Positions 1 to 63,459 of a stretch of 63,459 nucleotides of DNA are shown here, piece after piece. A program made the translations under genes and the position numbers. The stretch is taken from positions 1-63,459 of the forward strand of contig NZ_JASBRW010000056.1 in assembly GCF_030149235.1 (NCBI RefSeq), written 5' to 3'. The notes below the pieces were generated by a model, which searched no databases, was not told where the DNA came from, and was given only the letters and a program-made list of their open reading frames with translations. The DNA comes from Maricaulis sp. (GTDB lineage: Bacteria > Pseudomonadota > Alphaproteobacteria > Caulobacterales > Maricaulaceae). The first letter of the stretch is position 1. Each line of letters starts with the position of its first letter.

Positions 1-1
1 A

Positions 2-508
2 TCCTTAAGAGTCCTGACCGCAATCATTGATCAAGATGTAGAATACGGATTAGCGCCCGATTCGCTGTTGCGGTTTGTGGCGCTGGCCGATGGCGGACCG
101 GAAAGGATCAGGACCATGGCTGCGAAACTCAAAATGTCCAATGCCGAAACCCAACGCCTCCAGGGTGCCGTCGATCCGTCGGCCCGGGGCGATGTCCACG
201 ACGCGTTCACCGACCGTGCTGCTGCCGAGCGCGCCATCATGGTGCTTGGGGCGCGTGCTTTTGAAGACCAGGCGCGTCTTGCGGCCGCTGGCCAGACGGC
301 TCCGCCGCCGCGCGACTGGCGCCTCCTGGCCCAGTTTGCCGCGGAATGGAAAGAGCCGGATTTCCCGGTCTCCGGTGGCGATCTCATCCTGATGGGGTAT
401 GAGCCCGGCCCGATGCTCGGCGATGCGCTCGACGAGCTCAAGGCGCACTGGATTTCTGAACGCTTCGAGCCCTGCAAGGATGAGCTCCTGGCGCGGCTCA
501 AGCACTAG
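2..508 (+). CDS. cca: CCA tRNA nucleotidyltransferase, C-terminal part (partial)
   Basis: The reading frame is open from the left edge and stops at 506-508, so only the last 168 residues are present. They match the C-terminal region of bacterial CCA-adding enzymes/poly(A) polymerase-like nucleotidyltransferases: a helical stretch (LLRFVALADGG, KLKMSNAETQRLQ) followed by FPVSGGDLILMGYEPGP and a final helix. The family adds or repairs the 3' CCA end of tRNA in the cytoplasm. The catalytic head with its DxD motif lies outside the window. A bidirectional terminator hairpin follows immediately. Family assignment is from the tail only, but the SGGDL and PGP motifs are characteristic. Confidence 0.85.
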   Translation, partial: SLRVLTAIIDQDVEYGLAPDSLLRFVALADGGPERIRTMAAKLKMSNAETQRLQGAVDPSARGDVHDAFTDRAAAERAIMVLGARAFEDQARLAAAGQTAPPPRDWRLLAQFAAEWKEPDFPVSGGDLILMGYEPGPMLGDALDELKAHWISERFEPCKDELLARLKH

Positions 509-527
509 AGCGAGCACCTGTTCAAGC

Positions 528-559
528 AAAAAGCCCCGGCCAGCTGGCTGGGGCTTTTT
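528..559. terminator. Bidirectional intrinsic terminator between cca and the CPBP gene
   Basis: Perfect inverted repeat AAAAAGCCCC (528-537) / GGGGCTTTTT (550-559) around a 12-nt loop that can itself fold (CCAGCTGG). The A-run on one side and T-run on the other make it U-tailed on both strands, which fits the two convergent genes it separates. Confidence 0.85.
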
Positions 560-570
560 CTGTTTTGGAT

Positions 571-1278
571 TTACCAGTCCGCGTCGAGATAGAGCGCGGT
601 GAAGCCGAGCGTGTCGACAAGGCCATGGGCGACGATCAATGGCCAGAGATTGCGCTTGTAGAGCAGGTAGAGCGTGCCGAGCGACAGGCCGATGAGCCCG
701 GTCACGATCAGGCCACGCAGGCCCTGATAGTAAAAGTGGGCAATGCCGAAGATTGCAGCCGGGATCAGCACGGCGAGGAAGAGCGCGAAGGGCAGGCCCT
801 TTGTGACCCGCTCGGCGCGACTGACCATGAAGCCACGGAAGAACAGCTCCTCGCCAAATCCGGCCGAGATCCAGGCCAGCGCCAGCCACAGCAGATAGAC
901 TGGCAGATTGCCTCGGATATTGCCCCAGCGGTCTTCGACACCGTCAGGAAGGGCTCCGGTCTGCCACAGTCCCAGCGTGTCGCCGAGAAAGGCTGTGCCG
1001 GCTCCGACCCCCAGGATGACCACGACGCCCAGCACGATTTGTGGAAGGAGCAGGGCCCAGGACTTCCATCGGCCCGGGTTGCGCAGGCCGAGCTGAGCCC
1101 ATGTCTCACCGCGCGAATGCAGGTAGAGCGTCGCCAAGGTCAGGACGACGGCGAGCGAGATGGGGCCGGAGAATTTCCAGATATAGGGATCGAGAAGCGC
1201 CTTGGTGCCGAAGGCGATGGTAACGCCGGCGGTCAATTCGATCGCGGCGCGTAGGCGGGAATGGGTCTGTTCGGTCAT
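571..1278 (-). CDS. CPBP-family intramembrane metalloprotease
   Basis: A 235-aa polytopic membrane protein. The CPBP (Abi/Rce1-like) signature is visible: GFGEELFFRGF, giving the EExxxR-type motif 1, then a His-containing segment (FGIAHFYYQG) and a final HGLVDTLGF motif. The family comprises membrane-embedded glutamate/metal proteases, some involved in prenyl-protein processing or bacteriocin immunity; the substrate here is unknown. Start chosen at the ATG at 1278; an in-frame GTG two codons upstream is the alternative. It is convergent with cca across a terminator and has its own transcription unit. Confidence 0.8.
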   Translation of the reverse strand: MTEQTHSRLRAAIELTAGVTIAFGTKALLDPYIWKFSGPISLAVVLTLATLYLHSRGETWAQLGLRNPGRWKSWALLLPQIVLGVVVILGVGAGTAFLGDTLGLWQTGALPDGVEDRWGNIRGNLPVYLLWLALAWISAGFGEELFFRGFMVSRAERVTKGLPFALFLAVLIPAAIFGIAHFYYQGLRGLIVTGLIGLSLGTLYLLYKRNLWPLIVAHGLVDTLGFTALYLDADW

Positions 1279-1348
1279 GCACACGCTTTCACTTAAGGGA
1301 GGTGCCCTTTGCGGGCCTGGTCCCTTTCTAGGTGTTTGCGTGGCGGGC

Positions 1349-2170
1349 TTATTGAATGATCGTGCCGTGGGTGCGGGTGTCGATGATCTTCCACCAGGCC
1401 TTTGGCGTGAGACCGAGTGTGGCCTTGAACTGCCGTGTGAGGTGAGCCTGGTCGGAAAAGCCGCAGGCGTAGGCGGTCTCGGCCAAGCTCAGGCCGCGGA
1501 AGATGCACGCCTTGGCCCGGTCGAGGCGGCGCAGGGTGACGTAGCGATAGGGGCTGGTGCCGAGCACGGCGCGGAAATCGCGCGAGAGCTGCCAGCGCGA
1601 CACGCCGGTAACCTGCTCCAGATCTTCCATCTGAATTGGGTCAATCAAATGGGCCTCGATATAGTCTCGGGCCGCGACCACGGCTGCTGCGTCCGGCTGG
1701 CGGGTCAGGTTTCCCCCGCTATCCAGCGCGCACAGGGCTTCTGTCAGGTCCGCAAGTGCGTTTTGCCAGTGCAAGGGGTCGAGGGGTGTGGACAGGTCCC
1801 GCACAAGGTCGACGACAAGGGTGATCAGTTCTTTGTCCCGGGTCCGGCCGCCCTGAATGAAGGGGAGGGCGCGCCCATTGAGCGGGTCAAGCAAGTCTGT
1901 CGGCGCGATATTGATGCCGCGATAGCAAAACCCGTCTTCGGTGCCGGCTTGCCCGTCATGCAGCTCATCGGGATGCAGCACGACCAGCTCACCCGGCAGG
2001 GAGTGCCGGCAGGCGCCGCGATAATCGAAACTCTGAACGCCTTGGAGTGTCAGTGCGAATGTATAGGTGTCGTGCCGATGCGGAGCGAAGGCCTTCCCGC
2101 TAAACGCAGCTTCAAAGCGTTTATGCGGCCCTGCCGCCGTGGTCACTCGCCCGTTTACGTGCATGCCCAT
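1349..2170 (-). CDS. AraC-family transcriptional regulator
   Basis: 273 aa. The N-terminal ~130 residues look like a cupin-type AraC ligand-binding domain (histidine-rich start, then SLPGELVVLHPDELHDG). The C-terminal ~100 residues form the double helix-turn-helix of the family: VSRWQLSRDFRAVLG for the first HTH and AETAYACGFSDQAHLTRQFK for the conserved second one, ending GLTPKAWW. Such proteins are ligand-responsive DNA-binding regulators. It lies downstream of hemF on the same strand with an 87-bp gap. Target and ligand cannot be read from the sequence. Confidence 0.88.
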   Translation of the reverse strand: MGMHVNGRVTTAAGPHKRFEAAFSGKAFAPHRHDTYTFALTLQGVQSFDYRGACRHSLPGELVVLHPDELHDGQAGTEDGFCYRGINIAPTDLLDPLNGRALPFIQGGRTRDKELITLVVDLVRDLSTPLDPLHWQNALADLTEALCALDSGGNLTRQPDAAAVVAARDYIEAHLIDPIQMEDLEQVTGVSRWQLSRDFRAVLGTSPYRYVTLRRLDRAKACIFRGLSLAETAYACGFSDQAHLTRQFKATLGLTPKAWWKIIDTRTHGTIIQ

Positions 2171-2257
2171 GCCTGTGCCCCATTATCCGGGAACAGGCTT
2201 AGACGGGGTCAATGGTGAAATGAAGCGGGATTGGCCGCCAGATAATCCACGCTCTGC

Positions 2258-3148
2258 CTAGGGCCATTTCGCCTCGGGCGGCATCGAGGACAGGATCGAC
2301 TTCACATTGCCGCCCGTTTCCAGGCCGAACTTGGTTCCGCGGTCATAGAGCAGGTTGAACTCGGCATAGCGGCCGCGGCGAACAAGTTGTTCCTCACGGT
2401 CATCCGGGGTCCAGGGCGTTTGCATGCGCCGCCGGACGAGTTGCGGGTAGACATCGAGGAAGGCCAGGCCGACATCGCGGGTGAAAGCGAAATCGCCATC
2501 CCAGTCGCCGGTATTGTGGCGGTCGTAGAAGATCCCGCCAATGCCACGCGGTTCGTCGCGATGGGGCAGGTAGAAATACTCGTCACACCATTTCTTGAAA
2601 CGGGCGTGGAAGTCATCGTCATGCTTGTCACAGGCCGTCTTGCAGGCGGCGTGGAAGTCCTTGGCGTCATCATGGTCCTGGGTCCGGGCGCGATCGAGCA
2701 CCGGTGTCAGGTCCATCCCGCCCCCGAACCACCACTTCGTGGTGGTGATGAAGCGTGTGTTCATATGCACGGCCGGAACATGCGGGTTCCACATGTGGGC
2801 GATCAGGGAGATACCGGATGCCCAGAAGCGCGGATCTTCGGCAGCGCCGGGGATTTGCGCGCGGAATTGTTCGGAGAACTCTCCATGCACGGTCGAGACG
2901 TGAACGCCTACCTTCTCGAACAGCCGACCGCGCATAATGCCCATGCGGCCGCCGCCCTGGTCCTGGCCGCGGCTCCAGTCCTCGAACTCGAACCGGCCGG
3001 CGTCCGGCCCGTAGAGCTGGGCCGGCGCTTCGTCCTCGAGCGCTTCGAAGGCGTGGCAGATCTTGTCGCGTAGGTCCTCGAACCAGGCCCGGGCAGTGGC
3101 GCGGGCGAGGTCGATGTCGAGCGTGTCGCTGGCAGAGGTCGTCGTCAT
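2258..3148 (-). CDS. hemF: Aerobic coproporphyrinogen III oxidase HemF
   Basis: 296 aa, the normal length for HemF. It catalyses the O2-dependent oxidative decarboxylation of coproporphyrinogen III to protoporphyrinogen IX in heme biosynthesis. Conserved stretches seen in order: [50 protein letters not shown] (metal-coordinating His region), [13 protein letters not shown], and [20 protein letters not shown] near the C-terminus. It is transcribed divergently from a globin-coupled (heme-binding) chemoreceptor whose coding start is about 200 bp away. Confidence 0.96.
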
Positions 3149-3272
3149 GGCGACATGGATACGCCCTTTGTCCGCCGGTGCAAGGGTTCAAAGCGCGACT
3201 TTTGTGCCCGGCGGCGCATAAGTCTATGCGCATAAGAAATGAGCGGGGGAATAGGTAGTTGGGCGGTTTCGG

Positions 3273-3287
3273 TTAATCCGCGTTTAC
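3273..3287 (+). promoter_or_regulatory. CtrA-like box upstream of the chemoreceptor
   Basis: TTAA (3273-3276), 7 nt, then TTAC (3284-3287). This resembles the CtrA full site TTAA-N7-TTAA with one mismatch, about 60 bp before the chosen start of the chemoreceptor gene. CtrA controls motility and chemotaxis genes in many alphaproteobacteria. A single degenerate match is weak evidence. Confidence 0.35.
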
Positions 3288-3345
3288 CTTCGTAGCGGCA
3301 TCAATGAGCCCAATTGGAATGTGGAATACCCGAAGGATTTCAATC

Positions 3346-4689
3346 ATGAGCACGTTGGACCTAGCTAACCGCCTGGCCTTTCTCGAACTCGACGACGCCA
3401 CCCGCCAGTCCCTGCGCGAGATCAGACCTCTGATCGAGCGGGAAATGCCGGACGTGCTCAATGCCTTCTATGCGCATATTGCCCAGCATGATGACAGCAG
3501 CGGCTTTTTCTCCGATCCGTCCCGGGTGGCACACGCCAAGCAAAAGCAAAGCGAACATTGGGGTCGCATGCTCGATGCCCAGTTCGACGAGGCCTATATC
3601 CACTCCGCGCGCACCATCGGTCAGGTTCACAACCGGATCGGTCTCTCACCGACCCTCTATATGGGCGGGTATTCCTTTGTCATGGCGCGAATCCAGGCTG
3701 CGATCATCGAGGACGGCTACAGCCGCCTGCATAATCGCAGCGCCGAAACGGCCGAGCGTGTCGCCGCTTTCACCCGCGTTGCGATGCTCGACATGGACCT
3801 GGCGCTCGAGGTCTATAGCGAGAGCCGCAAGGCTGATGAGGACAAGGCCCGCATCGAAGCGCTCACGGCGGAGTTCGAGCAGCAGGTCATCGCCATCGCC
3901 GACCAAGTCCTCTCCGCCGCGACCAGTGTGAAACAAGCCACCGATTCAATTGCCGAGAATGCCCGCAGCAGCGGGGAGGAGATGAATCAGGCCTCGATGC
4001 GGTCAACCGATGTACGCAAATCGGCCGAGAGCGCTGCCGCCTCGACCACGGAAATGACGGCCTCTATCGCGGAGATCGCGCGCCAAGCCAGTGACACCGC
4101 CACGCAGAGCAGTTCGGCGTCCCAGTCGGCCCAGGTCACAGTCGAGACCATGTCCCAGCTGGCCGGCGCCGCTGAAAAGATTGGTGAGATCGTTACCCTG
4201 ATCGAAGGAGTTGCGGAACAGACCAACCTGCTGGCGCTGAATGCCACCATCGAGGCGGCGCGGGCCGGGGAGGCCGGCAAGGGCTTCGCAGTGGTGGCCT
4301 CCGAGGTCAAGGCGCTCGCCAGCCAGACCGGCAAGGCGACTGAGGATATCTCTCACCAGATTGCCGGCATGCAGGAAACGGTCAGCCGCGCCGTGCGCGA
4401 AATCGATACCGTCAGCGCCTCGATCGAGGATGTCAGCGCGACCGGTGCTTCGATCAGTGCCGCGGTGGAAGAACAGAACGCGGCCACGGGTGAGATTTCC
4501 CGCAGTGCCGAAATGACGGCCGGTGCCGCCGCCGAGCTCGATAAGCTTGTCTCGCGGGTCGGTGAGGGCGCGCGCTCAGCTTATGAAGCCTGCCGCGCCG
4601 TCGCCGGTGAGGTGGATGATTTGCAGGCCCAGTCCAAGGCGATGCGCGAAAACATCACCGCCTTCCTTAGCAAGCTGCGCGCGGCCTAG
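3346..4689 (+). CDS. Globin-coupled methyl-accepting chemotaxis protein (soluble)
   Basis: 447 aa with no membrane segment. Residues ~1-155 form a globin-coupled sensor domain, with the hallmark [18 protein letters not shown] whose His (about residue 95) would be the proximal heme ligand. Residues ~185-445 are the methyl-accepting signalling helices, with the hairpin tip [20 protein letters not shown] followed by [15 protein letters not shown]. Family members bind heme and sense O2 or other gases, signalling to CheA/CheW (HemAT type). Start chosen at 3346, where GAAGG sits 9 nt upstream, rather than at an ATG 14 codons earlier. No C-terminal CheR-tethering pentapeptide is seen. Divergent from hemF; its stop overlaps that of the helicase gene. 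Confidence 0.93.
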
Positions 4690-6032
4690 GCCGCCGCAGC
4701 ACCGCTGGAATTGGACGGCCGGCGACGCGGCCGGCGCTTCTTTTGTGCATTGCCAGACGCTTCGGCGGGCTTGGCCGCCTTACGCGGCTCTCCCCGTTGC
4801 GCCTTGGGCTTGCCCGGTCCATTTGCCGAACGACGTTGTCCGCCGCCTGAACGGCCTTGCCCGCCGCCGCGACCACGCTGGGGTTTCTTGGCCGGCTTGG
4901 GGCAATGCAGGTCTGCCCCTTCATCGGTGAGATGAAAGCCAATCGTTTTCTCGATATCGCGCAGCAAGATGCGGTCATCCATCTCAACGAGTGAGATAGC
5001 GACACCGTCTGTGCCGGCCCGCGCGGTACGTCCGATGCGGTGGACATAGACCTCCGGCACATTGGGGAGGTCGAAATTCACCACATGGGACACGTTATCA
5101 ATATCGATACCACGGGCGGCGATATCGGTGGCGACCATGATCTTCACATCGCCCGACTTGAAGGCTTCCAGCGCTTTCTCGCGCTGATTCTGGCTCTTAT
5201 TGCCGTGAATGGCGACGGCCTCGAGGCCATCCTTGCCAAGATTCTGCACAATCCGGTTTGCGCCGTGCTTGGTGCGAGAGAACACGATGGCGCGCTCGAC
5301 TTCCCGCGCCGCCAGGATATCGCGCAGGGCATCGCGCTTGTCCGCGCGCTCGACCAGCAGGACTTTTTGCTCGATACGCTCGACCGGCTTGGATTGCGGG
5401 GTAACGGCGATCTCGACAGGATCGGTCAGGAACTGATTGGCCAATTGCCGGATCGGCTTGGGCATGGTGGCGGAGAAAAGCAGGGTCTGACGCGTCTTCC
5501 GCAGCTTGCTCATGATCTGACGGATGGCGGGCATGAAGCCGAGGTCCATCATCTGATCGGCCTCGTCCAGCACGACGGTCTTGATCTTGTCCAGGCGCAG
5601 CACGCCGCTACCGGCATGATCGAGCAGGCGGCCGGGCGTGGCGACGAGAATGTCGACACCGGGCTCCAGGCGCTTGATCTGAGGACGCGGCTTCACGCCG
5701 CCGACGATCACGGTGTGGCTGAGTTTGAGGTGTTTGGAATAGGTCTCGATACTGTCGCCGATCTGGGCGGCGAGTTCGCGGGTTGGAGCCAGGATCAAAG
5801 CGCGGCAGCCGCGCGGTCCCGCGCGTTCATCACTGGCTGCGAGGCGGGTGAGGAGGGGCAGAACGAATGCGGCAGTCTTGCCGGTACCGGTCTGAGCAAT
5901 ACCGACAAGGTCACGGCCTTGCAGCAGAACCGGAATGGCCTTGGCCTGGATCGGTGTGGGTTGGGTATAGCCGGCTTCATCGACGGCTGTCTGGACCGGC
6001 TGTGCCAGTCCCAAGTCAGAAAAAAGAGTCAA
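4686..6032 (-). CDS. rhlE: DEAD-box RNA helicase, RhlE-like
   Basis: 448 aa from a TTG start that gives the family-typical N-terminus TLFSDLGL. Helicase motifs in order: the Q motif (GYTQPTPIQ), AQTGTGKT (Walker A), [22 protein letters not shown] (DEAD), SATMP, then the C-terminal core with [10 protein letters not shown] and [11 protein letters not shown] basic Gly/Arg/Lys-rich tail of about 90 residues ends the protein, as in RhlE-type helicases acting in ribosome assembly or RNA turnover. The frame stays open to an ATG at 6128, but that leader looks unlike the family and no good ribosome binding site is evident for either start. The stop overlaps the chemoreceptor stop in CTAG. Confidence 0.92.
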
Positions 6033-6323
6033 AAAACAATACCATAAAAGCGCGTCCAGCGAGGCTGGGTGCGCGAAAATCAAATGAACGAAATGAGCGT
6101 AGATCAGCCGTCCGGCGAGGCGCATCAAGGCGCGGTGGATCGCTGAAAAGATCCTGTAGGGCCGCGAACTTCCTCTGAAGAAGGCCTACGCGCGGCGTGT
6201 TGAGCTTGATATGGGCCTAAGTGAAAGCAAAAGCAAGCGCTGGATTGGTTTTGTGACCAAGCCGCCGCGGTGAAACTCCAGCAATACTGGCCTCACTGCA
6301 GGATATAAGGCTAAACTCGCATT

Positions 6324-7460
6324 ATGAGGCCTTACATCTTTTCGGTGAAAATCCGAGGCGTGGTCGTTCGCGCTGAACCGTCCTGGCTGTTTCTGGTGCT
6401 GCTGGTCGCCTGGTCCTTGGCTGTCGGCTTCTTTCCAGATGCCGAAGCGGGCCTGAGCACGCAGACCTATATCGCCATGGCCATTCTGGCGGTGGCGGGG
6501 CTGACTTTTTCGATTGTCGCCCACGAGTTGTCCCACACTTTCGTCGGGCGGGCCTTTGGTCTGCCCATCCATCACGTAACCCTGTTCCTTTTCGGTGGCG
6601 CCGCAGAGCTTGAGGAGGAGCCCGACCGGCCGCTGGTCGAGCTGGTAATGGCATTGGCCGGTCCGGTGATGAGCCTGTTTCTGGCGCTGATATTCTCCTC
6701 GGCGGCGGGCTGGCCGGGCCTGCAGGAGAGCTGGCAGCCGCTGGCATTGGTGCTGAGTTATCTCGGCCTGATCAACCTGATCCTGGCTCTGTTCAACATG
6801 GTGCCGGCCTTTCCGCTCGACGGTGGCCGGGTCCTGCGCGCCATCTTGTGGATGTTCGGGGCCAGCCAGCGGCAGGCGACCCGGATTGCGAGCCTCGCGG
6901 GCGAGGTCTTTGCCGTCTTTTTGATGGTCAATGGCGTTCTGGTCCTGCTGCTGGCCGTTTCCGCTGCAGGCTTGTGGTGGATACTGATCGGTTTCTTCCT
7001 GCGATCGGCGGCCCGTTCGGCCCGGCTGCAGCTCGAAACGCGACTCGCCCTGCGCGAACTGCGCGTTGCCGATCTTATCCGGCCCGGACTTGAGACGGTC
7101 GATGCGCGAGCAAGCGTCGAGGATTTCATTCGCGAGAAACTCGTCTTCCATCATCGGGACTGGTGTCCGGTTGTTGATCAGGGCCGGTTGATCGGCGGTG
7201 CGGGCGTGTTGGAAGCCGAGGCCGTGCCGCGCGAGGACAGGCTGCTCCGGCGCGTCGGCGAAATCGCGGTCAAACCGCTGGCGGGGCAGGTCATTGACGC
7301 GCTTGCCAAGGGCGACACAGCGCTCCGCCGGATGCAGCATCACCATCTCGACCGGCTCTATGTCGTCGATGGCGACCGCCTCGCCGGTGTGTTGATGGCG
7401 GCCGATCTGGTGGCCTATGCACAAATGAAACACCGGTTCGAAGATGCGGGGATGAGCTAG
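6324..7460 (+). CDS. Site-2-type M50 zinc metalloprotease with C-terminal CBS pair
   Basis: 378 aa. Residues ~1-240 are a multispanning M50 domain with AHELSHTFVGR (HExxH at about residue 68) and the second zinc-ligand motif NMVPAFPLDGGRVLRA. The last ~130 residues look like a CBS-domain pair (VADLIRPGLETV ... VLMAADLVAYA), which usually binds adenine nucleotides. The family cleaves transmembrane substrates in the membrane; here the substrate is unknown. Stands alone on the + strand after a ~290-bp gap from the helicase start in which I see no gene. Its stop overlaps the trmL stop in CTAG. Confidence 0.9.
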   Translation: MRPYIFSVKIRGVVVRAEPSWLFLVLLVAWSLAVGFFPDAEAGLSTQTYIAMAILAVAGLTFSIVAHELSHTFVGRAFGLPIHHVTLFLFGGAAELEEEPDRPLVELVMALAGPVMSLFLALIFSSAAGWPGLQESWQPLALVLSYLGLINLILALFNMVPAFPLDGGRVLRAILWMFGASQRQATRIASLAGEVFAVFLMVNGVLVLLLAVSAAGLWWILIGFFLRSAARSARLQLETRLALRELRVADLIRPGLETVDARASVEDFIREKLVFHHRDWCPVVDQGRLIGGAGVLEAEAVPREDRLLRRVGEIAVKPLAGQVIDALAKGDTALRRMQHHHLDRLYVVDGDRLAGVLMAADLVAYAQMKHRFEDAGMS

Positions 7461-7909
7461 GCCGGACCAAGCTGCCGCTGCGCCTCCGCCAGCGCAATGC
7501 CGGCGCTGACCACCACATTGAGCGAGCGGGTTTCAGGGCGAATCGGTATCACCACCCGAGCGTCCGCTGAATGGTGGACTTCATCCGGCACACCGGCGCT
7601 TTCGCGGCCAAATAATAACCGGTCATCAGGCCTGAAGGAGAAATCCCAAAGGTTGTCAGCGGCTTTGGTCGTAAACAGAACGAGGCGACCAATTGCCGCG
7701 TCTGCACTTGATGTGTAGTGGCCCCAGGAGGCGTGCCGGAGGGGCGAAATGGCTGCCTGATAGTCCATCGCAGCCTTCCTAATCCCCTTTGCTGTAAGGG
7801 GAAAAGCGCATGGCTCGATGATGTCCATACCAGCCCCGAAACAGGCCGCGACGCGCATGGCCGCCCCAAGGTTTTGCGGAATATCAGGTTGAAAAAAAAC
7901 GATACGCAT
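7457..7909 (-). CDS. trmL: tRNA (cytidine/uridine-34 2'-O)-methyltransferase TrmL
   Basis: 150 aa, the usual size of this minimal SPOUT enzyme. Motifs: an N-terminal strand followed by FQPDIPQNLGAAMR, the central FGRESAGVP knot region, and RSLNVVVSAGIALAEA at the C-terminus, all typical of SpoU/TrmH knotted methyltransferases of the TrmL subfamily. It 2'-O-methylates the wobble nucleotide of certain tRNA-Leu species using S-adenosylmethionine. Transcribed divergently from petA with about 175 bp between the starts. Confidence 0.93.
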   Translation of the reverse strand: MRIVFFQPDIPQNLGAAMRVAACFGAGMDIIEPCAFPLTAKGIRKAAMDYQAAISPLRHASWGHYTSSADAAIGRLVLFTTKAADNLWDFSFRPDDRLLFGRESAGVPDEVHHSADARVVIPIRPETRSLNVVVSAGIALAEAQRQLGPA

Positions 7910-8084
7910 TCTAAGCCGCGCTCACGTCGAAATTTGGGAAGTGTACGCCACGCTCTGTGGCGCTGCGACACGCCCATCGACGATCGGTTATGCGACGTCA
8001 AGCCCGGACCCCGGATTTGGTGTCGATTTTCTGGGGCAGGGGATGCCGTCCGGCTCCCCAAGATATAAGAGAAGAGGTCGGCTC

Positions 8085-8711
8085 GTGACGGAAGAAAACG
8101 GCGCGCTTGACGGACACGGGGAAGAACCCTCCCGCCGCGACTTCATTTATATCGCTGCAGGCGGCGCGACCGCTGTTGGTGGCGGTCTTGTGATTTGGCC
8201 ATTCATCGATCAGATGAACCCGGCAGCGGACACGCTGGCCCTGGGGTCCATCCGGGTCGATATTTCCCAGCTCCTTCCGGGCTCGGAAATGACGGTGATG
8301 TGGCGCGGTGCGCCGGTCTTCATCCGTCACCGCACGGAAGACGAGGTGGCAGAGGCCCGCGATGTGGAATTGTCGGCTCTGCCCGACGAGGACGCCCGTA
8401 ACGAAAACCTGCCCGACGGCACGCCGGCGCTCGACGCCAACCGTGTGCTTCGACCGGAATTCCTGATCGTCAAAGGCAACTGCACCCACCTGGGTTGCGT
8501 GCCGACGAGCCAGGAGACCAATGCGGGCGGCGAATACAATGCCTGGTACTGCCCGTGCCACGGTTCTCACTACGACAAGTCTGCGCGCATCCGTCGCGGC
8601 CCGGCTCCTGAAAACCTGCCGGTACCGGACTACTTCTTCGAGAGCGAGACGACCGTGAAAATTGGTCTGAACGATGAAGAACGCGCTAACTCTGGGTGGG
8701 CTGTAGCATGA
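8085..8711 (+). CDS. petA: Ubiquinol-cytochrome c reductase Rieske iron-sulfur subunit
   Basis: 208 aa from a GTG start at 8085 (GAAGAGG upstream), chosen because it begins just ahead of a Tat-type signal/anchor [12 protein letters not shown] and a single membrane helix. The two [2Fe-2S] ligand boxes are intact: CTHLGC and CPCHGS. The protein is the electron-accepting subunit of the cytochrome bc1 complex, taking an electron from ubiquinol at the Qo site and passing it to cytochrome c1. First gene of petABC; its TGA overlaps the petB ATG (ATGA). An in-frame upstream ATG at 7941 would add a non-conserved leader. Confidence 0.96.
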
Positions 8712-10009
8712 GTGGACCTTCGACCTACGAACCGAAAACCGGCTTTACCAAATGGCTCGACTCGCGCCTGCCGATCATCCGCCTCGGCTGGGACAGCTTT
8801 GTCGACTTCCCGACGCCGCGTAACCTGAACTACTGGTGGACCTTCGGCGGGATCCTCGCGATCTTCCTGATGATCCAGATCGTCACCGGTATTGTCCTGG
8901 CGATGCACTACGTGCCGCATGAAGCCTATGCCTTCGACAGTGTCGAGCGTATCCGCCGTGACGTGAATTTCGGCTGGATGATCCAGTCCATGCACGCCAA
9001 TGGCGCGGCCTTCTTCTTTGTCGCCGTCTATCTGCACATGTTCCGCGGCCTCTATTACGGTTCCTACAAGGCGCCGCGTGAGGTGTTGTGGATCTTGGGC
9101 GTCGTGATCTACCTGTTGATGATGGCCACGGCCTTCATGGGCTACGTCCTGCCGTGGGGCCAGATGTCCTACTGGGGCGCCATCGTGATCACCAACCTGA
9201 TCGGTGCGCTGCCCTTCGTCGGCGATGCGATCCGTGAATGGCTGTGGGGCGGTTTCTCGGTCGGTCAGGCCACGCTGAACCGCTTCTTCTCGCTGCACTA
9301 CCTGCTGCCCTTCGTGATCGCCGGCGTGGTCGGTCTGCATATCTGGGCGCTGCACGTTCCGGGCAATGGCAACCCCGTTGGTCTCGACGTGCGTGGCGGT
9401 GATGACGGCAAGAAGGATACGCTGCCCTTCCACCCGTACTACACGGTCAAGGACGGCTTCGCGATCCTGGTCTACCTGATGGTATTCTGCGTCTTCGTCT
9501 TCTTCCTGCCGACCGTTCTGGGTCACGCGGACAACTTCATCGAAGCCAACCCGCTCTCGACCCCGGCTCACATCGTTCCGGAATGGTATTTCCTGCCCTT
9601 CTACGCGATCCTGCGTGCCATTACCTTCGACATCGGCCCGATCGATGCGAAGCTGGGCGGCGTGCTGCTGATGTTCGGCGCTATCGCGATCCTGTTTGTC
9701 CTGCCCTGGCTGGACACGTCCAAGGTTCGCTCCATGCGCTATCGTCCGCTGACGCGCTGGTTCTTCATCTTCTTCGTCCTGGCCTGCTTCGGCCTGGGCT
9801 GGTGCGGTGCGAAGAACCCGGATGATTACGTGCTCGGCATCGAGGGCTTCAAATTCCTCTACTTCGGCCAGTTCCTGACGTTGTACTACTTCGCCTACTT
9901 CCTCGTCGTGCTCCCGGTTATGGGCATTGTCGAGAAGCCGAAGGAACGTCCTGCGTCGATCGAGGCAGCGGTCCTGGGCAACAACACCAACGCCCAGCCG
10001 GCGGAATAA
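8708..10009 (+). CDS. petB: Cytochrome b subunit of the bc1 complex
   Basis: 433 aa polytopic protein. Family features: a first helix ending [17 protein letters not shown], the Qo-site region, heme-ligating histidines in helices B and D ([35 protein letters not shown] with a following LHIWALH), and the PEWY motif at [16 protein letters not shown]. It carries hemes bL and bH and the Qo and Qi quinone sites. The ATG at 8708 overlaps the petA stop; an ATG-like start 4 codons upstream is possible but would lie further inside petA. petC follows 11 nt downstream. Confidence 0.97.
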
Positions 10010-10020
10010 GGATCAAGATC

Positions 10021-10821
10021 ATGAAAATGACCCGTCTTATTGCAGCCGGTCTGGCCGCGCTTGGACTGTCTGCCGCTGCTGGTGCTGCTCCGGGCGATTA
10101 CAAGGCGCCGGAACACCATCACTGGCACCACTCCGGCCCGTTCGGCACGTATGACCGTGCTGCGGTCCAGCGTGGCTATCAGATCTATGTCGAAGTCTGC
10201 GCCTCGTGCCACTCGATGGACCTGCTGAGCTTCCGTAATCTCGGTGAGCGTGGTGGTCCCTTCGAGGACGAGCGCTTCCCGAACGCCAATGACAACCCGC
10301 TCGTCATGCAGCTGGCTGCGTCCTACACGCGTCAGTGGGATGGTGAAGTCGATGATGCCGGTGATCCGCGCATCCGCCCGGGTATCCCGGCTGACACCTT
10401 CCCGGCACCGTATGAGAATGAGCAGATTGCTCGCGGTTCCAATAATGGCGCCCTGCCGCCGGATCTTTCGGTCATGACCCGCGCCCGCCATCACGGCACG
10501 GATTATGTCCGCTCGCTGATGCTGGGCTACACCGACGCTCCGGAAGGCGTCGAAATGGGGCCGGGCCAGTACTACAACGAGTATTTCGGGCCGATTTCCA
10601 TGGCGCCGCAGCTGGTTGACGGCCTGATCGAATACGCCGACGGAACCGAGGCAACCCAGGAGCAGATGGCGGAAGATATCGCCGTTTTCCTCACCTGGGC
10701 CGCGGATCCGCACCAGGATATTCGCAAGCAGACCGGCCTCATGGTCCTGCTCTTCTTGTTCGTCCTGACCATTCTGGTCTATCTGGCCTATCGCCAGATC
10801 TGGGCGAATGTGAAGCACTAG
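10021..10821 (+). CDS. petC: Cytochrome c1 subunit of the bc1 complex
   Basis: 266 aa with an N-terminal signal peptide (hydrophobic core LIAAGLAALGLSAAAGAA), so the N-terminus is periplasmic. The covalent heme motif CASCH is at residues 60-64, a methionine-containing segment (GPISMAPQLVDG) may supply the axial ligand, and a C-terminal helix (GLMVLLFLFVLTILVYLAY) anchors it in the membrane. It accepts electrons from the Rieske protein and reduces soluble cytochrome c. Last gene of petABC, followed by a clear terminator. Confidence 0.96.
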   Translation: MKMTRLIAAGLAALGLSAAAGAAPGDYKAPEHHHWHHSGPFGTYDRAAVQRGYQIYVEVCASCHSMDLLSFRNLGERGGPFEDERFPNANDNPLVMQLAASYTRQWDGEVDDAGDPRIRPGIPADTFPAPYENEQIARGSNNGALPPDLSVMTRARHHGTDYVRSLMLGYTDAPEGVEMGPGQYYNEYFGPISMAPQLVDGLIEYADGTEATQEQMAEDIAVFLTWAADPHQDIRKQTGLMVLLFLFVLTILVYLAYRQIWANVKH

Positions 10822-10845
10822 GCTGGGCTGAGCACTGAGCTGACT

Positions 10846-10875
10846 AAGGCCGCGGCGCTCGTCCGCGGCCTTTTT
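10846..10875 (+). terminator. Intrinsic terminator of petABC
   Basis: AAGGCCGCGG (10846-10855), 7-nt loop, CCGCGGCC (10863-10870) followed by five Ts. It lies 25 nt after the petC stop and 21 nt before the mtnP start, so petABC and mtnP are probably separate units or partially coupled by read-through. Confidence 0.85.
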
Positions 10876-10895
10876 CGTGGAGACGACGGAGCAAG

Positions 10896-11780
10896 ATGAT
10901 GAGCAAGTGGACTATTGGCGTAATCGGCGGTTCCGGCCTCTACGCCCTGGAGGGGCTGGAGAATGTCCGCACCCAGGCCTGGGAAACCGCCTGGGGGTTC
11001 CCGTCCGCCGAGCTGACCTTCGGTGAGCTCAATGGTGTCAATTTCGTCTTCCTGCCGCGCCATGGTTCCGGGCACACCCTCTCCCCGTCAGAATTGCCCT
11101 ACAAGGCCAATATCGCAGCGCTGAAGCAGGCCGGTTGTACCGATATCCTGGCTGTCTCCGCCTGCGGCTCTCTGCGCGAAGAGTATGCGCCGGGCCATTT
11201 CGTTTTTGTCGACCAGTATGTCGACCGCACCCGACAACGCCCGATGAGCTTTTTCGGCGAGGGCTGTATCGCCCATGTGCCGATGGCTGACCCGGTGTGT
11301 TCTCGGCTCAGCCAGATGGCCTTTGACGCGGCTCAGGCTTCCGGCATCGGTGCGACCATGGGCGGGGCCTATCTGGTGATGGAAGGCCCGCAATTTTCAA
11401 CCCGTGCGGAGAGTGAGCTCTACCGCAGCTGGGGGCTGGACGTGATCGGCATGACCAACATGCCCGAGGCCCGGCTCGCGCGCGAAGCCGAGCTGCCCTA
11501 TGCGGCTGTGGCCATGGTCACCGATTACGACTGCTGGCACGAGGGTGAGGACAGCGTCGATGTCGCCGGCGTGCTTGAAGTCATGCAGGGCAATACCAAG
11601 AAGGCGAAGGCCATGCTGGCTCAGCTGGCAACCACCCTGTCCGCTACAGAGCGGACGGCATCGCCGGATGGGATCGAAACCTGTCTGGACACGTCGATCG
11701 TGACTCCGCCGAGCCATCGCCTTGGCGCGGCCGTGGAGCGTCTCGCCAGCCTGATTCCGCGCGTTTTTGCAGCGGATTGA
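10896..11780 (+). CDS. mtnP: S-methyl-5'-thioadenosine phosphorylase
   Basis: 294 aa. Purine nucleoside phosphorylase family-2 features: IGVIGGSGLYALEG phosphate-binding start, FLPRHGSGHTLSPSELPY, a central VSACGSL, and MEGPQFSTRAESELYR followed by GMTNMPEARLAREAELPYA. The enzyme converts methylthioadenosine plus phosphate to adenine and methylthioribose-1-phosphate in methionine salvage. Functionally it pairs with apt, about 1.2 kb downstream, which converts the released adenine to AMP. Two ATGs occur in tandem at the start. Confidence 0.95.
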   Translation: MMSKWTIGVIGGSGLYALEGLENVRTQAWETAWGFPSAELTFGELNGVNFVFLPRHGSGHTLSPSELPYKANIAALKQAGCTDILAVSACGSLREEYAPGHFVFVDQYVDRTRQRPMSFFGEGCIAHVPMADPVCSRLSQMAFDAAQASGIGATMGGAYLVMEGPQFSTRAESELYRSWGLDVIGMTNMPEARLAREAELPYAAVAMVTDYDCWHEGEDSVDVAGVLEVMQGNTKKAKAMLAQLATTLSATERTASPDGIETCLDTSIVTPPSHRLGAAVERLASLIPRVFAAD

Positions 11781-11877
11781 GTGAATTCTCCCGGCCGGGT
11801 CTTTTGCCGCTGCCAACGGTCGTCCATAAAGACGGCCCGGCGCGTAGTGTTGCGCCGCATGTGTATCGGGGGATGTC

Positions 11878-12273
11878 ATGCTGAGTTTGGTTCTGGGTTC
11901 CACAGTCATGCTGGCGCTGCAGCAGCCGGTTGTCCTGCCTCGTCCCGCCGTTGAGTGCGCCGCCCACCTGACCAATCCGCGAGCCCGGCATGATTGCCTC
12001 GGTGATTTGTTGCAGGAGGCGGAGGCTGCGATGGCTGCCGCCGCGGCAGGAGCGGCTGAGGAGGCCGAGCTTGCTGATCTGGACACTGGGGGCATGTTTG
12101 GCGCGTCTGCGGCTCTGGAGGCTGCTCAGAGCGCCTGGGCGGCCTATCGTGATGCCGAGTGCGCGCGCCGGGGTGCTCTGATGATCCTGAGCGAGGATTC
12201 TCGCCGTGATGTTGTCCTTGATTGCCAGATTGCCCTGACCCGCGCCCGCACGACCGAGCTGAGCGAGGCCTGA
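11878..12273 (+). CDS. LprI/DUF1311-like small exported protein
   Basis: 131 aa. A short hydrophobic N-terminus (LSLVLGSTVMLAL) suggests export. The rest resembles the LprI lysozyme-inhibitor/DUF1311 family: an early Cys in VECAAH, an Ala/Glu-rich helix, then a segment with SAWAAYRDAECARRG and a late CQIALTRARTTEL, giving paired cysteines. GGGGGA precedes the ATG at a good distance. The GST gene starts 1 nt after its stop, so the two are probably co-transcribed. Function in this organism is not known. Confidence 0.7.
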   Translation: MLSLVLGSTVMLALQQPVVLPRPAVECAAHLTNPRARHDCLGDLLQEAEAAMAAAAAGAAEEAELADLDTGGMFGASAALEAAQSAWAAYRDAECARRGALMILSEDSRRDVVLDCQIALTRARTTELSEA

Positions 12274-12274
12274 C

Positions 12275-12916
12275 GTGTCCAAGCCCAGGCTTTTCATCGG
12301 CAATCGCCGTTTTTCGAGCTGGTCTCTGCGGGCCTGGCAGGTGCTCAGGAAATCCGGGCTGGATTTCGAAGAGGTGCTGGTCCCGCTCGATGATGTCGAT
12401 ACGCGGTCCACGATCTCGGAGATTTCACCCGGCGGCACCGTTCCGGCCCTGCATACCGAAGACGGTGTGATCTGGGATTCCCTGGCGATCTGCGAGTGGG
12501 CCGCAGAACAAGTGCCTTCGCTCTGGCCCGCTTCGGCACCGCTGCGTCACCGGGCCCGTTCGGCAGCCAGTGCCATGCATGCCGGTTTTTTCGCGCTGCG
12601 CCAGCACTGCCCGATGGACCTCGGCCGGGAACCGGCCGCGATCGAGCTGAACGATGCCACCCGCATGGACATCGCTCTGATGCAGGCGCTCTGGCATGAT
12701 GTCGCGACCCGACCCGGCCCCTACCTGTTCGGCGAATGGTCGATTGCAGATGCCTTCTTCACCCCGGCCGCGACCCGTTTCAGAACCTATGCGGTTGACC
12801 TGCACAGCGAGGCCCAGGCTTATTGCGACCAGCTGCTGGCGGATGAGGATTTTCTCGCCTGGGAAGCCGGGGCGCTTGAGGAAGACTTTCCAAACCCGTA
12901 CGAAAACCCGATCTAG
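12275..12916 (+). CDS. Glutathione S-transferase family protein
   Basis: 213 aa from a GTG start. The N-terminal ~80 residues are a thioredoxin-like GST domain ([20 protein letters not shown]; the Ser pair in FSSWS is the likely glutathione-activating position, and [10 protein letters not shown] carries the cis-Pro). The remainder is an all-helical C-terminal domain with [14 protein letters not shown]. The family conjugates or reduces substrates with glutathione; the substrate is unknown. It lies between the LprI-like gene and apt on the same strand. Confidence 0.88.
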
Positions 12917-12936
12917 CGCGCTCAGGGACAAACGCC

Positions 12937-13464
12937 ATGGACCTCAAATCCGCGATCCGCACCATTCCCGACTATCCCAAGCCGGGCATCATGTTCCGTG
13001 ACGTCACCACGCTGATCGGTGATGCGCGGGCCTTTCGTATCGCCGTCGACCTGATGGTTCATCCCTGGGCCGGGACCAAGATTGACCGGGTTGCCGGTAC
13101 CGAGGCGCGAGGCTTCATCCTCGGCGGCGCCGTGGCGCATCAGCTCTCGGTCGGCTTCACGCCGGTTCGCAAGAAGGGCAAGCTGCCGCATCGGACGCTG
13201 ATCGAAGAATACGAGCTGGAATACGGGGTCGACGCGATCGAGATCCATGTCGATGCCGTCCATGAGGGCGACCGTATTCTGCTGGTGGATGACCTGATCG
13301 CCACTGGCGGAACCGCCGAGGCGTCCATCAAGCTGCTGCAGCGCGCCGGTGCGACGGTGGTCGGCGCGGCCTTCGTGATCGACCTGCCGGATCTGGGTGG
13401 CGCCAAGCGCATCGAGGCGCTGGGCGTGCCGGTATCCTCGCTGGTCTCCTACGAGGGCGAATAA
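12937..13464 (+). CDS. apt: Adenine phosphoribosyltransferase
   Basis: 175 aa, normal for Apt. Features: [18 protein letters not shown] at the N-terminus, [15 protein letters not shown], the flexible-loop region [20 protein letters not shown] and the PRPP-binding motif [17 protein letters not shown]. It makes AMP from adenine and PRPP, and would recycle adenine released by MtnP encoded just upstream. A hairpin begins directly at its stop codon. Confidence 0.96.
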
Positions 13465-13492
13465 GCCGCCGCACCGCGAACGGTGGGCGGCT
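13464..13492. terminator. Hairpin between convergent apt and S10 peptidase genes
   Basis: AGCCGCC-G-CACCG (13464-13476), CGAA tetraloop, CGGTG-G-GCGGCT (13481-13492): a long stem with one bulged G. No strong T-run follows on the + strand (CATTCTC). It probably terminates or stabilises the 3' end of apt. Confidence 0.55.
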
Positions 13493-13515
13493 CATTCTCA
13501 AGTCCATCCGACGGA

Positions 13516-14997
13516 TCAGTCTGCAATCAGATCCCGAACATCCTGGGCGAAGGTCTCGAGGGACGGCTCGTGGATGTACATCATGTGACCCGCTTCATAA
13601 TAGGTGAAGGTCACGCGATCCTGGTCGAAACCGGGCTGGTTGAACATCAGCTCCGCCGAGAAGAAGGGCGTCGCCAGGTCATAATAGCCCTGGGCTACGA
13701 GGACTTCGAGATCGGAGTTCTGGCGCATGGCACGCGACACCCACGGCACAACATTGATGTACTCATTGCCGCCGGACTGGCCGGTATCCCAGTTCCAGCC
13801 ACGAACGCCGCCAATGGTGGAATAGTATTCCGTGATCTCCACGCCCAGCGTGCGGGTGAAGTAGTCCAGCATGGAGGCCGTAAAGCTTGCGTCGATGCCG
13901 TAGAAGCTCGGATCGGTTTCCGGGCCTTCACCGACGCCATCAATCTCGACACCGGTGAAACGGCTGTCCAGGCGGCCGACCGACAGGCCTTCATCGCGGC
14001 GCAGCTCGCGCTGGAAGCGACGCAGGGAGACCCGCATATTGGCGCGCTCGAGGAAGTCTTCCGACAAGCCGGTAAAGCTGGCTAGACCCGAGATGACACT
14101 GGCCTGGCGATTGGCATCAAGCGTGACGCCATACATCAGGGCCGGCATGTATTCCTCGATGGCGAACTCGCGGGCATCGGCAAGGAAGGCCTCGATATCA
14201 TTGTTCCAGGCCGAACGGTCGACCTTGTTGTGATACCAGGCCGTCGCGGCAAAGCCGGGCATCAGGCCGACATAGCCGATATCATTACCCGGCGACGTGT
14301 CGTCATAGCGGAAATCGAGGACGGTGGAGATCAGGGCCACACCGTTGATGGCGACATCTGTATATCCCCCTTCCAGCTCGTTCAGCAGGGCGCCGATCCG
14401 CAGCGTGCCATAACTCTCACCGAGCAGGTATTTCGGCGAATTCCAGCGCCGGTTCTCGCTCAGCCAGAGGCGGATGAAGGCGGCGAGGCTCTCGGCATCT
14501 TCATTGACGCCCCAGAATTCCGACGGCTCCGTCTCGCCCAGGGCCCGGCTCCAGCCGGTGCCGACCGGGTCGACGAACACGAGATCGGCCACGTCGAGGA
14601 TGGAGTGGACATTCTCGACGACATCATAGGGCGCAGCTCCGTCATCGACTGCGTTGGGCAGCGCCAGGCGCTGCGGGCCAAATACGCCCATATGCAGCCA
14701 CAAGCTCGCCGAGCCCGGACCGCCATTGAACACGAAGGCCACCGGGCGGGTACGCGGATCGCCCATATTGTCGGCGATGTAAGCGGTGGTGAAGATCGAC
14801 GCGGTCGGATTGCCATCGCTGTCGTGCAGGAAGGTTTCGCCGGCGGTGACGGAATAACGGATGCGCTGTTCGCCAATGGTCACCTGACCGCGGCTTTCAT
14901 AGACGCGCGGTTCCGGCGTCTCGGCGTTTTCCTGCGCCAATGATGGCACAATGCTCAGCGTCGCCGCGGCAAGCGCGGCAGTGAGGGTACGGATCAT
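13516..14997 (-). CDS. Secreted S10-family serine carboxypeptidase-like protein
   Basis: 493 aa from the ATG at 14997 (GGAGA about 8 nt upstream), which starts a clean signal peptide (TLTAALAAATLSIVPSLAQ). S10 features: RPVAFVFNGGPGSASLWLHM oxyanion region, VFVDPVGTGWSRA, the nucleophile motif LLGESYGTLR, and a C-terminal YEAGHMMYIHEP with the catalytic His; the acid is presumably in QGYYDLATPF. Predicted periplasmic or secreted peptidase; substrates unknown. Monocistronic, convergent with apt. Confidence 0.9.
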   Translation of the reverse strand: MIRTLTAALAAATLSIVPSLAQENAETPEPRVYESRGQVTIGEQRIRYSVTAGETFLHDSDGNPTASIFTTAYIADNMGDPRTRPVAFVFNGGPGSASLWLHMGVFGPQRLALPNAVDDGAAPYDVVENVHSILDVADLVFVDPVGTGWSRALGETEPSEFWGVNEDAESLAAFIRLWLSENRRWNSPKYLLGESYGTLRIGALLNELEGGYTDVAINGVALISTVLDFRYDDTSPGNDIGYVGLMPGFAATAWYHNKVDRSAWNNDIEAFLADAREFAIEEYMPALMYGVTLDANRQASVISGLASFTGLSEDFLERANMRVSLRRFQRELRRDEGLSVGRLDSRFTGVEIDGVGEGPETDPSFYGIDASFTASMLDYFTRTLGVEITEYYSTIGGVRGWNWDTGQSGGNEYINVVPWVSRAMRQNSDLEVLVAQGYYDLATPFFSAELMFNQPGFDQDRVTFTYYEAGHMMYIHEPSLETFAQDVRDLIAD

Positions 14998-15111
14998 GAA
15001 TGGTCTCCCCAATGATTTGGCGGCAGTCTAGTCAGCACCAGGGCTGGCGTGAAGTGACCGGCCTGCAAGCCAAGACTTGGGGCAAAAGCCAAGTTGGGGT
15101 AGGGCAGACCC

Positions 15112-16005
15112 ATGAATTATCGACACGCTTTTCATGCCGGCAATTTTGCCGACATTCTCAAACATCTCGTCCTCACCCTTTGCCTTGAGCACCTCAAGGC
15201 CAAGCCCAAGCCGGTGCGCTACATCGACAGCCATTCCGGTATCGGCGCTTACGACCTGGCATCAGATGAAGCTGAGCGCTCTCCGGAATGGAAAGACGGT
15301 GTCGGCAAGCTGCTGAACGCGGATATTCCCGAGGAGGCCCGCCCGGCGCTCGAGCCGTATCTCAACTTGATCCGTGAGATGAACCCGGATGGGTTGAAAT
15401 CCTATCCGGGGTCGCCGGAAATCGCGGCGCGTCTGCTGCGTGAGAATGACCGCATGCATCTGTGCGAGCTGCATGCCGCCGACTCAGTGACGCTGGACGA
15501 TCGCTATAAGCGCGACAAGCGCGTGAAAGTTGAAAAGCGCGATGGCTACAAGGCGATCGAGGCGCTTGTCCCGCCGCCGGAAAAGCGCGGCCTGGTGCTT
15601 GTGGACCCGCCGTTCGAGGACCGGGATGAACTCGCCCACATGGCCGAAGCGGTCATGGGCGCGATCGGCAAATGGCCAACCGGGACCTATGTGTTCTGGC
15701 GTTCGCTCAAGAACCTCTGGGCTGCCGACCGGTTCGATGCCGGGCTTGCGCACTGGTTGATTACCGAGCAGGGCATTGATCCCGAGAAAATCCTGCGGGC
15801 TGATCTCTGGGTGCGTGACCTGGCCAGTGAAGGCAAGCTCGCCGGAGCCGGGGTGGTGATCGTCAATCCGCCCTGGACGCTGGAGGAGCAACTCGTCGGC
15901 GCCATGCCCTGGCTGGCTGACACCCTGGCACAGGGCGATGGCTATGGCTGGCGCGTTGACGGCGCCTTTACCGACGAGGACCTGGAAGATCTGGCTGACG
16001 ATTAG
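15112..16005 (+). CDS. rlmJ: 23S rRNA (adenine-2030 N6)-methyltransferase RlmJ
   Basis: 297 aa. The N-terminus MNYRHAFHAGNFADILKH is diagnostic of RlmJ (formerly YhiR). The SAM-binding residues lie around YIDSHSGIGAYDL, and the amino-methyltransferase motif IV is LVDPPFED. The enzyme methylates A2030 in 23S rRNA before 50S assembly is complete. The stop codon overlaps that of the following convergent gene in TTAG. Confidence 0.95.
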   Translation: MNYRHAFHAGNFADILKHLVLTLCLEHLKAKPKPVRYIDSHSGIGAYDLASDEAERSPEWKDGVGKLLNADIPEEARPALEPYLNLIREMNPDGLKSYPGSPEIAARLLRENDRMHLCELHAADSVTLDDRYKRDKRVKVEKRDGYKAIEALVPPPEKRGLVLVDPPFEDRDELAHMAEAVMGAIGKWPTGTYVFWRSLKNLWAADRFDAGLAHWLITEQGIDPEKILRADLWVRDLASEGKLAGAGVVIVNPPWTLEEQLVGAMPWLADTLAQGDGYGWRVDGAFTDEDLEDLADD

Positions 16006-16580
16006 AGCAGCTGGATATTCATATCCCGCAGAAAACGGTCGGAGAAAACGATCGTCGTGATCAGCAGGCTGCTGACGGCGTAGGCGCCGATATTATGCGC
16101 CCAGTGCGGACGCAGGCGTCGCGCAGCATCCCATGTCAGAGCCAGAAGGAGGGCCGCGACGCCGATGGTGATCGGATAGGGGCCCATGCCCAGGATGATA
16201 CCGGCCAGGGCTTCATCATTCGGGTAAGGGCCGGTCATGGTGATCCCTCCCGCAATTAAGCGCAGCATGAACTGGAAAAATAGCAGCCCGTAAGCGAGAA
16301 ACGATCCGGTCGCCCGAGCCCACAAGTACGCGAGAACGCCGAGGGCCACGGTGACGGCAGGGCCTGCGAGCGACACAATCAGGGCGTAGGTTTGCGAGCC
16401 ATAGGAGCCCGATGCCGGTCCCGCCTTGTTCAGCGTCATCCACATTTCCACGCCGAGCATCTCCCCGGCGGCCCAGTGGCCGAACTCATGGGCGAGATAG
16501 CTAAACGGACCCAGCAGCAAAATGCCAAGATAGAGCCCGAGGCGCGAAGGATTGGGCGAGGCGAGTGTGGTTGCGGTCAT
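16002..16580 (-). CDS. Small M50-like membrane protein with HExxH
   Basis: 192 aa, mostly hydrophobic with about five membrane segments. YLAHEFGHWAAGEMLG near the N-terminus gives an HExxH motif in a membrane context like site-2 proteases, but no clear LDG-type second motif is visible, so it may be a divergent or non-proteolytic M50 relative. Start chosen at 16580 (GGGGGA 6 nt upstream); the open frame extends 32 codons further without family features. Confidence 0.65.
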   Translation of the reverse strand: MTATTLASPNPSRLGLYLGILLLGPFSYLAHEFGHWAAGEMLGVEMWMTLNKAGPASGSYGSQTYALIVSLAGPAVTVALGVLAYLWARATGSFLAYGLLFFQFMLRLIAGGITMTGPYPNDEALAGIILGMGPYPITIGVAALLLALTWDAARRLRPHWAHNIGAYAVSSLLITTIVFSDRFLRDMNIQLL

Positions 16581-16653
16581 GTCTGTCCCCCGACGGACCA
16601 TTATTGATGGCCTGAGACTATCGAGGGCTTGGAAGGCGCGCGACGGGAATGTG

Positions 16654-17532
16654 CTAGTAGTTGTCCCCTGCCTCATCCCACCAGGGATGCCCGGACGGCA
16701 GATCGCTGGAGACCTTGCCGGGGAATTCCGGCGGGCGTTTTTCCAGGAAGGACATGACGCCCTCCTTGGCGTCGTCGCCCATTCCGGCTTCCAGAATGCC
16801 GATCGATTCCAGGCGATGGGCCTCCATCGGATGAGCCGCGCCCTGCATGCGCCACGCCATCCGGCGCATCATGGCCAGCGATACGGGCGAGCATCGTTCA
16901 GCGATCTGGCGCGCCCGGTCACGGGCTTCCGCCATCAGGTCTTCGGCGGGCAGGACCCGGGCGACAAGACCCGCCTCGAAGGCCTCGGCTGCCGGGAAAG
17001 TCCGTCCCGTCAGGCCCCAGTCCATAGCTGTTGAAATGCCCACGACACGGGGCAGGAACCAGCTCGCGCAGCCGTCCCAGATGATGCCGCGGCGCGCGAA
17101 GGGGTAGGCAAATTTGGCATCGACCGAAGCCAGGCGGATATCCATCGGCAGGATCATCGTCGCGCCAATCCCGACTGAGGCGCCATTGATGGCTGCGATG
17201 ACCGGCTTCAGGGCGTTCCAGATTCGCAGGTTGAGAACACCGCCGCGGTCACGCCATTTGGGATCCTTGGGATCAAATGTGCCGTTATGCTGGGTTTGGG
17301 CAACCATGTCGAAGGTCTCAACCCCGGTCGACAGATCCGCACCGGCACAGAAAGCGGGTGGTGAACCGGTGACAATGATGGCCTTGACCGCGTCATCGGC
17401 ATCGGCGGCGTCGAACGCCGCCATGATCTCGTCGCCCATTTCATAGGTGAACGCGTTGAGCCGGTGCGGTCGGTGCATGGTGATGGTCGCGATCGCGTCC
17501 TCGACCTCGTAGCGGATCGTTTCGAACGTCAT
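16654..17532 (-). CDS. Crotonase-superfamily (enoyl-CoA hydratase/isomerase-like) protein
   Basis: 292 aa with a crotonase fold: MHRPHRLNAFTYEMGDEI, a central AAINGASVGIGATMILPMDI oxyanion-hole region, FARRGIIWDGCASWFLPRVVG, then the AAEAFEAGLVARVLP helix. The two glutamates used for hydration in classical enoyl-CoA hydratases are not at their usual places (GIGAT instead of GGGCE; YPF instead of QPE); an Asp is present at IIWDG. A hydratase is therefore not assured; an isomerase, hydrolase or other crotonase reaction is possible. The MFS gene ends just upstream on the same strand (start 18810). Confidence 0.82.
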   Translation of the reverse strand: MTFETIRYEVEDAIATITMHRPHRLNAFTYEMGDEIMAAFDAADADDAVKAIIVTGSPPAFCAGADLSTGVETFDMVAQTQHNGTFDPKDPKWRDRGGVLNLRIWNALKPVIAAINGASVGIGATMILPMDIRLASVDAKFAYPFARRGIIWDGCASWFLPRVVGISTAMDWGLTGRTFPAAEAFEAGLVARVLPAEDLMAEARDRARQIAERCSPVSLAMMRRMAWRMQGAAHPMEAHRLESIGILEAGMGDDAKEGVMSFLEKRPPEFPGKVSSDLPSGHPWWDEAGDNY

Positions 17533-17544
17533 GTCTGTCCCCTT

Positions 17545-18810
17545 TTAATGATGGGTTTCATCCCCGGTACCGAATAGGCGCCCGCGCTCGGTGACAAGCA
17601 CAATCGCAATCGCCGCCGCGCCCATCAGCGCCTGCCCGGCGATCAGCGGAATGGCGGTGCCGTCGTACAGCTGGCCGATGGCCCAGCCCACAAACGTCCC
17701 GCCGACACCGCTGATCATGCCGTAGGCCGCCGAGGCCGTGCCCGCGATATGACCCATGGGCTCCATGGCTATGGAGGAAAAATTGGCCGCGATCAGGCCG
17801 AGTGCGGCCAGGGCAATGGCGAGCAGTCCCAGGAAAGCTGCCGCACTGTGCACGCCCGCGAGCAGGCTGGCGGTATGGACCAGGCTGACCGCGGTGAAGA
17901 CGATCAGGGCGGTATGAGCCAGGCGTCTTTGTCCCAGCCTTTGCACCAGGCGCGAATTGATAAAGCTCATCGCCCCCATGCCGGTCGCAATAATGGCGAA
18001 GGCCAGCGGAAACTGGTTATCGCCCAGCCCATAGGTGCTGATGAAGACCTGTTGCGAGGAGTTGAGGAAGGCGTAGAGCCCTCCGAAGAATGCCATCGCT
18101 GCAAGCGTGTAGCCGAGAAGCTGCCGGTTGCGCAGGGCTTCCGCGAAGGTCGCAACCGTCGTGCTGACCTTGAGCGGTACGCGGTATTCCGGATGCAGGG
18201 TTTCGGGCAGGCGGATATGGATCCAGGCCAGGAGCGCAATGCCGAAGAGGAAGAGGGCGCCAAAGATCCAGCGCCAGTCGGCCACGACCATGATCAGCTG
18301 CCCCATCGCCGGTGCCAGGACCGGCACGGCCATGAAGGCGGTCATCACCAGCGACATGATCTCGGCCATGCGCCGGCCGGAGGTCAGGTCGCGGGCAATC
18401 GCCACGGTAATGACCCGGCTGGCTGCCGCGGCCGCGCCCTGGGCGAACCGTGCGGTCAGCAGGAGGGTGAAGCTGGGTGTCATCGCGCAGATCAGCGTCA
18501 CGATGAGATAAACCCCGATCGCGCCCATCATCACCGGCTTGCGCCCGAACCGGTCGGAGAGCGGGCCGTAGATGATCTGGGCCACGGCAAAGCCGAGCAG
18601 GTAGGCCGAAATCACATTCTGCTGGCTATTCGCCCGGGCAACGTCGAGATCGGCGGCGATATCGTCCAGCGCGGGCAGCATCATGTCGATCGACAGGGCG
18701 ACCAGACCGGTAATGGCCACCATCAACGCCACCAGCTCCCACAAGGGAAGCGGCAGGTCGGAGTTGTCTCCGGATCGCGTGGCGATTGGGGTCGGGGAAG
18801 ATGGGGTCAT
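17545..18810 (-). CDS. MFS drug-resistance transporter, Bcr/CflA type
   Basis: 421 aa from the ATG at 18810, with about 12 membrane helices. Family features: ALSIDMMLPALDDIAADL after the first helix, QIIYGPLSDRFGRKPVMM (MFS motif A between helices 2 and 3), and SFINSRLVQRLGQRR in the second half. Bcr/CflA members are proton-coupled exporters of drugs or small metabolites. It is divergent from a TetR regulator with a palindromic operator in the 128-bp gap, a typical regulated efflux arrangement. The crotonase gene follows 12 nt downstream and may be co-transcribed. Confidence 0.9.
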   Translation of the reverse strand: MTPSSPTPIATRSGDNSDLPLPLWELVALMVAITGLVALSIDMMLPALDDIAADLDVARANSQQNVISAYLLGFAVAQIIYGPLSDRFGRKPVMMGAIGVYLIVTLICAMTPSFTLLLTARFAQGAAAAASRVITVAIARDLTSGRRMAEIMSLVMTAFMAVPVLAPAMGQLIMVVADWRWIFGALFLFGIALLAWIHIRLPETLHPEYRVPLKVSTTVATFAEALRNRQLLGYTLAAMAFFGGLYAFLNSSQQVFISTYGLGDNQFPLAFAIIATGMGAMSFINSRLVQRLGQRRLAHTALIVFTAVSLVHTASLLAGVHSAAAFLGLLAIALAALGLIAANFSSIAMEPMGHIAGTASAAYGMISGVGGTFVGWAIGQLYDGTAIPLIAGQALMGAAAIAIVLVTERGRLFGTGDETHH

Positions 18811-18904
18811 GGAACGCGCGACTGTGAGCCGCTGCGCTCCGGACCGCAAGCGTGTTGTCCCTTCGCTCGCCGGCAATATTGCGTGGGCACCCGTCTACAC
18901 CTAT

Positions 18905-18918
18905 CTATCACATGATAG
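18905..18918. promoter_or_regulatory. Candidate TetR operator between the MFS and tetR genes
   Basis: Perfect inverted repeat CTATCA-CA-TGATAG (6-bp arms, 2-nt spacer). It lies 20 nt before the tetR start and 94 nt before the MFS start, where an autoregulating TetR would bind. No comparison to other sites was possible. Confidence 0.6.
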
Positions 18919-18938
18919 GAGCGCCGGGAGCACGTCTT

Positions 18939-19481
18939 ATGGACCGGGCAGGAACAGCGGAAAAAATCCTCGACGTGGCCGAAAGCCTGGCGCGACATGG
19001 CGGCTATGGCGGTTTCAGCTTTCGCGACCTGGCCAGCGCGGTCGGCATCAAGTCAGCCAGCGTGCACTATCATTTCCCGACCAAGGAAGCGCTCGGCGTG
19101 GCCATGACGCAGCGCTATAATGACCGCTTCCTCGACAGTCTGGGCGACCCCCGCGACAGCCGTTCCGTGGCCGAGAAACGGCAGGCCTTTATCGCCGGCT
19201 TCCGCGCCGCCCTGGTCGAGGAAAACCTCATGTGCCTGTGCGGCGTGCTCGGTGCGGAAAGCGCCAGCCTGCCCCAGCCCGTTGCCGCGGCGGCGCGGGG
19301 ATTTTTCGAGCGGACCCGTGACTGGCTCCTGGAAGCGCTGGAGACCGACCCCGCACTGGGCGATGCCAAGGCCCGCGAGGTGGCCGCGCTGGAACTCGTG
19401 GCCCGGCTGGAAGGCGCCATGATCATGGCGCAGAGCCTGCAGGATGTGAGCGTGTTCGACCGGGTCGCGGCGAGCGGCTAG
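18939..19481 (+). CDS. TetR-family transcriptional repressor
   Basis: 180 aa from the ATG at 18939 (GGGAG upstream). The N-terminal HTH is clear: [39 protein letters not shown], then [10 protein letters not shown]. The C-terminal ligand domain contains [11 protein letters not shown]. It is transcribed away from a Bcr/CflA efflux gene and probably represses it through the palindrome at 18905-18918, being released by the exported compound. Ligand unknown. Stop overlaps the ychF stop in CTAG. Confidence 0.9.
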
Positions 19482-20578
19482 ACGTTGAAACGGAAGTGCA
19501 TCACATCGCCGTCCTTGACGATGTAGTCCTTGCCTTCCGCGCGCATCTTGCCGGCTTCCTTGGCCGCGCTTTCACCGCCGCATTCGACATAATCTTCGAA
19601 AGCGATGGTCTCGGCGCGGATGAAGCCCTTCTCGAAATCCCCATGGATGACGCCGGCGGCCTGCGGTGCGGTCCAGCCTTCATGAATGGTCCAGGCGCGG
19701 GCTTCTTTCGGGCCGGCCGTGAAATAGGTCTGCAGGCCAAGCAGGGAGTAGCCGGTATGGATGAGGCGATCGAGACCCGGCTCGGTCAGGCCGATCGTTT
19801 CCAGGTATTCCGCACGTTCTTCCTCGTCCTCGAGCAGGGCCAGCTCGCTCTCGATCTTGGCCGAGATCACCACAGCCTGGGCGCCTTCTTCCTCGGCGCG
19901 CTTGATGACGATTTCAGAATAGGCATTGCCATCGGCCGCTGAGGCTTCATCGACATTGGCGATGAAGAGGACCGGCTTCGTGGTCAGCAATTGCAGGCCG
20001 CGCCAGGCTTTTTCATCATCCTTGGAAATCTCGGCAAAGCGCGCCGGCTTGCCGGTATTGAGCTGTTCCAGGGCGATATCGACCAGGGCGAGGGTGGCCT
20101 TGGCCTCCTTGTCACCGGACTTGGCTTTCTTGTCCAAATTGGTGCGGCGCTTCTCTAGGCTTTCCAGATCCGCCAGCATCAGCTCGGTCTCAACGGTTTC
20201 CAGGTCGGCCAGCGGGTCGATCTTGTTGGCGACATGGGTGACGTCATCATCATCGAAACAGCGCAGCACATAGGCGATGGCGTCGGTTTCGCGGATATTG
20301 GCGAGGAATTGATTGCCCAGCCCTTCACCCTTGGAGGCACCGGCCACCAGGCCGGCAATATCAACGAAATTCATCCGCGCCGGCAGGACTTCCTTCGACT
20401 GGGCAATCTCGGCCAACTTGGCGAGGCGCGGTTCCGGCACCGCCACATCACCGACATTGGGCTCAATGGTGCAGAAAGGGTAGTTCGCCGCCTGCGCTGC
20501 CGCAGTTTGCGTCAGGGCGTTGAAGAGGGTGGACTTGCCGACGTTCGGAAGACCCACAATGCCGCATTTGAAACCCAT
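19478..20578 (-). CDS. ychF: Redox-responsive ATPase/GTPase YchF (OLA1 family)
   Basis: 366 aa, the normal size. G1 is [14 protein letters not shown], the switch region contains [13 protein letters not shown]3 is [17 protein letters not shown], and the non-canonical G4 is FIANVDE rather than NKxD, which explains the ATP preference of the family. A TGS domain forms the C-terminus ([13 protein letters not shown] ... [12 protein letters not shown]). Ribosome-associated ATPase involved in stress responses. It lies downstream of pth on the same strand. Confidence 0.96.
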
Positions 20579-20658
20579 AATGTCCTCGTCCTTGCCTGTC
20601 TCGCCGCGGCTTATAAGCGCTCTTGCGGCGGAAATCGATAATCTGTGCTGTTGCCGGC

Positions 20659-21264
20659 CTAGTCCGTGTCCGGCTTGCCGCGTTTGACCGGCTCTGGCGC
20701 CGGCGCCTTGTGCGTGACCTGGGTCTGGAAAGCGTCAAATTCGCCCTTGGACAGAAGGTCAACGGAGCCGGCGATAGCGTCGAGCAGGTCGATCAGCCAG
20801 GCCTCTTCCGCCTTGGAAAAATCCGACAGCACATAACCTGTGACCTTGTTGCGGTCGCCGGGATGGCCGACGCCGATGCGGCCGCGGCGGAAATCCGGGC
20901 CGAGCTGGCTGGTGGTCGACTTGATGCCGTTATTGCCGGCCGCCCCGCCGCCCAGTTTGAGCCGGAACTTGCCCGGCGCCAGGTCGAGCTCATCGTGAAA
21001 GACCACGACCTTCTCCGGCGGAACCTTGAAGAATTTCGCGGCCTCGCCAATGGCATGGCCGGAATTATTGTAGAAAGTCTGTGGCTTGAGCAGGAGCAGT
21101 TTTTCCGAGCCGATGGTCAGCTCGGTGGCCAGGCCCTGGAAGCGCTTGCGCCACGGCCCGCAGGACCAGGCCTGCGCCATGACGTCGAGCGCCATGAAGC
21201 CCACATTGTGACGGTTCTTGAGGTATTTCGGCTCGGGATTGCCGAGCCCGGCAAGGATCATCAT
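20659..21264 (-). CDS. pth: Peptidyl-tRNA hydrolase
   Basis: 201 aa. Motifs: [20 protein letters not shown] with the catalytic His, [18 protein letters not shown] with the catalytic Asp, and [17 protein letters not shown] carrying the conserved Asn. The position that is usually His in the GGHNG box is Asn here. The enzyme releases peptides from prematurely dropped peptidyl-tRNA. Two ATGs in tandem open the frame. The rplY-pth gap holds a strong terminator, and ychF follows ~80 bp downstream. Confidence 0.95.
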
Positions 21265-21287
21265 GTCGCGACCCGGCTCCTCTCAGC

Positions 21288-21322
21288 AAAAGGCCGCGAA
21301 CCCTTGCGAGTCGCGGCCTTTG
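21288..21322 (-). terminator. Intrinsic terminator after rplY
   Basis: Perfect 11-bp arms AAAGGCCGCGA (21289-21299) and TCGCGGCCTTT (21311-21321) with an 11-nt loop. On the minus strand the hairpin is followed by TTTTG. It separates rplY from pth; read-through would still allow pth/ychF expression. Confidence 0.8.
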
Positions 21323-21364
21323 AAACAGCGTGTCCGCTCCGGCGATGGAGCAGGGCGCGAGGGC

Positions 21365-22006
21365 TTATGCCTCGTCGCCGCCTTCAGCTTCGCCTTCAGC
21401 AGCTTCGCCTTCAGCGCCTGCTTCATCAGCAGCCGTGAGCACAGCGCGCGAGCCCTGCAGCGTGGCGACGGTGAAGTCACGATCGGAGATCGTCGGGGTC
21501 GCACCTTCCGGCAGTTTGATGGCGGAGATGTGCACCGAATCGCCGATGTCGAGGCCGGTCAGATCAGCTTCGATGAAGTCCGGGATATTGCCGGCCGGAA
21601 CCAGCAATTCGACATCGTGGCGGACGATGTTGAGGACGCCGCCGCGCTTCATGCCCGGAGAGGCGGCTTCATTGATGAAGCGGACCGGGATTTCCATGTT
21701 GATCTTGGAGTCTTCGTCAACGCGGAACAGGTCGACATGCATGACCTTGTCAGAGATCGGGTGGAACTGGATGTCGCGAGCGATGACCGACTGGCGCTTA
21801 CCTTCGTGATCCAGCTCCATCATGTTGGAGAGGAAATTGCCGGTCAGCAGGGCCTTGCGGACTTCATTGCCGCGCAGGTTGATTGCGACCGGATCCAGCT
21901 TGCCGCCATAGAGAACGCCCGGCACCAGGTCATCACGGCGGGCAGCGCGTGCGGCGCCCTTGCCAATACCTTCACGAACGTCAACAGTGAGAACGATGTT
22001 GCTCAT
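21365..22006 (-). CDS. rplY: 50S ribosomal protein L25 (CTC/TL5 form)
   Basis: 213 aa, the long CTC-type form. The N-terminal ~95 residues are the 5S rRNA-binding L25 domain (VREGIGKGAARAARRDDLVP, VLYGGKLDPVAINLRGNEV), followed by the beta-rich C-terminal domain (HISAIKLPEGATPTI). The last ~20 residues are an acidic Ala/Gly/Glu tail. A component of the large subunit and often associated with stress tolerance in its long form. Its own transcription unit is bounded by a terminator downstream. Confidence 0.95.
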   Translation of the reverse strand: MSNIVLTVDVREGIGKGAARAARRDDLVPGVLYGGKLDPVAINLRGNEVRKALLTGNFLSNMMELDHEGKRQSVIARDIQFHPISDKVMHVDLFRVDEDSKINMEIPVRFINEAASPGMKRGGVLNIVRHDVELLVPAGNIPDFIEADLTGLDIGDSVHISAIKLPEGATPTISDRDFTVATLQGSRAVLTAADEAGAEGEAAEGEAEGGDEA

Positions 22007-22029
22007 CGGTCCTGATCCTTAAATGCAAG

Positions 22030-22053
22030 CGCCGCCTCACTTGGCGGGCGGCG
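22030..22053 (-). other. Leader hairpin upstream of rplY
   Basis: CGCCGCC (22030-22036) and GGCGGCG (22047-22053) could form a 7-bp hairpin in the rplY 5' leader, ending about 24 nt before the start codon. Its role, if any, is unknown. Confidence 0.3.
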
Positions 22054-22217
22054 ACTTTATCTGGCATCGCGCCACAGTAATCTTTCGAGCGGCGGGCTAT
22101 AGCCGATCCCCGCGAGCTGCGCAACCGCATGGGCGGGGAAGTAACAGCCGCAGGGCGCTTTTACTGCATTTGTTGCGGTGAGGGTAGCGGGGATGCGGCC
22201 TGAACGACCGGGTTGAA

Positions 22218-22250
22218 CCCCTCATTCCGGATCGAGTCCGGGATGAGGGG
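22218..22250. repeat. Palindromic intergenic repeat (CATCCCGG type)
   Basis: Arms CCCCTCATTCCGGA (22218-22231) and TCCGGGATGAGGGG (22237-22250) around TCGAG; 13 of 14 positions pair and the last is a G-T wobble. The core resembles dispersed short palindromes seen in many alphaproteobacterial genomes. Confidence 0.7.
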
Positions 22251-22690
22251 AGCGTGGTTTGGATCAGCCCCGCGTCGGCTCACGTGCCGTGGGGTTCATC
22301 CAGCGATGGCGTTTCATTGAAAATCTCCATTCCGCAACCATCCAGACAAGGGTTCTCGCCCGGCCAGCTTGGCGCCGGCCGAGAGGAGAGGATGTGCGGG
22401 ATGCCGGCCGTGCCGGATCTCTAGTATTTGTTTGTGTGGCATGACCTGGCATCCCGCACGCGGAGCTTTCCCGGACCGTCGCCGGACCGTGTCCAATCGG
22501 GGAAGTAGGAGCGGTCGGTCGTCTAGTGCCGCTGCGACCTCCCTCGACGCCCTGCCGGAGGTGGATACGCGTCACCGCACCCACCGCGGACAGGCTCCGC
22601 TGGTCCCCGGGCGATGTCGACGTGTACATCGCCTCTCATCCCGGGAGCTGGGGGGATTATCGCCGAGCGCCACCGACCGAGGATTATTTT

Positions 22691-22716
22691 CCCTCATCCC
22701 GGGCTTGATCCGGGAC
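22691..22716. repeat. Second copy of the CATCCCGG-type palindrome
   Basis: CCTCATCCCGG reads into TTGATCCGGGAC; the core arms TCCCGG (22697-22702) and CCGGGA (22710-22715) are perfect. It shares CTCAT-CCGG-GATCCGGGA sequence with the element at 22218-22250, in the same non-coding stretch. Confidence 0.6.
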
Positions 22717-22746
22717 CTCGACGCCGTCGAGCTCGGCCCCTCAAGG

Positions 22747-22764
22747 TCCTGACTTGCGTCAGGA
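22747..22764. repeat. Short perfect hairpin repeat
   Basis: TCCTGAC (22747-22753), TTGC loop, GTCAGGA (22758-22764). A 7-bp perfect hairpin between two other palindromes. Confidence 0.5.
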
Positions 22765-22802
22765 TCAGGAGCTGAGACGCCCCCTCACTCCCGGCCCGCT
22801 CC

Positions 22803-22847
22803 GGACCGGCGGCGAGCGCCGGTCCCCCTCTCCCCTGGGAGAGGGGG
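22803..22847. repeat. Tandem pair of GC-rich hairpins upstream of the TAP-like stop
   Basis: Hairpin 1: GGACCGGCG (22803-22811) / CGCCGGTCC (22817-22825). Hairpin 2: CCCCCTCTCC (22824-22833) / GGAGAGGGGG (22838-22847). The two share CC, so they are mutually exclusive or stacked. On the minus strand they lie just after the hydrolase stop and may act as its 3' end, although no clean T-run follows. Confidence 0.55.
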
Positions 22848-22860
22848 GAGACAGCGTTTC

Positions 22861-24921
22861 CTAGAAGGGTGCCAGGTCCCAGCTGACAGCGAACGCCGCC
22901 AGCGCGACCGCTGACAGGCCGGTGATGGCAATGCCGATCAGCGAGCCGATCCGCACCGAACCCGCCGCGCGGGCGCGCCAGAGCTGGACCAGGGCGAGGA
23001 AGCCGAACACGCCGGCCAGCAGCGCCATCCAGGCACCCGTCGAGGCGGTGCTGGTCATGCCGGCGATGATGGCGAATTGCGAAATCTCGCTGGCCTCATA
23101 GGCGCCGAGCCCGACCATGACCGGGAAGGCGATGCCGGACAGCGCGGCAAACCAGGCCAGCCAGCGCGCGCCACCGGTATCGGCGGAAAGGGCCTCGGCG
23201 GAATTGAGGCTGATGCGGCGGGCGAGCCAGGCCAGCGGGTAGATGATGGCCGAGAAGATCAGCATCAACAGCGGCAGACCGAACCAGATCGCCGCCGGGG
23301 CCAGCGTCTTGGGATCATCCGATGCCATCGTGCCGGCGCGGATGACGGCGCTGGAGGTGAAGAAGTCGACATAGTCCGGCTGGTTGACGCCCTCTTCCAG
23401 GCAGGTCGCGTCAAGCGCCTGCGGGTCGGGATTGTCGAAGAAGGCATTCATCACCGGGCCGGCACATTGCGCCAGCGAGCGGGTCGGGCCATGGCCGGCG
23501 AAGGGCACTTCGACATAGCGGCTGTTGGAAAGGCCCGGCATGATGCGCTCGGCCAGCGGCGGCGGCGTGACCGGGTCCCAGGCGCCATTGACGACGAGGA
23601 CCGGAATATCGGTAGAGATGAGGCCGTAGGCGTCCGGGTGCTGTTGACGCGGGGCCAGGCCTTCTTCGACGCAGACCTGGGCCTGATAGGCGGCCCCTTC
23701 GGCAAAGCCGAGGCCTTCGAGGATCGGGTTTTCAGCGACGTCCTCGTCAGCCACGGCCGCGCTGGCGGCGTAATAGCCGTCATTGCAGCGAATGGCGCTG
23801 GACATGCCCTGGGAGACCGCAATGCCGCCCAGATCGTCATCGCTGGCGAGCAATTCGAAAAGCGACATGTCGCCGGTTTCGATCGCGGTCAGCATCGTGT
23901 CCATGACGCCGGGGACGGCGGGGTGTTCGTCCTGCTCATACATCATCATGAAGGGGGCGAAGACGACGATCTCGGCCCCGAAGCTGACCCGGCCTTCCGG
24001 ATTGATCTCGGTATTGTCGACCTCGACCACGATACGCTCGGCCTTGAGCGCTTCCATCGCAGCCGTAACCCGCGCTTCCAGATCCTCGCAGACCGCTGCA
24101 TCGGTGCAGGTGGAATATACATTGTCCAGAACGCGCGTGACCCAGCGGCCGATGCGGCCGAGCCCGATGAGGTCATTGGGCACGATGGCGTCGATGACCA
24201 TGGCGCGGGTGCCTTCGGGGTCTTCCTGCAGCACCATCTGGCCGAGCACGGAGCCGTAGGAAATGCCCCAGACATTCCAGTTCTCAAAACCCAGCGCCTG
24301 GCGCAGGGCGCGGACATCGCGGGCATTTTCAACCGTGTTGTAACCGGTCAGGTCGACACCGGCCTCGCGCGCCGTGCGGAAGCATTCGCGCATGCGTTCG
24401 GCACCATTGACCGAGGCCTGCAGCGGCGTGTCGGCCCAGGCAAGATCGCGGCGTACCGCATCATAGAAGGGGCAGAACTCACCGGAATTGGCGATGCCGC
24501 GCTGTTCCAGGATGTAGAGATCACGTTGTTGCAGAATGTCATGTTCACGCAGGCGCTCGGCATAACCTTCCAGAGCCACGCCCGGACCGCCGGTCAAATA
24601 AATGGCCGGATCCTCGCGCACATCGGCTTCGTCCTCGGCGGTGGAGGCGATCTTGACGTAATTGATGCGGATCATGCGGCTGTCGGGATTGCCGCGGTTT
24701 TCCGGCACCGCGATGAAGCCGCAGCTCATTTCGCCGACTTTATAGTCGAAGCTGAAGGGGCAGACATAGGGTTCGACCGAGGGAACCGGCCAGTCGATCG
24801 CAACCGGTGTTTCCGTTGCCGTCACCTCAGCCGGCGAGTCCGGTCCGGCTTCATCCTGCGCAAAGGCCGCTGCGCCCAGCGCAAACAGACCCGCGACAGC
24901 ACTCGTGAGAATACGTTTCAT
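22861..24921 (-). CDS. Exported alpha/beta hydrolase (TAP-like) with C-terminal membrane domain
   Basis: 686 aa. An N-terminal signal peptide (ILTSAVAGLFALGAAAFAQ) is followed by a proline-iminopeptidase/TAP-like alpha/beta hydrolase: oxyanion region YLTGGPGVALEG, nucleophile elbow WGISYGSVLGQM (GxSxG), a TAP-type C-terminal segment PVLVVNGAWDPVTPPPLAERI with the acid residue, and AGHGPTRSLAQC with the catalytic His. The last ~150 residues contain about four membrane helices (IWFGLPLLMLIFSAIIYPLA onwards), so the enzyme would be tethered with its catalytic part in the periplasm. Related families cleave N-terminal residues or esters; the true substrate is unknown. Confidence 0.85.
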   Translation of the reverse strand: MKRILTSAVAGLFALGAAAFAQDEAGPDSPAEVTATETPVAIDWPVPSVEPYVCPFSFDYKVGEMSCGFIAVPENRGNPDSRMIRINYVKIASTAEDEADVREDPAIYLTGGPGVALEGYAERLREHDILQQRDLYILEQRGIANSGEFCPFYDAVRRDLAWADTPLQASVNGAERMRECFRTAREAGVDLTGYNTVENARDVRALRQALGFENWNVWGISYGSVLGQMVLQEDPEGTRAMVIDAIVPNDLIGLGRIGRWVTRVLDNVYSTCTDAAVCEDLEARVTAAMEALKAERIVVEVDNTEINPEGRVSFGAEIVVFAPFMMMYEQDEHPAVPGVMDTMLTAIETGDMSLFELLASDDDLGGIAVSQGMSSAIRCNDGYYAASAAVADEDVAENPILEGLGFAEGAAYQAQVCVEEGLAPRQQHPDAYGLISTDIPVLVVNGAWDPVTPPPLAERIMPGLSNSRYVEVPFAGHGPTRSLAQCAGPVMNAFFDNPDPQALDATCLEEGVNQPDYVDFFTSSAVIRAGTMASDDPKTLAPAAIWFGLPLLMLIFSAIIYPLAWLARRISLNSAEALSADTGGARWLAWFAALSGIAFPVMVGLGAYEASEISQFAIIAGMTSTASTGAWMALLAGVFGFLALVQLWRARAAGSVRIGSLIGIAITGLSAVALAAFAVSWDLAPF

Positions 24922-25008
24922 GGCAATACCCCCAATGGCCCGCGCCCCCGCGCGGGTTCAATTCTGATGGGAGTGTAGGCTCAGACCTGGGTGCGGTCGA
25001 TAGCCGAT

Positions 25009-25944
25009 CTAGTCGAACAGTTTCGACACCGACTCGTCATTGGCGATGCGGCGGATCGCTTCGCCCAGCAGCGGGGCGACCGGCAGGCGGCGGACCTTGT
25101 CGGTCACCGTTGCGGTCGGATCCGGGATGATGCTGTCGGTCACGACCAGCTCATTCAGTTCCGACTTGGCGATACGGCCCGGCGCGTCATTGGATAGAAC
25201 GCCATGGGTGACATAGGCGGAGACGTCGATGGCCCCCTTTTCCTTCAGCGCCGCTGCGGCATTGCACAGCGTGCCGCCGCTATCACACATATCGTCGAAC
25301 AGGATGCAGCGGCGGCCTTCGACTTCACCGATGATATTCATCACTTCCGACTGGCCGGCCTTGGGGCGGCGCTTGTCGACAATGGCGATCTCCGCATCGA
25401 GCAGCTTGGCCAGCGCCCGGGCGCGCACCACACCGCCGACATCGGGGGAGACGATGAGAAGGTCGTCCTTCTCGGAATATTTGCGGCGGATATCGTCCTC
25501 GATCACCTTGGTGGCGAAGAGGTTGTCGGTCGGGATGTCGAAAAAGCCCTGGATCTGGCCGGCATGCAGGTCGATGGTCAGAACCCGGTCGGCGCCGGCC
25601 TTGGCGATGATATTGGCGACCAGTTTGGCCGAGATCGGCGTGCGGCCGCCGGTTTTGCGATCCTGGCGGGCATAGCCGAAATAGGGCACCACTGCGGTGA
25701 TCCGGCGGGCCGAGGCGCGGACCAGGGCGTCGATACAGATCAACAGCTCCATAAGGTGGTCATTGGCCGGGCTGGAGGTCGACTGGATGATGAAGACGTC
25801 CTCGCCGCGCACATTCTCGTCGATGCGGACGAAAATCTCGCCATCGGCGAAGCGTTCGATCTCGGTCGCGGTCAGGGGGGCATCGAGATAGTCCGCGATA
25901 GCCCGAGCCAGAGGCTCGTTGGAAGTGCCCGACATCAGTTTCAT
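25009..25944 (-). CDS. prs: Ribose-phosphate pyrophosphokinase (PRPP synthetase)
   Basis: 311 aa, the usual class I length. Features: [50 protein letters not shown]-type divalent cation motif ([18 protein letters not shown]), the loop [11 protein letters not shown] and the PRPP motif [18 protein letters not shown]. It makes PRPP from ribose-5-phosphate and ATP for nucleotide, NAD and histidine synthesis. PRPP users nearby include apt, nadC and the phosphoribosyltransferase at 43 kb. Monocistronic as far as can be seen. Confidence 0.97.
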
Positions 25945-26040
25945 GGTGCTCGCCCCGCGCGTGTGAAATTAGCGCGCTGCTTAACAGAGGGGCGCAAAAG
26001 AATGAACCCGAAAAAGCGCCAAAAGCGGTTGTTAAAAATA

Positions 26041-27123
26041 TCAGTCTGCAGAGAAAGCCGGGGGGGCGGGCAGGCCGGGTGATTGTAGCGCGATGGCCTT
26101 GAACAGATCCCCCATCTGATCGGGGTCGGTCAGGCGGAAGACCTGGCGTGCGATCAGGGCGCGCTTTTCCGGGGCGGACTGACTCAGGGCCGCTGCGCGG
26201 GCCTCAAGGCCCATCCGGTTGAGGAATGCGCCCTGACCCAGCGGGCCCTGGCTGTCCAGACCCTGTGCCCGGGCCGCGGCGCTCAGAGCCTCAAAATTCA
26301 CCCGGGCGGTCAGATCGGCTGTGCCGGGTTCATCGAGCACTTCAACCTTTTCATGCGCCCGGATCGCTTGCAGCGTATCGCCGGCCTCGCTGGTGGCCGG
26401 GCCATAATCGATGAACAGGGCGCGGCCGGGAGCGTCTTTGAACCGGGCCGCCAGAGCTTCGACGACTTGCAGGTCGCCGGGACGGAATTCCGCCAATTGG
26501 CCGTCGGGCAGGTCACGCAGACGCGGCGGAATCAGATCCGTATCCGGGCCGAGATCGGGGCCGAGTGCAAAGACGAACTCATTGTCGTCACCCAGCGCCA
26601 CCATGCGTTCATGCCAGTTGCCGCGATGCCGGATGGCCTGGCGCAGGGGCAGGCAGTCGAGAAACTCATTGCCCAGGATGATGGACGGGCCGGGGGCGAC
26701 GGCCTCAAGCCGGTCAGCCCAGCCGATCTGGGCACCGCTGGGCCCCAGGGTCTGGGCCTGGACCGATTTCAGGGCGGCGCTCGCTTCGATCAGGGTGATC
26801 CGGGCGGAGTCGAGAAAGCCGGGCAGGGCGCGCGCAGTGCGCAACACGTCCGACATCATCGTGCCGCGGCCGGGGCCAAGCTCGATCAGGCGAACCTGAT
26901 CAGGGCGGCCGAGATCGACCCAGCTCTGAAGCACGAACAGCCCCACCAGCTCGCCGAATATCTGGCTGATCTCCGGCGCGGTGATGAAGTCCGAACCGGC
27001 GCCGATCGGGTCTTTGGTGGCGTAGAAACCCTCGACCGGGTCGAACAGGGCCTCGGTCATGAAATTGGCAATGGAAAGCGGGCCCTGTTCGCGGATCCGC
27101 GCCTTCAGGCGGTCTGCGATCAT
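26041..27123 (-). CDS. MidA/NDUFAF7-like SAM-dependent methyltransferase
   Basis: 360 aa. The N-terminus (ARIREQGPLSIANFMTEALF, DPVEGFYATKDPIGAGSDFITAPEISQIFGEL) and the SAM-binding LIELGPGRGTMMSDVLR are characteristic of the COG1565 family, whose mitochondrial member NDUFAF7 methylates an arginine in complex I. GNEFLDCLP is another family signature. The bacterial role is not settled. The start overlaps the lgt stop (ATGA), so it is translationally coupled downstream of lgt. Confidence 0.9.
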   Translation of the reverse strand: MIADRLKARIREQGPLSIANFMTEALFDPVEGFYATKDPIGAGSDFITAPEISQIFGELVGLFVLQSWVDLGRPDQVRLIELGPGRGTMMSDVLRTARALPGFLDSARITLIEASAALKSVQAQTLGPSGAQIGWADRLEAVAPGPSIILGNEFLDCLPLRQAIRHRGNWHERMVALGDDNEFVFALGPDLGPDTDLIPPRLRDLPDGQLAEFRPGDLQVVEALAARFKDAPGRALFIDYGPATSEAGDTLQAIRAHEKVEVLDEPGTADLTARVNFEALSAAARAQGLDSQGPLGQGAFLNRMGLEARAAALSQSAPEKRALIARQVFRLTDPDQMGDLFKAIALQSPGLPAPPAFSAD

Positions 27124-28016
27124 GCGGCCGCCTTGCCGGGTTGATCGGTTTTCACGGCGCGCCAGATCAGCCAGCCGCCCAGCGCAATCATTGGCAGGGA
27201 CAAGAGCATGCCCATGGTGATGATGCCCTGCAGCGCCGGGATCATGTGATTATCCGGCTCACGGACGGTCTCCATCAAGGCACGGAACAGGCCGTAGAAG
27301 AGCAGGAACAGGCCCGCATTCAGCCCCGGTTTGGACAGGGAGCGGAATTTCCACGTGGCGATGTTGATGATGGCGAACAGGGCGAGGCCTTCGAGGGCGG
27401 CCTGGTAAAGCTGGCTCGGATGCCGGGTCAGGCAGAGCGGGTCATTGGCAAAGCGCATCGCCCAGGGGCCGTCCCAGGGGCGCCCCCAGAGCTCGCCATT
27501 GATGAAGTTCGCCATGCGCCCGAAGAACAGGCCGATCGGTGTGACCACGGCGGCCGCATCCGCGATACGCCAGAGATCCAGCTTGTTGCTGCGGGCGAAG
27601 TACCACAGTGCCAGGGAGACACCGATCAGGCCGCCATGAAAGGCCATGCCGCCATCGGTAATCCCCAGGACGATGTCCTGCGGCCGCTGCCAGATCATTT
27701 CCGGGTAGTAGAACAACACATAGCCGAGACGGCCGCCTGCGATCACGCCGAGTGTCGCCCAGAACAGGAGGTCATCGACCTGTGGCTCGTTGAAGGGGGC
27801 TTTGGGCGTCTTGGTACCGGCCGGATGCCAGACATGCGCCCGACGGCTCAGCGCGACCATGTAGCGCCAGCCCAGGATTAGCCCGGCAATATAGGCGATC
27901 GCATACCAGCGTAGGGCAAACCAGGCCGGTTCATGGGTGCCGAAGTGGAAACCATCGGGACCGATCGAAAATAGGATCGGGTCAATCAGGTCGAAACTGG
28001 CCGGGCAGATTTGCAT
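27120..28016 (-). CDS. lgt: Prolipoprotein diacylglyceryl transferase
   Basis: 298 aa polytopic membrane enzyme. The Lgt signature GRMANFINGELWGRP is intact, with GGMAFHGGLIG earlier and HPSQLYQAALEG and RALMETVREPD later. It transfers diacylglycerol from phosphatidylglycerol to the lipobox cysteine of prolipoproteins in the inner membrane; candidate substrates in this window are the lipoproteins at 50614 and 55710. First gene of the lgt-midA pair, divergent from ubiK. Confidence 0.95.
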   Translation of the reverse strand: MQICPASFDLIDPILFSIGPDGFHFGTHEPAWFALRWYAIAYIAGLILGWRYMVALSRRAHVWHPAGTKTPKAPFNEPQVDDLLFWATLGVIAGGRLGYVLFYYPEMIWQRPQDIVLGITDGGMAFHGGLIGVSLALWYFARSNKLDLWRIADAAAVVTPIGLFFGRMANFINGELWGRPWDGPWAMRFANDPLCLTRHPSQLYQAALEGLALFAIINIATWKFRSLSKPGLNAGLFLLFYGLFRALMETVREPDNHMIPALQGIITMGMLLSLPMIALGGWLIWRAVKTDQPGKAAA

Positions 28017-28151
28017 GATATCTCGCTATTACCGCTGCGCTTCTTGCCGATACGCACGTACTTCAGGTGCAGATGTGACGCTTCGGCACGTTGCGCTTTG
28101 GCACCCCGCACCGCATATAGGGCTTCCCCGACACTCTAATGGCTTTCTTTG

Positions 28152-28460
28152 ATGCAAACGCGCAACCCGCTTCTCAATGATTTCGCAGATTTGATGACCG
28201 ACGCTTTCGGTGCCGCCCAGGCTGTGGGTGAAGAAGCGCAGGCCATGTTCCGTGCCCGCGCGGATCGAATCATTGCCGATATGGACCTGGTATCGCGCGA
28301 GGAATACGACGCGGTGAAAGCCAATCTGGCCGATGCGGTTGCTATCATCGCGGCCCTCGAGGCGCGGGTTGAGGCGCTCGAAAAAGCCAGCGAAAAGAAA
28401 CCGGTAACGCGCAAGCGCAAGGCTCGGGCCAAAGCTGCTGCAGCGAAATCCACAGACTGA
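28152..28460 (+). CDS. ubiK: UbiK/BMFP-type accessory protein (YqiC family)
   Basis: 102 aa from the ATG at 28152. A short helical N-terminus (NPLLNDFADLMTDAFGAAQ) precedes a coiled-coil region (LVSREEYDAVKANLADA ... LEARVEALEKA) and a Lys/Arg/Ala-rich tail. This is the YqiC/BMFP family of trimeric coiled-coil proteins with membrane-fusion activity in vitro; the enterobacterial member UbiK is an aerobic ubiquinone-synthesis accessory factor, which would fit with the cytochrome bc1 complex nearby. A terminator follows. Confidence 0.85.
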   Translation: MQTRNPLLNDFADLMTDAFGAAQAVGEEAQAMFRARADRIIADMDLVSREEYDAVKANLADAVAIIAALEARVEALEKASEKKPVTRKRKARAKAAAAKSTD

Positions 28461-28464
28461 CCCC

Positions 28465-28486
28465 AGCGCGCAAAGCGCTTTTTATT
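28465..28486 (+). terminator. Short intrinsic terminator after ubiK
   Basis: AGCGC (28465-28469), GCAAA loop, GCGCT (28475-28479), then a T-rich run. The stem is only 5 bp, but it is correctly placed between ubiK and the ybjN gene. Confidence 0.5.
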
Positions 28487-28557
28487 GCGCCTGTCGTGGC
28501 GCGGTCATACCGTCCTTGCACGGTGTGAGTCGCCGCGCAGACGAAGAAGATGGCTCC

Positions 28558-29061
28558 ATGGACCTGCTCTCTGATGATGTCACCCTGACTGCGACCGACC
28601 CGCTCGATGCGGTCGAGCAGGCGGTGATCGCCGAACAATATCCTTACGACCGCGACGAGAGTGGCGAGCTGCATATCAGCACGCCCGGTGCCTGGCGGGA
28701 TCATCAGATCTGGTTCGCCTGGCGGCCGGACCTGGAGGCGCTGCATGTCTGCGCCAGCCTCGACCTGAAAGTGCCGGCGAACCGCTACCGCGATGTTTGC
28801 GAACTGGTCGCGCGCCTGAATGAAAAGCTCTGGATCGGTCATTTCGACGTCTGGGCCGAAGATGGCTCCATCGTCTATCGCCACGCCATGTCCCTGCCGG
28901 GCGACACGCCGGTGACTGCAGCTCAGGCGGCGGTAATGATTGCCGCGGCGCGCGAAGCAGGTGAACGTTTCTATCCGGCCTTCCACTTCCTCATCTGGGG
29001 CGGCAAGACGCCGGAAGAAGCAACCACAGCCGCGATGTTCGAAACCGCGGGCGAGGCCTGA
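28558..29061 (+). CDS. YbjN-domain protein
   Basis: 167 aa from the ATG at 28558. The whole length resembles the YbjN/type III secretion chaperone-like fold: an early acidic segment, DHQIWFAWRPDLEALHVCAS, a VPANRYRDVCELVARLNEKL helix, then HFDVWAEDGSIVYRHAMSLP and a C-terminal helix-turn. YbjN proteins have no firmly known biochemical role; E. coli YbjN affects motility and stress. The proC gene starts 9 nt after its stop, so the two form an operon. Confidence 0.8.
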   Translation: MDLLSDDVTLTATDPLDAVEQAVIAEQYPYDRDESGELHISTPGAWRDHQIWFAWRPDLEALHVCASLDLKVPANRYRDVCELVARLNEKLWIGHFDVWAEDGSIVYRHAMSLPGDTPVTAAQAAVMIAAAREAGERFYPAFHFLIWGGKTPEEATTAAMFETAGEA

Positions 29062-29069
29062 TCACACTT

Positions 29070-29912
29070 ATGAGCCAAGCTGGAAAGATTGCCCTTATCG
29101 GGGCCGGTCATATGGGCGGTGCGCTGGCGGCCGGATGGCTGCGGAACAAGCGAACCGGGATCAAGGCTGAAGACATTCTCATCGTTGACCCCTCGCCAAG
29201 CGAGGTGGTCGAGGCGCTGATCGAGGATCACGGACTTGAACATATTGATCGTTTAAGCCTGACAGCCTCGACACAGATCGGCACTGTTGTGCTGGCCGTG
29301 AAACCGCAGGTGCTCGACAGCCTGGCAGAAAGCCTGTCGCCGCTCCTGACCAAGGAGACCGCCATCCTGTCGATCATGGCGGGGATCACGATCAAGCGCC
29401 TGGAAAATGTCTTCGGTGACCGCCCGATCGTGCGTGCCATGCCCAATACGCCGACGGCTGTTGGTTCCGGCATCTCGGTCTGCGTTTCCAACCCGGCCGG
29501 TGAGCATTTCGAGAACCAGGCCACCAAGCTTCTCAAGGTCGGCGGCGATGTCGAATGGGTGCGCGATGAGCGCCTGCTCGGTGCCGTCACAGCCGTATCC
29601 GGGTCCGGCCCGGCCTATGTTTTCCTGCTCGCCGAGGCGCTCGCCGGTGCCGGCTTCGCTGAAGGCTTGCCTCGGGAGCTGGCCGACAAGCTGGCGCGGC
29701 AAACGATTGTCGGCGCAGGTGCGCTGCTCGCTGCGTCGGACAAGTCTCCGCAGGACTTGCGCCGTGCAGTGACCTCGCCGAACGGCACTACGCAGGCCGC
29801 ACTCGATGTGCTGATGGGCTCGGGCGGTGGTTTGCCGGAACTGGTGCGCATGGCCGTCAACGCGGCGGAGCGACGGTCCCGCGCGCTCGGTGCCGAGCCG
29901 GAAAACCGCTAG
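29070..29912 (+). CDS. proC: Pyrroline-5-carboxylate reductase
   Basis: 280 aa. Rossmann start IALIGAGHMGGALAAGWL, then MPNTPTAVGSGISVCVSN, the active-site stretch VSGSGPAYVFLLAEAL, and the C-terminal dimerisation signature VTSPNGTTQAALDVL. It reduces pyrroline-5-carboxylate to proline with NAD(P)H. Second gene after ybjN; ends 9 nt from the convergent histidine kinase stop. Confidence 0.95.
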   Translation: MSQAGKIALIGAGHMGGALAAGWLRNKRTGIKAEDILIVDPSPSEVVEALIEDHGLEHIDRLSLTASTQIGTVVLAVKPQVLDSLAESLSPLLTKETAILSIMAGITIKRLENVFGDRPIVRAMPNTPTAVGSGISVCVSNPAGEHFENQATKLLKVGGDVEWVRDERLLGAVTAVSGSGPAYVFLLAEALAGAGFAEGLPRELADKLARQTIVGAGALLAASDKSPQDLRRAVTSPNGTTQAALDVLMGSGGGLPELVRMAVNAAERRSRALGAEPENR

Positions 29913-29921
29913 CGCCTGGAC

Positions 29922-31238
29922 CTAACCCGGCAGGCTCAATACGGCCCGCAATCCCCCCATCGGACTTTCGCCCAGGCGTAGCTCGCCGCCATGATTGCGC
30001 GCGACATCGCGGGTGATGGCGAGGCCGAGGCCGACGCCCTTGCGGTTCTGGTTGCGGCTTTCATCCAGGCGCGAGAAGGGTTTGAGAGCTTCCTCGATCT
30101 GGTCCTTGGGAATGCCTGGCCCGTCATCATCGATAATGATTTCAATCCGGCCACCATTGCGGCGCACGCTGACGGCGACATGCTCGCCGAAGCCGGCGGC
30201 GTTGGAGACCAGATTGGCGATCGCCCGGCGCACCGTGCTGACGCGGACATCGGCAATGAGGTCGCCGTCATAATGGACATCGATGGGCGTGCCGGTATGG
30301 GCCATGTCGCTGGTGACTTCCTCGGCCAGGGCGCCGAGATCGGTCGGCTCGGTCTCGTCCGACATCTGCCCGCGTGCAAAATCGAGATACTCGTCGAGCA
30401 TTTCTTCCATTGCGGCAAGATCGCGCTTGGCGTCCTCCCGCTCGGGGCTTTCCGGCATCAGGGCCAGCTGCAGGCGCAGCCGCGTCAATGGCGTGCGCAG
30501 ATCATGGCTCACCCCGGCCAGGATGGCGGTGCGCTGTTCGAGATGGCGTTTGATGCGGGCGCGCATCTCCAGGAAGGCGTGGGCGGCCTGGCGAACCTCG
30601 GTCGCCCCGGCGGGCCGAAAATGCGCCACATCCTGGCCGCGGCCGAATTGCTCGGCTGCGTCGGCGAGGCGGCGGATCGGTTTGACCTGGTTTCGGATGA
30701 AGACAATGGAGACCGCGGTCAGAAGGGTCGAGGCCCCGATGATCCACAACAGGAAGATATGCCCGGTTGTGGCAAAAACCCGCTCGCGCAGGGCGATGAA
30801 GCGCAAAACGCCGCCATCGACCTCGACGCGGACATCGACATAGCTGGGATAGCGCGTGGTATCGAACCAGAATTCATTGCTGATCTGGGCCGAAAGCGCG
30901 GAGCGCAGCGTGCGATCCAGCGTTCGGAAAAATGACGAGCGGCGCGCCGTGGGCAGGGTTTCGCCTTCCCGGAAATCCACCGACAGCCGCATCGTCGCAT
31001 AGGCTGTGTCGGCGAGACGGTCGAACTGGGGATTGCCCGGATCGTCTTGCTCGTAGAGCGCCGTCATCATGGCGATATCGCCGGCCACGCCTTCCGACAG
31101 CCGGCTCGTCACCGTCTCCCAGTGTTCCTCGAAGAAGGACCAGGCGACGGCCACCTGCATTAGGGCCACCGGCATGACAATGATCAGCAGGGTGCGGCCG
31201 AACAGGCCTTTGGGCGTGATGCGACGCAGAAGACTCAT
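29922..31238 (-). CDS. EnvZ-like sensor histidine kinase
   Basis: 438 aa. Helix 1 near residue 15 (TLLIIVMPVALMQVAVAW), a ~130-residue periplasmic loop, helix 2 (HIFLLWIIGASTLLTAVSIV), a HAMP segment (KPIRRLADAAEQFGRGQDV), the H-box GVSHDLRTPLTRLRLQL and ATP-binding boxes (NLVSNAAGFG, DDGPGIPKDQ, GVGLGLAI). Phosphorylates the partner regulator encoded just upstream (gap 8 nt). It is the last gene of the uvrC-pgsA-regulator-kinase run. The signal sensed is unknown. In Rhodobacter a related pair lies upstream of petABC, but here they are ~20 kb from it. Confidence 0.92.
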   Translation of the reverse strand: MSLLRRITPKGLFGRTLLIIVMPVALMQVAVAWSFFEEHWETVTSRLSEGVAGDIAMMTALYEQDDPGNPQFDRLADTAYATMRLSVDFREGETLPTARRSSFFRTLDRTLRSALSAQISNEFWFDTTRYPSYVDVRVEVDGGVLRFIALRERVFATTGHIFLLWIIGASTLLTAVSIVFIRNQVKPIRRLADAAEQFGRGQDVAHFRPAGATEVRQAAHAFLEMRARIKRHLEQRTAILAGVSHDLRTPLTRLRLQLALMPESPEREDAKRDLAAMEEMLDEYLDFARGQMSDETEPTDLGALAEEVTSDMAHTGTPIDVHYDGDLIADVRVSTVRRAIANLVSNAAGFGEHVAVSVRRNGGRIEIIIDDDGPGIPKDQIEEALKPFSRLDESRNQNRKGVGLGLAITRDVARNHGGELRLGESPMGGLRAVLSLPG

Positions 31239-31246
31239 CGCACCGC

Positions 31247-31948
31247 CTAGTCCTCGAAAACCGGGTCGGCAGCCAGGCGATAGCCTTCACCGCGCACGGT
31301 TTGCAAATGCAACGGCTCCTTGGGGTCGTTCTCCAGCTTGCGCCGCAAGCGCGTCACCTGGACATCAACCGCGCGCTCACCGCTGCCTGTTCGCTCCGAC
31401 AGGGCGAGACGCGAGACCGGCTGGCCGGCGCTGGCCGCGAGGGCGGCCAGCAGGGCGCTTTCTCCTCCGGTCAGCCGCACCGGTTCGCCGGAGCGTGAGA
31501 GTTGTTCGCGGTCGATATCAAAACTCCAGTCACCGAATTCGACGCGCTTGATCGCTGCCTGGGCCGGCTTGGTCCGGCGCAGGATGGCATTGATGCGCAG
31601 GATGAGTTCTTCCGGCTCGAAGGGCTTGGAGAGATAGTCATCAGCACCGAGGCTGAGCCCCTTGATGCGGTCTTCCGCTTCTCCCCGTGCCGTCAGCAGC
31701 ATGATCGGAGTTTCCGACTGGCCCCGCACCGCCTCTGTCATCTCGAACCCGTCCATGCCCGGCATCATAACGTCGAGTACCAGGAGATCGAATTCCAGGG
31801 CCTTCATGGTTGCGAGGGCTCGGCTGGCATTCTCTGCGGTGGAGACACGATAGCCGCGTTCCTGCAGAAAACGCTTCAACAGCGCCCGGATGCGGTCGTC
31901 GTCATCGACGACGAGGATATGGGCCTCGTCTGCGGCGATATCAGTCAT
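31247..31948 (-). CDS. OmpR/PhoB-family response regulator
   Basis: 233 aa. Receiver domain 1-125 with the acidic pocket (ILVVDDDDRIR), the phospho-Asp in LLVLDVMMPGMDG, LLTAR and the KPFEPEEL lysine; winged-helix DNA-binding domain 135-233 ending VQVTRLRRKLENDPKEPLHL and VRGEGYRLA. Cognate of the downstream kinase. Its start overlaps the end of pgsA by 8 nt, giving translational coupling. Resembles OmpR and the PetR-type regulators of alphaproteobacteria; regulon unknown. Confidence 0.93.
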   Translation of the reverse strand: MTDIAADEAHILVVDDDDRIRALLKRFLQERGYRVSTAENASRALATMKALEFDLLVLDVMMPGMDGFEMTEAVRGQSETPIMLLTARGEAEDRIKGLSLGADDYLSKPFEPEELILRINAILRRTKPAQAAIKRVEFGDWSFDIDREQLSRSGEPVRLTGGESALLAALAASAGQPVSRLALSERTGSGERAVDVQVTRLRRKLENDPKEPLHLQTVRGEGYRLAADPVFED

Positions 31949-32558
31949 TGGCGCTCCCGTTGGCGCGAAAATAGCTCAGTCCGGTCTGAAGCGCCAAGGC
32001 CGCAACGAGCCAGAGACCGCCAATCCAGATCAGCAATACGGCTTCATAGGCCAGCCAGCCCAGTGGCAGGGCGATCAGCGGCAAGCCGGCGACACCCATG
32101 GCGAGCGCTGTCTTGAGCTTGGCGGTCAGGCTGACTGGGGCGGTTTCGGCCGGTGATCTCGACATCAGTCGACGCACCGTGATCGCCGCATCGCGCAGGA
32201 TGATGGCGAAGACCGGGACATAGACTTCCGGCGGTGCGGCCAGCATCAGGGTGTAGACCAGCAGGTAAAGATCGACGAGCAGCTTGTCGGCGATCGGGTC
32301 GAGCACGGACCCCAGGCCGCTTTCCACCTGCCAGCGCCGCGCCAGATGGCCATCGAGCCAGTCGGTGGCAGCGGAGATGAAGAAGGCGGCAAAGGCAAAT
32401 CGGCTGAGATCCAGCGCCAGGCGCGAGCCCGGCTCCAACGTCAGTCCGAACACGGTGTGTCCGTTTTCCAGGCCGAACGAGGTGTAGAGCGCGAGCGCAC
32501 CGGTGATCGCGAGCAGGATACGCAGCGATGTCAGAATGTTGGGAATGTGGGAGCGCAA
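31941..32558 (-). CDS. pgsA: CDP-diacylglycerol-glycerol-3-phosphate phosphatidyltransferase
   Basis: 205 aa with several membrane helices. The CDP-alcohol phosphotransferase motif is intact (DWLDGHLARRWQVESGLG then VLDPIADK), matching D-x2-DG-x2-AR-x8-G-x3-D-x3-D. N-terminus IPNILTSLRILLAI is PgsA-like. It forms phosphatidylglycerol phosphate, the precursor of the phosphatidylglycerol that Lgt uses. Starts 9 nt after the uvrC stop, a conserved uvrC-pgsA pairing. Confidence 0.9.
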   Translation of the reverse strand: MRSHIPNILTSLRILLAITGALALYTSFGLENGHTVFGLTLEPGSRLALDLSRFAFAAFFISAATDWLDGHLARRWQVESGLGSVLDPIADKLLVDLYLLVYTLMLAAPPEVYVPVFAIILRDAAITVRRLMSRSPAETAPVSLTAKLKTALAMGVAGLPLIALPLGWLAYEAVLLIWIGGLWLVAALALQTGLSYFRANGSAND

Positions 32559-32567
32559 GGGCGATCT

Positions 32568-34460
32568 CTATTTCTGGAACCAGTCATGGATACGTTTGGC
32601 CATGGCTTTGGACACGCCGTCAACCGCTTCCAGGTCCGCGAGAGCGGCATTGCGGACGGATTTGGCCGAGCCGAAATGCGCCAGCAGCGCTTTTTTCCGT
32701 GAGGGTCCGACGCCGGGAATGCCGTCGAGCGGATTGTCCGTGATGGCCTTCTTGCGCTTGGCCCGGTGCCCGCCGATAGCGAAGCGGTGCGCTTCGTCGC
32801 GAAGCCGTTGCAGGTAATACAGGACCGGGTCTTTTTGCGGCAGTTTGAACGGGGCCTGGCCGGGCAGGTAGAAGGCTTCGCGGCCGGCATCGCGCTCCGG
32901 ACCCTTGGCGATCGCGGCGACCGGTATCTCGGCGACACCCAGCTCCTCCATCACCTCGAGCACGCTTGAAAGCTGGCCCTTGCCGCCATCGATCAGCACC
33001 AGATCGGGGACAGGGGCGCCGTCATCGCGTTCCCTGATCAAGCGCGAGAAGCGCCGCCGCAACATCGCCGCCATCATGGCGAAATCATCATTCGTCGCGG
33101 CATCATCGCCCTTCATGTTGAAACGGCGATAGTGATTCTTCTCAAAGCCTTCCGGACCGGCGACGATCATCGCGCCCAGCGCATTGGTGCCTTGGATGTG
33201 GGAGTTGTCATAGACTTCGATCCGCTGGGGCAGGTCATCCAGCTTGAAGACGCGCTGCACGCCGCTCAGCAGCTGGGCCTGGGTCACGCTTTCCGACAGC
33301 CGGCGGGCGAGGGCCTCGCGGGCATTGGTCTCGGTCTGGCTGACCAGCTTGCGCTTTTCGCCCCGCTGCGGGGCAAGCAGTTTGACCTTGCGGTCCGCAC
33401 GCAGGCTGAGCGCTTCGGACAGCAGCGGCGCATCCTCGATTTCGTGCGACAGGAGAATCAAACCCGGTGCGGGCTTGTCGTCATAGAACTGCGCCATGAA
33501 AGCGGCGAGGACATCTGCCGGTTCAGCCTCTTCATCATGACGCGGGAAGAAGGACTGGTTGCCCCAGTTCTGGCCGGCACGAAAGAAGAAGACCTGGACG
33601 CAGGAGCGCCCGCCATCCTGAGCCACGGCGATGACATCGGCTTCTTCGACCCCGGTCGGGTTGATGCCCTGGTCTGTCGTCACCGCAGCAATGGCCCGGA
33701 TCCGGTCGCGCAGGCGCGCGGCGCTCTCGAAGTCGAGATCATCCGATGCGGCCTGCATGCGCTGCTGCAGATCTGCGCGCAGCGCGTTGGACTTGCCGCG
33801 CAGGAAGGCGGTCGCCTGCGAGACCAGCTCGTCATAGGCGTCCGGCTTGACCAGGTCGACGCAGGGGCCAGCGCAACGCTTGATCTGATACAGCATGCAG
33901 GGGCGGGTGCGGCCTTCATAGACGCTGTCGGAGCAGGTCCGGATCATGAAGGCTTTCTGCAGCGTGTTGAGGGTGTGATTGACCGCGCCGACAGAAGCGA
34001 AGGGGCCGAAATAATCACCCTTGATCTTGCGCGCCCCGCGATGCTTGAGCAATTGCGGCGCCGCATGGTCCTTGCGGATCAGGATGTAGGGAAAGCTCTT
34101 ATCGTCGCGCAGCAGGATGTTGAATCGCGGCTTCAGCGTCTTGATCAGATTGGCTTCGAGTAGCAGGGCTTCGGTTTCGGTTTCGGTGACGACGAATTCC
34201 ATCGACCGCGTCAGCGCGATCATCAGCGCGATGCGGTTGGAGTGACCGCGGCCTGAGGCATAGTTGGAGACGCGGTTTTTCAGATTGCGCGCCTTGCCGA
34301 CATAGAGCACCGCTCCATCTTCGCCGAACATGCGATAAACGCCCGGCCGGGACGGCAGGCGTTTGACGTATTCAGCGATGAGCTTGGGGCCCGTCAGCGA
34401 TTGCGCCGGCGCGGCGGACGGGTCATCTATCGCAGACGAAGATTGTTTTGAGGGACTCAT
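32568..34460 (-). CDS. uvrC: Excinuclease ABC subunit C
   Basis: 630 aa. GIY-YIG nuclease at ~35-115 ([29 protein letters not shown]), UVR motif at ~215-250 ([17 protein letters not shown]), the RNase H-like second nuclease ([20 protein letters not shown]) and C-terminal tandem HhH ([17 protein letters not shown]). It makes both incisions in nucleotide excision repair with UvrAB. The ATG at 34460 is forced: an in-frame stop lies two codons upstream and no other ATG/GTG/TTG occurs before the GIY domain. That start codon overlaps the divergent SDR start codon (CATG). Confidence 0.96.
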
Positions 34461-35223
34461 GGATCACAAGATCGCGCTGGTAACGGGCGGCGGCAAGCGC
34501 CTGGGTGCTAAAATCGCCACCGCGCTGGCCGAGGATGGCTGGCATGTCATCATCCACTACAATTCCTCCGGCACGGCCGCGCGTGCGGTCGAGGCGACGA
34601 TCCAAGAGGCGGGCGGTTCGGCTTCAACGGCGCAGTTCGACCTGGGTGATGTTCACGGTGTGAGCGAGTTCGTGTCCTCTCTCAAGCGGGTCGATGCCCT
34701 GATCAATTCTGCGTCAATCTTCGAGATGGACCGGCCTGAAGACGTTACGCCGGACATGCTCGACGAGGCTATGCGGGTCAATCTCATGGCTCCGGTCTTG
34801 CTGGCCTCGGCCATGGCGGAAAAGCATAGCGCGCGTGCGTCCGGTTGCGTGATCAACATCCTCGATCAGAAACTCTTCAATCTGAACCCGGATTTCTTTT
34901 CCTACACCCTGTCCAAGCACGCCCTGCTGGGGGCGACGACGACCATGGCCATGGCCTTTGCGCCGCGTGTCCGGGTCAATGCTATCGCTCCGGGGATCAC
35001 CTTGCCGTCGGGCGGTCAGAACCAGGAAGAATTCGAGCGCGCCCATCGCCTGAACCCGATGCAGGGGGGCTCCACGCCTGATGACATCATCCGCGCTGTG
35101 CGTTTCATCCTTGCGACCGATGCGATGACGGGCGAGACGATGATCATTGATGGCGGCCAGCATCTCGACGCCCGCAATGGTGACGTGATGTATGCGGCCG
35201 GCGTGCCGGAGGAAAAGGCATGA
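34459..35223 (+). CDS. Pteridine-reductase-like SDR oxidoreductase
   Basis: 254 aa, a short-chain dehydrogenase. The cofactor motif reads [13 protein letters not shown], the TGxxxRLG variant found in pteridine reductase PTR1 and FolM rather than the usual TGxxxGIG. The active site [10 protein letters not shown] supplies Tyr and Lys, and the C-terminus has [17 protein letters not shown] and MIIDGGQHL. Followed by folB with an ATGA overlap, so a role in reducing dihydropterins or folates is likely. Start is certain from the motif spacing; AGGGA precedes it inside the uvrC coding region. Confidence 0.85.
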
Positions 35224-35621
35224 GACTCGACCAGGTCATCGAAAACGCCCTCGCCAACACGACCGGCGAGGATGTCTTCATCTACCGTCTCGAGGGCGTG
35301 AAAATGTCGATCGAAATCGGCATTCACGACTATGAGCGCGGTGTGCGCCAGCAAGTCCTGGTCGATGTCGTGACCGTCGTTTCCAAGAACTGGTCCGGTG
35401 CGGACGATATCGGCACCGTGGTCGATTACGACTACCTCCTGAACGGCATCAAGGCGCTGGAGGAGCGTCAGTTTGATCTGCAGGAAACCCTGTGTGGCGA
35501 GATTCTCGACATTGCCCTGAGCGCAGAGGCGGTCAGGGCGGCGCAGGTCACCACGCGCAAGACCGACGCCTACAAGGATGCCGAGGCGGTCGGTCTGACG
35601 CGCTTCCGGCGGAAGGGCTAG
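35220..35621 (+). CDS. folB: Dihydroneopterin aldolase
   Basis: 133 aa. FolB features: DVFIYRLEGVKMSIEIGIHDYERGVRQQVLVDV near the N-terminus (shown in pieces: SIEIGIHDYE, RQQVLVDV), a central TVVDYDYLLNGIKALEE with the conserved Tyr, and RAAQVTTRKTDAYKDAEAVG. It cleaves dihydroneopterin to 6-hydroxymethyldihydropterin in folate synthesis. Overlaps the SDR gene (ATGA), forming a two-gene pterin operon. Confidence 0.9.
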   Translation: MRLDQVIENALANTTGEDVFIYRLEGVKMSIEIGIHDYERGVRQQVLVDVVTVVSKNWSGADDIGTVVDYDYLLNGIKALEERQFDLQETLCGEILDIALSAEAVRAAQVTTRKTDAYKDAEAVGLTRFRRKG

Positions 35622-35624
35622 GTC

Positions 35625-36611
35625 TTAGCCGAGTACCGTCCGGGCTAGCACCGCAATATAGGTGACATAGCCGGCGAAAAGCAGGGCGCCGGTCAGGCGG
35701 TTGATCGGGTGTCGGACCAGAACAATGGCGGCGATGATCAGGCTGGCGCCCAGCATGACCCAGAGGTCCAGGCTGAAGAAGCTTTCCGGCATCGGCAGGG
35801 TCAGGCCAGCAGCGCCCGCCGCGAGACCTGTCGCGCCGCCCACGGCAAAGACGTTGAAGATATTCGAGCCGAGAATATTGCCAATCGCCAGATCAGCCTG
35901 ACGACGCAGCGAAGCCATAACGACCGTAGCCAGTTCCGGCAGCGAGGTACCGAAAGCGAGAGCGGTAAGTCCGATAATCGACTCGTCCACATTCAGCGCG
36001 CGGGCCGCTTCCGTGCCACCTATGACGATCATCTGTGCCCCGACCGGCAAGGCGATCAGGCCACCGATGATGGCGATAAAGATCCCGCGCCAGGTTCCCG
36101 GAAGTCCGTCAATGCCATCGACATCGGTGAGTTCGGCCAAGGTCGGGTCATCGCTGTCGCTGCGGGCCAGAATGCCGAGAATGGCAACATAGAGCACGAT
36201 GGTGATCGTTAGGATCGAGGCTTCCAGCATGTCGATCTGGCGGTCCCAGCCGACCACAATCAGGGCCACAGCCGCCGCGAGGGCGATCATGGCATTGCGG
36301 CGCAGGCCGGGAGTGGTGGTGTGGATCGTGCCGATGACAGCCGGAAGGCCGAGCACCAGCAGGAAGTTGGCGATGTTGGAGCCAACAATATTGCCAAGCG
36401 CCAGGCCCGGCGCGCCCATCAGGGCGGATTGTACGGAGACCACAAGTTCCGGCGCCGAAGTGCCGAAGGCGATAATGGTCAGGCCGACAAAGAGCGGCGG
36501 CAGTTTCCAGCGGCGAGCCAGGGCGGCACTGCCGCGGACGAGGAAGTCGCCCCCGAATAGGAGGACGACAATTCCACCGAGAATCAGGCCGATAAACTCA
36601 GGTGCCGACAT
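35625..36611 (-). CDS. Calcium/sodium antiporter (CaCA superfamily)
   Basis: 328 aa, about ten membrane helices. The two alpha-repeats are visible: LTIIAFGTSAPELVVSVQSA with GNIVGSNIANFLLVLG, and LTALAFGTSLPELATVVMAS with GNILGSNIFNVFAVGG. YrbG-type proteins exchange Ca2+ or K+ for Na+ or H+ in the inner membrane. Start at the ATG 36611; the preceding in-frame TTG is less likely. Ends 3 nt from the folB stop on the other strand. Confidence 0.9.
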   Translation of the reverse strand: MSAPEFIGLILGGIVVLLFGGDFLVRGSAALARRWKLPPLFVGLTIIAFGTSAPELVVSVQSALMGAPGLALGNIVGSNIANFLLVLGLPAVIGTIHTTTPGLRRNAMIALAAAVALIVVGWDRQIDMLEASILTITIVLYVAILGILARSDSDDPTLAELTDVDGIDGLPGTWRGIFIAIIGGLIALPVGAQMIVIGGTEAARALNVDESIIGLTALAFGTSLPELATVVMASLRRQADLAIGNILGSNIFNVFAVGGATGLAAGAAGLTLPMPESFFSLDLWVMLGASLIIAAIVLVRHPINRLTGALLFAGYVTYIAVLARTVLG

Positions 36612-36638
36612 CAAACTACTCGCCGCTGTGACGTTGAA

Positions 36639-36719
36639 TTAATCGACGCGGCGGTATTCGATGAGATTGAGCAGAGCAAACACGGCAGCAACGCCACCAA
36701 TAGCGTACAAAGCAAACAT
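36639..36719 (-). CDS. Tiny single-helix membrane peptide, 26 aa
   Basis: ATG at 36719 with GGGGA 7 nt upstream opens a 26-codon frame: a hydrophobic stretch of about 20 residues (FALYAIGGVAAVFALLNLI) then EYRRVD. One membrane helix with a positively charged end is what known small membrane proteins look like. The same frame is open upstream, but that extension has no ribosome site or hydrophobicity. It lies between the antiporter (same strand, 28 bp downstream) and the divergent NUDIX gene. Role unknown. Confidence 0.6.
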   Translation of the reverse strand: MFALYAIGGVAAVFALLNLIEYRRVD

Positions 36720-36794
36720 GGTATTTCCCCAACAGATATGGTTCGAGCGGGTACATAGCGCGGCTGGTGGCCGCTGGCCAGCGATGTTGGTGCC

Positions 36795-37265
36795 ATGAAC
36801 TGGCGTCAGCGGGTAGAACCCTATGTAAGACCACTGTTTCAGCTCTGGTGGCGCCTGCGTCGCGGCACCACGCTGGGGGTGCGCATTATCGCGGAAAACA
36901 AGGCCGGCGAGGTGGTCCTGGTGCGCCATACCTATATCGGCGGATGGCATTTACCCGGCGGTGGCGTCGAGACAGGCGAATCGGCGGCCCTTTCGGCGAT
37001 GCGTGAACTGGAAGAGGAAGCCGGCCTACGGGCGATCACTCCGCTGCGATTGGTCGGCGTATTCTCCAACCATGCCGTGTTCAAGGGCGATCACATCCTG
37101 CTCTTCCACACCAGCGTGTTCGAGACCTGTGAGCCCGATAGTGTCGGTGAGATTGAGGAGACGGGATGGTTTGCGCCAGATGCCTTGCCACCGGACACAT
37201 CGCCGGGCACGCAACGTCGCCTGGCCGAATACTACCGGGGCCGGAAGGTCTCAGAGGCGTGGTAA
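36795..37265 (+). CDS. NUDIX hydrolase
   Basis: 156 aa. The Nudix box is complete: GGGVETGESAALSAMRELEE followed by EAG, matching Gx5Ex7REUxEExGU. An N-terminal basic helix (RVEPYVRPLFQLWWRLRRG) precedes it. Hydrolyses nucleoside-diphosphate-linked substrates; which one cannot be told. Divergent from the 26-aa membrane peptide, and followed by an inverted repeat. Confidence 0.88.
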   Translation: MNWRQRVEPYVRPLFQLWWRLRRGTTLGVRIIAENKAGEVVLVRHTYIGGWHLPGGGVETGESAALSAMRELEEEAGLRAITPLRLVGVFSNHAVFKGDHILLFHTSVFETCEPDSVGEIEETGWFAPDALPPDTSPGTQRRLAEYYRGRKVSEAW

Positions 37266-37292
37266 TGCCCCGTCGCAGGGGGGCGAAAAGTT

Positions 37293-37355
37293 GCGGTGCG
37301 CCGGCCGATCAGCGTCCATGCGAGGGTAAAACTGACTGAAAGGCCGGCACACCGC
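37293..37355. repeat. Long-armed inverted repeat after the NUDIX gene
   Basis: GCGGTGCGCCGGCC (37293-37306) and GGCCGGCACACCGC (37342-37355): 13 of 14 positions pair, the other is a G-T wobble, with a 35-nt loop. No T-run follows. It lies in a 248-bp gap before the first kinase gene; nothing else is evident there. Confidence 0.55.
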
Positions 37356-37513
37356 GGGGCGCACGGTGATGTTCTATTCCGGTCTGCGTGAACCGTGCCT
37401 GACTGGCGTCGGCTCAGTTTTGCCGTGTTTGCCAGCCAATGGCGTGTTTTATTAGTCCTTTCTTTGTTGCGTTACGCCTAGACTGACACTGGGATCGATT
37501 CGCTGAGACGCAT

Positions 37514-39817
37514 ATGTCGGAACAAGGGCCAGACAGGATAGTCGAGCCGAGGCGGGGTGATGACAGCACCAGCTGGCAGGACGCCTCTGACTCGGAAACC
37601 TGGATTTCCCAGGTTTTGCCCGGGATTCTGGCGGTGGCCTTTGTTATCATCGTCGCCCTGGCGGTGGCGGCCGGTGAACGGGCTTTGATGAATTCGGCGC
37701 GCCAGACCAACGCCTCCACCCTGCAGTCGGTTCTGTCCAACACCATTCAACGCTTCGAAGCCTGGGCGGGGCACCAGGAAGATCATGCCAGTATCTGGCT
37801 CGATCATCCCGATCTGATTGCGACTATTCGCGGGCTTGAGGGCCTGGACAGCCCGGAGGCGCTGGCGGACGCGCAAATGCAGACGGATATCCGCATGCGC
37901 CTGGATACCCGCGTCGCTGAATATGGCTATCGCGGCTATGAGTTGGTTGACGCGGGTGGTCGCGTGTTGTCCGCCATGGAAATCGGACGCCTCGGCCAGC
38001 TAAGCGAGGCGCTGAACACCGCCGGGGCACAGCCCGACGGGATCCGCCTGACCGCCCCGCGTATTCTGGATGGGCCGGTTTCCGATCAATCGGGTGAAGA
38101 GCACAGTGAAATCAGTGTCATCGGTCTTGTGATTCCATTGCGCGAGCCGAGCGGTCTTGTCGGGTACCTGATCTTCGAGGTCGACCCGATGCGCGAATAT
38201 ACCTCGACTTTCCAAGTCGGCCGGACCGGTGTGTCCGGGGACACCTATGTTGTCAATCGTGACGGCCGCCTGCTCAGCAATTCGCGCTATGACGCGCAAT
38301 TCGTCGAAGCCGGCCTGTTGTCGGAGGGACACCCCTCCATGCTTCACCTTGATGCCCGAGATCCGGGTATGACGCTGCGCTCGGTCTCTTCCAGCGTGCG
38401 TCCTTACAGCGAGTGGCCGCTGACTTATGCCGCTCGCGATGTGACCGCCGGCAATGCCGGGCAGAATCTTGACGGCTATCGCGATCCTCGCGGCGTTCTG
38501 GTCATGGGGGCCTGGCAGTGGAGCGATGAGCGCGATTTCGGTGTCATTACCGAGATCGAACTCTCCGAGGCGCTGGCCGGCGCCAGCCAGGCCCAGGCCG
38601 TGCTGCGCGTCTTTGCCGTTGCCATGGCCCTGTCCTTCATCCTACTCGCCGTTCTGTTCAGCGCGCACCGCAATATCAGCCGCCAGCGCGCCGCCGCCAC
38701 CCATGAAGCGCGGCAGCGCCTGAGCCAGATCCTGATGTCGGCGGGCGAGGGTATTTACGGCATTGATGGTGATGGCAAGATCAGCTTCATCAATCGCAGT
38801 GCCTGCGAAATGCTCGGCTACAGCGAGGATGAGCTGGTTGGTCGCCCGGCGCACGCCACGATCCACCATTCGAATCGCGACGGATCAATCTATCCCCTTC
38901 AGGAGTGCCCGGTGCATACCGCCGGCGTGCCGATCATCGACAACGACAAGGAAGTCTTCTGGACCAAGAGTGGGCAGCCGATCCCGATCGAATATTCGAC
39001 CACGGCCATCAAGACAGACGATGTGTCGGCCGGAGCCGTGGTGACTTTCCGGGATATCACCAAACGCCGCCAGGACGAGCAGGCCCTGCGCCGCTATGCC
39101 CAGGAGCTCAAGCGCTCGAATGCGGAGTTGCAGGAATTCGCCTATGCGGCTTCGCACGACCTGCAGGAGCCGTTGCGCAAGATCCAGGCCTTCGGTGATC
39201 GCCTGTCGAACAAGTATGGTGCAGAATTTGACGATACCGGCCGGCATTATCTCGAGCGTATGGTCGACGCGGCCGGGCGGATGCGGCAGTTGATCGATGA
39301 TCTTCTCAGCTATTCGCGGGTCAATTCGAAGACGACGTCCTTCCTGCCGGTGGAACTGTCTGCCGTGGTCGCGGATGTGGTGTCTGATCTGGAACCGCGC
39401 ATCGCCTCTGAGGGCGCCAAGATTCGGGTCGGGGAACTTCCGGCGATCGAGGCCGATCCCGGCCAGATGCACCAGCTTTTCATCAATCTGATCGCCAATG
39501 CGCTCAAATTCCGGCGGTCTGGTATTCAGCCCTCTATCTCTATTGAAGGCTCGGTGGAGGTCGGCGATGCCGGGGCGGTTGCGCGGATCGCCGTTGCCGA
39601 CAACGGTATCGGCTTCGAACCGCGCCATGCCGAGCGCATTTTCGGCATGTTCGAACGGTTGCACGGGCGCGAGGAATATGACGGTACCGGGGTGGGGCTG
39701 GCCACTTGCCGCAAGATTGCCGAGCGCCATTCCGGCGAGCTGACCGCCTGGGGCGAGCCTGATGCCGGCGCCGTATTCACGCTGACCCTGCCGATCCGGC
39801 AAGGGGGTGGGATATGA
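37514..39817 (+). CDS. Membrane sensor histidine kinase with periplasmic sensor and PAS domain
   Basis: 767 aa. Helix 1 at ~35-55 (LPGILAVAFVIIVALAVAAG), a periplasmic region of ~300 residues with a Cache-like end (GDTYVVNRDGRLLSNSRY), helix 2 at ~365-385 (VFAVAMALSFILLAVLFSA), a PAS domain at ~395-520 (GIYGIDGDGKISFINRSACE), then HisKA with AYAASHDLQEPLRKIQAF and HATPase_c (NLIANALKF, NGIGFEPRHAERIFGMFERL, GTGVGLATC). The ASHDLQEPLR box is the type found with phytochrome-class and other single-domain-regulator systems. Its TGA overlaps the ATG of the second kinase. Confidence 0.92.
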   Translation: MSEQGPDRIVEPRRGDDSTSWQDASDSETWISQVLPGILAVAFVIIVALAVAAGERALMNSARQTNASTLQSVLSNTIQRFEAWAGHQEDHASIWLDHPDLIATIRGLEGLDSPEALADAQMQTDIRMRLDTRVAEYGYRGYELVDAGGRVLSAMEIGRLGQLSEALNTAGAQPDGIRLTAPRILDGPVSDQSGEEHSEISVIGLVIPLREPSGLVGYLIFEVDPMREYTSTFQVGRTGVSGDTYVVNRDGRLLSNSRYDAQFVEAGLLSEGHPSMLHLDARDPGMTLRSVSSSVRPYSEWPLTYAARDVTAGNAGQNLDGYRDPRGVLVMGAWQWSDERDFGVITEIELSEALAGASQAQAVLRVFAVAMALSFILLAVLFSAHRNISRQRAAATHEARQRLSQILMSAGEGIYGIDGDGKISFINRSACEMLGYSEDELVGRPAHATIHHSNRDGSIYPLQECPVHTAGVPIIDNDKEVFWTKSGQPIPIEYSTTAIKTDDVSAGAVVTFRDITKRRQDEQALRRYAQELKRSNAELQEFAYAASHDLQEPLRKIQAFGDRLSNKYGAEFDDTGRHYLERMVDAAGRMRQLIDDLLSYSRVNSKTTSFLPVELSAVVADVVSDLEPRIASEGAKIRVGELPAIEADPGQMHQLFINLIANALKFRRSGIQPSISIEGSVEVGDAGAVARIAVADNGIGFEPRHAERIFGMFERLHGREEYDGTGVGLATCRKIAERHSGELTAWGEPDAGAVFTLTLPIRQGGGI

Positions 39818-40788
39818 GCGCGGACCGCAATCGCCCGAAACGTCCAACAGCAGGCGTGCAAGAACCGGGGTTTCGCGCCGATATGCTGATCGGCATTCTG
39901 CCGGTGATTGTGGCGGCTGGCGCTGTTATAGCCCTGGTCATGCCCGGGCTGCCGCCTGATGCGCGGGCGCTGGCTTCCTTGGCCGTGATTGCCGTGACGG
40001 GGGCGGGGCTAGGGTCGGCGCTGTATCTGACCAGCCGCCTGACCGAGGCTGAGCGTGAGCGCCGGCAAACGGCTGAACGCGTCGAGGAGCTGGGCCGGAT
40101 CAATGAGGACCTGAAAGTTTTCGCCTCGGCGGCCTCGCATGACTTGCAGGAGCCGCTGCGCAAGGTTGAGAGCTTCGGCCAGCGCCTGACGGATCGCTAT
40201 AATGATCAGCTGGGTGAAGACGGGCAGCATTATCTCGCACGCATGACTGACGCCGCCAGCCGGATGCGGCACCTTATCGATTCGCTGCTGGAGTTCTCCC
40301 GCGCCAGCCAGCGCGATATTCGCTTTGACACGGTCGATATGAACCAGCTTGTCGACTTCGTGCGCGATGCCCTGTCGGAACGGATCAAACGGTCCAAGGC
40401 GGTGATCACGGCCGAGGGTCTGCCTACCGTTTATGGGGATGCGGGCCAGATACGGATTGTGTTACAAAATCTTCTGGGTAATGCTTTGAAATACCAGCCG
40501 GCGGGCCAAGCGCCGGAAATCACGATCACGGCGGCAAAGGTCGAGCATGCCGGGAGGGCGTATGTGGAGATCTCCGTCGCCGATAATGGTATCGGCTTCG
40601 ATCCGAAATATTCCGAGCGCATCTTCTCCATGTTCGAACGGCTGCATTCTCGCAGTGAATACGATGGTGCTGGGATTGGTCTCGCCACGTGTTTGAAAAT
40701 TGCCCAGCGCCACAAGGGCTCGCTTCGCGCGAGCTCGCAGCCGGGGCAGGGCGCAACCTTCACCCTCGCTCTGCCGGCTCAGCGGTAA
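39814..40788 (+). CDS. Second sensor histidine kinase, minimal sensor region
   Basis: 324 aa. Two adjacent membrane helices at ~25-75 with almost no loop, a short linker, then HisKA with AAASHDLQEPLRK-type box (SAASHDLQEPLRKVESFG) and HATPase_c (NLLGNALKYQ, NGIGFDPKYSERIFSMFERL, GIGLATCLKIAQRH). The catalytic half is clearly paralogous to that of the upstream kinase, which it overlaps by 4 nt. It lacks a periplasmic sensor, so it may sense the membrane, an intracellular cue or its partner kinase. A lone receiver gene follows 57 nt later. Confidence 0.9.
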   Translation: MSADRNRPKRPTAGVQEPGFRADMLIGILPVIVAAGAVIALVMPGLPPDARALASLAVIAVTGAGLGSALYLTSRLTEAERERRQTAERVEELGRINEDLKVFASAASHDLQEPLRKVESFGQRLTDRYNDQLGEDGQHYLARMTDAASRMRHLIDSLLEFSRASQRDIRFDTVDMNQLVDFVRDALSERIKRSKAVITAEGLPTVYGDAGQIRIVLQNLLGNALKYQPAGQAPEITITAAKVEHAGRAYVEISVADNGIGFDPKYSERIFSMFERLHSRSEYDGAGIGLATCLKIAQRHKGSLRASSQPGQGATFTLALPAQR

Positions 40789-40845
40789 AGGTTGAAAAAA
40801 ACCGGTGCGGGGGCTACGGGTTGGTGCAAGCAAAGAGGCGGGCAT

Positions 40846-41322
40846 ATGAGCACTGAAGACGCGCTTTTCACGATCTTGATGGTGGATGACGACCCGGATG
40901 ATCGCCTCCTATTCAAAGAGGCGTGCGAGGAAGTTCGCCTAAAGAATCCGCTCGAATTCCTCGAGAATGGTGAGCAATTGCTCGATTATCTCAAGCGTCA
41001 GGGCAATTACGCTCATCTCAAGGGCGAGCCGTTTCCGGGCATTATCCTGCTCGATCTGAACATGCCGCTGAAGGATGGGCGTGAAGCGCTGGAGGAGGTC
41101 AAAGCCGACCCCGAACTGCGTGATATCCCGATCATCATTCTGACCACCTCGAAGAGCGAAGACGATATCCTGTCGAGTTATGGGCTGGGTGCATCCTCCT
41201 ACATCGTCAAACCGATCTCGCTGGACCGGCTGATGCGTGTGATCAACTCGATCGGCGAATACTGGGTGCAGATCGTCGAAGCGCCGGGACAGTCGGACGC
41301 CGATCTGGAACCGATCGACTAG
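40846..41322 (+). CDS. Single-domain response regulator (Rcp1-like)
   Basis: 158 aa from the ATG at 40846 (AGAGGCGGG upstream); the upstream in-frame ATG at 40792 is less likely. One receiver domain only: ILMVDDDPDDRLLFKEAC, a long insertion typical of Rcp1 types (FLENGEQLLDYLKRQG), the phospho-Asp in IILLDLNMPLKDG, ILTTS and the YIVKPIS lysine. No output domain, so it must act by protein contact or phosphotransfer. Forms a module with the two upstream kinases. Confidence 0.9.
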   Translation: MSTEDALFTILMVDDDPDDRLLFKEACEEVRLKNPLEFLENGEQLLDYLKRQGNYAHLKGEPFPGIILLDLNMPLKDGREALEEVKADPELRDIPIIILTTSKSEDDILSSYGLGASSYIVKPISLDRLMRVINSIGEYWVQIVEAPGQSDADLEPID

Positions 41323-41420
41323 TCTGCCGTTTTCCCGCCGGATTCCCCTGCGAAGAGTATTGTCATGTGTCCGGCGTTTAGGCGGGCTATGAAGGATGCG
41401 GGGATAAAGGGAGCGGGGCC

Positions 41421-42050
41421 ATGGGCCGTCTGACAGGAATTTCGGTGACGCTGTTTGTGTCCATGGTTCTGGCCATGTTCATGCTGGTTTCGCTCTGGTT
41501 CTACCTGCCGCAATGGCTCGGTTGGGTTCAGGACGGCGCCGACCTGATCGAGGACGCCATCGTCTCGATCCCGGTGCCGGAGCGCTACAACAATCTCGTT
41601 CGCATCTATGCCAGTGACGACAAGATCGTCCTGCTCCTGTTCACAATCATTGCCCGCATCATGCTCGGCATTATCGGCAATCTCTTCACCCGCTTCACCC
41701 AGCGCGATCGCTATCACGTCGCCGCGCCGGGCTTGATTTCCTCGACCGCCTCGATGATCTCGACACTGATGCTGTCTTTCGTCCTGGCGATCCTGATGCT
41801 GTCGACCCTGGCGCTGACCGCGGAGGGCGTGCTGCACGCCATGCTGGATGCGGCCGATTATGTTGAGGACATGCTGGCACAATTGCCGCTGCCGGGGCGT
41901 TGGACGGCAGGTATTCGCTACATCATCTCCGACGAGAAGATCCTGCTGCTGTTCTTCACCATTGTGGCGCGCCTGGGTATCGCCGTGGTCGCGACCAGCG
42001 TGAGTTCGGCCATGGGTGGCAACAAGCCCCGGATCGTCGCCCCAGCCTAG
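41421..42050 (+). CDS. Membrane protein with internal duplication, unknown function
   Basis: 209 aa. Not recognised. Two halves of ~100 residues are homologous: DGADLIEDAIVSIPVPERY with SDDKIVLLLFTIIARIMLG in the first, and DAADYVEDMLAQLPLPGRW with SDEKILLLFFTIVARLGIA in the second. Each half has a membrane helix, an amphipathic segment and a second helix, giving about four helices in all. It follows the response regulator gene by ~100 nt on the same strand and may belong to that signalling module. Stop overlaps the esterase stop (CTAG). Confidence 0.7.
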   Translation: MGRLTGISVTLFVSMVLAMFMLVSLWFYLPQWLGWVQDGADLIEDAIVSIPVPERYNNLVRIYASDDKIVLLLFTIIARIMLGIIGNLFTRFTQRDRYHVAAPGLISSTASMISTLMLSFVLAILMLSTLALTAEGVLHAMLDAADYVEDMLAQLPLPGRWTAGIRYIISDEKILLLFFTIVARLGIAVVATSVSSAMGGNKPRIVAPA

Positions 42051-43057
42051 GCGCTGAGCGCCTCGACCAGATAGGGCAGGGAGACATCCATCCGGTAGTC
42101 GACCGAGGAATGGTTGTCGGGGAATTCCTCATAGACATGCTCGACGCCCAGGGCAGCGAGCTTGCGCGTCATGCGACGCGCGCCATAGACCAGATTGTAC
42201 TGGTCGACATCGCCGCAATCGATATAGAGCGCCTTGAGCGGTTTCAGGCCCTCGCCATGCGTATCGGCCAGTTCCAGCGGATCCCAGCGTTTCCATTGTG
42301 CCCAGCGTTCGGGAATGATCTCGCACGTGTCCATCGTCACCGGCAGGCGGATGCCCAGATAGCTGTCCGGGTCGGGGTCATAGGTCGCCGCCATGGCCAG
42401 GATCATCAGCGCATGCAGGTCGTCACCTGACAGCTTCACGGCGTTTTCAAAGCTCTCGATAAAGCGCTCGATGGTGCCGCCGCCTTTGGCGATGCGGCGC
42501 AGCGTGTGCGGGAAATCGGGCGCGTAGCCGAGCTCGAAGCCCATATCGCCGGCATGACAGGCCGCGGCAGCCCAGAAGTCGGGATAAAGCAGGGCGTGGA
42601 CCATGGAGCCATACCCGCCCGAGCTCTTGCCGAAGACACCGCGCTTGCCGTCTCCGCCGCAGCCGAATTGCTGCTCGATGGCTGGAACGCATTCCTCGAT
42701 CAGGAAATCCGCCCAATTCCCCATGGCCGAGGAGTTGATGTACTGATTGCCGCCGAGCCGGGTGAAACAGTCCGGAAAGGCGATCACGCAGGGCGCCATC
42801 TTGCCGTCTGCGATCAGCCGGTCCGCACGTTCGGGGACATTCTCGCCGAAATTCTGCCAGTTCGTATGCTTGGGCCCACCGGCCGTGAACCCGACCAGGT
42901 CGACCAGGAGCGGCAAGTCCTTGCCGTCATGTCCAGCTGGCACATACACATCGACCCGGCGCTCGAGGCTGTCGCCCAGCATGTTGTTGGCGATGGCTCG
43001 GCTGGTAACGGTGATGGATGTGACGGTACCGGCAGGAATGTCATTGTTTCGGCGCAT
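42047..43057 (-). CDS. Alpha/beta-hydrolase esterase (esterase D-like)
   Basis: 336 aa. A putative-esterase domain: LERRVDVYVPAGHD at the N-terminal strand, GVFGKSSGGYGSMVHALLYP carrying the nucleophile motif GxSxG, and a C-terminal EEFPDNHSSVDYRMDVSLPY with a His. No signal peptide, so cytoplasmic. The substrate is unknown; related proteins include S-formylglutathione hydrolases and iron-siderophore esterases. Divergent from the phosphoribosyltransferase gene. Confidence 0.82.
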   Translation of the reverse strand: MRRNNDIPAGTVTSITVTSRAIANNMLGDSLERRVDVYVPAGHDGKDLPLLVDLVGFTAGGPKHTNWQNFGENVPERADRLIADGKMAPCVIAFPDCFTRLGGNQYINSSAMGNWADFLIEECVPAIEQQFGCGGDGKRGVFGKSSGGYGSMVHALLYPDFWAAAACHAGDMGFELGYAPDFPHTLRRIAKGGGTIERFIESFENAVKLSGDDLHALMILAMAATYDPDPDSYLGIRLPVTMDTCEIIPERWAQWKRWDPLELADTHGEGLKPLKALYIDCGDVDQYNLVYGARRMTRKLAALGVEHVYEEFPDNHSSVDYRMDVSLPYLVEALSA

Positions 43058-43147
43058 GGGAACCTCTCGCGATTTGCCGCCAGCCTAGTCATGCGACGGG
43101 GCGAGGCAAGCGCTTGAGATCAGCGCCAAGTCGGGTCAAGTTGCAGC

Positions 43148-43705
43148 ATGAGCATTGCCAAGACTTACATCTCCGCTGACGCGCTTTTGCGCGACAGTTT
43201 CAGGCTGGGCGCCCAGGTCATGGAGCGCGGGTTCTCTCCCACCCATATTGTCGGCGTCTGGCGCGGCGGCGCGCCGGTCGGTATCGCGGTGCAGGAACTC
43301 CTCGAATACAAGGGGATCAAGACCGACCATATCGCCTTGAGGACCTCGTCCTACACCGGGATCGACCAGCAATCGCGCGAGGTGAAGGTTTATGGCGAGG
43401 GCTATCTGGTCGACACGCTCGACGCCAATGACCGGGTGCTGATCGTCGATGATGTGTTTGACAGCGGCCGGTCGATCAAGGCGATCCTGCGCGTGCTGAA
43501 GTCCAAACTGCGGCGCAATTATCCCATCGATACCCGTATCGCGACGGTCTATTACAAGCCGGCGCGCAACACGACGGAGCTGACCCCGGACTTCTATGTC
43601 CATGAATGCGATGACTGGCTCGTCTTCCCGCACGAGCTGTGCGGTCTCAGCCCGGAAGAGGTAGCGGCCAAGGGCGTCGCCGCGCCGCTGTCAGACACAG
43701 AATGA
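43148..43705 (+). CDS. Purine phosphoribosyltransferase (hypoxanthine/xanthine type)
   Basis: 185 aa. The type I PRTase fold is clear: VGVWRGGAPVGIAVQELLEY, then VLIVDDVFDSGRSIKAIL, the PRPP-binding motif with its acidic pair. It would convert hypoxanthine, xanthine or guanine and PRPP to the nucleotide; the exact base is not decided by visible residues. A small unknown gene overlaps its stop (ATGA). Confidence 0.85.
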   Translation: MSIAKTYISADALLRDSFRLGAQVMERGFSPTHIVGVWRGGAPVGIAVQELLEYKGIKTDHIALRTSSYTGIDQQSREVKVYGEGYLVDTLDANDRVLIVDDVFDSGRSIKAILRVLKSKLRRNYPIDTRIATVYYKPARNTTELTPDFYVHECDDWLVFPHELCGLSPEEVAAKGVAAPLSDTE

Positions 43706-44001
43706 GCCTGGTCACCGAGGCCCAGATCCGTGGCATGGTGCTGGTTGCTGAGGGCCAGCTGGACGTTGAGCAGGCCGAGCTCTGGGCGGATATCCGCATC
43801 GAGCCGGAAGTCTGGTCACCCGCGGACGGAGCCGAACATGGCGTTGGGTTCTGGGTCATTGCCCGCCATGAAGGCGACCTGATCTGGTATGACAGCCTGG
43901 CTGAGGAGTTCCGTGCGGGCACCACTTTCGGCGAGCGGGTATTGCCGGAGCCGGTGTCCGGAGCGCGCACGCTGGCGGAATTGCTGGCGAAGGTCGCCTA
44001 G
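43702..44001 (+). CDS. Conserved small protein of unknown function
   Basis: 99 aa from the ATG at 43702, which overlaps the PRTase stop codon by 4 nt. Acidic, with no membrane segment: SLVTEAQIRGMVLVAEGQLD, VGFWVIARHEGDLIWYDSLA, and a C-terminal LAELLAKVA. Not recognised. Tight coupling to the PRTase suggests a shared transcript rather than a known partnership. Convergent with nadC; stops overlap in CTAG. Confidence 0.7.
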   Translation: MSLVTEAQIRGMVLVAEGQLDVEQAELWADIRIEPEVWSPADGAEHGVGFWVIARHEGDLIWYDSLAEEFRAGTTFGERVLPEPVSGARTLAELLAKVA

Positions 44002-44846
44002 GCTTCGTCCAGCCCGATATCGAAATTCGGCGCTGAGTGGGTCAGGGCGCCCACGGATATGACATCCACCCCGGTCTCGGCGATGCCGCGCACCGTCTTC
44101 AGATTGACCCCGCCCGAGGCTTCCAGAATGACCTGGCCGTTGGTTTCGGCTACGGCGGCGCGCAGGTCCTCGAGCGAGAAATTGTCCAGCAGCACGCTTT
44201 CGGCACCGGCTTCGATCGCCGCCGGCAATTGATCCAGACGGTCCACCTCGACGGCAATACGGGTCATGTGCCCGGCATTGGATTTGGCGGCCTTCACCGC
44301 CTCCGCTACGCCGCCACAGACGGCGACATGATTATCCTTGATCAGGATGGCGTCATCGAGCCCGAAACGGTGCAGTGCTCCGCCTCCGGCCTGGACGGCT
44401 TGCAGTTCGAAGGCGCGCAGGCCGGGCGTGGTCTTTCGCGTATGAGCTATTCGGACACCCGTTCCCTCGACGGCGGCGACATAGCGCTGGGTGAAGCTGG
44501 CAATACCGCTCATCCGGCCCATGAAATTCAATGCGATACGCTCTGCTGAAAGGAGCGCCCGGGCCTTGCCGAGTACGCTGGCAATTACGTCGCCGGTTTC
44601 AACGGTTTCGCCGTCCTCGACCTGGGTTTTGACCAGGGCTTCGGGGTCCATTTGCCAGATCGCTTCCAGAGCTGGCTGCAGGCCACAGATGACGCCGTCC
44701 TCGCGCGCCTTGAAGAAGAATTTGGCGTTTGCCGTCACCGGAATACAGGCCAGCGCCGTGATATCGCCCCGGCCGCCCTGATCCTCGGCGAGGGCCCGGG
44801 TAACTGCGTCACGCAGGATGTGCGGCGGGATGGGATTGACGGTCAT
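43998..44846 (-). CDS. nadC: Nicotinate-nucleotide pyrophosphorylase (carboxylating)
   Basis: 282 aa. QPRTase features: an N-terminal RALAEDQGGRGDITALA, LNFMGRMSGIASFTQRYV, the active-site THTRKTTPGLR-type strand (AHTRKTTPGLRAFELQAV), GGGALHRFGLDDAILIKDNH and LEASGGVNLKTVRGIAETGV. It converts quinolinate and PRPP to NaMN. Last gene of nadA-unknown-nadB-nadC; 8 nt after nadB. Confidence 0.95.
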   Translation of the reverse strand: MTVNPIPPHILRDAVTRALAEDQGGRGDITALACIPVTANAKFFFKAREDGVICGLQPALEAIWQMDPEALVKTQVEDGETVETGDVIASVLGKARALLSAERIALNFMGRMSGIASFTQRYVAAVEGTGVRIAHTRKTTPGLRAFELQAVQAGGGALHRFGLDDAILIKDNHVAVCGGVAEAVKAAKSNAGHMTRIAVEVDRLDQLPAAIEAGAESVLLDNFSLEDLRAAVAETNGQVILEASGGVNLKTVRGIAETGVDVISVGALTHSAPNFDIGLDEA

Positions 44847-44854
44847 GGCGTGTC

Positions 44855-46399
44855 CTATTCAGCCGGGAGGGCGTTGGGGTGCTGGTTGGTTTGGGCAGAT
44901 GTCAGCGCCGCGAGCGTCAGGCAGGTATGGCGCGCCTGCTTCTGTGTCTCCGGGAAATCGACACGGAAATGCCCGCCGCGGCTTTCTTCTCGCTGCAGCG
45001 CCCCTGTGACGATCAGACGGGCGGCCAGTAGGGTATCCGCATCGCCATAGCGGGTCTGCAATGCGTCGATCAGGGCGAGGAGTTCCCGCAGCCCACGCCC
45101 GGTCCGTTCGACACCGCAATGACGCGACATGGCCTGGCGCAGGCGGGTCAGGGCGAGCGGCGGCAGAGCAACCAATGGCGCGGCCGCATCACCAGGTGGG
45201 TCTGATACCGGCACGCGAGCAACGGTCAGCGCAGCCGCTTCGATGGCCTGAGCACAGCGCGCAGCGGCAACCAGGCCCTCGGCGAGCGAGTTCGACGCCA
45301 GCCGGTTGGCTCCATGCAGGCCGGACGAGGCGCATTCGCCAATCGCCCACAAGCCGGCAATCCTGGTGCGCCCATCAATGTCCGTCATGACACCGCCCAT
45401 ATGGTAGTGCGCCGTTGGCGCGACCGGGATGGGTTCACGGCGCGGATCGATCCCGGCTCGCCGGCATGCGGCGAAAACGGCCGGGAAACGGTCGGGGAAG
45501 CTGTCGCCAATGGCCTCGCAGCAATCCAGATAGGCGCCCTGACCGCTCGTATTCTGTCGATGAACAGCGCGGGCCACGACATCGCGCGGGGCCAGTTCCG
45601 CGTCGTCATGGACCGTCTTCATGAAACGCTTGCCGGACTTGTCGATCAACACCGCGCCGTCCCCGCGCAAGGCCTCTGTACACAACGGCGCAGGATCCAG
45701 ATCAGCATTGAGGGCGGTCGGGTGGAACTGGATGAATTCCGGGTCCTGGATCCTGGCGCCGAGGCGGGCGGCCATCGCCATGGCCTGGCCCTGTGCACCG
45801 GCCGGCGTTGTCGTCAGGGCGAACAGGCCACCGGCTCCGCCCGTTGCGAGTACCGTCTGCGCGGCGTGGATCCGCTCGATCCGGCCGTCCCGAGCCTTGG
45901 CCGCGGCTCCGGTGCACCCGGAGGCGTCACCGAGCAGGCGGACCGCCTTCCAGCCTTCCTTGAGCTCGATATGATCCGCCTTCCGGACGGCCTCGATCAG
46001 TGTCGCCATGATCGCCGCGCCGGCGCCATCGCCCTTGACCCGGGCGACCCGGTGAGCGGAGTGGGCGGCCTCGCGCGACAGGGCCCAGTTGTCGCCTTCG
46101 CGCTCGAGCGGTGCACCGAGCGCAGCGAGTGCCTCGACCTCGGCTGCGGCGCCTGCGGCGATCGCCTCGGCCGCATCTGCATCGACCAGGCCGGCTCCTG
46201 CGCGAACCGTATCGGCGGCATGAAGCTCGGGGCTATCATTGTCGGCCAGCGCCGCGGATACCCCGCCCTGGGCCCAGGCCGAGGCCGCGCCCTGACCCAG
46301 CGGCGCGCCGGTGAGCAGCGTTACGGGCTTGGGTGCCAGTTTCAGGGCCGCCCAAAGCCCGGCAATGCCGGCGCCGATGATGAGTGTTCGATCAGCCAT
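44855..46399 (-). CDS. nadB: L-aspartate oxidase
   Basis: 514 aa from the ATG at 46399, which begins directly before the FAD motif LIIGAGIAGLWAALKL. Also GGVSAALADNDSPELHAADT, TAHYHMGGVMTDIDGRTRIA and GECASSGLHGANRLASNSLA. Oxidises L-aspartate to iminoaspartate, the substrate of NadA. The N-terminus overlaps the end of the preceding unknown gene by 8 nt, and nadC follows by 8 nt, so the genes are coupled. Somewhat short for NadB, with a reduced C-terminal helical domain. Confidence 0.93.
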   Translation of the reverse strand: MADRTLIIGAGIAGLWAALKLAPKPVTLLTGAPLGQGAASAWAQGGVSAALADNDSPELHAADTVRAGAGLVDADAAEAIAAGAAAEVEALAALGAPLEREGDNWALSREAAHSAHRVARVKGDGAGAAIMATLIEAVRKADHIELKEGWKAVRLLGDASGCTGAAAKARDGRIERIHAAQTVLATGGAGGLFALTTTPAGAQGQAMAMAARLGARIQDPEFIQFHPTALNADLDPAPLCTEALRGDGAVLIDKSGKRFMKTVHDDAELAPRDVVARAVHRQNTSGQGAYLDCCEAIGDSFPDRFPAVFAACRRAGIDPRREPIPVAPTAHYHMGGVMTDIDGRTRIAGLWAIGECASSGLHGANRLASNSLAEGLVAAARCAQAIEAAALTVARVPVSDPPGDAAAPLVALPPLALTRLRQAMSRHCGVERTGRGLRELLALIDALQTRYGDADTLLAARLIVTGALQREESRGGHFRVDFPETQKQARHTCLTLAALTSAQTNQHPNALPAE

Positions 46400-46817
46400 T
46401 GCGGCCCCGCTCCCGTGCCGCGGCGAAGTCGTCCAGCGCCTTGTTGAGGTCCTTGCAGACCTGGGCATGCTGGGCCCGGTTGAGCTTCATCGGAAAGAAG
46501 CTGATCTCGATCAGCCGGTCGCGTTCGGCGTCAGAAAACCGCCCAGCCAGATGCCGGCCCACGGCCTGGAACAGCAATGAACGGCGGATTTTCATCATGT
46601 CCTCGCCGTCAAACCGGTCGGCATGCAGCTCGAAACCGGCCAGGCTGGATGGGTCAATCGCGCGCAAGAGGGCGTTGACCTTGTCGTTATGGGCCACCGC
46701 GTCGGATGGTCCGTCCTGGAATTTGGCATTGGTGATCAGCAGGCTCAGTAGGTTCTGCCCGTCTTGGTCATCGCCAAAGTCATAGAGTTCGCGCCCATCC
46801 TGGCTGACGAGTTTCAC
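46392..46817 (-). CDS. Unknown protein encoded inside the nad operon
   Basis: 141 aa. Not recognised. Predicted mostly helical with no membrane segment: an N-terminal KLVSQDGRELYDFGDDQDGQ, LLSLLITNAKF, RRSLLFQAVGRHLAGRFSDA, and a C-terminal LNRAQHAQVCKDLNKALDDF. It sits between nadA (9-nt gap) and nadB (8-nt overlap), so it is made with the quinolinate pathway. Whether it helps NadA/NadB or has another role cannot be told. Confidence 0.65.
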   Translation of the reverse strand: MKLVSQDGRELYDFGDDQDGQNLLSLLITNAKFQDGPSDAVAHNDKVNALLRAIDPSSLAGFELHADRFDGEDMMKIRRSLLFQAVGRHLAGRFSDAERDRLIEISFFPMKLNRAQHAQVCKDLNKALDDFAAARERGRNG

Positions 46818-46826
46818 ACCGTCCTC

Positions 46827-47957
46827 CTAGACCGTGACGATATCCACGGGCTTTTCCTGGCATGCCGGGTCGAAACTGGCCGGAGCGGCCGGCTTGGGCA
46901 GATCCAGCATGGCTTGTACCGAGGCGCGGGCGCCTTCGATCACATCGGCATCGACATGCACTTCATGCTGCTCGAAGCGCAGGGCGTCGTAAATGTTTTC
47001 CAGCGTGATCTTCTTCATGTGCGGGCACAGATTGCACGGTCGGATGAACTCGATCTCGGGCACTTCCACGGCGACATTGTCGCTCATCGAGCATTCCGTC
47101 AGCAGTACGGCTTTCTTGGCGCCACTATTGCGGGCCCAGTCCGCCATGGCAGCGGTCGAGCCGGCGAAGTCGGCGGCCTGGACCACTTCCAGCGGGCTTT
47201 CCGGGTGGGTGATGATGACCACGCCCGGATGGGCATCGCGCAGGTCCTGAACGTCTTCCGTCGTGAACTGTTCGTGCACTTCGCAGCTGCCAGCCCAAGT
47301 CAGGATTTTCACATCCGTCTGGGCGGCGACGTTCTTTGCCAGATACTGGTCGGGCAGAAGAATGACGGTGTCGCTGTTGAGGCTCTTGACGACCTGCACG
47401 GCATTCGAGCTGGTGCAGCACATATCGCACTCGGCTTTCACATCGGCCGAGGTGTTGACGTAAGTCACGACCGGCACGCCCGGATAGGCCGCCTTGATGC
47501 GGCGAACATCCTCACCGGTGATCGAGCTTGCCAGCGAGCAGCCAGCTTCCATGTCGGGGATGAGGACGGTCTTTTCCGGCGCGAGAACCTTGGCGGTCTC
47601 GGCCATGAAGTGCACGCCGGCCTGGACGATGACATCGGCATCGCTTTCCGCGGCCATGCGTGCGAGGGCGAGGCTGTCACCCATCAGATCGCCGACACAA
47701 TGGAAGATGTCCGCCGTCATGTAGTTGTGTGCGAGGATGACCGCGTTCTTTTCCGCCTTCAGCGTGTTGATGGCATGGATGAGCGCAGCCTTCTGCGGCC
47801 ATTCCATCGGCGTGACGACATGTTTGACCCGCTCATAGAGGTGGTCCGTCGCCGCCTTGACCTCGTCGGTATAGGGCAGGAGATAGGGGTTGGAGGCCTG
47901 GGCGGTTTCCGCATTGGTGCTGGTCGGCGTGCCGTCCCAATTCAGACGATCCATCAT
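46827..47957 (-). CDS. nadA: Quinolinate synthase A
   Basis: 376 aa. Typical NadA features: AVILAHNYMTADIFHCVGDL, ADVIVQAGVHFMAETAKVL, the [4Fe-4S] ligand region with KAECDMCCTSSNAV, LTECSMSDNVAVE and IRPCNLCPHMKK, plus STAAMADWA. It condenses iminoaspartate and DHAP to quinolinate. Two ATGs in tandem (47957 and 47954) follow GGGGAG. First gene of the operon; upstream lie three operator-like boxes and a promoter-like sequence. Confidence 0.95.
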   Translation of the reverse strand: MMDRLNWDGTPTSTNAETAQASNPYLLPYTDEVKAATDHLYERVKHVVTPMEWPQKAALIHAINTLKAEKNAVILAHNYMTADIFHCVGDLMGDSLALARMAAESDADVIVQAGVHFMAETAKVLAPEKTVLIPDMEAGCSLASSITGEDVRRIKAAYPGVPVVTYVNTSADVKAECDMCCTSSNAVQVVKSLNSDTVILLPDQYLAKNVAAQTDVKILTWAGSCEVHEQFTTEDVQDLRDAHPGVVIITHPESPLEVVQAADFAGSTAAMADWARNSGAKKAVLLTECSMSDNVAVEVPEIEFIRPCNLCPHMKKITLENIYDALRFEQHEVHVDADVIEGARASVQAMLDLPKPAAPASFDPACQEKPVDIVTV

Positions 47958-48000
47958 ATTACTCCCCAGTCTCGGCGACGTGATGTTTCCCGCGCCTTTA

Positions 48001-48015
48001 TGCTCTAAATGAGCA
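48001..48015. promoter_or_regulatory. NAD operator box 1 (TGCTC-N5-GAGCA)
   Basis: TGCTCTAAATGAGCA, perfect 5-bp arms with a 5-nt spacer, 44 nt before nadA. One of three related boxes upstream of the nad operon; likely bound by the NadQ-like protein encoded at 48447-49418. Confidence 0.65.
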
Positions 48016-48057
48016 TTTACAAGATCCGATAAACGGCGGCTCGGATGAACCGCCTTA

Positions 48058-48072
48058 TGCTCGAACTGAGCC
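48058..48072. promoter_or_regulatory. NAD operator box 2 (degenerate)
   Basis: TGCTCGAACTGAGCC: one arm mismatch relative to the other two boxes. Centre is 57 bp from box 1. Confidence 0.55.
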
Positions 48073-48085
48073 TAATGACGGAACC

Positions 48086-48114
48086 GATATATGCTCAGTT
48101 TGAGCAAAGCGCAA
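48086..48114 (-). promoter_or_regulatory. Candidate sigma-70 promoter of the nadA operon
   Basis: Minus strand TTGCGC (48114-48109), exactly 17 nt, then TATATC (48091-48086). Both hexamers are partial matches to TTGACA and TATAAT. The spacer contains operator box 3. Confidence 0.5.
48092..48106. promoter_or_regulatory. NAD operator box 3, inside the promoter spacer
   Basis: TGCTCAGTTTGAGCA, perfect 5-bp arms, centre 34 bp from box 2. On the minus strand it lies wholly between the -35-like and -10-like elements of the promoter candidate at 48086-48114, so binding there would block RNA polymerase. Confidence 0.65.
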
Positions 48115-48163
48115 GCGGGGATGTGGAAAAACCGGCCTGCAAGACCGGCTCGTGCCGCGGGGA

Positions 48164-48373
48164 TTATTGGGAGATGCTGACGATCAGGCAGGCCAGCATG
48201 ATCGCCGCGAAAGCGGCCCGCTTGGGCGGTGTCGTCGAAGGGGGCAGGCTCACCAGGGCGATGGTCGTAGACGCAGCGATCAGACCGGCCAGCCACCACA
48301 GGCCATTGATCGCTGAAATCAGGGCGATGCCGTAGGCGATAGCGATGCCAATGCTTGTGACGATGGTACGCAA
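48164..48373 (-). CDS. Small membrane protein, two helices
   Basis: About 69 aa. Two hydrophobic segments (VTSIGIAIAYGIALISAING through LIAASTTIALVSL, and AFAAIMLACLIVSI) separated by a Pro/Thr/Lys loop. Start uncertain: a TTG at 48373 has AGGGGG ~5 nt upstream; a GTG two codons earlier is too close to the same run. Downstream of nadQ on the same strand by ~70 nt. Not recognised. Confidence 0.5.
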   Translation of the reverse strand: MRTIVTSIGIAIAYGIALISAINGLWWLAGLIAASTTIALVSLPPSTTPPKRAAFAAIMLACLIVSISQ

Positions 48374-48446
48374 TTTCACCCCCCTGTTCGAGGGCCACCC
48401 TACGGCCAGGGGTAGTTTTAGTCCAGGCATTGATCCAGAGGTTGCG

Positions 48447-49418
48447 TCAGGCGTCCTTTAGCCGCGGCGTGGCCAGGCCCAGCGAGGGCAGGCCGGCGAG
48501 GGCTTCGCGGCGATAGCGGAACAGCTCCGCCGGTCGACCGCCGGTCTGGCTTTCGAACTTGCCCGTGCCCTCAACAAAGCCGGCCCGGTCGAGCGCGCGC
48601 CGGAAATTCTGCTTGTGCAGACGATAGCCGATAATGGCTTCGACGACATGCTGCAGGTCCGAAAGCGTGAAGCGGTCTTCCATCAGCTCGAACACGACCG
48701 GGCGGTATTTCACCTTGCCGCGCAGGCGGGAGAGGGCAGTTGCCAGAATCCGGCGATGATCCGAGGCCATCACCCGTCCGAGGCCGTCGCAGCCCGGATC
48801 GCGCTCGGCCTGGCCATCCCGCGCTGCCTCGGCGATCAGTCCGGCCTCGTAGAGGAGTTCAAACCGGTCCAGGACGCGTTCCTCATTCCAACTCGACCCG
48901 CCAAGGCCGAAGGTCTGCTTCAGCCGGTCGTGGCGCGCGGCGCGCCGGCCGGGCACCGCGGCCTCATCGGCCCAGGCCGACAGGCGGGGCAGGATTTCCT
49001 CGTCGATCATCGCCGGCTTGCCCGGGCGCCAGTCCTCCCAGGGAAAGTAGCTGTACCAGTCCTGCCAGATACCACCGCCATCGGGCGGGGTCTTGGTGTC
49101 CGGAGTAAGGGCGAGATAACCGACCGAGATGATGCGGGCATCGTCCGAGCCGCCCATGGCGGCGACCGGCGCCTCACGGCCGCGATCGCCGAAGGTGTAG
49201 AGCTGTTCGACATAGCCGAGCTGGAAGCGGGCCTGCTCGGCCACCCAGCGGCGCAGGCCGATCTCGAATGTGCGGTGTTCGTTCGGGTCAAACGGACCGA
49301 AGGGCAGGGCAACATCTCCGTCTTCCTGAGCCACGACCAGGACGCGCGGCCGGTCCGCATCCACGGACAGGATCACCGCGTTGAGACCGACGATAAGGCT
49401 GTTGTCGAGCGCTGCCAT
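48447..49418 (-). CDS. nadQ: NadQ-like NUDIX-type NAD-biosynthesis regulator
   Basis: 323 aa from the ATG at 49418. The N-terminal ~150 residues resemble the NUDIX-like COG4111 domain (LPFGPFDPNEHRTFEIGLRR, YVEQLYTFGDRGRE), but no catalytic Nudix box is seen. The C-terminal half looks like a winged-helix DNA-binding region with FTLSDLQHVVEAIIGYRLHK, and GTGKFESQTGGRPAELFRYR at the end. COG4111 proteins are predicted NAD regulators (NadQ) in alphaproteobacteria. Three palindromic boxes before nadA, ~0.5 kb from its stop, are the probable target. Starts 10 nt after the HD gene. Confidence 0.75.
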   Translation of the reverse strand: MAALDNSLIVGLNAVILSVDADRPRVLVVAQEDGDVALPFGPFDPNEHRTFEIGLRRWVAEQARFQLGYVEQLYTFGDRGREAPVAAMGGSDDARIISVGYLALTPDTKTPPDGGGIWQDWYSYFPWEDWRPGKPAMIDEEILPRLSAWADEAAVPGRRAARHDRLKQTFGLGGSSWNEERVLDRFELLYEAGLIAEAARDGQAERDPGCDGLGRVMASDHRRILATALSRLRGKVKYRPVVFELMEDRFTLSDLQHVVEAIIGYRLHKQNFRRALDRAGFVEGTGKFESQTGGRPAELFRYRREALAGLPSLGLATPRLKDA

Positions 49419-49428
49419 GGCTTCGCTT

Positions 49429-50046
49429 CTACCCTTTGGCCTCGACCTCGGCCAGTACCGTTTCAAACCGTTCCAGGAAGAGCAGCTGGGCTTGTTTCAC
49501 CGGCAGGGGGCGAATGGCGATCTCCAGCCCGGCCGGCGGCCGGCCGAAGAAATTGACCGATTCCTCATGCGTGAAGCCGGCGATCTGGGTCGCTTCGAAA
49601 TAGGCGCAGATCATGTCGGCGCGCTTGATCTTGCGCTTGTTTTCCTTGGACAGCTTGGGCGGCAGACCGAAGCGAAGATGCACGGCCGCTTCCAGCCGGT
49701 CTTCAAAGGCGCGGTAGTCCACGCCCAGAGCCGCTTTGAACGGGCTGATCATATCGCCGATGACGTATTCCGGTGCATCATGCAGCAGGGCGGCGAGGCG
49801 CAGTTTCGCATCAAGACCCGGATAGAGGCTGTCGAGAATCTGAAGAACCACAACGGAATGCTCGGCAACGGAGAAGGCGTGATCGCCCTTGGTCTGGCCG
49901 TTCCAGCGCGCCACACGGGCCAGGCCGTGCGCGATATCCTCGATTTCCACATCAAAGGGGGAAGGGTCGAGAAGGTCCAGGCGCCGGCCGGAAATCATGC
50001 GCTGCCAGGCGCGTGGGGCTTTCGACTTCGCGGCGTCTTTGGACAT
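49429..50046 (-). CDS. HD-domain hydrolase (YfbR-like)
   Basis: 205 aa from the ATG at 50046 (GAGGAAA ~9 nt upstream). HD-superfamily metal ligands: HAFSVAEHS, then LRLAALLHDAPEYVIGDMISPFK and KRADMICAYFEA. This spacing resembles YfbR-like 5'-deoxynucleotidases. A nucleotidase role is plausible; the cofactor metal and substrate are unknown. First gene ahead of the nadQ-like regulator, with a 10-nt gap. The open frame extends far upstream without family features. Confidence 0.82.
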   Translation of the reverse strand: MSKDAAKSKAPRAWQRMISGRRLDLLDPSPFDVEIEDIAHGLARVARWNGQTKGDHAFSVAEHSVVVLQILDSLYPGLDAKLRLAALLHDAPEYVIGDMISPFKAALGVDYRAFEDRLEAAVHLRFGLPPKLSKENKRKIKRADMICAYFEATQIAGFTHEESVNFFGRPPAGLEIAIRPLPVKQAQLLFLERFETVLAEVEAKG

Positions 50047-50196
50047 GCGGGACGTTTCCTCATCAAGCGGGCGCCGGGGTGTAGCAGAAGCGCTTTGACC
50101 TTGCCAACAGCCCTGCGCGTGTTTGACGCGCCGGAAGTGCTGGACGCGGCCGCCCGGGCAGGTTGATATGATGACAAACAAATGAGGGAGAAATCC

Positions 50197-50571
50197 ATGT
50201 CCTTGACCCGTATCGTCATGCGCCTCGGCCGTAATCCGGATGCCGGCTACCCTGAGGGCGATGATAATCACGGCTATGTCGTTGTCGCACCGCTGGACAA
50301 GGACGGGCATCTCGATGTCGAGCTCTGGCGGGCCGAACGCGCCAAATGCACCGTTGACCGCTTCTCGCCCGATGAGGCTGAAAAGGCAGATGGCTGGCTG
50401 ACCCATCGCGGCAGCCACTGGTTCTTCCATTATGACGAAGAACATGAAGGCCCGGATGAGCCGGTCTTCCGCCTCGGTGAGCATGTCATGCGTGTCGGCG
50501 AATACCTCACCATCCACGAAGCCGATGGCGATGATCTGACCTACAAGATCACCGAGGCGCAGCCGGTTTAG
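50197..50571 (+). CDS. Conserved hypothetical protein
   Basis: 124 aa from the ATG at 50197 with GGGAGA upstream. Acidic, no membrane segment: TRIVMRLGRNPDAGYPEGDD, a central VDRFSPDEAEKADGWLTHRG, WFFHYDEEHEGPDEPVFRLG and a final YLTIHEADGDDLTYKI. Not recognised. Monocistronic, divergent from the HD gene and convergent with the lipoprotein gene. Confidence 0.75.
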   Translation: MSLTRIVMRLGRNPDAGYPEGDDNHGYVVVAPLDKDGHLDVELWRAERAKCTVDRFSPDEAEKADGWLTHRGSHWFFHYDEEHEGPDEPVFRLGEHVMRVGEYLTIHEADGDDLTYKITEAQPV

Positions 50572-50613
50572 TGACTTGCCCCCTCCTCCGTCAGCGGGGG
50601 AGGGCGCTCACAC

Positions 50614-51624
50614 CTATTCCTCAGCGACCAGCGCCAGCATCGACCGGTCCGGGCTCACGGCCAGGCGGGTGACGCCGTTATGGCCGGCGCCGGCGAGGTC
50701 GAAGATGGCCTGCCAGCTGCCCTCGCCATCGCGCCATACGATCTGGTCGCCATGGGTGGACAGGAAGTCGACCGTGTCATCAGGCGCGCCGATGGAAACG
50801 AAGTCCTGGCTGGTGCCGGGTAGATCGAACAGGGCCACGGCAGTGCCGCTGGCAAAATCGAGCGTATGCACCGTATGTGCGCCGGTTTCGGCATCCCCCA
50901 CGGAGAAATAGGCCGCCTGGCCGCGGGGTGCGCGGAACAGGGTCCGGCCGGGATTTTCGGCAATCTGGGTGACGGTTTCCGGCTCGGTGGTGCGATCGAT
51001 CAGCTGCAGGGTGAAGGGCCCTTCGCTGCCCGGCTCACCGAGATAGAAAACGGCGACATGGTTCATGTCCCCGGAAAAGACATAATAACCGGCCGGGGCG
51101 AGGTCATGGGCCAGCTCGCGTTCGGAATTGTCGAAACGGGCCAGCGTCGCATTGCCGGCATAGCCGCCTTCCGGCTGCAGCAGATAGGTCAGTCCCATGC
51201 CATTGGGCGCGATACGCGGCGAGTATTCGTTTTCCACCGGAGTGCGAGTGACCGGCTGGGTGTTGCCGGAAGCAATATCGAGGCGCCAGATATCGGTCTC
51301 ACCGCTTACATTATCACCGGCGGTGTAGAGCAGGGCGGTGCCGTCGGGCGTGAAGAAGGGCTGGTTGTCATAGCCCGGCCGGTCGATCTGGGTGACGCGA
51401 TCGCCCAGTGCCGGCGTACCGTCTTCCCATTCCAGCGTATAGATGAAGATGTCATTGCCCGGCATCGCCGGAGTCGCGTCCTCCGCGGCCTCTTCTGCCG
51501 CGGGCTGAGCCTCTTCAACGACGGCTTCCGGCGTGTCTGCGGGGGCGTCCTCGACCGCTTCCTGGTCTGGTGCGGAGCAGGCGGTGAGGGTGAGAAGGGC
51601 GATGCCGAAAGCCGGATATTTCAT
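50614..51624 (-). CDS. Lipoprotein with TolB-like beta-propeller repeats
   Basis: 336 aa from the ATG at 51624. Lipoprotein signal peptide with lipobox LTLTACS. After an Ala/Glu-rich linker come repeated PD40-type strands (QPFFTPDGTALLYTAGD, ETDIWRLDIASGNTQPVTRT, YSPRIAPNGMGLTYLLQP, TRLAVSPDRSMLALVAEE), typical of TolB/WD40-like propellers. Likely a lipid-anchored periplasmic protein; role unknown. The KAS III gene ends 11 nt upstream on the same strand, so both may be co-transcribed. Confidence 0.8.
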   Translation of the reverse strand: MKYPAFGIALLTLTACSAPDQEAVEDAPADTPEAVVEEAQPAAEEAAEDATPAMPGNDIFIYTLEWEDGTPALGDRVTQIDRPGYDNQPFFTPDGTALLYTAGDNVSGETDIWRLDIASGNTQPVTRTPVENEYSPRIAPNGMGLTYLLQPEGGYAGNATLARFDNSERELAHDLAPAGYYVFSGDMNHVAVFYLGEPGSEGPFTLQLIDRTTEPETVTQIAENPGRTLFRAPRGQAAYFSVGDAETGAHTVHTLDFASGTAVALFDLPGTSQDFVSIGAPDDTVDFLSTHGDQIVWRDGEGSWQAIFDLAGAGHNGVTRLAVSPDRSMLALVAEE

Positions 51625-51635
51625 CGTATCTGTTC

Positions 51636-52751
51636 CTATCGTTTGCGCACGGCAGCAGCGCCGACGCCATAGCCCGCGCCGAAGGCGCACATCACGCCGT
51701 GTTCGCCCGAAGCCATGTCCTCGGAGTTCTGCTCGAAATTGATGACCACTGAAGACGAGGAGGTATTGCCGTATTCGTGCAGGATGCCCGGGGCGTTTTC
51801 CTCGGTGCGGTCGCGGCCGAGAATGCGTTTGGCGATCATGTCGACCATGCGGATATTGGCCTGGTGCAGCCAGGTCCGGCGCACATCGGCCGGTTCCAGC
51901 CCGATATCCTGCATCATCGTGCGGGCGACGGTCGGCGCGAAGCCGACCACGTCCTTGAAGACCTTGTGACCGTCCTGGTCGAGACCTGGCGCATAATCGG
52001 GCTGCACCGTGCGCTCGGCCGCGTTGATGAAGCCGAAATCAGAGCGCAGGGCGATGGAATACTTGTTCTGACAATGCGTGCCGACCACGTCCCAGCCGCC
52101 ATCCTGGCCCTCATCGGCCTCGACGAGAATGGCGCTTGAGGCATCGCCGAAGATGAAGTGCACATCACGGCGCGAATGCACATTGATACAGGTCATGATT
52201 TCTGGCGAGCAGACCAGCATGCGCCTGGCCTGGCCGGACTGGATCATGCCATTGGCGATATGCAGGCCGTATAGGGCCGAGGCGCAGGCCATGGTCAGGT
52301 CAAAGGAAAACCCGTTCGAGCCGATCATCTCCTGGATCTCACAGGCCAGGCCCGGGAAATTACGCTGCTGGGCGGAGGAGGCGACGATGACGCCATCTAC
52401 GTCCGCTCCGGAGACACCGGCCTTTTCCAGGGCCGGCGTGACTGCCTTCATGGCGAACTCGGCCTGAAAGGCGACCTCTTCGAAGGCGCGCGGCGCAATT
52501 TTTGGCGTCATCGTGTCGATATTGAGAATTCCCGACTTCTCAACGACATGACGGCGTTCGATGCCGGAGGCATTCTTGATAAAGTCGACACTCGACAAAA
52601 GCTGCTCGGCCATGTCGCCAGAGGCGATGGCGGCGGCATTGTCGGAATTGAAGCGCTCGGCCCAGGCATTATAGCTGGCAACGAGTTCCTCATTGGTAAT
52701 AACGGCTTCCGGGATGTAATGCCCCGTCGACCGGATAATGCTTTTGCGCAC
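51636..52751 (-). CDS. 3-oxoacyl-ACP synthase III family protein (copy 1)
   Basis: 371 aa, longer than FabH. Thiolase fold with the catalytic triad in place: Cys in FDLTMACASALYGLHIA, His in RTWLHQANIRM and Asn in LHEYGNTSSSSVVI. GQARRMLVCSPEIMT and HFIFGDASSAILVE are family segments. It condenses an acyl group with malonyl-ACP or a related donor. The second copy is at 54489-55604, beyond amt. The FabH2-like length suggests priming with longer acyl-CoA, an inference. Substrate unknown. Confidence 0.85.
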   Translation of the reverse strand: MRKSIIRSTGHYIPEAVITNEELVASYNAWAERFNSDNAAAIASGDMAEQLLSSVDFIKNASGIERRHVVEKSGILNIDTMTPKIAPRAFEEVAFQAEFAMKAVTPALEKAGVSGADVDGVIVASSAQQRNFPGLACEIQEMIGSNGFSFDLTMACASALYGLHIANGMIQSGQARRMLVCSPEIMTCINVHSRRDVHFIFGDASSAILVEADEGQDGGWDVVGTHCQNKYSIALRSDFGFINAAERTVQPDYAPGLDQDGHKVFKDVVGFAPTVARTMMQDIGLEPADVRRTWLHQANIRMVDMIAKRILGRDRTEENAPGILHEYGNTSSSSVVINFEQNSEDMASGEHGVMCAFGAGYGVGAAAVRKR

Positions 52752-52918
52752 GATTATTGGCCCGTTTCTTCCCTCGCCATTCAGCCTAGCCGATGATTTC
52801 GTCTAATCAATGCGGCGCTGCACCGTAAAACAAACGTGCATTCCCGGTTCCAGGCCGGGTTAATTCGCCCAAAACTTTCCGTATGAGCGTTATTCAGCGG
52901 AAAACTTCACCGACCCCC

Positions 52919-52947
52919 TTGACCTCCTGCTGCGCTGCACCAATCAT
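52919..52947 (+). promoter_or_regulatory. Candidate promoter for the amt leader/sRNA
   Basis: TTGACC (52919-52924), exactly 17 nt, then AATCAT (52942-52947). Five of six and four of six matches to sigma-70 hexamers. Transcription would begin near 52954, upstream of a strong terminator and of amt. Confidence 0.5.
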
Positions 52948-52953
52948 TGTTGC

Positions 52954-53072
52954 GACGCAGCAATCGAGTCTGTCTCGAGGCGCTGCAGCGAGTTTTTAGC
53001 GTCGAAACCACTCCTCCCCGGTTGAAGACGTATAACTGGCCCGGCTGCTCAACCGCAGCCGGGCCATTTTTT
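52954..53072 (+). ncRNA. Candidate ~120-nt leader RNA or sRNA upstream of amt
   Basis: The stretch from the promoter-like sequence to the terminator has no reading frame of interest and would give ~120 nt of RNA. It contains CTCCTCC at 53011-53017, the exact complement of the amt ribosome-binding stretch GGAGGAG (53234-53240), and a 13-nt segment at 52949-52961 (just at or before the 5' end) complementary in 12 positions to 53204-53216. It could act as a terminating leader of amt or as a trans sRNA. Read by eye; not folded. Confidence 0.45.
53038..53072 (+). terminator. Strong intrinsic terminator inside the amt leader
   Basis: Perfect 11-bp arms GGCCCGGCTGC (53038-53048) and GCAGCCGGGCC (53055-53065), 6-nt loop, then ATTTTTTC. 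It points along the + strand, where no upstream protein gene exists, so it must end an RNA made from within 52752-53037. Confidence 0.85.
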
Positions 53073-53233
53073 CTGTCAGCCGAAAATTTTTGCGCGTCTG
53101 CACGGTTTTGAGGCAGGTTTGCACTAAATTCGAGCGCAATCGACCCTTCCGCACAATATCCGCGCAAATGCATGGACAGGCTGGCAGCCCTGTTCCTAGC
53201 TCTGCTGCGACGCAACATGCCAGTAGCGGATGT

Positions 53234-53240
53234 GGAGGAG
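53234..53240 (+). promoter_or_regulatory. Ribosome binding site deciding the amt start
   Basis: GGAGGAG, 6 nt before the GTG at 53247. It is the only strong Shine-Dalgarno near the family-typical start and is complementary to CTCCTCC in the leader. Confidence 0.7.
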
Positions 53241-53246
53241 ATCGTC

Positions 53247-54458
53247 GTGGATAGCGGAAATAATGCCTGGGTGCTGACATCGACGGCTCTGGTCTTGATG
53301 ATGACCCTGCCGGGCCTGGCGCTCTTCTATGCCGGTATGGTGCGGCGCATGAATGTACTTTCCACGATGATGCATAGCTTTGGCGCGGCGGCGGTTGGGA
53401 CGGTGCTGTGGGCGCTGGTGGGCTATTCCCTGGCCTTCTCTGATGGCGGTCCGGTCAATGCCTTTGTTGGCGGGCTGTCCAATGCCGGCCTGGCGGGGAT
53501 TGCGCCTGAGACGATGAATGGCGATCTGCCGGCCAATCTCTTCCTCATGTTCCAGCTCACCTTCGCCATTATCACCGTGGCGATCATCGCCGGTGCGGCG
53601 GTGGAGCGGATCCGGTTCTCGGCCTTCCTGATTTTCGCGGCCTTCTGGTTGATTCTGGTCTACGCCCCGGTGTGCCACTGGGTGTGGGGCGGTGGTTTCC
53701 TGGGAGATGCCGGCAAGCTCGATTTTGCTGGAGGCGCGGTGGTCCATATCAATGCCGGTGTCGCTGGCCTGGTCCTGGCCAAGGTGCTTGGTCCGCGGCG
53801 CGGCTGGCCGGGCGGGGCGCTGATCCCGGATAATCTCGTCCTCACCCTGATCGGTGCCGGCATGCTCTGGGTGGGCTGGTTCGGCTTTAATGGCGGCTCG
53901 GCCCTGGCGGCCGACGGGGCTGCGGCCCATGCCTTCGTCACGACCCAGATTGCAGCTGCGACCGCAGCGCTGACCTGGATGATCCTGGAATGGGCCCTGC
54001 GCGGCAAGGCCAGCGCGCTGGGCGCCGCGTCAGGCGCGGTCGCGGGCCTGGTGGCGATTACCCCGGCTGCCGGATTCGTGCCCGCCTGGGCAGCATTCAT
54101 CATTGGTGCAGGCGGCGCGGCAGGGGCCTATTGGGGCGTGACGGGGCTGAAACGCCTGCTCAAGATTGATGACAGCCTCGATGCCTTCGGCTTGCACGGG
54201 GTCGGCGGATTTGTCGGGGCGGTGCTGACCGGTGTGTTCGCGGTCGAAGCGATCGGCGGAGCGGCCGGGGCGATTGAGGGCAATCTGCTGCAGGTCTGGA
54301 CTCAGACCTGGGGCGCGCTCTCGGTGGCTGTTTACAGCGGTGCGGTGACCTTTATCATCCTGTTCGTGATGTCGAAATTCATGAGTCTGCGCGTCAGCGA
54401 GGAAGCTGAACGCAAGGGGCTCGACACCGAACTGCATGGGGAATCGGTCGGGAGCTAG
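53247..54458 (+). CDS. amt: Ammonium transporter
   Basis: 403 aa from a GTG start at 53247, chosen for GGAGGAG upstream and the canonical Amt beginning DSGNNAWVLTSTALVLMM. About 11 membrane helices. Conserved features: LPGLALFYAGMVRRMNVLST, the twin histidines in DFAGGAVVHINAGVAGLV and DSLDAFGLHGVGGFVGAVLTG, and GWFGFNGGSALAAD. Conducts NH4+/NH3 across the inner membrane. No glnK gene is adjacent, unlike most amtB loci. ATGs at 53172 and 53217 would add a non-homologous N-terminus. Flanked by two paralogous KAS III genes. Confidence 0.93.
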   Translation: MDSGNNAWVLTSTALVLMMTLPGLALFYAGMVRRMNVLSTMMHSFGAAAVGTVLWALVGYSLAFSDGGPVNAFVGGLSNAGLAGIAPETMNGDLPANLFLMFQLTFAIITVAIIAGAAVERIRFSAFLIFAAFWLILVYAPVCHWVWGGGFLGDAGKLDFAGGAVVHINAGVAGLVLAKVLGPRRGWPGGALIPDNLVLTLIGAGMLWVGWFGFNGGSALAADGAAAHAFVTTQIAAATAALTWMILEWALRGKASALGAASGAVAGLVAITPAAGFVPAWAAFIIGAGGAAGAYWGVTGLKRLLKIDDSLDAFGLHGVGGFVGAVLTGVFAVEAIGGAAGAIEGNLLQVWTQTWGALSVAVYSGAVTFIILFVMSKFMSLRVSEEAERKGLDTELHGESVGS

Positions 54459-54478
54459 GTCAGCACCCTGGCCGCCGG

Positions 54479-54501
54479 GGAGAAGCGCCTAGCGCTTCTC
54501 C
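54479..54501. other. Perfect hairpin centred on the stop codon of KAS III copy 2
   Basis: GGAGAAGCGC (54479-54488), CTA, GCGCTTCTCC (54492-54501). The loop is the stop codon of the minus-strand gene. No T-run on either side; it may stabilise the mRNA 3' end or act as a weak terminator between convergent genes. Confidence 0.5.
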
Positions 54502-55604
54502 AGGAAGATCGTTCCGGCCGAATAACCTGCACCGAAGGAGCAGATCAGGCCCTTATCGCCCGCCTCGAACCCGTCATGGTGACGGTGGAAGGCGACCAGC
54601 GAACCGGCGCCGGCAATATTGGCGAATTCGTCAAGCACGACCGGAGCCTCATGCGGCTCGAAATCGCGGTCATAGACCTTCTTGGCGATCATCATATTCA
54701 TGTTGATATTCGCCTGGTGCAACCACATCCGCTTCATGTCGGCAGGCGAGAGCTTCATCTTGCCCAGCTCGGTCAGGATGAGCTCGATCACCATCGGGCA
54801 GACTTCCTTGAAGACCTTGCGGCCTTCCTGCACGAAATAGCGCTCCTCGAAGACCGGCTCGGGGTCTTCGGAGGCGTTCAGGAATCCGAAATTCGAGCGG
54901 ATATTGTTGGAATACTGGGTCACCATCCGCGTGGAGAGGATGTTCCAGCCTTCATCACCGGCGACGTCTTCCGCCTCGATCAGGGCCGCCACGGCGACAT
55001 CGCCGAAGATGAAATGGCTGTCGCGATCCCGGAAATTGAGCTGCGGCGTGGTGATTTCCGGGGTCACGACCAGAACCGATTTGGCCATCCCGGTCTTGAT
55101 CATGTTGATGGCGGAGATCATGCCGAACGTGCCGGAGGAGCAGGCCACCGACATGTCATAGCCGAAGCCCTCAATGCCCAGCGCCTGCTGGATCTCGATG
55201 GCGATACACGGATAGGTGCGCTGCATCGACGTGGCCGAGCAGATCACGGCGTCGACATCCTTCGGGTCGCGGCCGGCATTGTCCAGCGCCTGCTTGGCTG
55301 CCGCGAGGCCGGCCTCGGCCATCAGCGAAATCTCTTCATTCGGTCGCGGCGCAACGCGTGGGCGCATGCGCTCCACATCAAGCACGCCAGCCTTGTCGAC
55401 CGTATAGCGCGACTTGATGCCAGAGGCCTTTTCGATGAAGGCGGTCGAGGAGGCGTTGAGCGGCTCAACGACACCGCGCTCAATGGCGTCGGCGTTTTCG
55501 GCGTTGTGCTTTTCGACATAGGCGTTGAAGCATTCGACCAGCTCATCATTGCTGACCGTTTCTTCCGGATGCCAAAGTCCGGTCGACCGGATCACTGCAT
55601 TCAT
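54489..55604 (-). CDS. 3-oxoacyl-ACP synthase III family protein (copy 2, FabH2-like)
   Basis: 371 aa from the ATG at 55604 (GAGGGAG upstream). Triad residues: Cys in YDMSVACSSGTFGMI, His in RMWLHQANINM, Asn in DEFANIAGAGSLV. The N-terminal half (ERGVVEPLNASSTAFIEKAS, GIKSRYTVDKAGVLD) resembles the long FabH2 of Pseudomonas, which uses medium-chain acyl-CoA and so feeds beta-oxidation products into fatty-acid synthesis; this is from memory, not a search. Paralogous to copy 1 throughout, same length. Confidence 0.85.
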   Translation of the reverse strand: MNAVIRSTGLWHPEETVSNDELVECFNAYVEKHNAENADAIERGVVEPLNASSTAFIEKASGIKSRYTVDKAGVLDVERMRPRVAPRPNEEISLMAEAGLAAAKQALDNAGRDPKDVDAVICSATSMQRTYPCIAIEIQQALGIEGFGYDMSVACSSGTFGMISAINMIKTGMAKSVLVVTPEITTPQLNFRDRDSHFIFGDVAVAALIEAEDVAGDEGWNILSTRMVTQYSNNIRSNFGFLNASEDPEPVFEERYFVQEGRKVFKEVCPMVIELILTELGKMKLSPADMKRMWLHQANINMNMMIAKKVYDRDFEPHEAPVVLDEFANIAGAGSLVAFHRHHDGFEAGDKGLICSFGAGYSAGTIFLEKR

Positions 55605-55709
55605 ACGCCTTACTCCCTCGGTTTGGGCTGGCGGGAAATTAGTGGCATTGGCCTTGAACGTCACCCGGTCAGCTGCGTTTGGCGGCCCGGGATCGAAAAA
55701 GCAGGACGG

Positions 55710-55919
55710 CTAGTGCTCGACCCGGTGGCGCGGCTGGACCCGGTCGGAGCCATCCTCGCCCTCGCAGATCCATTCGCCCGGCGCCGTCGCATCATGCGGT
55801 CCGGCCGGCTCACAAACCGCAGCGCCCATCTCGGCGGCGGTGGGCGTGTCGAAGGTCGAGCAGGCGGTCATGGCCAGACCGTTCACCGCGATCGCCAGTC
55901 CTGTCAAAAGCGTGCGCAT
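55710..55919 (-). CDS. Small lipoprotein
   Basis: 69 aa from the ATG at 55919 with GAGGAGA upstream. Signal peptide (RTLLTGLAIAVNGL) and lipobox LAMTACS, giving a lipid-anchored mature peptide of ~50 residues with two further cysteines (VCEPAGPHDA, WICEGEDG). Not recognised. It lies between tag and the KAS III gene, transcribed in the same direction. Confidence 0.65.
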   Translation of the reverse strand: MRTLLTGLAIAVNGLAMTACSTFDTPTAAEMGAAVCEPAGPHDATAPGEWICEGEDGSDRVQPRHRVEH

Positions 55920-55945
55920 ATCGTCTCCTCGCTGACCCAGCCCGG

Positions 55946-56527
55946 CTAGCGAACGAAGGCTTGCACGGCTTGGTGACGTGGACAAGTGATCTCATGGTCA
56001 TTGACCAGGCCGACCGCCTCCATGAAGGCATAGACGATCACTGGCCCGACGAATTTGAAGCCGCGCTTTTTCAGGTCCTTGGAGATCTGGGCGCTGAGCG
56101 GGGTGTTGGTTGGGATATCCTTGAGGCGCTTGTATTCGTTCTGGATTGGCGTGCCGTCGACGAAGTCCCAGAGATAGTCGGAAAAATCGAGACCCTGATC
56201 GCGCATCTCCAGATAGGCGCGGGCATTGCCGATGGCGGCATCGATTTTGGTCCCGGAGCGGATAATGCCGGGATTGCCCAGCAGCTCGGTCTTCTTGGCC
56301 TCGTCATAGCGGGCAATCAGCTCCGGTTCGAACCCGTCAAAGGCGTCGCGCAGGGTGTCGCGCTTGCGCAGGATGGTGATCCAGGCGAGGCCGGCCTGGA
56401 AGCCGTCCAGCATCAGCTTTTCCCACAGGGCCTGCGCGTCGTATTCAGGCACACCCCATTCGGTGTCGTGATAATGGGCGTAGAGGTCGTCGCCGGGCGT
56501 CACCCAGGCGCAGCGGTGTTCGGTCAT
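55946..56527 (-). CDS. tag: DNA-3-methyladenine glycosylase I
   Basis: 193 aa. Tag features: HRCAWVTPGDDLYAHYHDTE, WGVPEYDAQALWEKLMLDGF with the aromatic pocket, AGLAWITILRKRDTLRDAFD, then FKFVGPVIVYAFMEAVGLVN and a C-terminal DHEITCPRH whose Cys and His act with the N-terminal ones as the zinc site. It excises 3-methyladenine from alkylated DNA. Start 11 nt after the ygfZ stop, forming a ygfZ-tag pair. Confidence 0.95.
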   Translation of the reverse strand: MTEHRCAWVTPGDDLYAHYHDTEWGVPEYDAQALWEKLMLDGFQAGLAWITILRKRDTLRDAFDGFEPELIARYDEAKKTELLGNPGIIRSGTKIDAAIGNARAYLEMRDQGLDFSDYLWDFVDGTPIQNEYKRLKDIPTNTPLSAQISKDLKKRGFKFVGPVIVYAFMEAVGLVNDHEITCPRHQAVQAFVR

Positions 56528-56537
56528 GTCCGTCCGA

Positions 56538-57344
56538 TCAGACTTTTTGTGGCGCCGGTTCCGGCTTGAGTGCGTCGGGCAAGTCGATACGCACTTCGGT
56601 CTCGCCGACCATGAGGATTTCTTCCGCCGTTTCCAAGCGGTCGAGACGGACCCTGCCGACAGCGTTATGTCCGGAGGCTGCGCTGATCTCGCCGATCGTG
56701 GATGATCCTGCAGTGATCGATGCTCCGGTTTCAATCGGGCCGTCAGCGAGAACCGCGAGCGAGCGCTTGCGGATCGTACCGCGCCGCTTCATGCGTGACA
56801 CGACCTCCTGGCCAATGAAACAGCCCTTGGTCCAGCCGACGCCGTCATAGGCATCAAGATTGACGTCGGTGGGGAAGACCTCGGCTTCGCCGTAATCGCG
56901 ACCAAAAGCGGGCACGCCCTGGGTGATCTCGACCTCGTCGAGCGAGCGGGTTTCGATGTCTGTCACCGGCAGGATGGCACGATAGACCCCGGTCAGGCGC
57001 GGATCTGTGGCGGCTTCGGCGAACGGGGCCTCGCTCCAGACCGCCATCAGCGTTTCATCCAGCGCAATCGCCACGTCGGCTTTCAGCTTGTACATCGTCA
57101 GGCGCTTCTTCAGGGCTTCCGCCGCGCTTTCATGCACGTCCAGCCAGAGCCCGTTCTCGCGACCGAAAATCATGAAGTCGGAGATGATCTTGCCCTGCGG
57201 CGTCAACAGCGCGCCGGGCCGGCACTGGCCGGGTGCCAGCGTGTCGACATCGGCGGTGATGACGCGCTGCAGCAGCGAACGGGCATCCGGGCCGGTCAGT
57301 GTGATTATGGAACGGGCGGGCAGGCGGAAGTGAGTTTCGGTCAT
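56538..57344 (-). CDS. ygfZ: YgfZ/IBA57-type folate-binding iron-sulfur maintenance protein
   Basis: 268 aa from the ATG at 57344. GcvT-like fold with the diagnostic motif WTKGCFIGQEVVSRMKRRG, whose Cys is required for activity in the family, and an N-terminal SLLQRVITADVDTLAPGQ. It uses folate to maintain certain [Fe-S] enzymes, plausible partners being NadA or MiaB types, which is inference. First gene of the ygfZ-tag pair, divergent from the GT9 gene. Confidence 0.92.
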   Translation of the reverse strand: MTETHFRLPARSIITLTGPDARSLLQRVITADVDTLAPGQCRPGALLTPQGKIISDFMIFGRENGLWLDVHESAAEALKKRLTMYKLKADVAIALDETLMAVWSEAPFAEAATDPRLTGVYRAILPVTDIETRSLDEVEITQGVPAFGRDYGEAEVFPTDVNLDAYDGVGWTKGCFIGQEVVSRMKRRGTIRKRSLAVLADGPIETGASITAGSSTIGEISAASGHNAVGRVRLDRLETAEEILMVGETEVRIDLPDALKPEPAPQKV

Positions 57345-57410
57345 GACATCGCATATGCCATTGCCTTGATGGCTGGCCAAGAGGGCCGGTGCGGGTTATG
57401 CCCCGCTGGC

Positions 57411-58370
57411 ATGGGACGGGTTCTGTTTATAACCTCAACGCGGATCGGTGACGCGGTCATCAATTCCGGGCTTCTCAACCATTTGATCGAGACCCGGCCG
57501 GAGGCACGTTTCACCATTGCCTGCGGGCCCCTGGCGGCGCCGCTGTTCAAGGCCGTGCCGCGGCTGGACGAGGTCATCGTCATGGCCAAGAAGAAGCGCG
57601 GCGGTCACTGGATCGATCTGTGGAAACAGACGGTGGGCAAGCGCTGGGACCTGGTGGTCGATATCCGCTGTTCCGCGACCGGCTATTTCCTCAATGCGGG
57701 TGAACGCCACATCCTCAGCCAGTCCAGGACCCCGATCAATAAGGTGCTCGAGGCCGCCAGCGTGCTCGGCCTCGACCCGGCTCCGGACCCGGTGCTTTTC
57801 GTCTCTGAAGAGCGCCGTGCCGAGGCGGCCGGAATTCTGGATGACGCTCAGCCCTGGCTTGCCGTCTGCCCATCGGCCTCAGCGCCGTACAAGGTCTGGC
57901 CCGGTGATCGGTTTGCCGCTCTCATCGATCGCCTGATCGCGCCGGACGGCCCGATGGCTGGTGCCAAGGTGGCAATTTTCGGCGGTCCGGGCGATGAAGG
58001 GGCCGCAGCGCCGATCCGTGAGGGGATTGCCGAAGACCGCTGGGTCGACCTGACCGGACAATTGCCGCTCGACCTGGTGACCGCCTGTCTTGAGCGTCCG
58101 CGTCTTTATATCGGCAATGATAGCGGGCTGATGCACATCGCCGCCGCGGCCGGAACCCCGACGCTTGGCCTGATGGGGCCGACCGATGACCGCCTCTACG
58201 GCCCCTGGGGCGAAAAGGCGTCCGTTGTGCGCGGCAGTACCTCCTATGCCGAGCATTATGCGCGCTTCAAGGACAAGCGCCGTTTCCAGCCTGAAAGCCT
58301 GATGCTCGACCTCGAGGTCGATGCGGCGTATCAGGCAGCCATAGATCTTTTCGAAAGGACCCAGTCATGA
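57411..58370 (+). CDS. Glycosyltransferase family 9 (heptosyltransferase-like)
   Basis: 319 aa. GT-B fold of GT9: VLFITSTRIGDAVINSGLLN at the N-terminus, VCPSASAPYKVWPGDRFAAL in the linker, and GNDSGLMHIAAAAGTPTLGL with GPTDDRLYGPW in the nucleotide-binding half. GT9 enzymes add heptose or related sugars to the lipopolysaccharide core. No other LPS genes are adjacent. The stop overlaps the pyrC start (ATGA). Confidence 0.88.
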   Translation: MGRVLFITSTRIGDAVINSGLLNHLIETRPEARFTIACGPLAAPLFKAVPRLDEVIVMAKKKRGGHWIDLWKQTVGKRWDLVVDIRCSATGYFLNAGERHILSQSRTPINKVLEAASVLGLDPAPDPVLFVSEERRAEAAGILDDAQPWLAVCPSASAPYKVWPGDRFAALIDRLIAPDGPMAGAKVAIFGGPGDEGAAAPIREGIAEDRWVDLTGQLPLDLVTACLERPRLYIGNDSGLMHIAAAAGTPTLGLMGPTDDRLYGPWGEKASVVRGSTSYAEHYARFKDKRRFQPESLMLDLEVDAAYQAAIDLFERTQS

Positions 58371-59707
58371 GCCAGACCTTCGATCTCCTGCTCAAGGGCG
58401 GCGAAGTGGTGAACCATGATGGTCGCGGCCGCGCCGATGTCGGCATCCGTGACGGCAAGACCGTCGAGATCGGCGATCTCTCCCAGGCCTCGGCGGGCGA
58501 GGTGTTTGATTGCACCGGCCTGCACGTCCTGCCCGGGGTAATCGACAGCCAGGTCCATTTCCGCGAGCCGGGCATGGAGTGGAAGGAAGATCTGGAATCC
58601 GGTTCGCGCTGTGCGGTGCTCGGTGGCGTCACCGCCGTGTTCGAAATGCCCAATACCGAGCCGACCACGACCGAGCCGGACAAGCTGACCGACAAGCTCA
58701 ATCGCGCCCATCATCGCATGCACTGCGATCACGCCTTCTATGCCGGTGCGACCAATGAGAATTACAACATCCTGCCGGAAATGGAGCGCATGCTTGGCTG
58801 CTGCGGCGTCAAGGTGTTCATGGGCGCCTCGACGGGCTCCCTGCTGGTCGCTGACGATGAAGGTGTCGAGCGCGTGCTGCGCGCCATCAAGCGCCGCGCT
58901 GCGTTCCACTCCGAGGACGAATACCGGCTCGCCGAGCGTCGCAGCCTCGCCGTTGAGGGCGACTGGACCAGCCACCCGGTGGTGCGCGACCCGGAAGCGG
59001 CGATGATGTCGACCAAGCGCCTGGTGCGCCTGGCGCGCAAGACCGGCAAGCGCATCCACGTGCTTCACATCTCTACCGCCGAAGAGATGGAATTCCTCGC
59101 CCATCACCGTGATATCGCCTCCGTGGAAGCCACGCCGCAGCATCTGACGCTGGAGGCGCCGGGCATCTACGAAGAGATCAAGGGCCGCGCCCAGATGAAC
59201 CCGCCGGTGCGCGAGCGTCATCACATTGAGGGGCTGTGGCGCGGGATCGAGCGCGGCGTTGTCGACGTCATCGGTTCTGACCACGCACCGCATACGCTGG
59301 AAGAAAAGGCGCGCCCCTATCCGCAGAGCCCGTCCGGCATGCCGGGCGTGCAGACCCTGGTTCCGATCATGCTTGACCACGTCAATGCCGGCCGCCTGTC
59401 GCTGGAACGCTTTGTCGACCTGACCTCGCATGGCGCCCAACGCATTTTCGGCATCGCCCACAAGGGCCGTATGGCGGCGGGCTGGGATGCCGACTTCACC
59501 CTGGTCGACATGAACCATTCGCGGGAGATCACCGATGAATGGTCGGCTTCAAAATCCGGCTGGACGCCGTTCCATGGCCGTACCGTCAAGGGCTGGCCGA
59601 TGGCGACCATCGTGCGGGGCAAGATTGTGATGCGCGAAGATGAGCTGGTCGGTCCGAGCCAGGGCGAACCGGTCAAGTTCATGGAAGCGCTTCCGGAAGA
59701 CAGGTAG
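58367..59707 (+). CDS. pyrC: Dihydroorotase
   Basis: 446 aa, amidohydrolase family class I. Metal ligands: SQVHFREPGMEWKEDL (HxH-type), the carbamylated-Lys region GVKVFMGASTG, VLHISTAEEMEF, EATPQHLTLEAPGI and the catalytic Asp in IGSDHAPHTLEEKARPYP. Cyclises carbamoyl-aspartate to dihydroorotate in pyrimidine synthesis; a related hydantoinase/allantoinase role is less likely. Follows the GT9 gene by overlapping ATGA, and the HAD-like gene starts 22 nt later. Confidence 0.92.
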   Translation: MSQTFDLLLKGGEVVNHDGRGRADVGIRDGKTVEIGDLSQASAGEVFDCTGLHVLPGVIDSQVHFREPGMEWKEDLESGSRCAVLGGVTAVFEMPNTEPTTTEPDKLTDKLNRAHHRMHCDHAFYAGATNENYNILPEMERMLGCCGVKVFMGASTGSLLVADDEGVERVLRAIKRRAAFHSEDEYRLAERRSLAVEGDWTSHPVVRDPEAAMMSTKRLVRLARKTGKRIHVLHISTAEEMEFLAHHRDIASVEATPQHLTLEAPGIYEEIKGRAQMNPPVRERHHIEGLWRGIERGVVDVIGSDHAPHTLEEKARPYPQSPSGMPGVQTLVPIMLDHVNAGRLSLERFVDLTSHGAQRIFGIAHKGRMAAGWDADFTLVDMNHSREITDEWSASKSGWTPFHGRTVKGWPMATIVRGKIVMREDELVGPSQGEPVKFMEALPEDR

Positions 59708-59729
59708 CGGACGTTCAGGAGATTGCCCG

Positions 59730-60494
59730 GTGAGTGAGCGCCAGAGCTTCTACTTCTTCGACATCGACGAAAACATCCTCCACCTTCCGACCCGTATTCA
59801 TCTTCTGAACACGGTGACCGGTGAGGAGCGGGCCATGCGCCAGCACGAGTATGAGGAGATCCGCTCCTATCTCGGCGTGCCGGGCCTGTGGGAAGACTGG
59901 GCCGATCCGCCGGCGCGCGCCTATCGTGAGTTTGCCGACGGCAAGGACCGTCATGGCGAAGAGTATTTCTGGCGCGATATCCGCCGCGCCCTCGACACCG
60001 CCAACTGGCGCGGGCCATCCTGGAAAATCTTCAAATACGCGGTGCTCAAGGGCCGTCCGGTTTCGATCATCACGGCGCGCCAGCATTCACGCGAAGTCAT
60101 CCGCGAGGGCATCAAAATGCTCGTCGATGCGGGGCATTTGCCGGAGGAACCGAATTATATTTCCATCTATCCGGTCTCCAATCTGGATGTCAGGGACGAG
60201 CTGGGCCCGCATCTGACCACAGCCGGTCTGAAGCGCATGGCGATCCGCAAATGTGTTGAGGCCGGGCTCGACAAGTTCGGGCGCAACCTGCCTCACTCTT
60301 TCGGCATGTCGGATGATGATCTCAAGAATGTCGACCTGATCACCTCGGCCATGCTGGAAGCCAAGCTGGATTATCCGGAAAAGCGCTTTTTCGTCATTTC
60401 GACCAATCGCCGCCGCCACGTGAAGATGGAAATCCTCCCCCCGCACAAGGACGAGGAAAAGCTGCGCGCGGCCGAGGATGCTTATTACGGCTGA
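59730..60494 (+). CDS. HAD-like conserved protein, unknown function
   Basis: 254 aa from a GTG start at 59730 (AGGAG ~9 nt upstream). HAD-type features: the DxD of motif I in SFYFFDIDENILHLPTR, VSIITARQHSREVI as motif II, and a later FGMSDDDLKNVDLI acidic segment. This suggests a phosphatase/phosphotransferase fold with an uncertain substrate. It ends the GT9-pyrC-HAD run and is convergent with the ABC exporter. Confidence 0.75.
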   Translation: MSERQSFYFFDIDENILHLPTRIHLLNTVTGEERAMRQHEYEEIRSYLGVPGLWEDWADPPARAYREFADGKDRHGEEYFWRDIRRALDTANWRGPSWKIFKYAVLKGRPVSIITARQHSREVIREGIKMLVDAGHLPEEPNYISIYPVSNLDVRDELGPHLTTAGLKRMAIRKCVEAGLDKFGRNLPHSFGMSDDDLKNVDLITSAMLEAKLDYPEKRFFVISTNRRRHVKMEILPPHKDEEKLRAAEDAYYG

Positions 60495-60508
60495 TCAGCC
60501 CCTGTGCA

Positions 60509-61684
60509 TCACCCCCGGTGCACGGCCAGGATCGGCATGCGGGCGGCGCGGATGGCGGGAAAGATGCCGCCGAATACGCCGACCATGATGGCCAGGGTGA
60601 TGCCGGTTTCGATCGAATCCCAGGTCACCGACAGGTCGAACACGACCTGGGTGAAGCTGTCACCCAGCCCCTGAAAACTCAGCCCGTTGAAGAAGAGAAC
60701 CGCGATCCCGGTGCCGACAGCACCCCCGATGGCGGACAGCATGACCGCTTCGGCCATGGTGCCGATGAAGGCGGAAAAGCCGGAAAAGCCGATCGCGCGC
60801 AAGGTTGCAATTTCCCGGGCCCGGGCATCGACCGAGGAGTAGAGCGTGTTCCAGGCACCGGCGAGGGCGCCGATCGCCATGACGATGGAAAGCGGCCAGC
60901 CCAGGCTGGAGATGACGCCGGCGGTGCCGGAGGACTGGCCGGCGAAGAATTCCGCTTCGGTCTGGACGTCGAGATTGAGCCGCGGCTCGTTTTCGACATA
61001 GGCCTGCAAGCGTTCCAGCCCGTCCGGAGATGTCAGCCGTGCGCGCACGGACTGCACGCTGGAACCACGCTGATAGAGGTTCTGCAGCACACCCAGATCG
61101 GACCAGACCTCACTGTCAAACACCGTGCCGCCGGTCGAGAAAATGCCCACGACGGTCCAGTTATTGGTCCCGAGGCGGATTTCCTGGCCCAGTTCAAAAC
61201 CGAGGAATTCGCGTTGCACCCCTTCGCCGACGATCAGTTCGGCCGCGCCGGGGCTGAACATCCGCCCCTCGACCAGGCGGAAGCCCTGACGCATGCCCGG
61301 ACCATTGGCCTCCAGACCGCGCAAGCCGAGATTGGCTTCGGTCTGCGCCCCGCGCAGGACCCCGTCGACAATGACGTAGAGCTCGGCGGAAATAATCCCG
61401 TTATCGGTTTCATCGCGGGCCACACCGTCGGCGACCTCGATCAGGCGGGCCTGGTCGCGAGACAGACCGCTGTTGAGTTCAGCCTGTGAGCCCTCGCGCA
61501 GCATGATGGCAATGTCCTCGGCGCCGCTGCGCTCGGCCGTGGCGCGGAAGCCATTGCCAATGGCCTGAAAGCCCAGGAGCACGGCGACGACCAGGGCAAC
61601 AGCCCCGATTGTCGCGGTCGACATGCCCAGCCGGCGCGGGATGGATTTGAGATTGAGGGAGATGACGGCGAGTGTCTGGCGCAT
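60509..61684 (-). CDS. ABC transporter permease, MacB/FtsX type
   Basis: 391 aa. N-terminal helix (MSTATIGAVALVVAVLLGFQ), a large periplasmic MacB_PCD-like domain (RLVEGRMFSPGAAELIVGEG, GTNNWTVVGIFSTGGTVFDS), and three C-terminal FtsX helices with VDARAREIATLRAIGFSGFS as the coupling segment. Starts 3 nt after the preceding permease stop, forming an operon of two permeases and one ATPase. Such exporters move lipids, lipoproteins or peptides; the substrate is unknown. Confidence 0.88.
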   Translation of the reverse strand: MRQTLAVISLNLKSIPRRLGMSTATIGAVALVVAVLLGFQAIGNGFRATAERSGAEDIAIMLREGSQAELNSGLSRDQARLIEVADGVARDETDNGIISAELYVIVDGVLRGAQTEANLGLRGLEANGPGMRQGFRLVEGRMFSPGAAELIVGEGVQREFLGFELGQEIRLGTNNWTVVGIFSTGGTVFDSEVWSDLGVLQNLYQRGSSVQSVRARLTSPDGLERLQAYVENEPRLNLDVQTEAEFFAGQSSGTAGVISSLGWPLSIVMAIGALAGAWNTLYSSVDARAREIATLRAIGFSGFSAFIGTMAEAVMLSAIGGAVGTGIAVLFFNGLSFQGLGDSFTQVVFDLSVTWDSIETGITLAIMVGVFGGIFPAIRAARMPILAVHRG

Positions 61685-61687
61685 ATC

Positions 61688-62839
61688 CTATCCCTTCGAG
61701 AACGCGTCGATGATCTTCAGCCGCAAGGCCGAGGCTGCCGGGATGACGCCGGTGATCAGACCGAAGAGCAGCATCAGCGCGACAGCCGAGCCCACGATTT
61801 CAACCGTCATGACAATCGGCGGGAAGGCATCACCGAGTCCCGCTTCAGCTGCCGCCAGCAAGCCGGCAGCCAGGCCGAGGCCGATCAACCCGCCCAGCAA
61901 GGAGAGGAAAACCGATTCCGCCAGCACCATGCCGAAGACGGCATTGTTGCGGAAACCCAGCGTCTTGAGCACACCGATCTCCTTGGTCCGCTCGGCAATG
62001 GAGAGCACCATGGTTGTGCCGACAATGATCAGGATGGATACGAAGGCCGCCCCGATCACGAGGGAGAGAATGGTGGCGATGTCACCGAATTGTTCCAGAA
62101 AGGCCTGGTTGAAAGCGGCTTCGGTCGAGGTTTCTGTCTCGGCCGAGGAGTTGGCGAACATGTCGTCAATGCCGCGTGAGACGCTCTCATTGAGCGCGGC
62201 GTCTTCGGTCAAGAGCACGAACCAGCCCAGGCTATTACCGCCAAAGCTGGCGGTTTCCCGGAACAGCTCATAGTGCAGCAACACAGCGCCCGCCCCGGCC
62301 GTGTCGGCGGTCGAGGTGTAGATGGCGCAGACTTCGAGTTGCCAGGCTTCGGCGCCGTCGGCGCGGGTGAAGATATTGCTCTGCAGCGGAACACGATCGC
62401 CGACCGACCAGCCGTATTGCTCGGCAATCGGTGCGCCGGCCGCCATACAGGTGCGATCGGAAATGAAGCGTGCGCGCTGGTCAGCGGGCATGTCGAATTC
62501 GGGATAGACGGTGAACCAGCTTTCCGGTTCGACCGCGAAGGACGTCACCACATTGGTCGGCTCGCGGAAATAGCCGCCAAACCAGTTGGCATGGCTGGCG
62601 GCGACAATCCCGTCCACGCTCTGCAGCCGGTTGTAATAGGCGTAGGGCAGGGGTTGGGTGAAGTTGATCTTGTTCAGCGTCACCAGGCGAGTCGGGGCCT
62701 GGGGCGGATCTTCCCAGAATTGATTGAAGGCGCCGAGGGCACCGTAGAGCAGGAAGGCGATCGCGATCGACAGCAGTAGCAGGGTCGAGCGGGTCTTCTT
62801 GCGGAACAGGTTTTTTCGGACGAGGGTGAGCCGGTTCAT
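61688..62839 (-). CDS. ABC transporter permease, FtsX type (second subunit)
   Basis: 383 aa. Helix at ~20-40 (TRSTLLLLSIAIAFLLYGAL), a periplasmic domain, then C-terminal FtsX helices with LSIAERTKEIGVLKTLGFRN. Partner of the neighbouring permease, giving a heterodimeric exporter with the ATPase. Overlaps the end of the ATPase gene at base 62839. Confidence 0.88.
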   Translation of the reverse strand: MNRLTLVRKNLFRKKTRSTLLLLSIAIAFLLYGALGAFNQFWEDPPQAPTRLVTLNKINFTQPLPYAYYNRLQSVDGIVAASHANWFGGYFREPTNVVTSFAVEPESWFTVYPEFDMPADQRARFISDRTCMAAGAPIAEQYGWSVGDRVPLQSNIFTRADGAEAWQLEVCAIYTSTADTAGAGAVLLHYELFRETASFGGNSLGWFVLLTEDAALNESVSRGIDDMFANSSAETETSTEAAFNQAFLEQFGDIATILSLVIGAAFVSILIIVGTTMVLSIAERTKEIGVLKTLGFRNNAVFGMVLAESVFLSLLGGLIGLGLAAGLLAAAEAGLGDAFPPIVMTVEIVGSAVALMLLFGLITGVIPAASALRLKIIDAFSKG

Positions 62840-63459
62840 CAGGCGTTCTCCTTCGCCACGAAACGTCCCTTGTCGAGGTGGAGTTCCTTGCTGGCATAGC
62901 CGGCCGCGGCCGGGTCGTGCGTGACCATGACGATGGTCTTGTTCATCTCCTTGTTCAGAAGCTGAAGCGTTTCCAGCACTTCGTCCGCCGTGGAGCGGTC
63001 GAGATCGCCGGTCGGCTCGTCCGCGAGCAGGACTTTCGGGTCAGCGACAATGGCACGGGCGATACCAACGCGCTGTTGCTGACCACCGGAGAGCTGGGCC
63101 GGGCGATGACCGGCGCGGTCCTCGATCCCGACAATCTCAAGGGCGGTGCGCACCCGGCGCTTGCGTTCCTTGGCCGGCAGGTTTGTGAGCAGCAGGGGCA
63201 GCTCGACATTCTGCGTCGCCGAGAGCGTTTCCATCAGATTGTAAAACTGGAAGATGAAGCCGACATTGGCCGAGCGCCAACGGGCCAGATTGCCTTCTGA
63301 CAGTTTGTCGACCCGTATCCCTTCGCACTCGACGGAACCGGTGGAGGGGCGGTCGATGCCTCCCAGCAGGTTGAGCAAAGTGGTCTTGCCCGAACCGGAC
63401 GGACCCATGATGGCAATGAATTCACCCTGCTCAATCGTCATGTTGAGCTCTTCGAAAAT
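62839..63459 (-). CDS. ABC transporter ATP-binding protein (partial at right edge)
   Basis: The frame is open to the right edge, so the true start lies beyond it; 206 residues are visible. Walker A IAIMGPSGSGKTTLLNLLGG, signature LSGGQQQRVGIARAIV, Walker B VLLADEPTGDLD and the H-loop VMVTHD. LolD/MacB-like ATPase driving the two permeases. Only a short N-terminal stretch is missing. Confidence 0.93.
   Translation of the reverse strand: MFEELNMTIEQGEFIAIMGPSGSGKTTLLNLLGGIDRPSTGSVECEGIRVDKLSEGNLARWRSANVGFIFQFYNLMETLSATQNVELPLLLTNLPAKERKRRVRTALEIVGIEDRAGHRPAQLSGGQQQRVGIARAIVADPKVLLADEPTGDLDRSTADEVLETLQLLNKEMNKTIVMVTHDPAAAGYASKELHLDKGRFVAKENA

Follow-up and report, generated by a model that had tools for sequence, protein, structure and literature searches.

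Organization of the kasUp-amt intergenic region

The stretch of DNA analyzed here, referred to as the window, comprises 63,459 nucleotides of a contig of Maricaulis sp. and contains the ammonium transporter gene amt and, divergent to it, the ketoacyl-synthase-III-like gene kasUp. The region between the two genes carries a predicted small RNA (sRNA) gene with a putative promoter and an intrinsic terminator, followed by a second putative promoter, the Shine-Dalgarno (SD) sequence of amt and several short conserved boxes (Table 1). The sRNA includes a hairpin whose loop is complementary to SD sequences (anti-SD hairpin).

Table 1. Genes and predicted features of the kasUp-amt region (G008, sister genome with the same layout).
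Feature	Position in window	Strand	Basis or remark
kasUp, ketoacyl-synthase-III-like (label from sequence)	51636–52751	-	Flanks the sRNA/amt intergenic region
Putative sigma-70-like sRNA promoter, TTGACC-N17-AATCAT	52919–52947	+	Sequence; in G008 TTGACC is kept and AATTAT is found
TGC-rich box TGCTGCGCTGCA within the sRNA promoter spacer	52928–52939	.	Sequence
Box TGTTGCGACGCAGCA at the start site of the sRNA	52948–52962	.	Inverted repeat TGC-N3-GCA; common to the amt promoter
Predicted sRNA, ~119 nt	52954–53072	+	Fold z -5.6; block conserved in G008
5′ hairpin of the sRNA	52957–52986	+	Sequence present in the window genome and G008 alone
Anti-SD hairpin, stem CGUC..AACC / GGUU..GACG	53000–53030	+	17 genus genomes, compensatory changes
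Exposed 10-nt loop ACUCCUCCCC	53010–53019	+	UCCUCCCC invariant in genus copies
Intrinsic terminator of the sRNA	53037–53072	+	Stem pairs, covariation
GAGGCAGGTTTGCAC, conserved box preceding the amt promoter, apart from the sRNA	53110–53124	.	Alignment of 17 amt upstream regions
Putative amt promoter TGGACA-N18-TAGCTC (TGGACA 53173–53178, TAGCTC 53197–53202)	53173–53202	+	Conserved in genus
Box TGCTGCGACGCAACA at the start site of amt	53203–53217	.	Sequence, alignment
amt SD sequence GGAGGAG	53234–53240	+	Sequence
amt, ammonium transporter	53247–54458	+	GTG start picked by alignment with relatives

The promoter-like sequence TTGACC-N17-AATCAT had been pointed out in an earlier reading of the DNA made from its letters (the sequence-only reading) and is present at the position given in Table 1. 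Its hexamers are ordinary consensus matches, and taken alone it is weak evidence, four promoter-like sites being found in 50000–56000 compared to 1.4 ± 1.1 expected. The 5′ end of the sRNA was inferred from the position of the -10 region. The same reading had described a perfect-stem terminator pointing into amt with no protein gene before it, which was confirmed: the terminator has a perfect stem of 11 bp (12 bp with an outer T-A pair), a 6-nt loop and a T6 tract, and is the strongest by number of pairs among five terminator-like sites in 50000–56000 (4.6 ± 2.7 expected). No open reading frame of at least 60 amino acids was found on the plus strand within 52800–53170, and in the window genome the sRNA module follows no gene. 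The predicted fold of 52954–53078 has an energy of -56.8 kcal/mol (z -5.6), and none of 200 shuffled sequences was equally stable. Near the start of kasUp, the region additionally contains an inverted repeat, TGCAC-N12-GTGCA (52819–52840), a possible operator, whose arms are longer in G008 (GCGCTGCAC/GTGCAGCGC).

Compensatory changes in the sRNA helices

Base pairing was evaluated in 17 sequences of the genus (16 distinct) over 22 drawn pairs, with 500 shuffles and slid structures as controls. In the alignment, 92.6% of the cells were paired and 30 cells showed a double change, compared to 10.3 ± 2.3 in the shuffles (none of 500 reached 30) and at most 5 in the slid structures; because kinship within the genus and the family makes the sequences non-independent, such counts overstate the number of events. 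The covariation score was higher than that of every shuffle. Two further measures did not exceed chance by the shuffle control, namely the number of pairs with a double change (9 versus 6.9 in the shuffles, 44 of 500 being as high) and the number of further pair types (19, with 103 of 500 shuffles as high); in addition, for two of the drawn pairs, pairing is lacking in 11 of the 16 sequences. The stem of the anti-SD hairpin varies from AACC/GGUU to GGCC/GGCC or GGCC/GGCU and the loop sequence UCCUCCCC is constant (17/17). As judged from this alignment, the compensatory changes support both helices and indicate that the structure is under selection. Fold, covariation and the invariant loop thus favor one of the two proposals of the sequence-only reading, a small RNA with an anti-SD loop.

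Position of the module relative to amt

To follow the module, 61 genomes were searched with the leader DNA and then with covariance models. The hairpin-terminator module adjoins amt in 17 of 19 genomes of the genus, with E values of 7e-14 or better in the covariance model search. In 15 of these it is located 3′ of the amt stop codon on the same strand, the hairpin starting 16–133 nt past the stop (18 amt flanks read). Only the window genome and its sister G008 carry it 5′ of amt, with identical layout and a leader identity of 90%. As to the remaining two genomes, G003 has an amt orthologue with no module found, and no amt was found by this search in G010. The gene kasUp is the 5′ neighbor of amt in all 17 loci of relatives that were read, and kasDown lies beyond the 3′ end of amt, in some relatives separated from it by up to ~5 kb. 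The comparison of these loci indicates that the neighborhood of amt was kept and that the module switched sides. The sequence-only reading had named a lack of conservation in relatives as a refutation; terminator and anti-SD loop proved conserved there, and the leader position did not.

Six genomes (G011, G001, G012, G013, G007, G017) have a palindromic insert with CGGCCGGTTGGGGGCCGGA and GGGGTTGCGGCGC between the amt stop codon and the sRNA module, which resembles a repetitive extragenic element. In addition, 8 of 18 genus genomes contain, at most 330 nt past amt, an open reading frame of 26–29 codons with a good SD sequence that encodes a hydrophobic peptide (e.g., MRRTDLFEFASNTLDAVVWVGFVVVLSGL). 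It follows amt and the sRNA module on the opposite strand (loci L078, L079, L083, L086–L090), is absent from the window genome and G008, and possibly specifies a small membrane protein that has escaped annotation.

When the regions upstream of amt from the window, G008 and 15 further genomes were aligned, a promoter consensus near TCGAC...CCTAGCTC emerged, the TAG of the -10 region being kept in 16 of the 17 sequences with G003 as the exception. In the window, both this promoter and the conserved box GAGGCAGGTTTGCAC are located 3′ of the sRNA terminator, from which an amt 5′ untranslated region of ~40 nt follows. Most likely, on this sequence evidence, the region 52954–53072 is not an amt leader and the terminator does not lie inside a transcript leading into amt. 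Control of amt by sigma-54 was considered for GAGGCAGGTTTGCAC and rejected upon inspection by eye of this box, as the spacing is wrong. In the search for amt genes, the window genome and G008 yielded a single one, and 16 other genus genomes have a second one with 31–35% identity.

Is amt itself the target?

The sequence-only reading had proposed an RNA that can end before amt and/or masks its ribosome binding site. In the form of an attenuator, transcription from the promoter at 52919 would yield a leader that either ends at 53072 or reads into amt, depending on nitrogen. The terminator does face amt with no intervening gene, and CTCCTCC at 53011–53017 is, as had been noted, exactly complementary to the amt SD sequence, a match to be seen against 12 occurrences of GGAGGAG and 95 of GGAGG on the two strands of the window. 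When the proposed folding of 52954–53260 was carried out, pairing between the anti-SD loop and the SD sequence of amt indeed proved possible in the 307-nt transcript (z -2.75, none of 100 shuffles), although the two would not normally be on one transcript given the separate conserved amt promoter 3′ of the terminator. Moreover, the long form still contains the terminator helix in its minimum-energy fold, which thus shows no antiterminator. Between the window genome (G000) and G008, identity is 92–97% for the parts from promoter to terminator and 30% (gaps counted) for the spacer that connects the terminator with the amt box, a pattern to be expected if the two units are independent. Since a leader role is impossible for a module located 3′ of amt, as it is in 15 of 17 genomes, we regard attenuation as highly improbable, and masking of the ribosome site from within the same transcript does not agree with these data either.

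In cis or feedback control of amt, the RNA, wherever encoded, would pair with the SD sequence of amt. The exact 7-nt complement in the window and the linkage to amt in 17 genomes of the genus agree with such control. However, around the start of amt, the longest stretch complementary to the sRNA loop drops from 7 nt in the window to 5 nt in G008, 6 nt in G005 and G002, 3 nt in G004 and 4–5 nt in the other 11 genomes compared, and several of these complements in relatives are located away from the SD sequence. Of the genes roughly called in the window, 57 in number, 12 also have at least five complementary bases before a possible start. The complement of the amt SD sequence is therefore not kept across the genomes compared, which argues against amt as the conserved target, and feedback on amt appears improbable.

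The module in amt 3′ regions outside the genus

In a survey of the family outside the genus, 59 amt places were found and 32 loci read. An anti-SD motif followed by a terminator was present after amt in 19 of the 32, all of them among the 23 loci with 63–69% amt identity and none among the nine with at most 58%. Eighteen could be aligned and share a core, UCCUCCCUGACU / TCCTCCCTGACT, of 12 nt that is invariant in 18/18, the terminator stem being variable; they represent 18 of the 20 amt orthologues read from two genera (g5 and g14). The remaining positive locus, L383, has TCCTCC in a different context and was kept outside the alignment. The four of 23 orthologues lacking the motif (L264, L374, L377, L382) comprise both of one genus and one each from two positive genera. 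Copies within the genus keep both halves of the core, UCCUCCC and, preceding the terminator, ACUGG, between which lies the 3′ arm of the hairpin. The presence of core and terminator after amt in two other genera of the family indicates that the position in the 3′ untranslated region (3′UTR) is ancestral and that of the window derived. A location in the 3′UTR with the end at the terminator of the host mRNA, as in 3′UTR-derived sRNAs, was accordingly found for the 15 genus relatives and for the 18 orthologues of the two other genera, the window copy excepted.

At E ≤ 0.005, the covariance model R2 gave matches in 42 of the 137 genomes of the family, 17 of them being the genus copies. The matches outside the genus were not counted as members: among 13 loci examined, the 11 that gave a sequence were different RNAs or mere terminators, with the loop CGUCUCCUCCCCGAU in several of them, and none had amt in its flanks (tblastn).

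A wider survey covered 261 distinct amt 3′UTRs from 243 loci; 100 of these 3′UTRs lack a detected terminator and cannot score positive. Eighty of the loci came from a contig search with 50–61% amt identity (among the matches listed), and R2 gave 15 matches on these 80, some of which were merely terminators. Among the matches listed, alphaproteobacterial amt 3′UTRs outside the family with a detected terminator had the anti-SD motif before it in 21 of 105 cases, including 9 of 27 from named alphaproteobacterial records and 12 of 78 from the class-wide search, by a permissive detector that scored L233, L302 and L317 positive by short pyrimidine matches alone. The reverse motif was found in six of the same 105 (Fisher p 0.003). 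The motif was absent from the 28 named non-alphaproteobacterial 3′UTRs with a terminator (0/28), the assignment of the 80 named records to alpha- or non-alphaproteobacteria being taken from the record titles; eight ambiguous 3′UTRs, one with a terminator and none positive, were set apart. The reverse motif (6/161; 6/105) is a fairer control than other terminator-like sites (28/631), which are biased by sites in coding DNA. Linkage to glnK did not separate positives from negatives (26/72 unlinked versus 14/60 linked, p 0.13). L159 and L161 have two amt genes separated by a P-II gene, and the copy found upstream of one amt actually follows the other. In these sequence comparisons, the link between motif and amt in the wider Alphaproteobacteria is clear, though carried by a minority of genomes.

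The survey also bears on an alternative according to which the conserved hairpins would stabilize or terminate mRNAs, the CCUCC loop being without a function in trans. In the 15 genomes in which it follows amt, the module could be the amt terminator with a structured 3′UTR, and many amt terminators do without the motif (121 of 161 3′UTRs with a detected terminator). On the other hand, it is the loop, dispensable for termination, that is invariant, the 12-nt core is unchanged in two other genera where the terminator stem varies, and the module of the window follows no gene that it could terminate. A function restricted to termination is thus unlikely.

A box shared by the sRNA and amt promoters

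Directly after the -10 regions of both the sRNA and the amt promoter, and in the same place relative to them, lies a box TG(T/C)TGCGACGCA(G/A)CA. The sequence-only reading had noticed it as an inverted match at 12 of 13 positions and counted it toward RNA pairing. The count holds for the aligned 13-mers 52948–52960 and 53204–53216; the sequence TTGCGACGCAGCA sits at 52950–52962, one base off the position that had been assigned to it. Since the box is nearly palindromic, the inverted match is also a direct repeat, and the similarity is better read as a DNA box, such as an operator, that two promoters would share, with no RNA pairing involved. The ends of both promoters align without gaps over 41 nt with a score of 15, compared to 9.2 ± 1.6 in shuffles, of which 4 of 500 reached 15. 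When the sRNA promoter region was compared with the amt upstream regions of seven relatives, scores were 8.5–13 and no better than shuffles. The evidence for a copied promoter in these alignments is therefore modest, and most of it comes from the shared box.

PhaR binding sites printed in the part of PMC12542648 that was available, one of them in the mmgR promoter, resemble the TGC boxes described here. The N-terminal domain of PhaR (PF07879) had no match in this 90%-complete assembly, and the pattern TTGCGNCGCANCA occurs at 12 sites of the genome (one in the backward control), which besides the two at this locus are mostly in or beside unrelated genes. Control of the TGC boxes by PhaR is for these reasons not claimed.

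The arrangement in the window could have arisen if the promoter-amt-module unit was duplicated in tandem and then lost its first amt copy and its second module copy, which would give the present order. In this way, the module of the window lineage would have moved in front of amt and gained a promoter resembling that of amt.

Relation to known anti-SD sRNAs

The whole window gave no Rfam match at gathering score. The best weak match at the sRNA was alpha-r14 (RF02344) with 26.6 bits (E 0.005 for 551 bases), below the gathering score of 58.8, and a scan of the entire own genome with RF02344 listed other loci, the sRNA locus being absent. For RF00519 (suhB), the Rfam entry of the alpha-r8 family, no match was obtained in 52750–53300 up to E 5 (gathering score 41). 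Weak matches were seen in some of 11 amt 3′UTR copies of the family that were compared with this model (best 27.9 bits, E 0.1) and in the genus copy of G004 (21.7 bits). The sole match to the CcsR1 model (E 0.8) was at another place, in L272.

These results raise the question whether the sRNA is a diverged, mis-scored member of the alpha-r14 (NfeR1) or alpha-r8 (MmgR) family. That alpha-r14 was the top match fits with this, and so does the sequence UUUCCUCCCU, which according to the accessible part of PMC12559287 is single-stranded between a weak hairpin and the terminator in MmgR-type RNAs: several amt 3′UTRs of the family read UUUCCUCCCU before the terminator, and some of them, as well as G004, gave the weak RF00519 matches. 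The window itself has the loop ACUCCUCCCC instead. Alpha-r14 RNAs are described in the section of PMC10746234 consulted as having three hairpins, each with an unpaired CCUCCUCCC. The window sRNA shares the three-hairpin outline and the location of an anti-SD motif in a hairpin loop; however, it has one motif only, misses the gathering scores of both families and lies outside the RF02344 matches of its genome, and its relatives' copies reside in the amt 3′UTR. Membership in either family is therefore doubtful, and the sequence comparison speaks for a variant of the anti-SD sRNA type already described that falls outside the Rfam families tested.

With alpha-r8 RNAs, as portrayed in excerpts of PMC12559287 and PMC7143759, the sRNA has in common that it is short and carries an anti-SD core near an intrinsic terminator. 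It differs in failing the RF00519 model, in the placement of the motif in a hairpin loop and in its neighbor, amt instead of the N-formylglutamate amidohydrolase gene usually found next to alpha-r8 RNAs, which include SisA-D of Caulobacter (PMC12559287, in part). GlnZ, an enterobacterial sRNA from the glnA 3′UTR (PMC9731577, in the text available), resembles the copies of the relatives in its origin from the 3′UTR of a nitrogen-assimilation mRNA, but derives from another gene and bacterial class; no shared sequence is claimed, and the window RNA has left the 3′UTR. The CcsR or cuckoo RNAs of Rhodobacter, as outlined in part of PMC10253847, are likewise RNAs of the CCUCC type that are co-transcribed with a protein gene preceding them, but there the host is a DUF1127 gene followed by four RNAs in a row, whereas here a single copy lies beside amt. 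Among titles and abstract beginnings of the open-access literature, no report of an amt-linked anti-SD RNA was found, and in the review PMC9170634, the terms 'amtB' and 'ammonium transporter' do not occur.

Proposed function of the sRNA

Taken together, the sequence data suggest that 52954–53072 is probably an sRNA gene with its own promoter and terminator that encodes a trans-acting anti-SD RNA and descends from an amt 3′UTR module that moved in the window lineage. The support consists of the anatomy of the module, its conservation and base pairing, its two placements and the separate amt promoter, all of which are read directly from the genomes compared. Transcription of the gene would start at its own promoter and stop at its terminator, ahead of the amt promoter, and the RNA would present the anti-SD sequence ACUCCUCCCC in a hairpin loop. 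The predicted structure combines an accessible conserved anti-SD sequence with a terminator, and trans-acting sRNAs such as NfeR1 and SisA are built in this way. Most likely, the sRNA would pair with the ribosome binding sites of other mRNAs and lower their translation. SisA reportedly represses its targets, likely via its anti-SD 10-mer (PMC12559287, in part), and NfeR1, for which a connection to nitrogen is described, is reported to pair with mRNAs through its anti-SD motifs (available section of PMC10746234). MmgR is nitrogen-dependent and induced by NtrC according to the portion of PMC7143759 at hand. In view of the linkage to amt and of the control reported for MmgR and NfeR1, a role of the sRNA in nitrogen metabolism is plausible by analogy.

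The anti-SD loop alone names no targets. Among the 57 rough gene calls of the window, at least six complementary bases before a possible start were found in two and seven in one; the 7-nt site before a known start is the amt SD sequence. An ATG at position 3973 is preceded by a 9-nt stretch complementary to the loop, which was discarded as a target candidate because it lies inside a coding frame.

At its ancestral place in the amt 3′UTR, the RNA could be cut from the amt mRNA or simply end it. We tentatively consider, as a possibility that falls somewhat short of being probable, that in many Alphaproteobacteria amt specifies a bifunctional message whose 3′UTR releases an anti-SD sRNA, a counterpart of GlnZ, and that the window lineage documents the birth of a free-standing sRNA gene on a copy of the host promoter, with co-regulation kept. 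If so, each time amt is expressed, the anti-SD RNA in the 3′UTR would also modulate how other genes are translated. Alphaproteobacterial anti-SD sRNAs tune nitrogen and carbon metabolism, and in the parts of the cited literature that were accessible the loci described for them differ from amt; a conserved anti-SD RNA in the amt 3′UTR would tie ammonium uptake directly to post-transcriptional control. The two arrangements, in the 3′UTR in 15 genomes and under an own promoter in two, offer a natural test of how a 3′UTR element becomes an independent sRNA gene.

Further anti-SD RNA candidates

A second RNA with a CUCCUCCCC-type loop and a terminator was observed in the family (L129, L131, L133, L134, L124–L127) and, as L093, in the own genome (C20:5494-5588), where it has two CUCCUCCCC-type hairpins. 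Four of the loci follow a gene for a LysR-type regulator, a label from sequence reading, in an arrangement that we take to be reminiscent of the AbcR/LsrB locus. At four other loci of the genus (L219, L220, L223, L095), CUCCUCCCC segments are located in or near hairpins before strong terminators, which suggests, as far as sequence can tell, further anti-SD RNAs in the genus. Finally, the exact string TCCTCCCTGACTGGYCC is present in 25 stretches of viral contigs (L393–L417), possibly by chance or as part of prophage-borne anti-SD RNAs.
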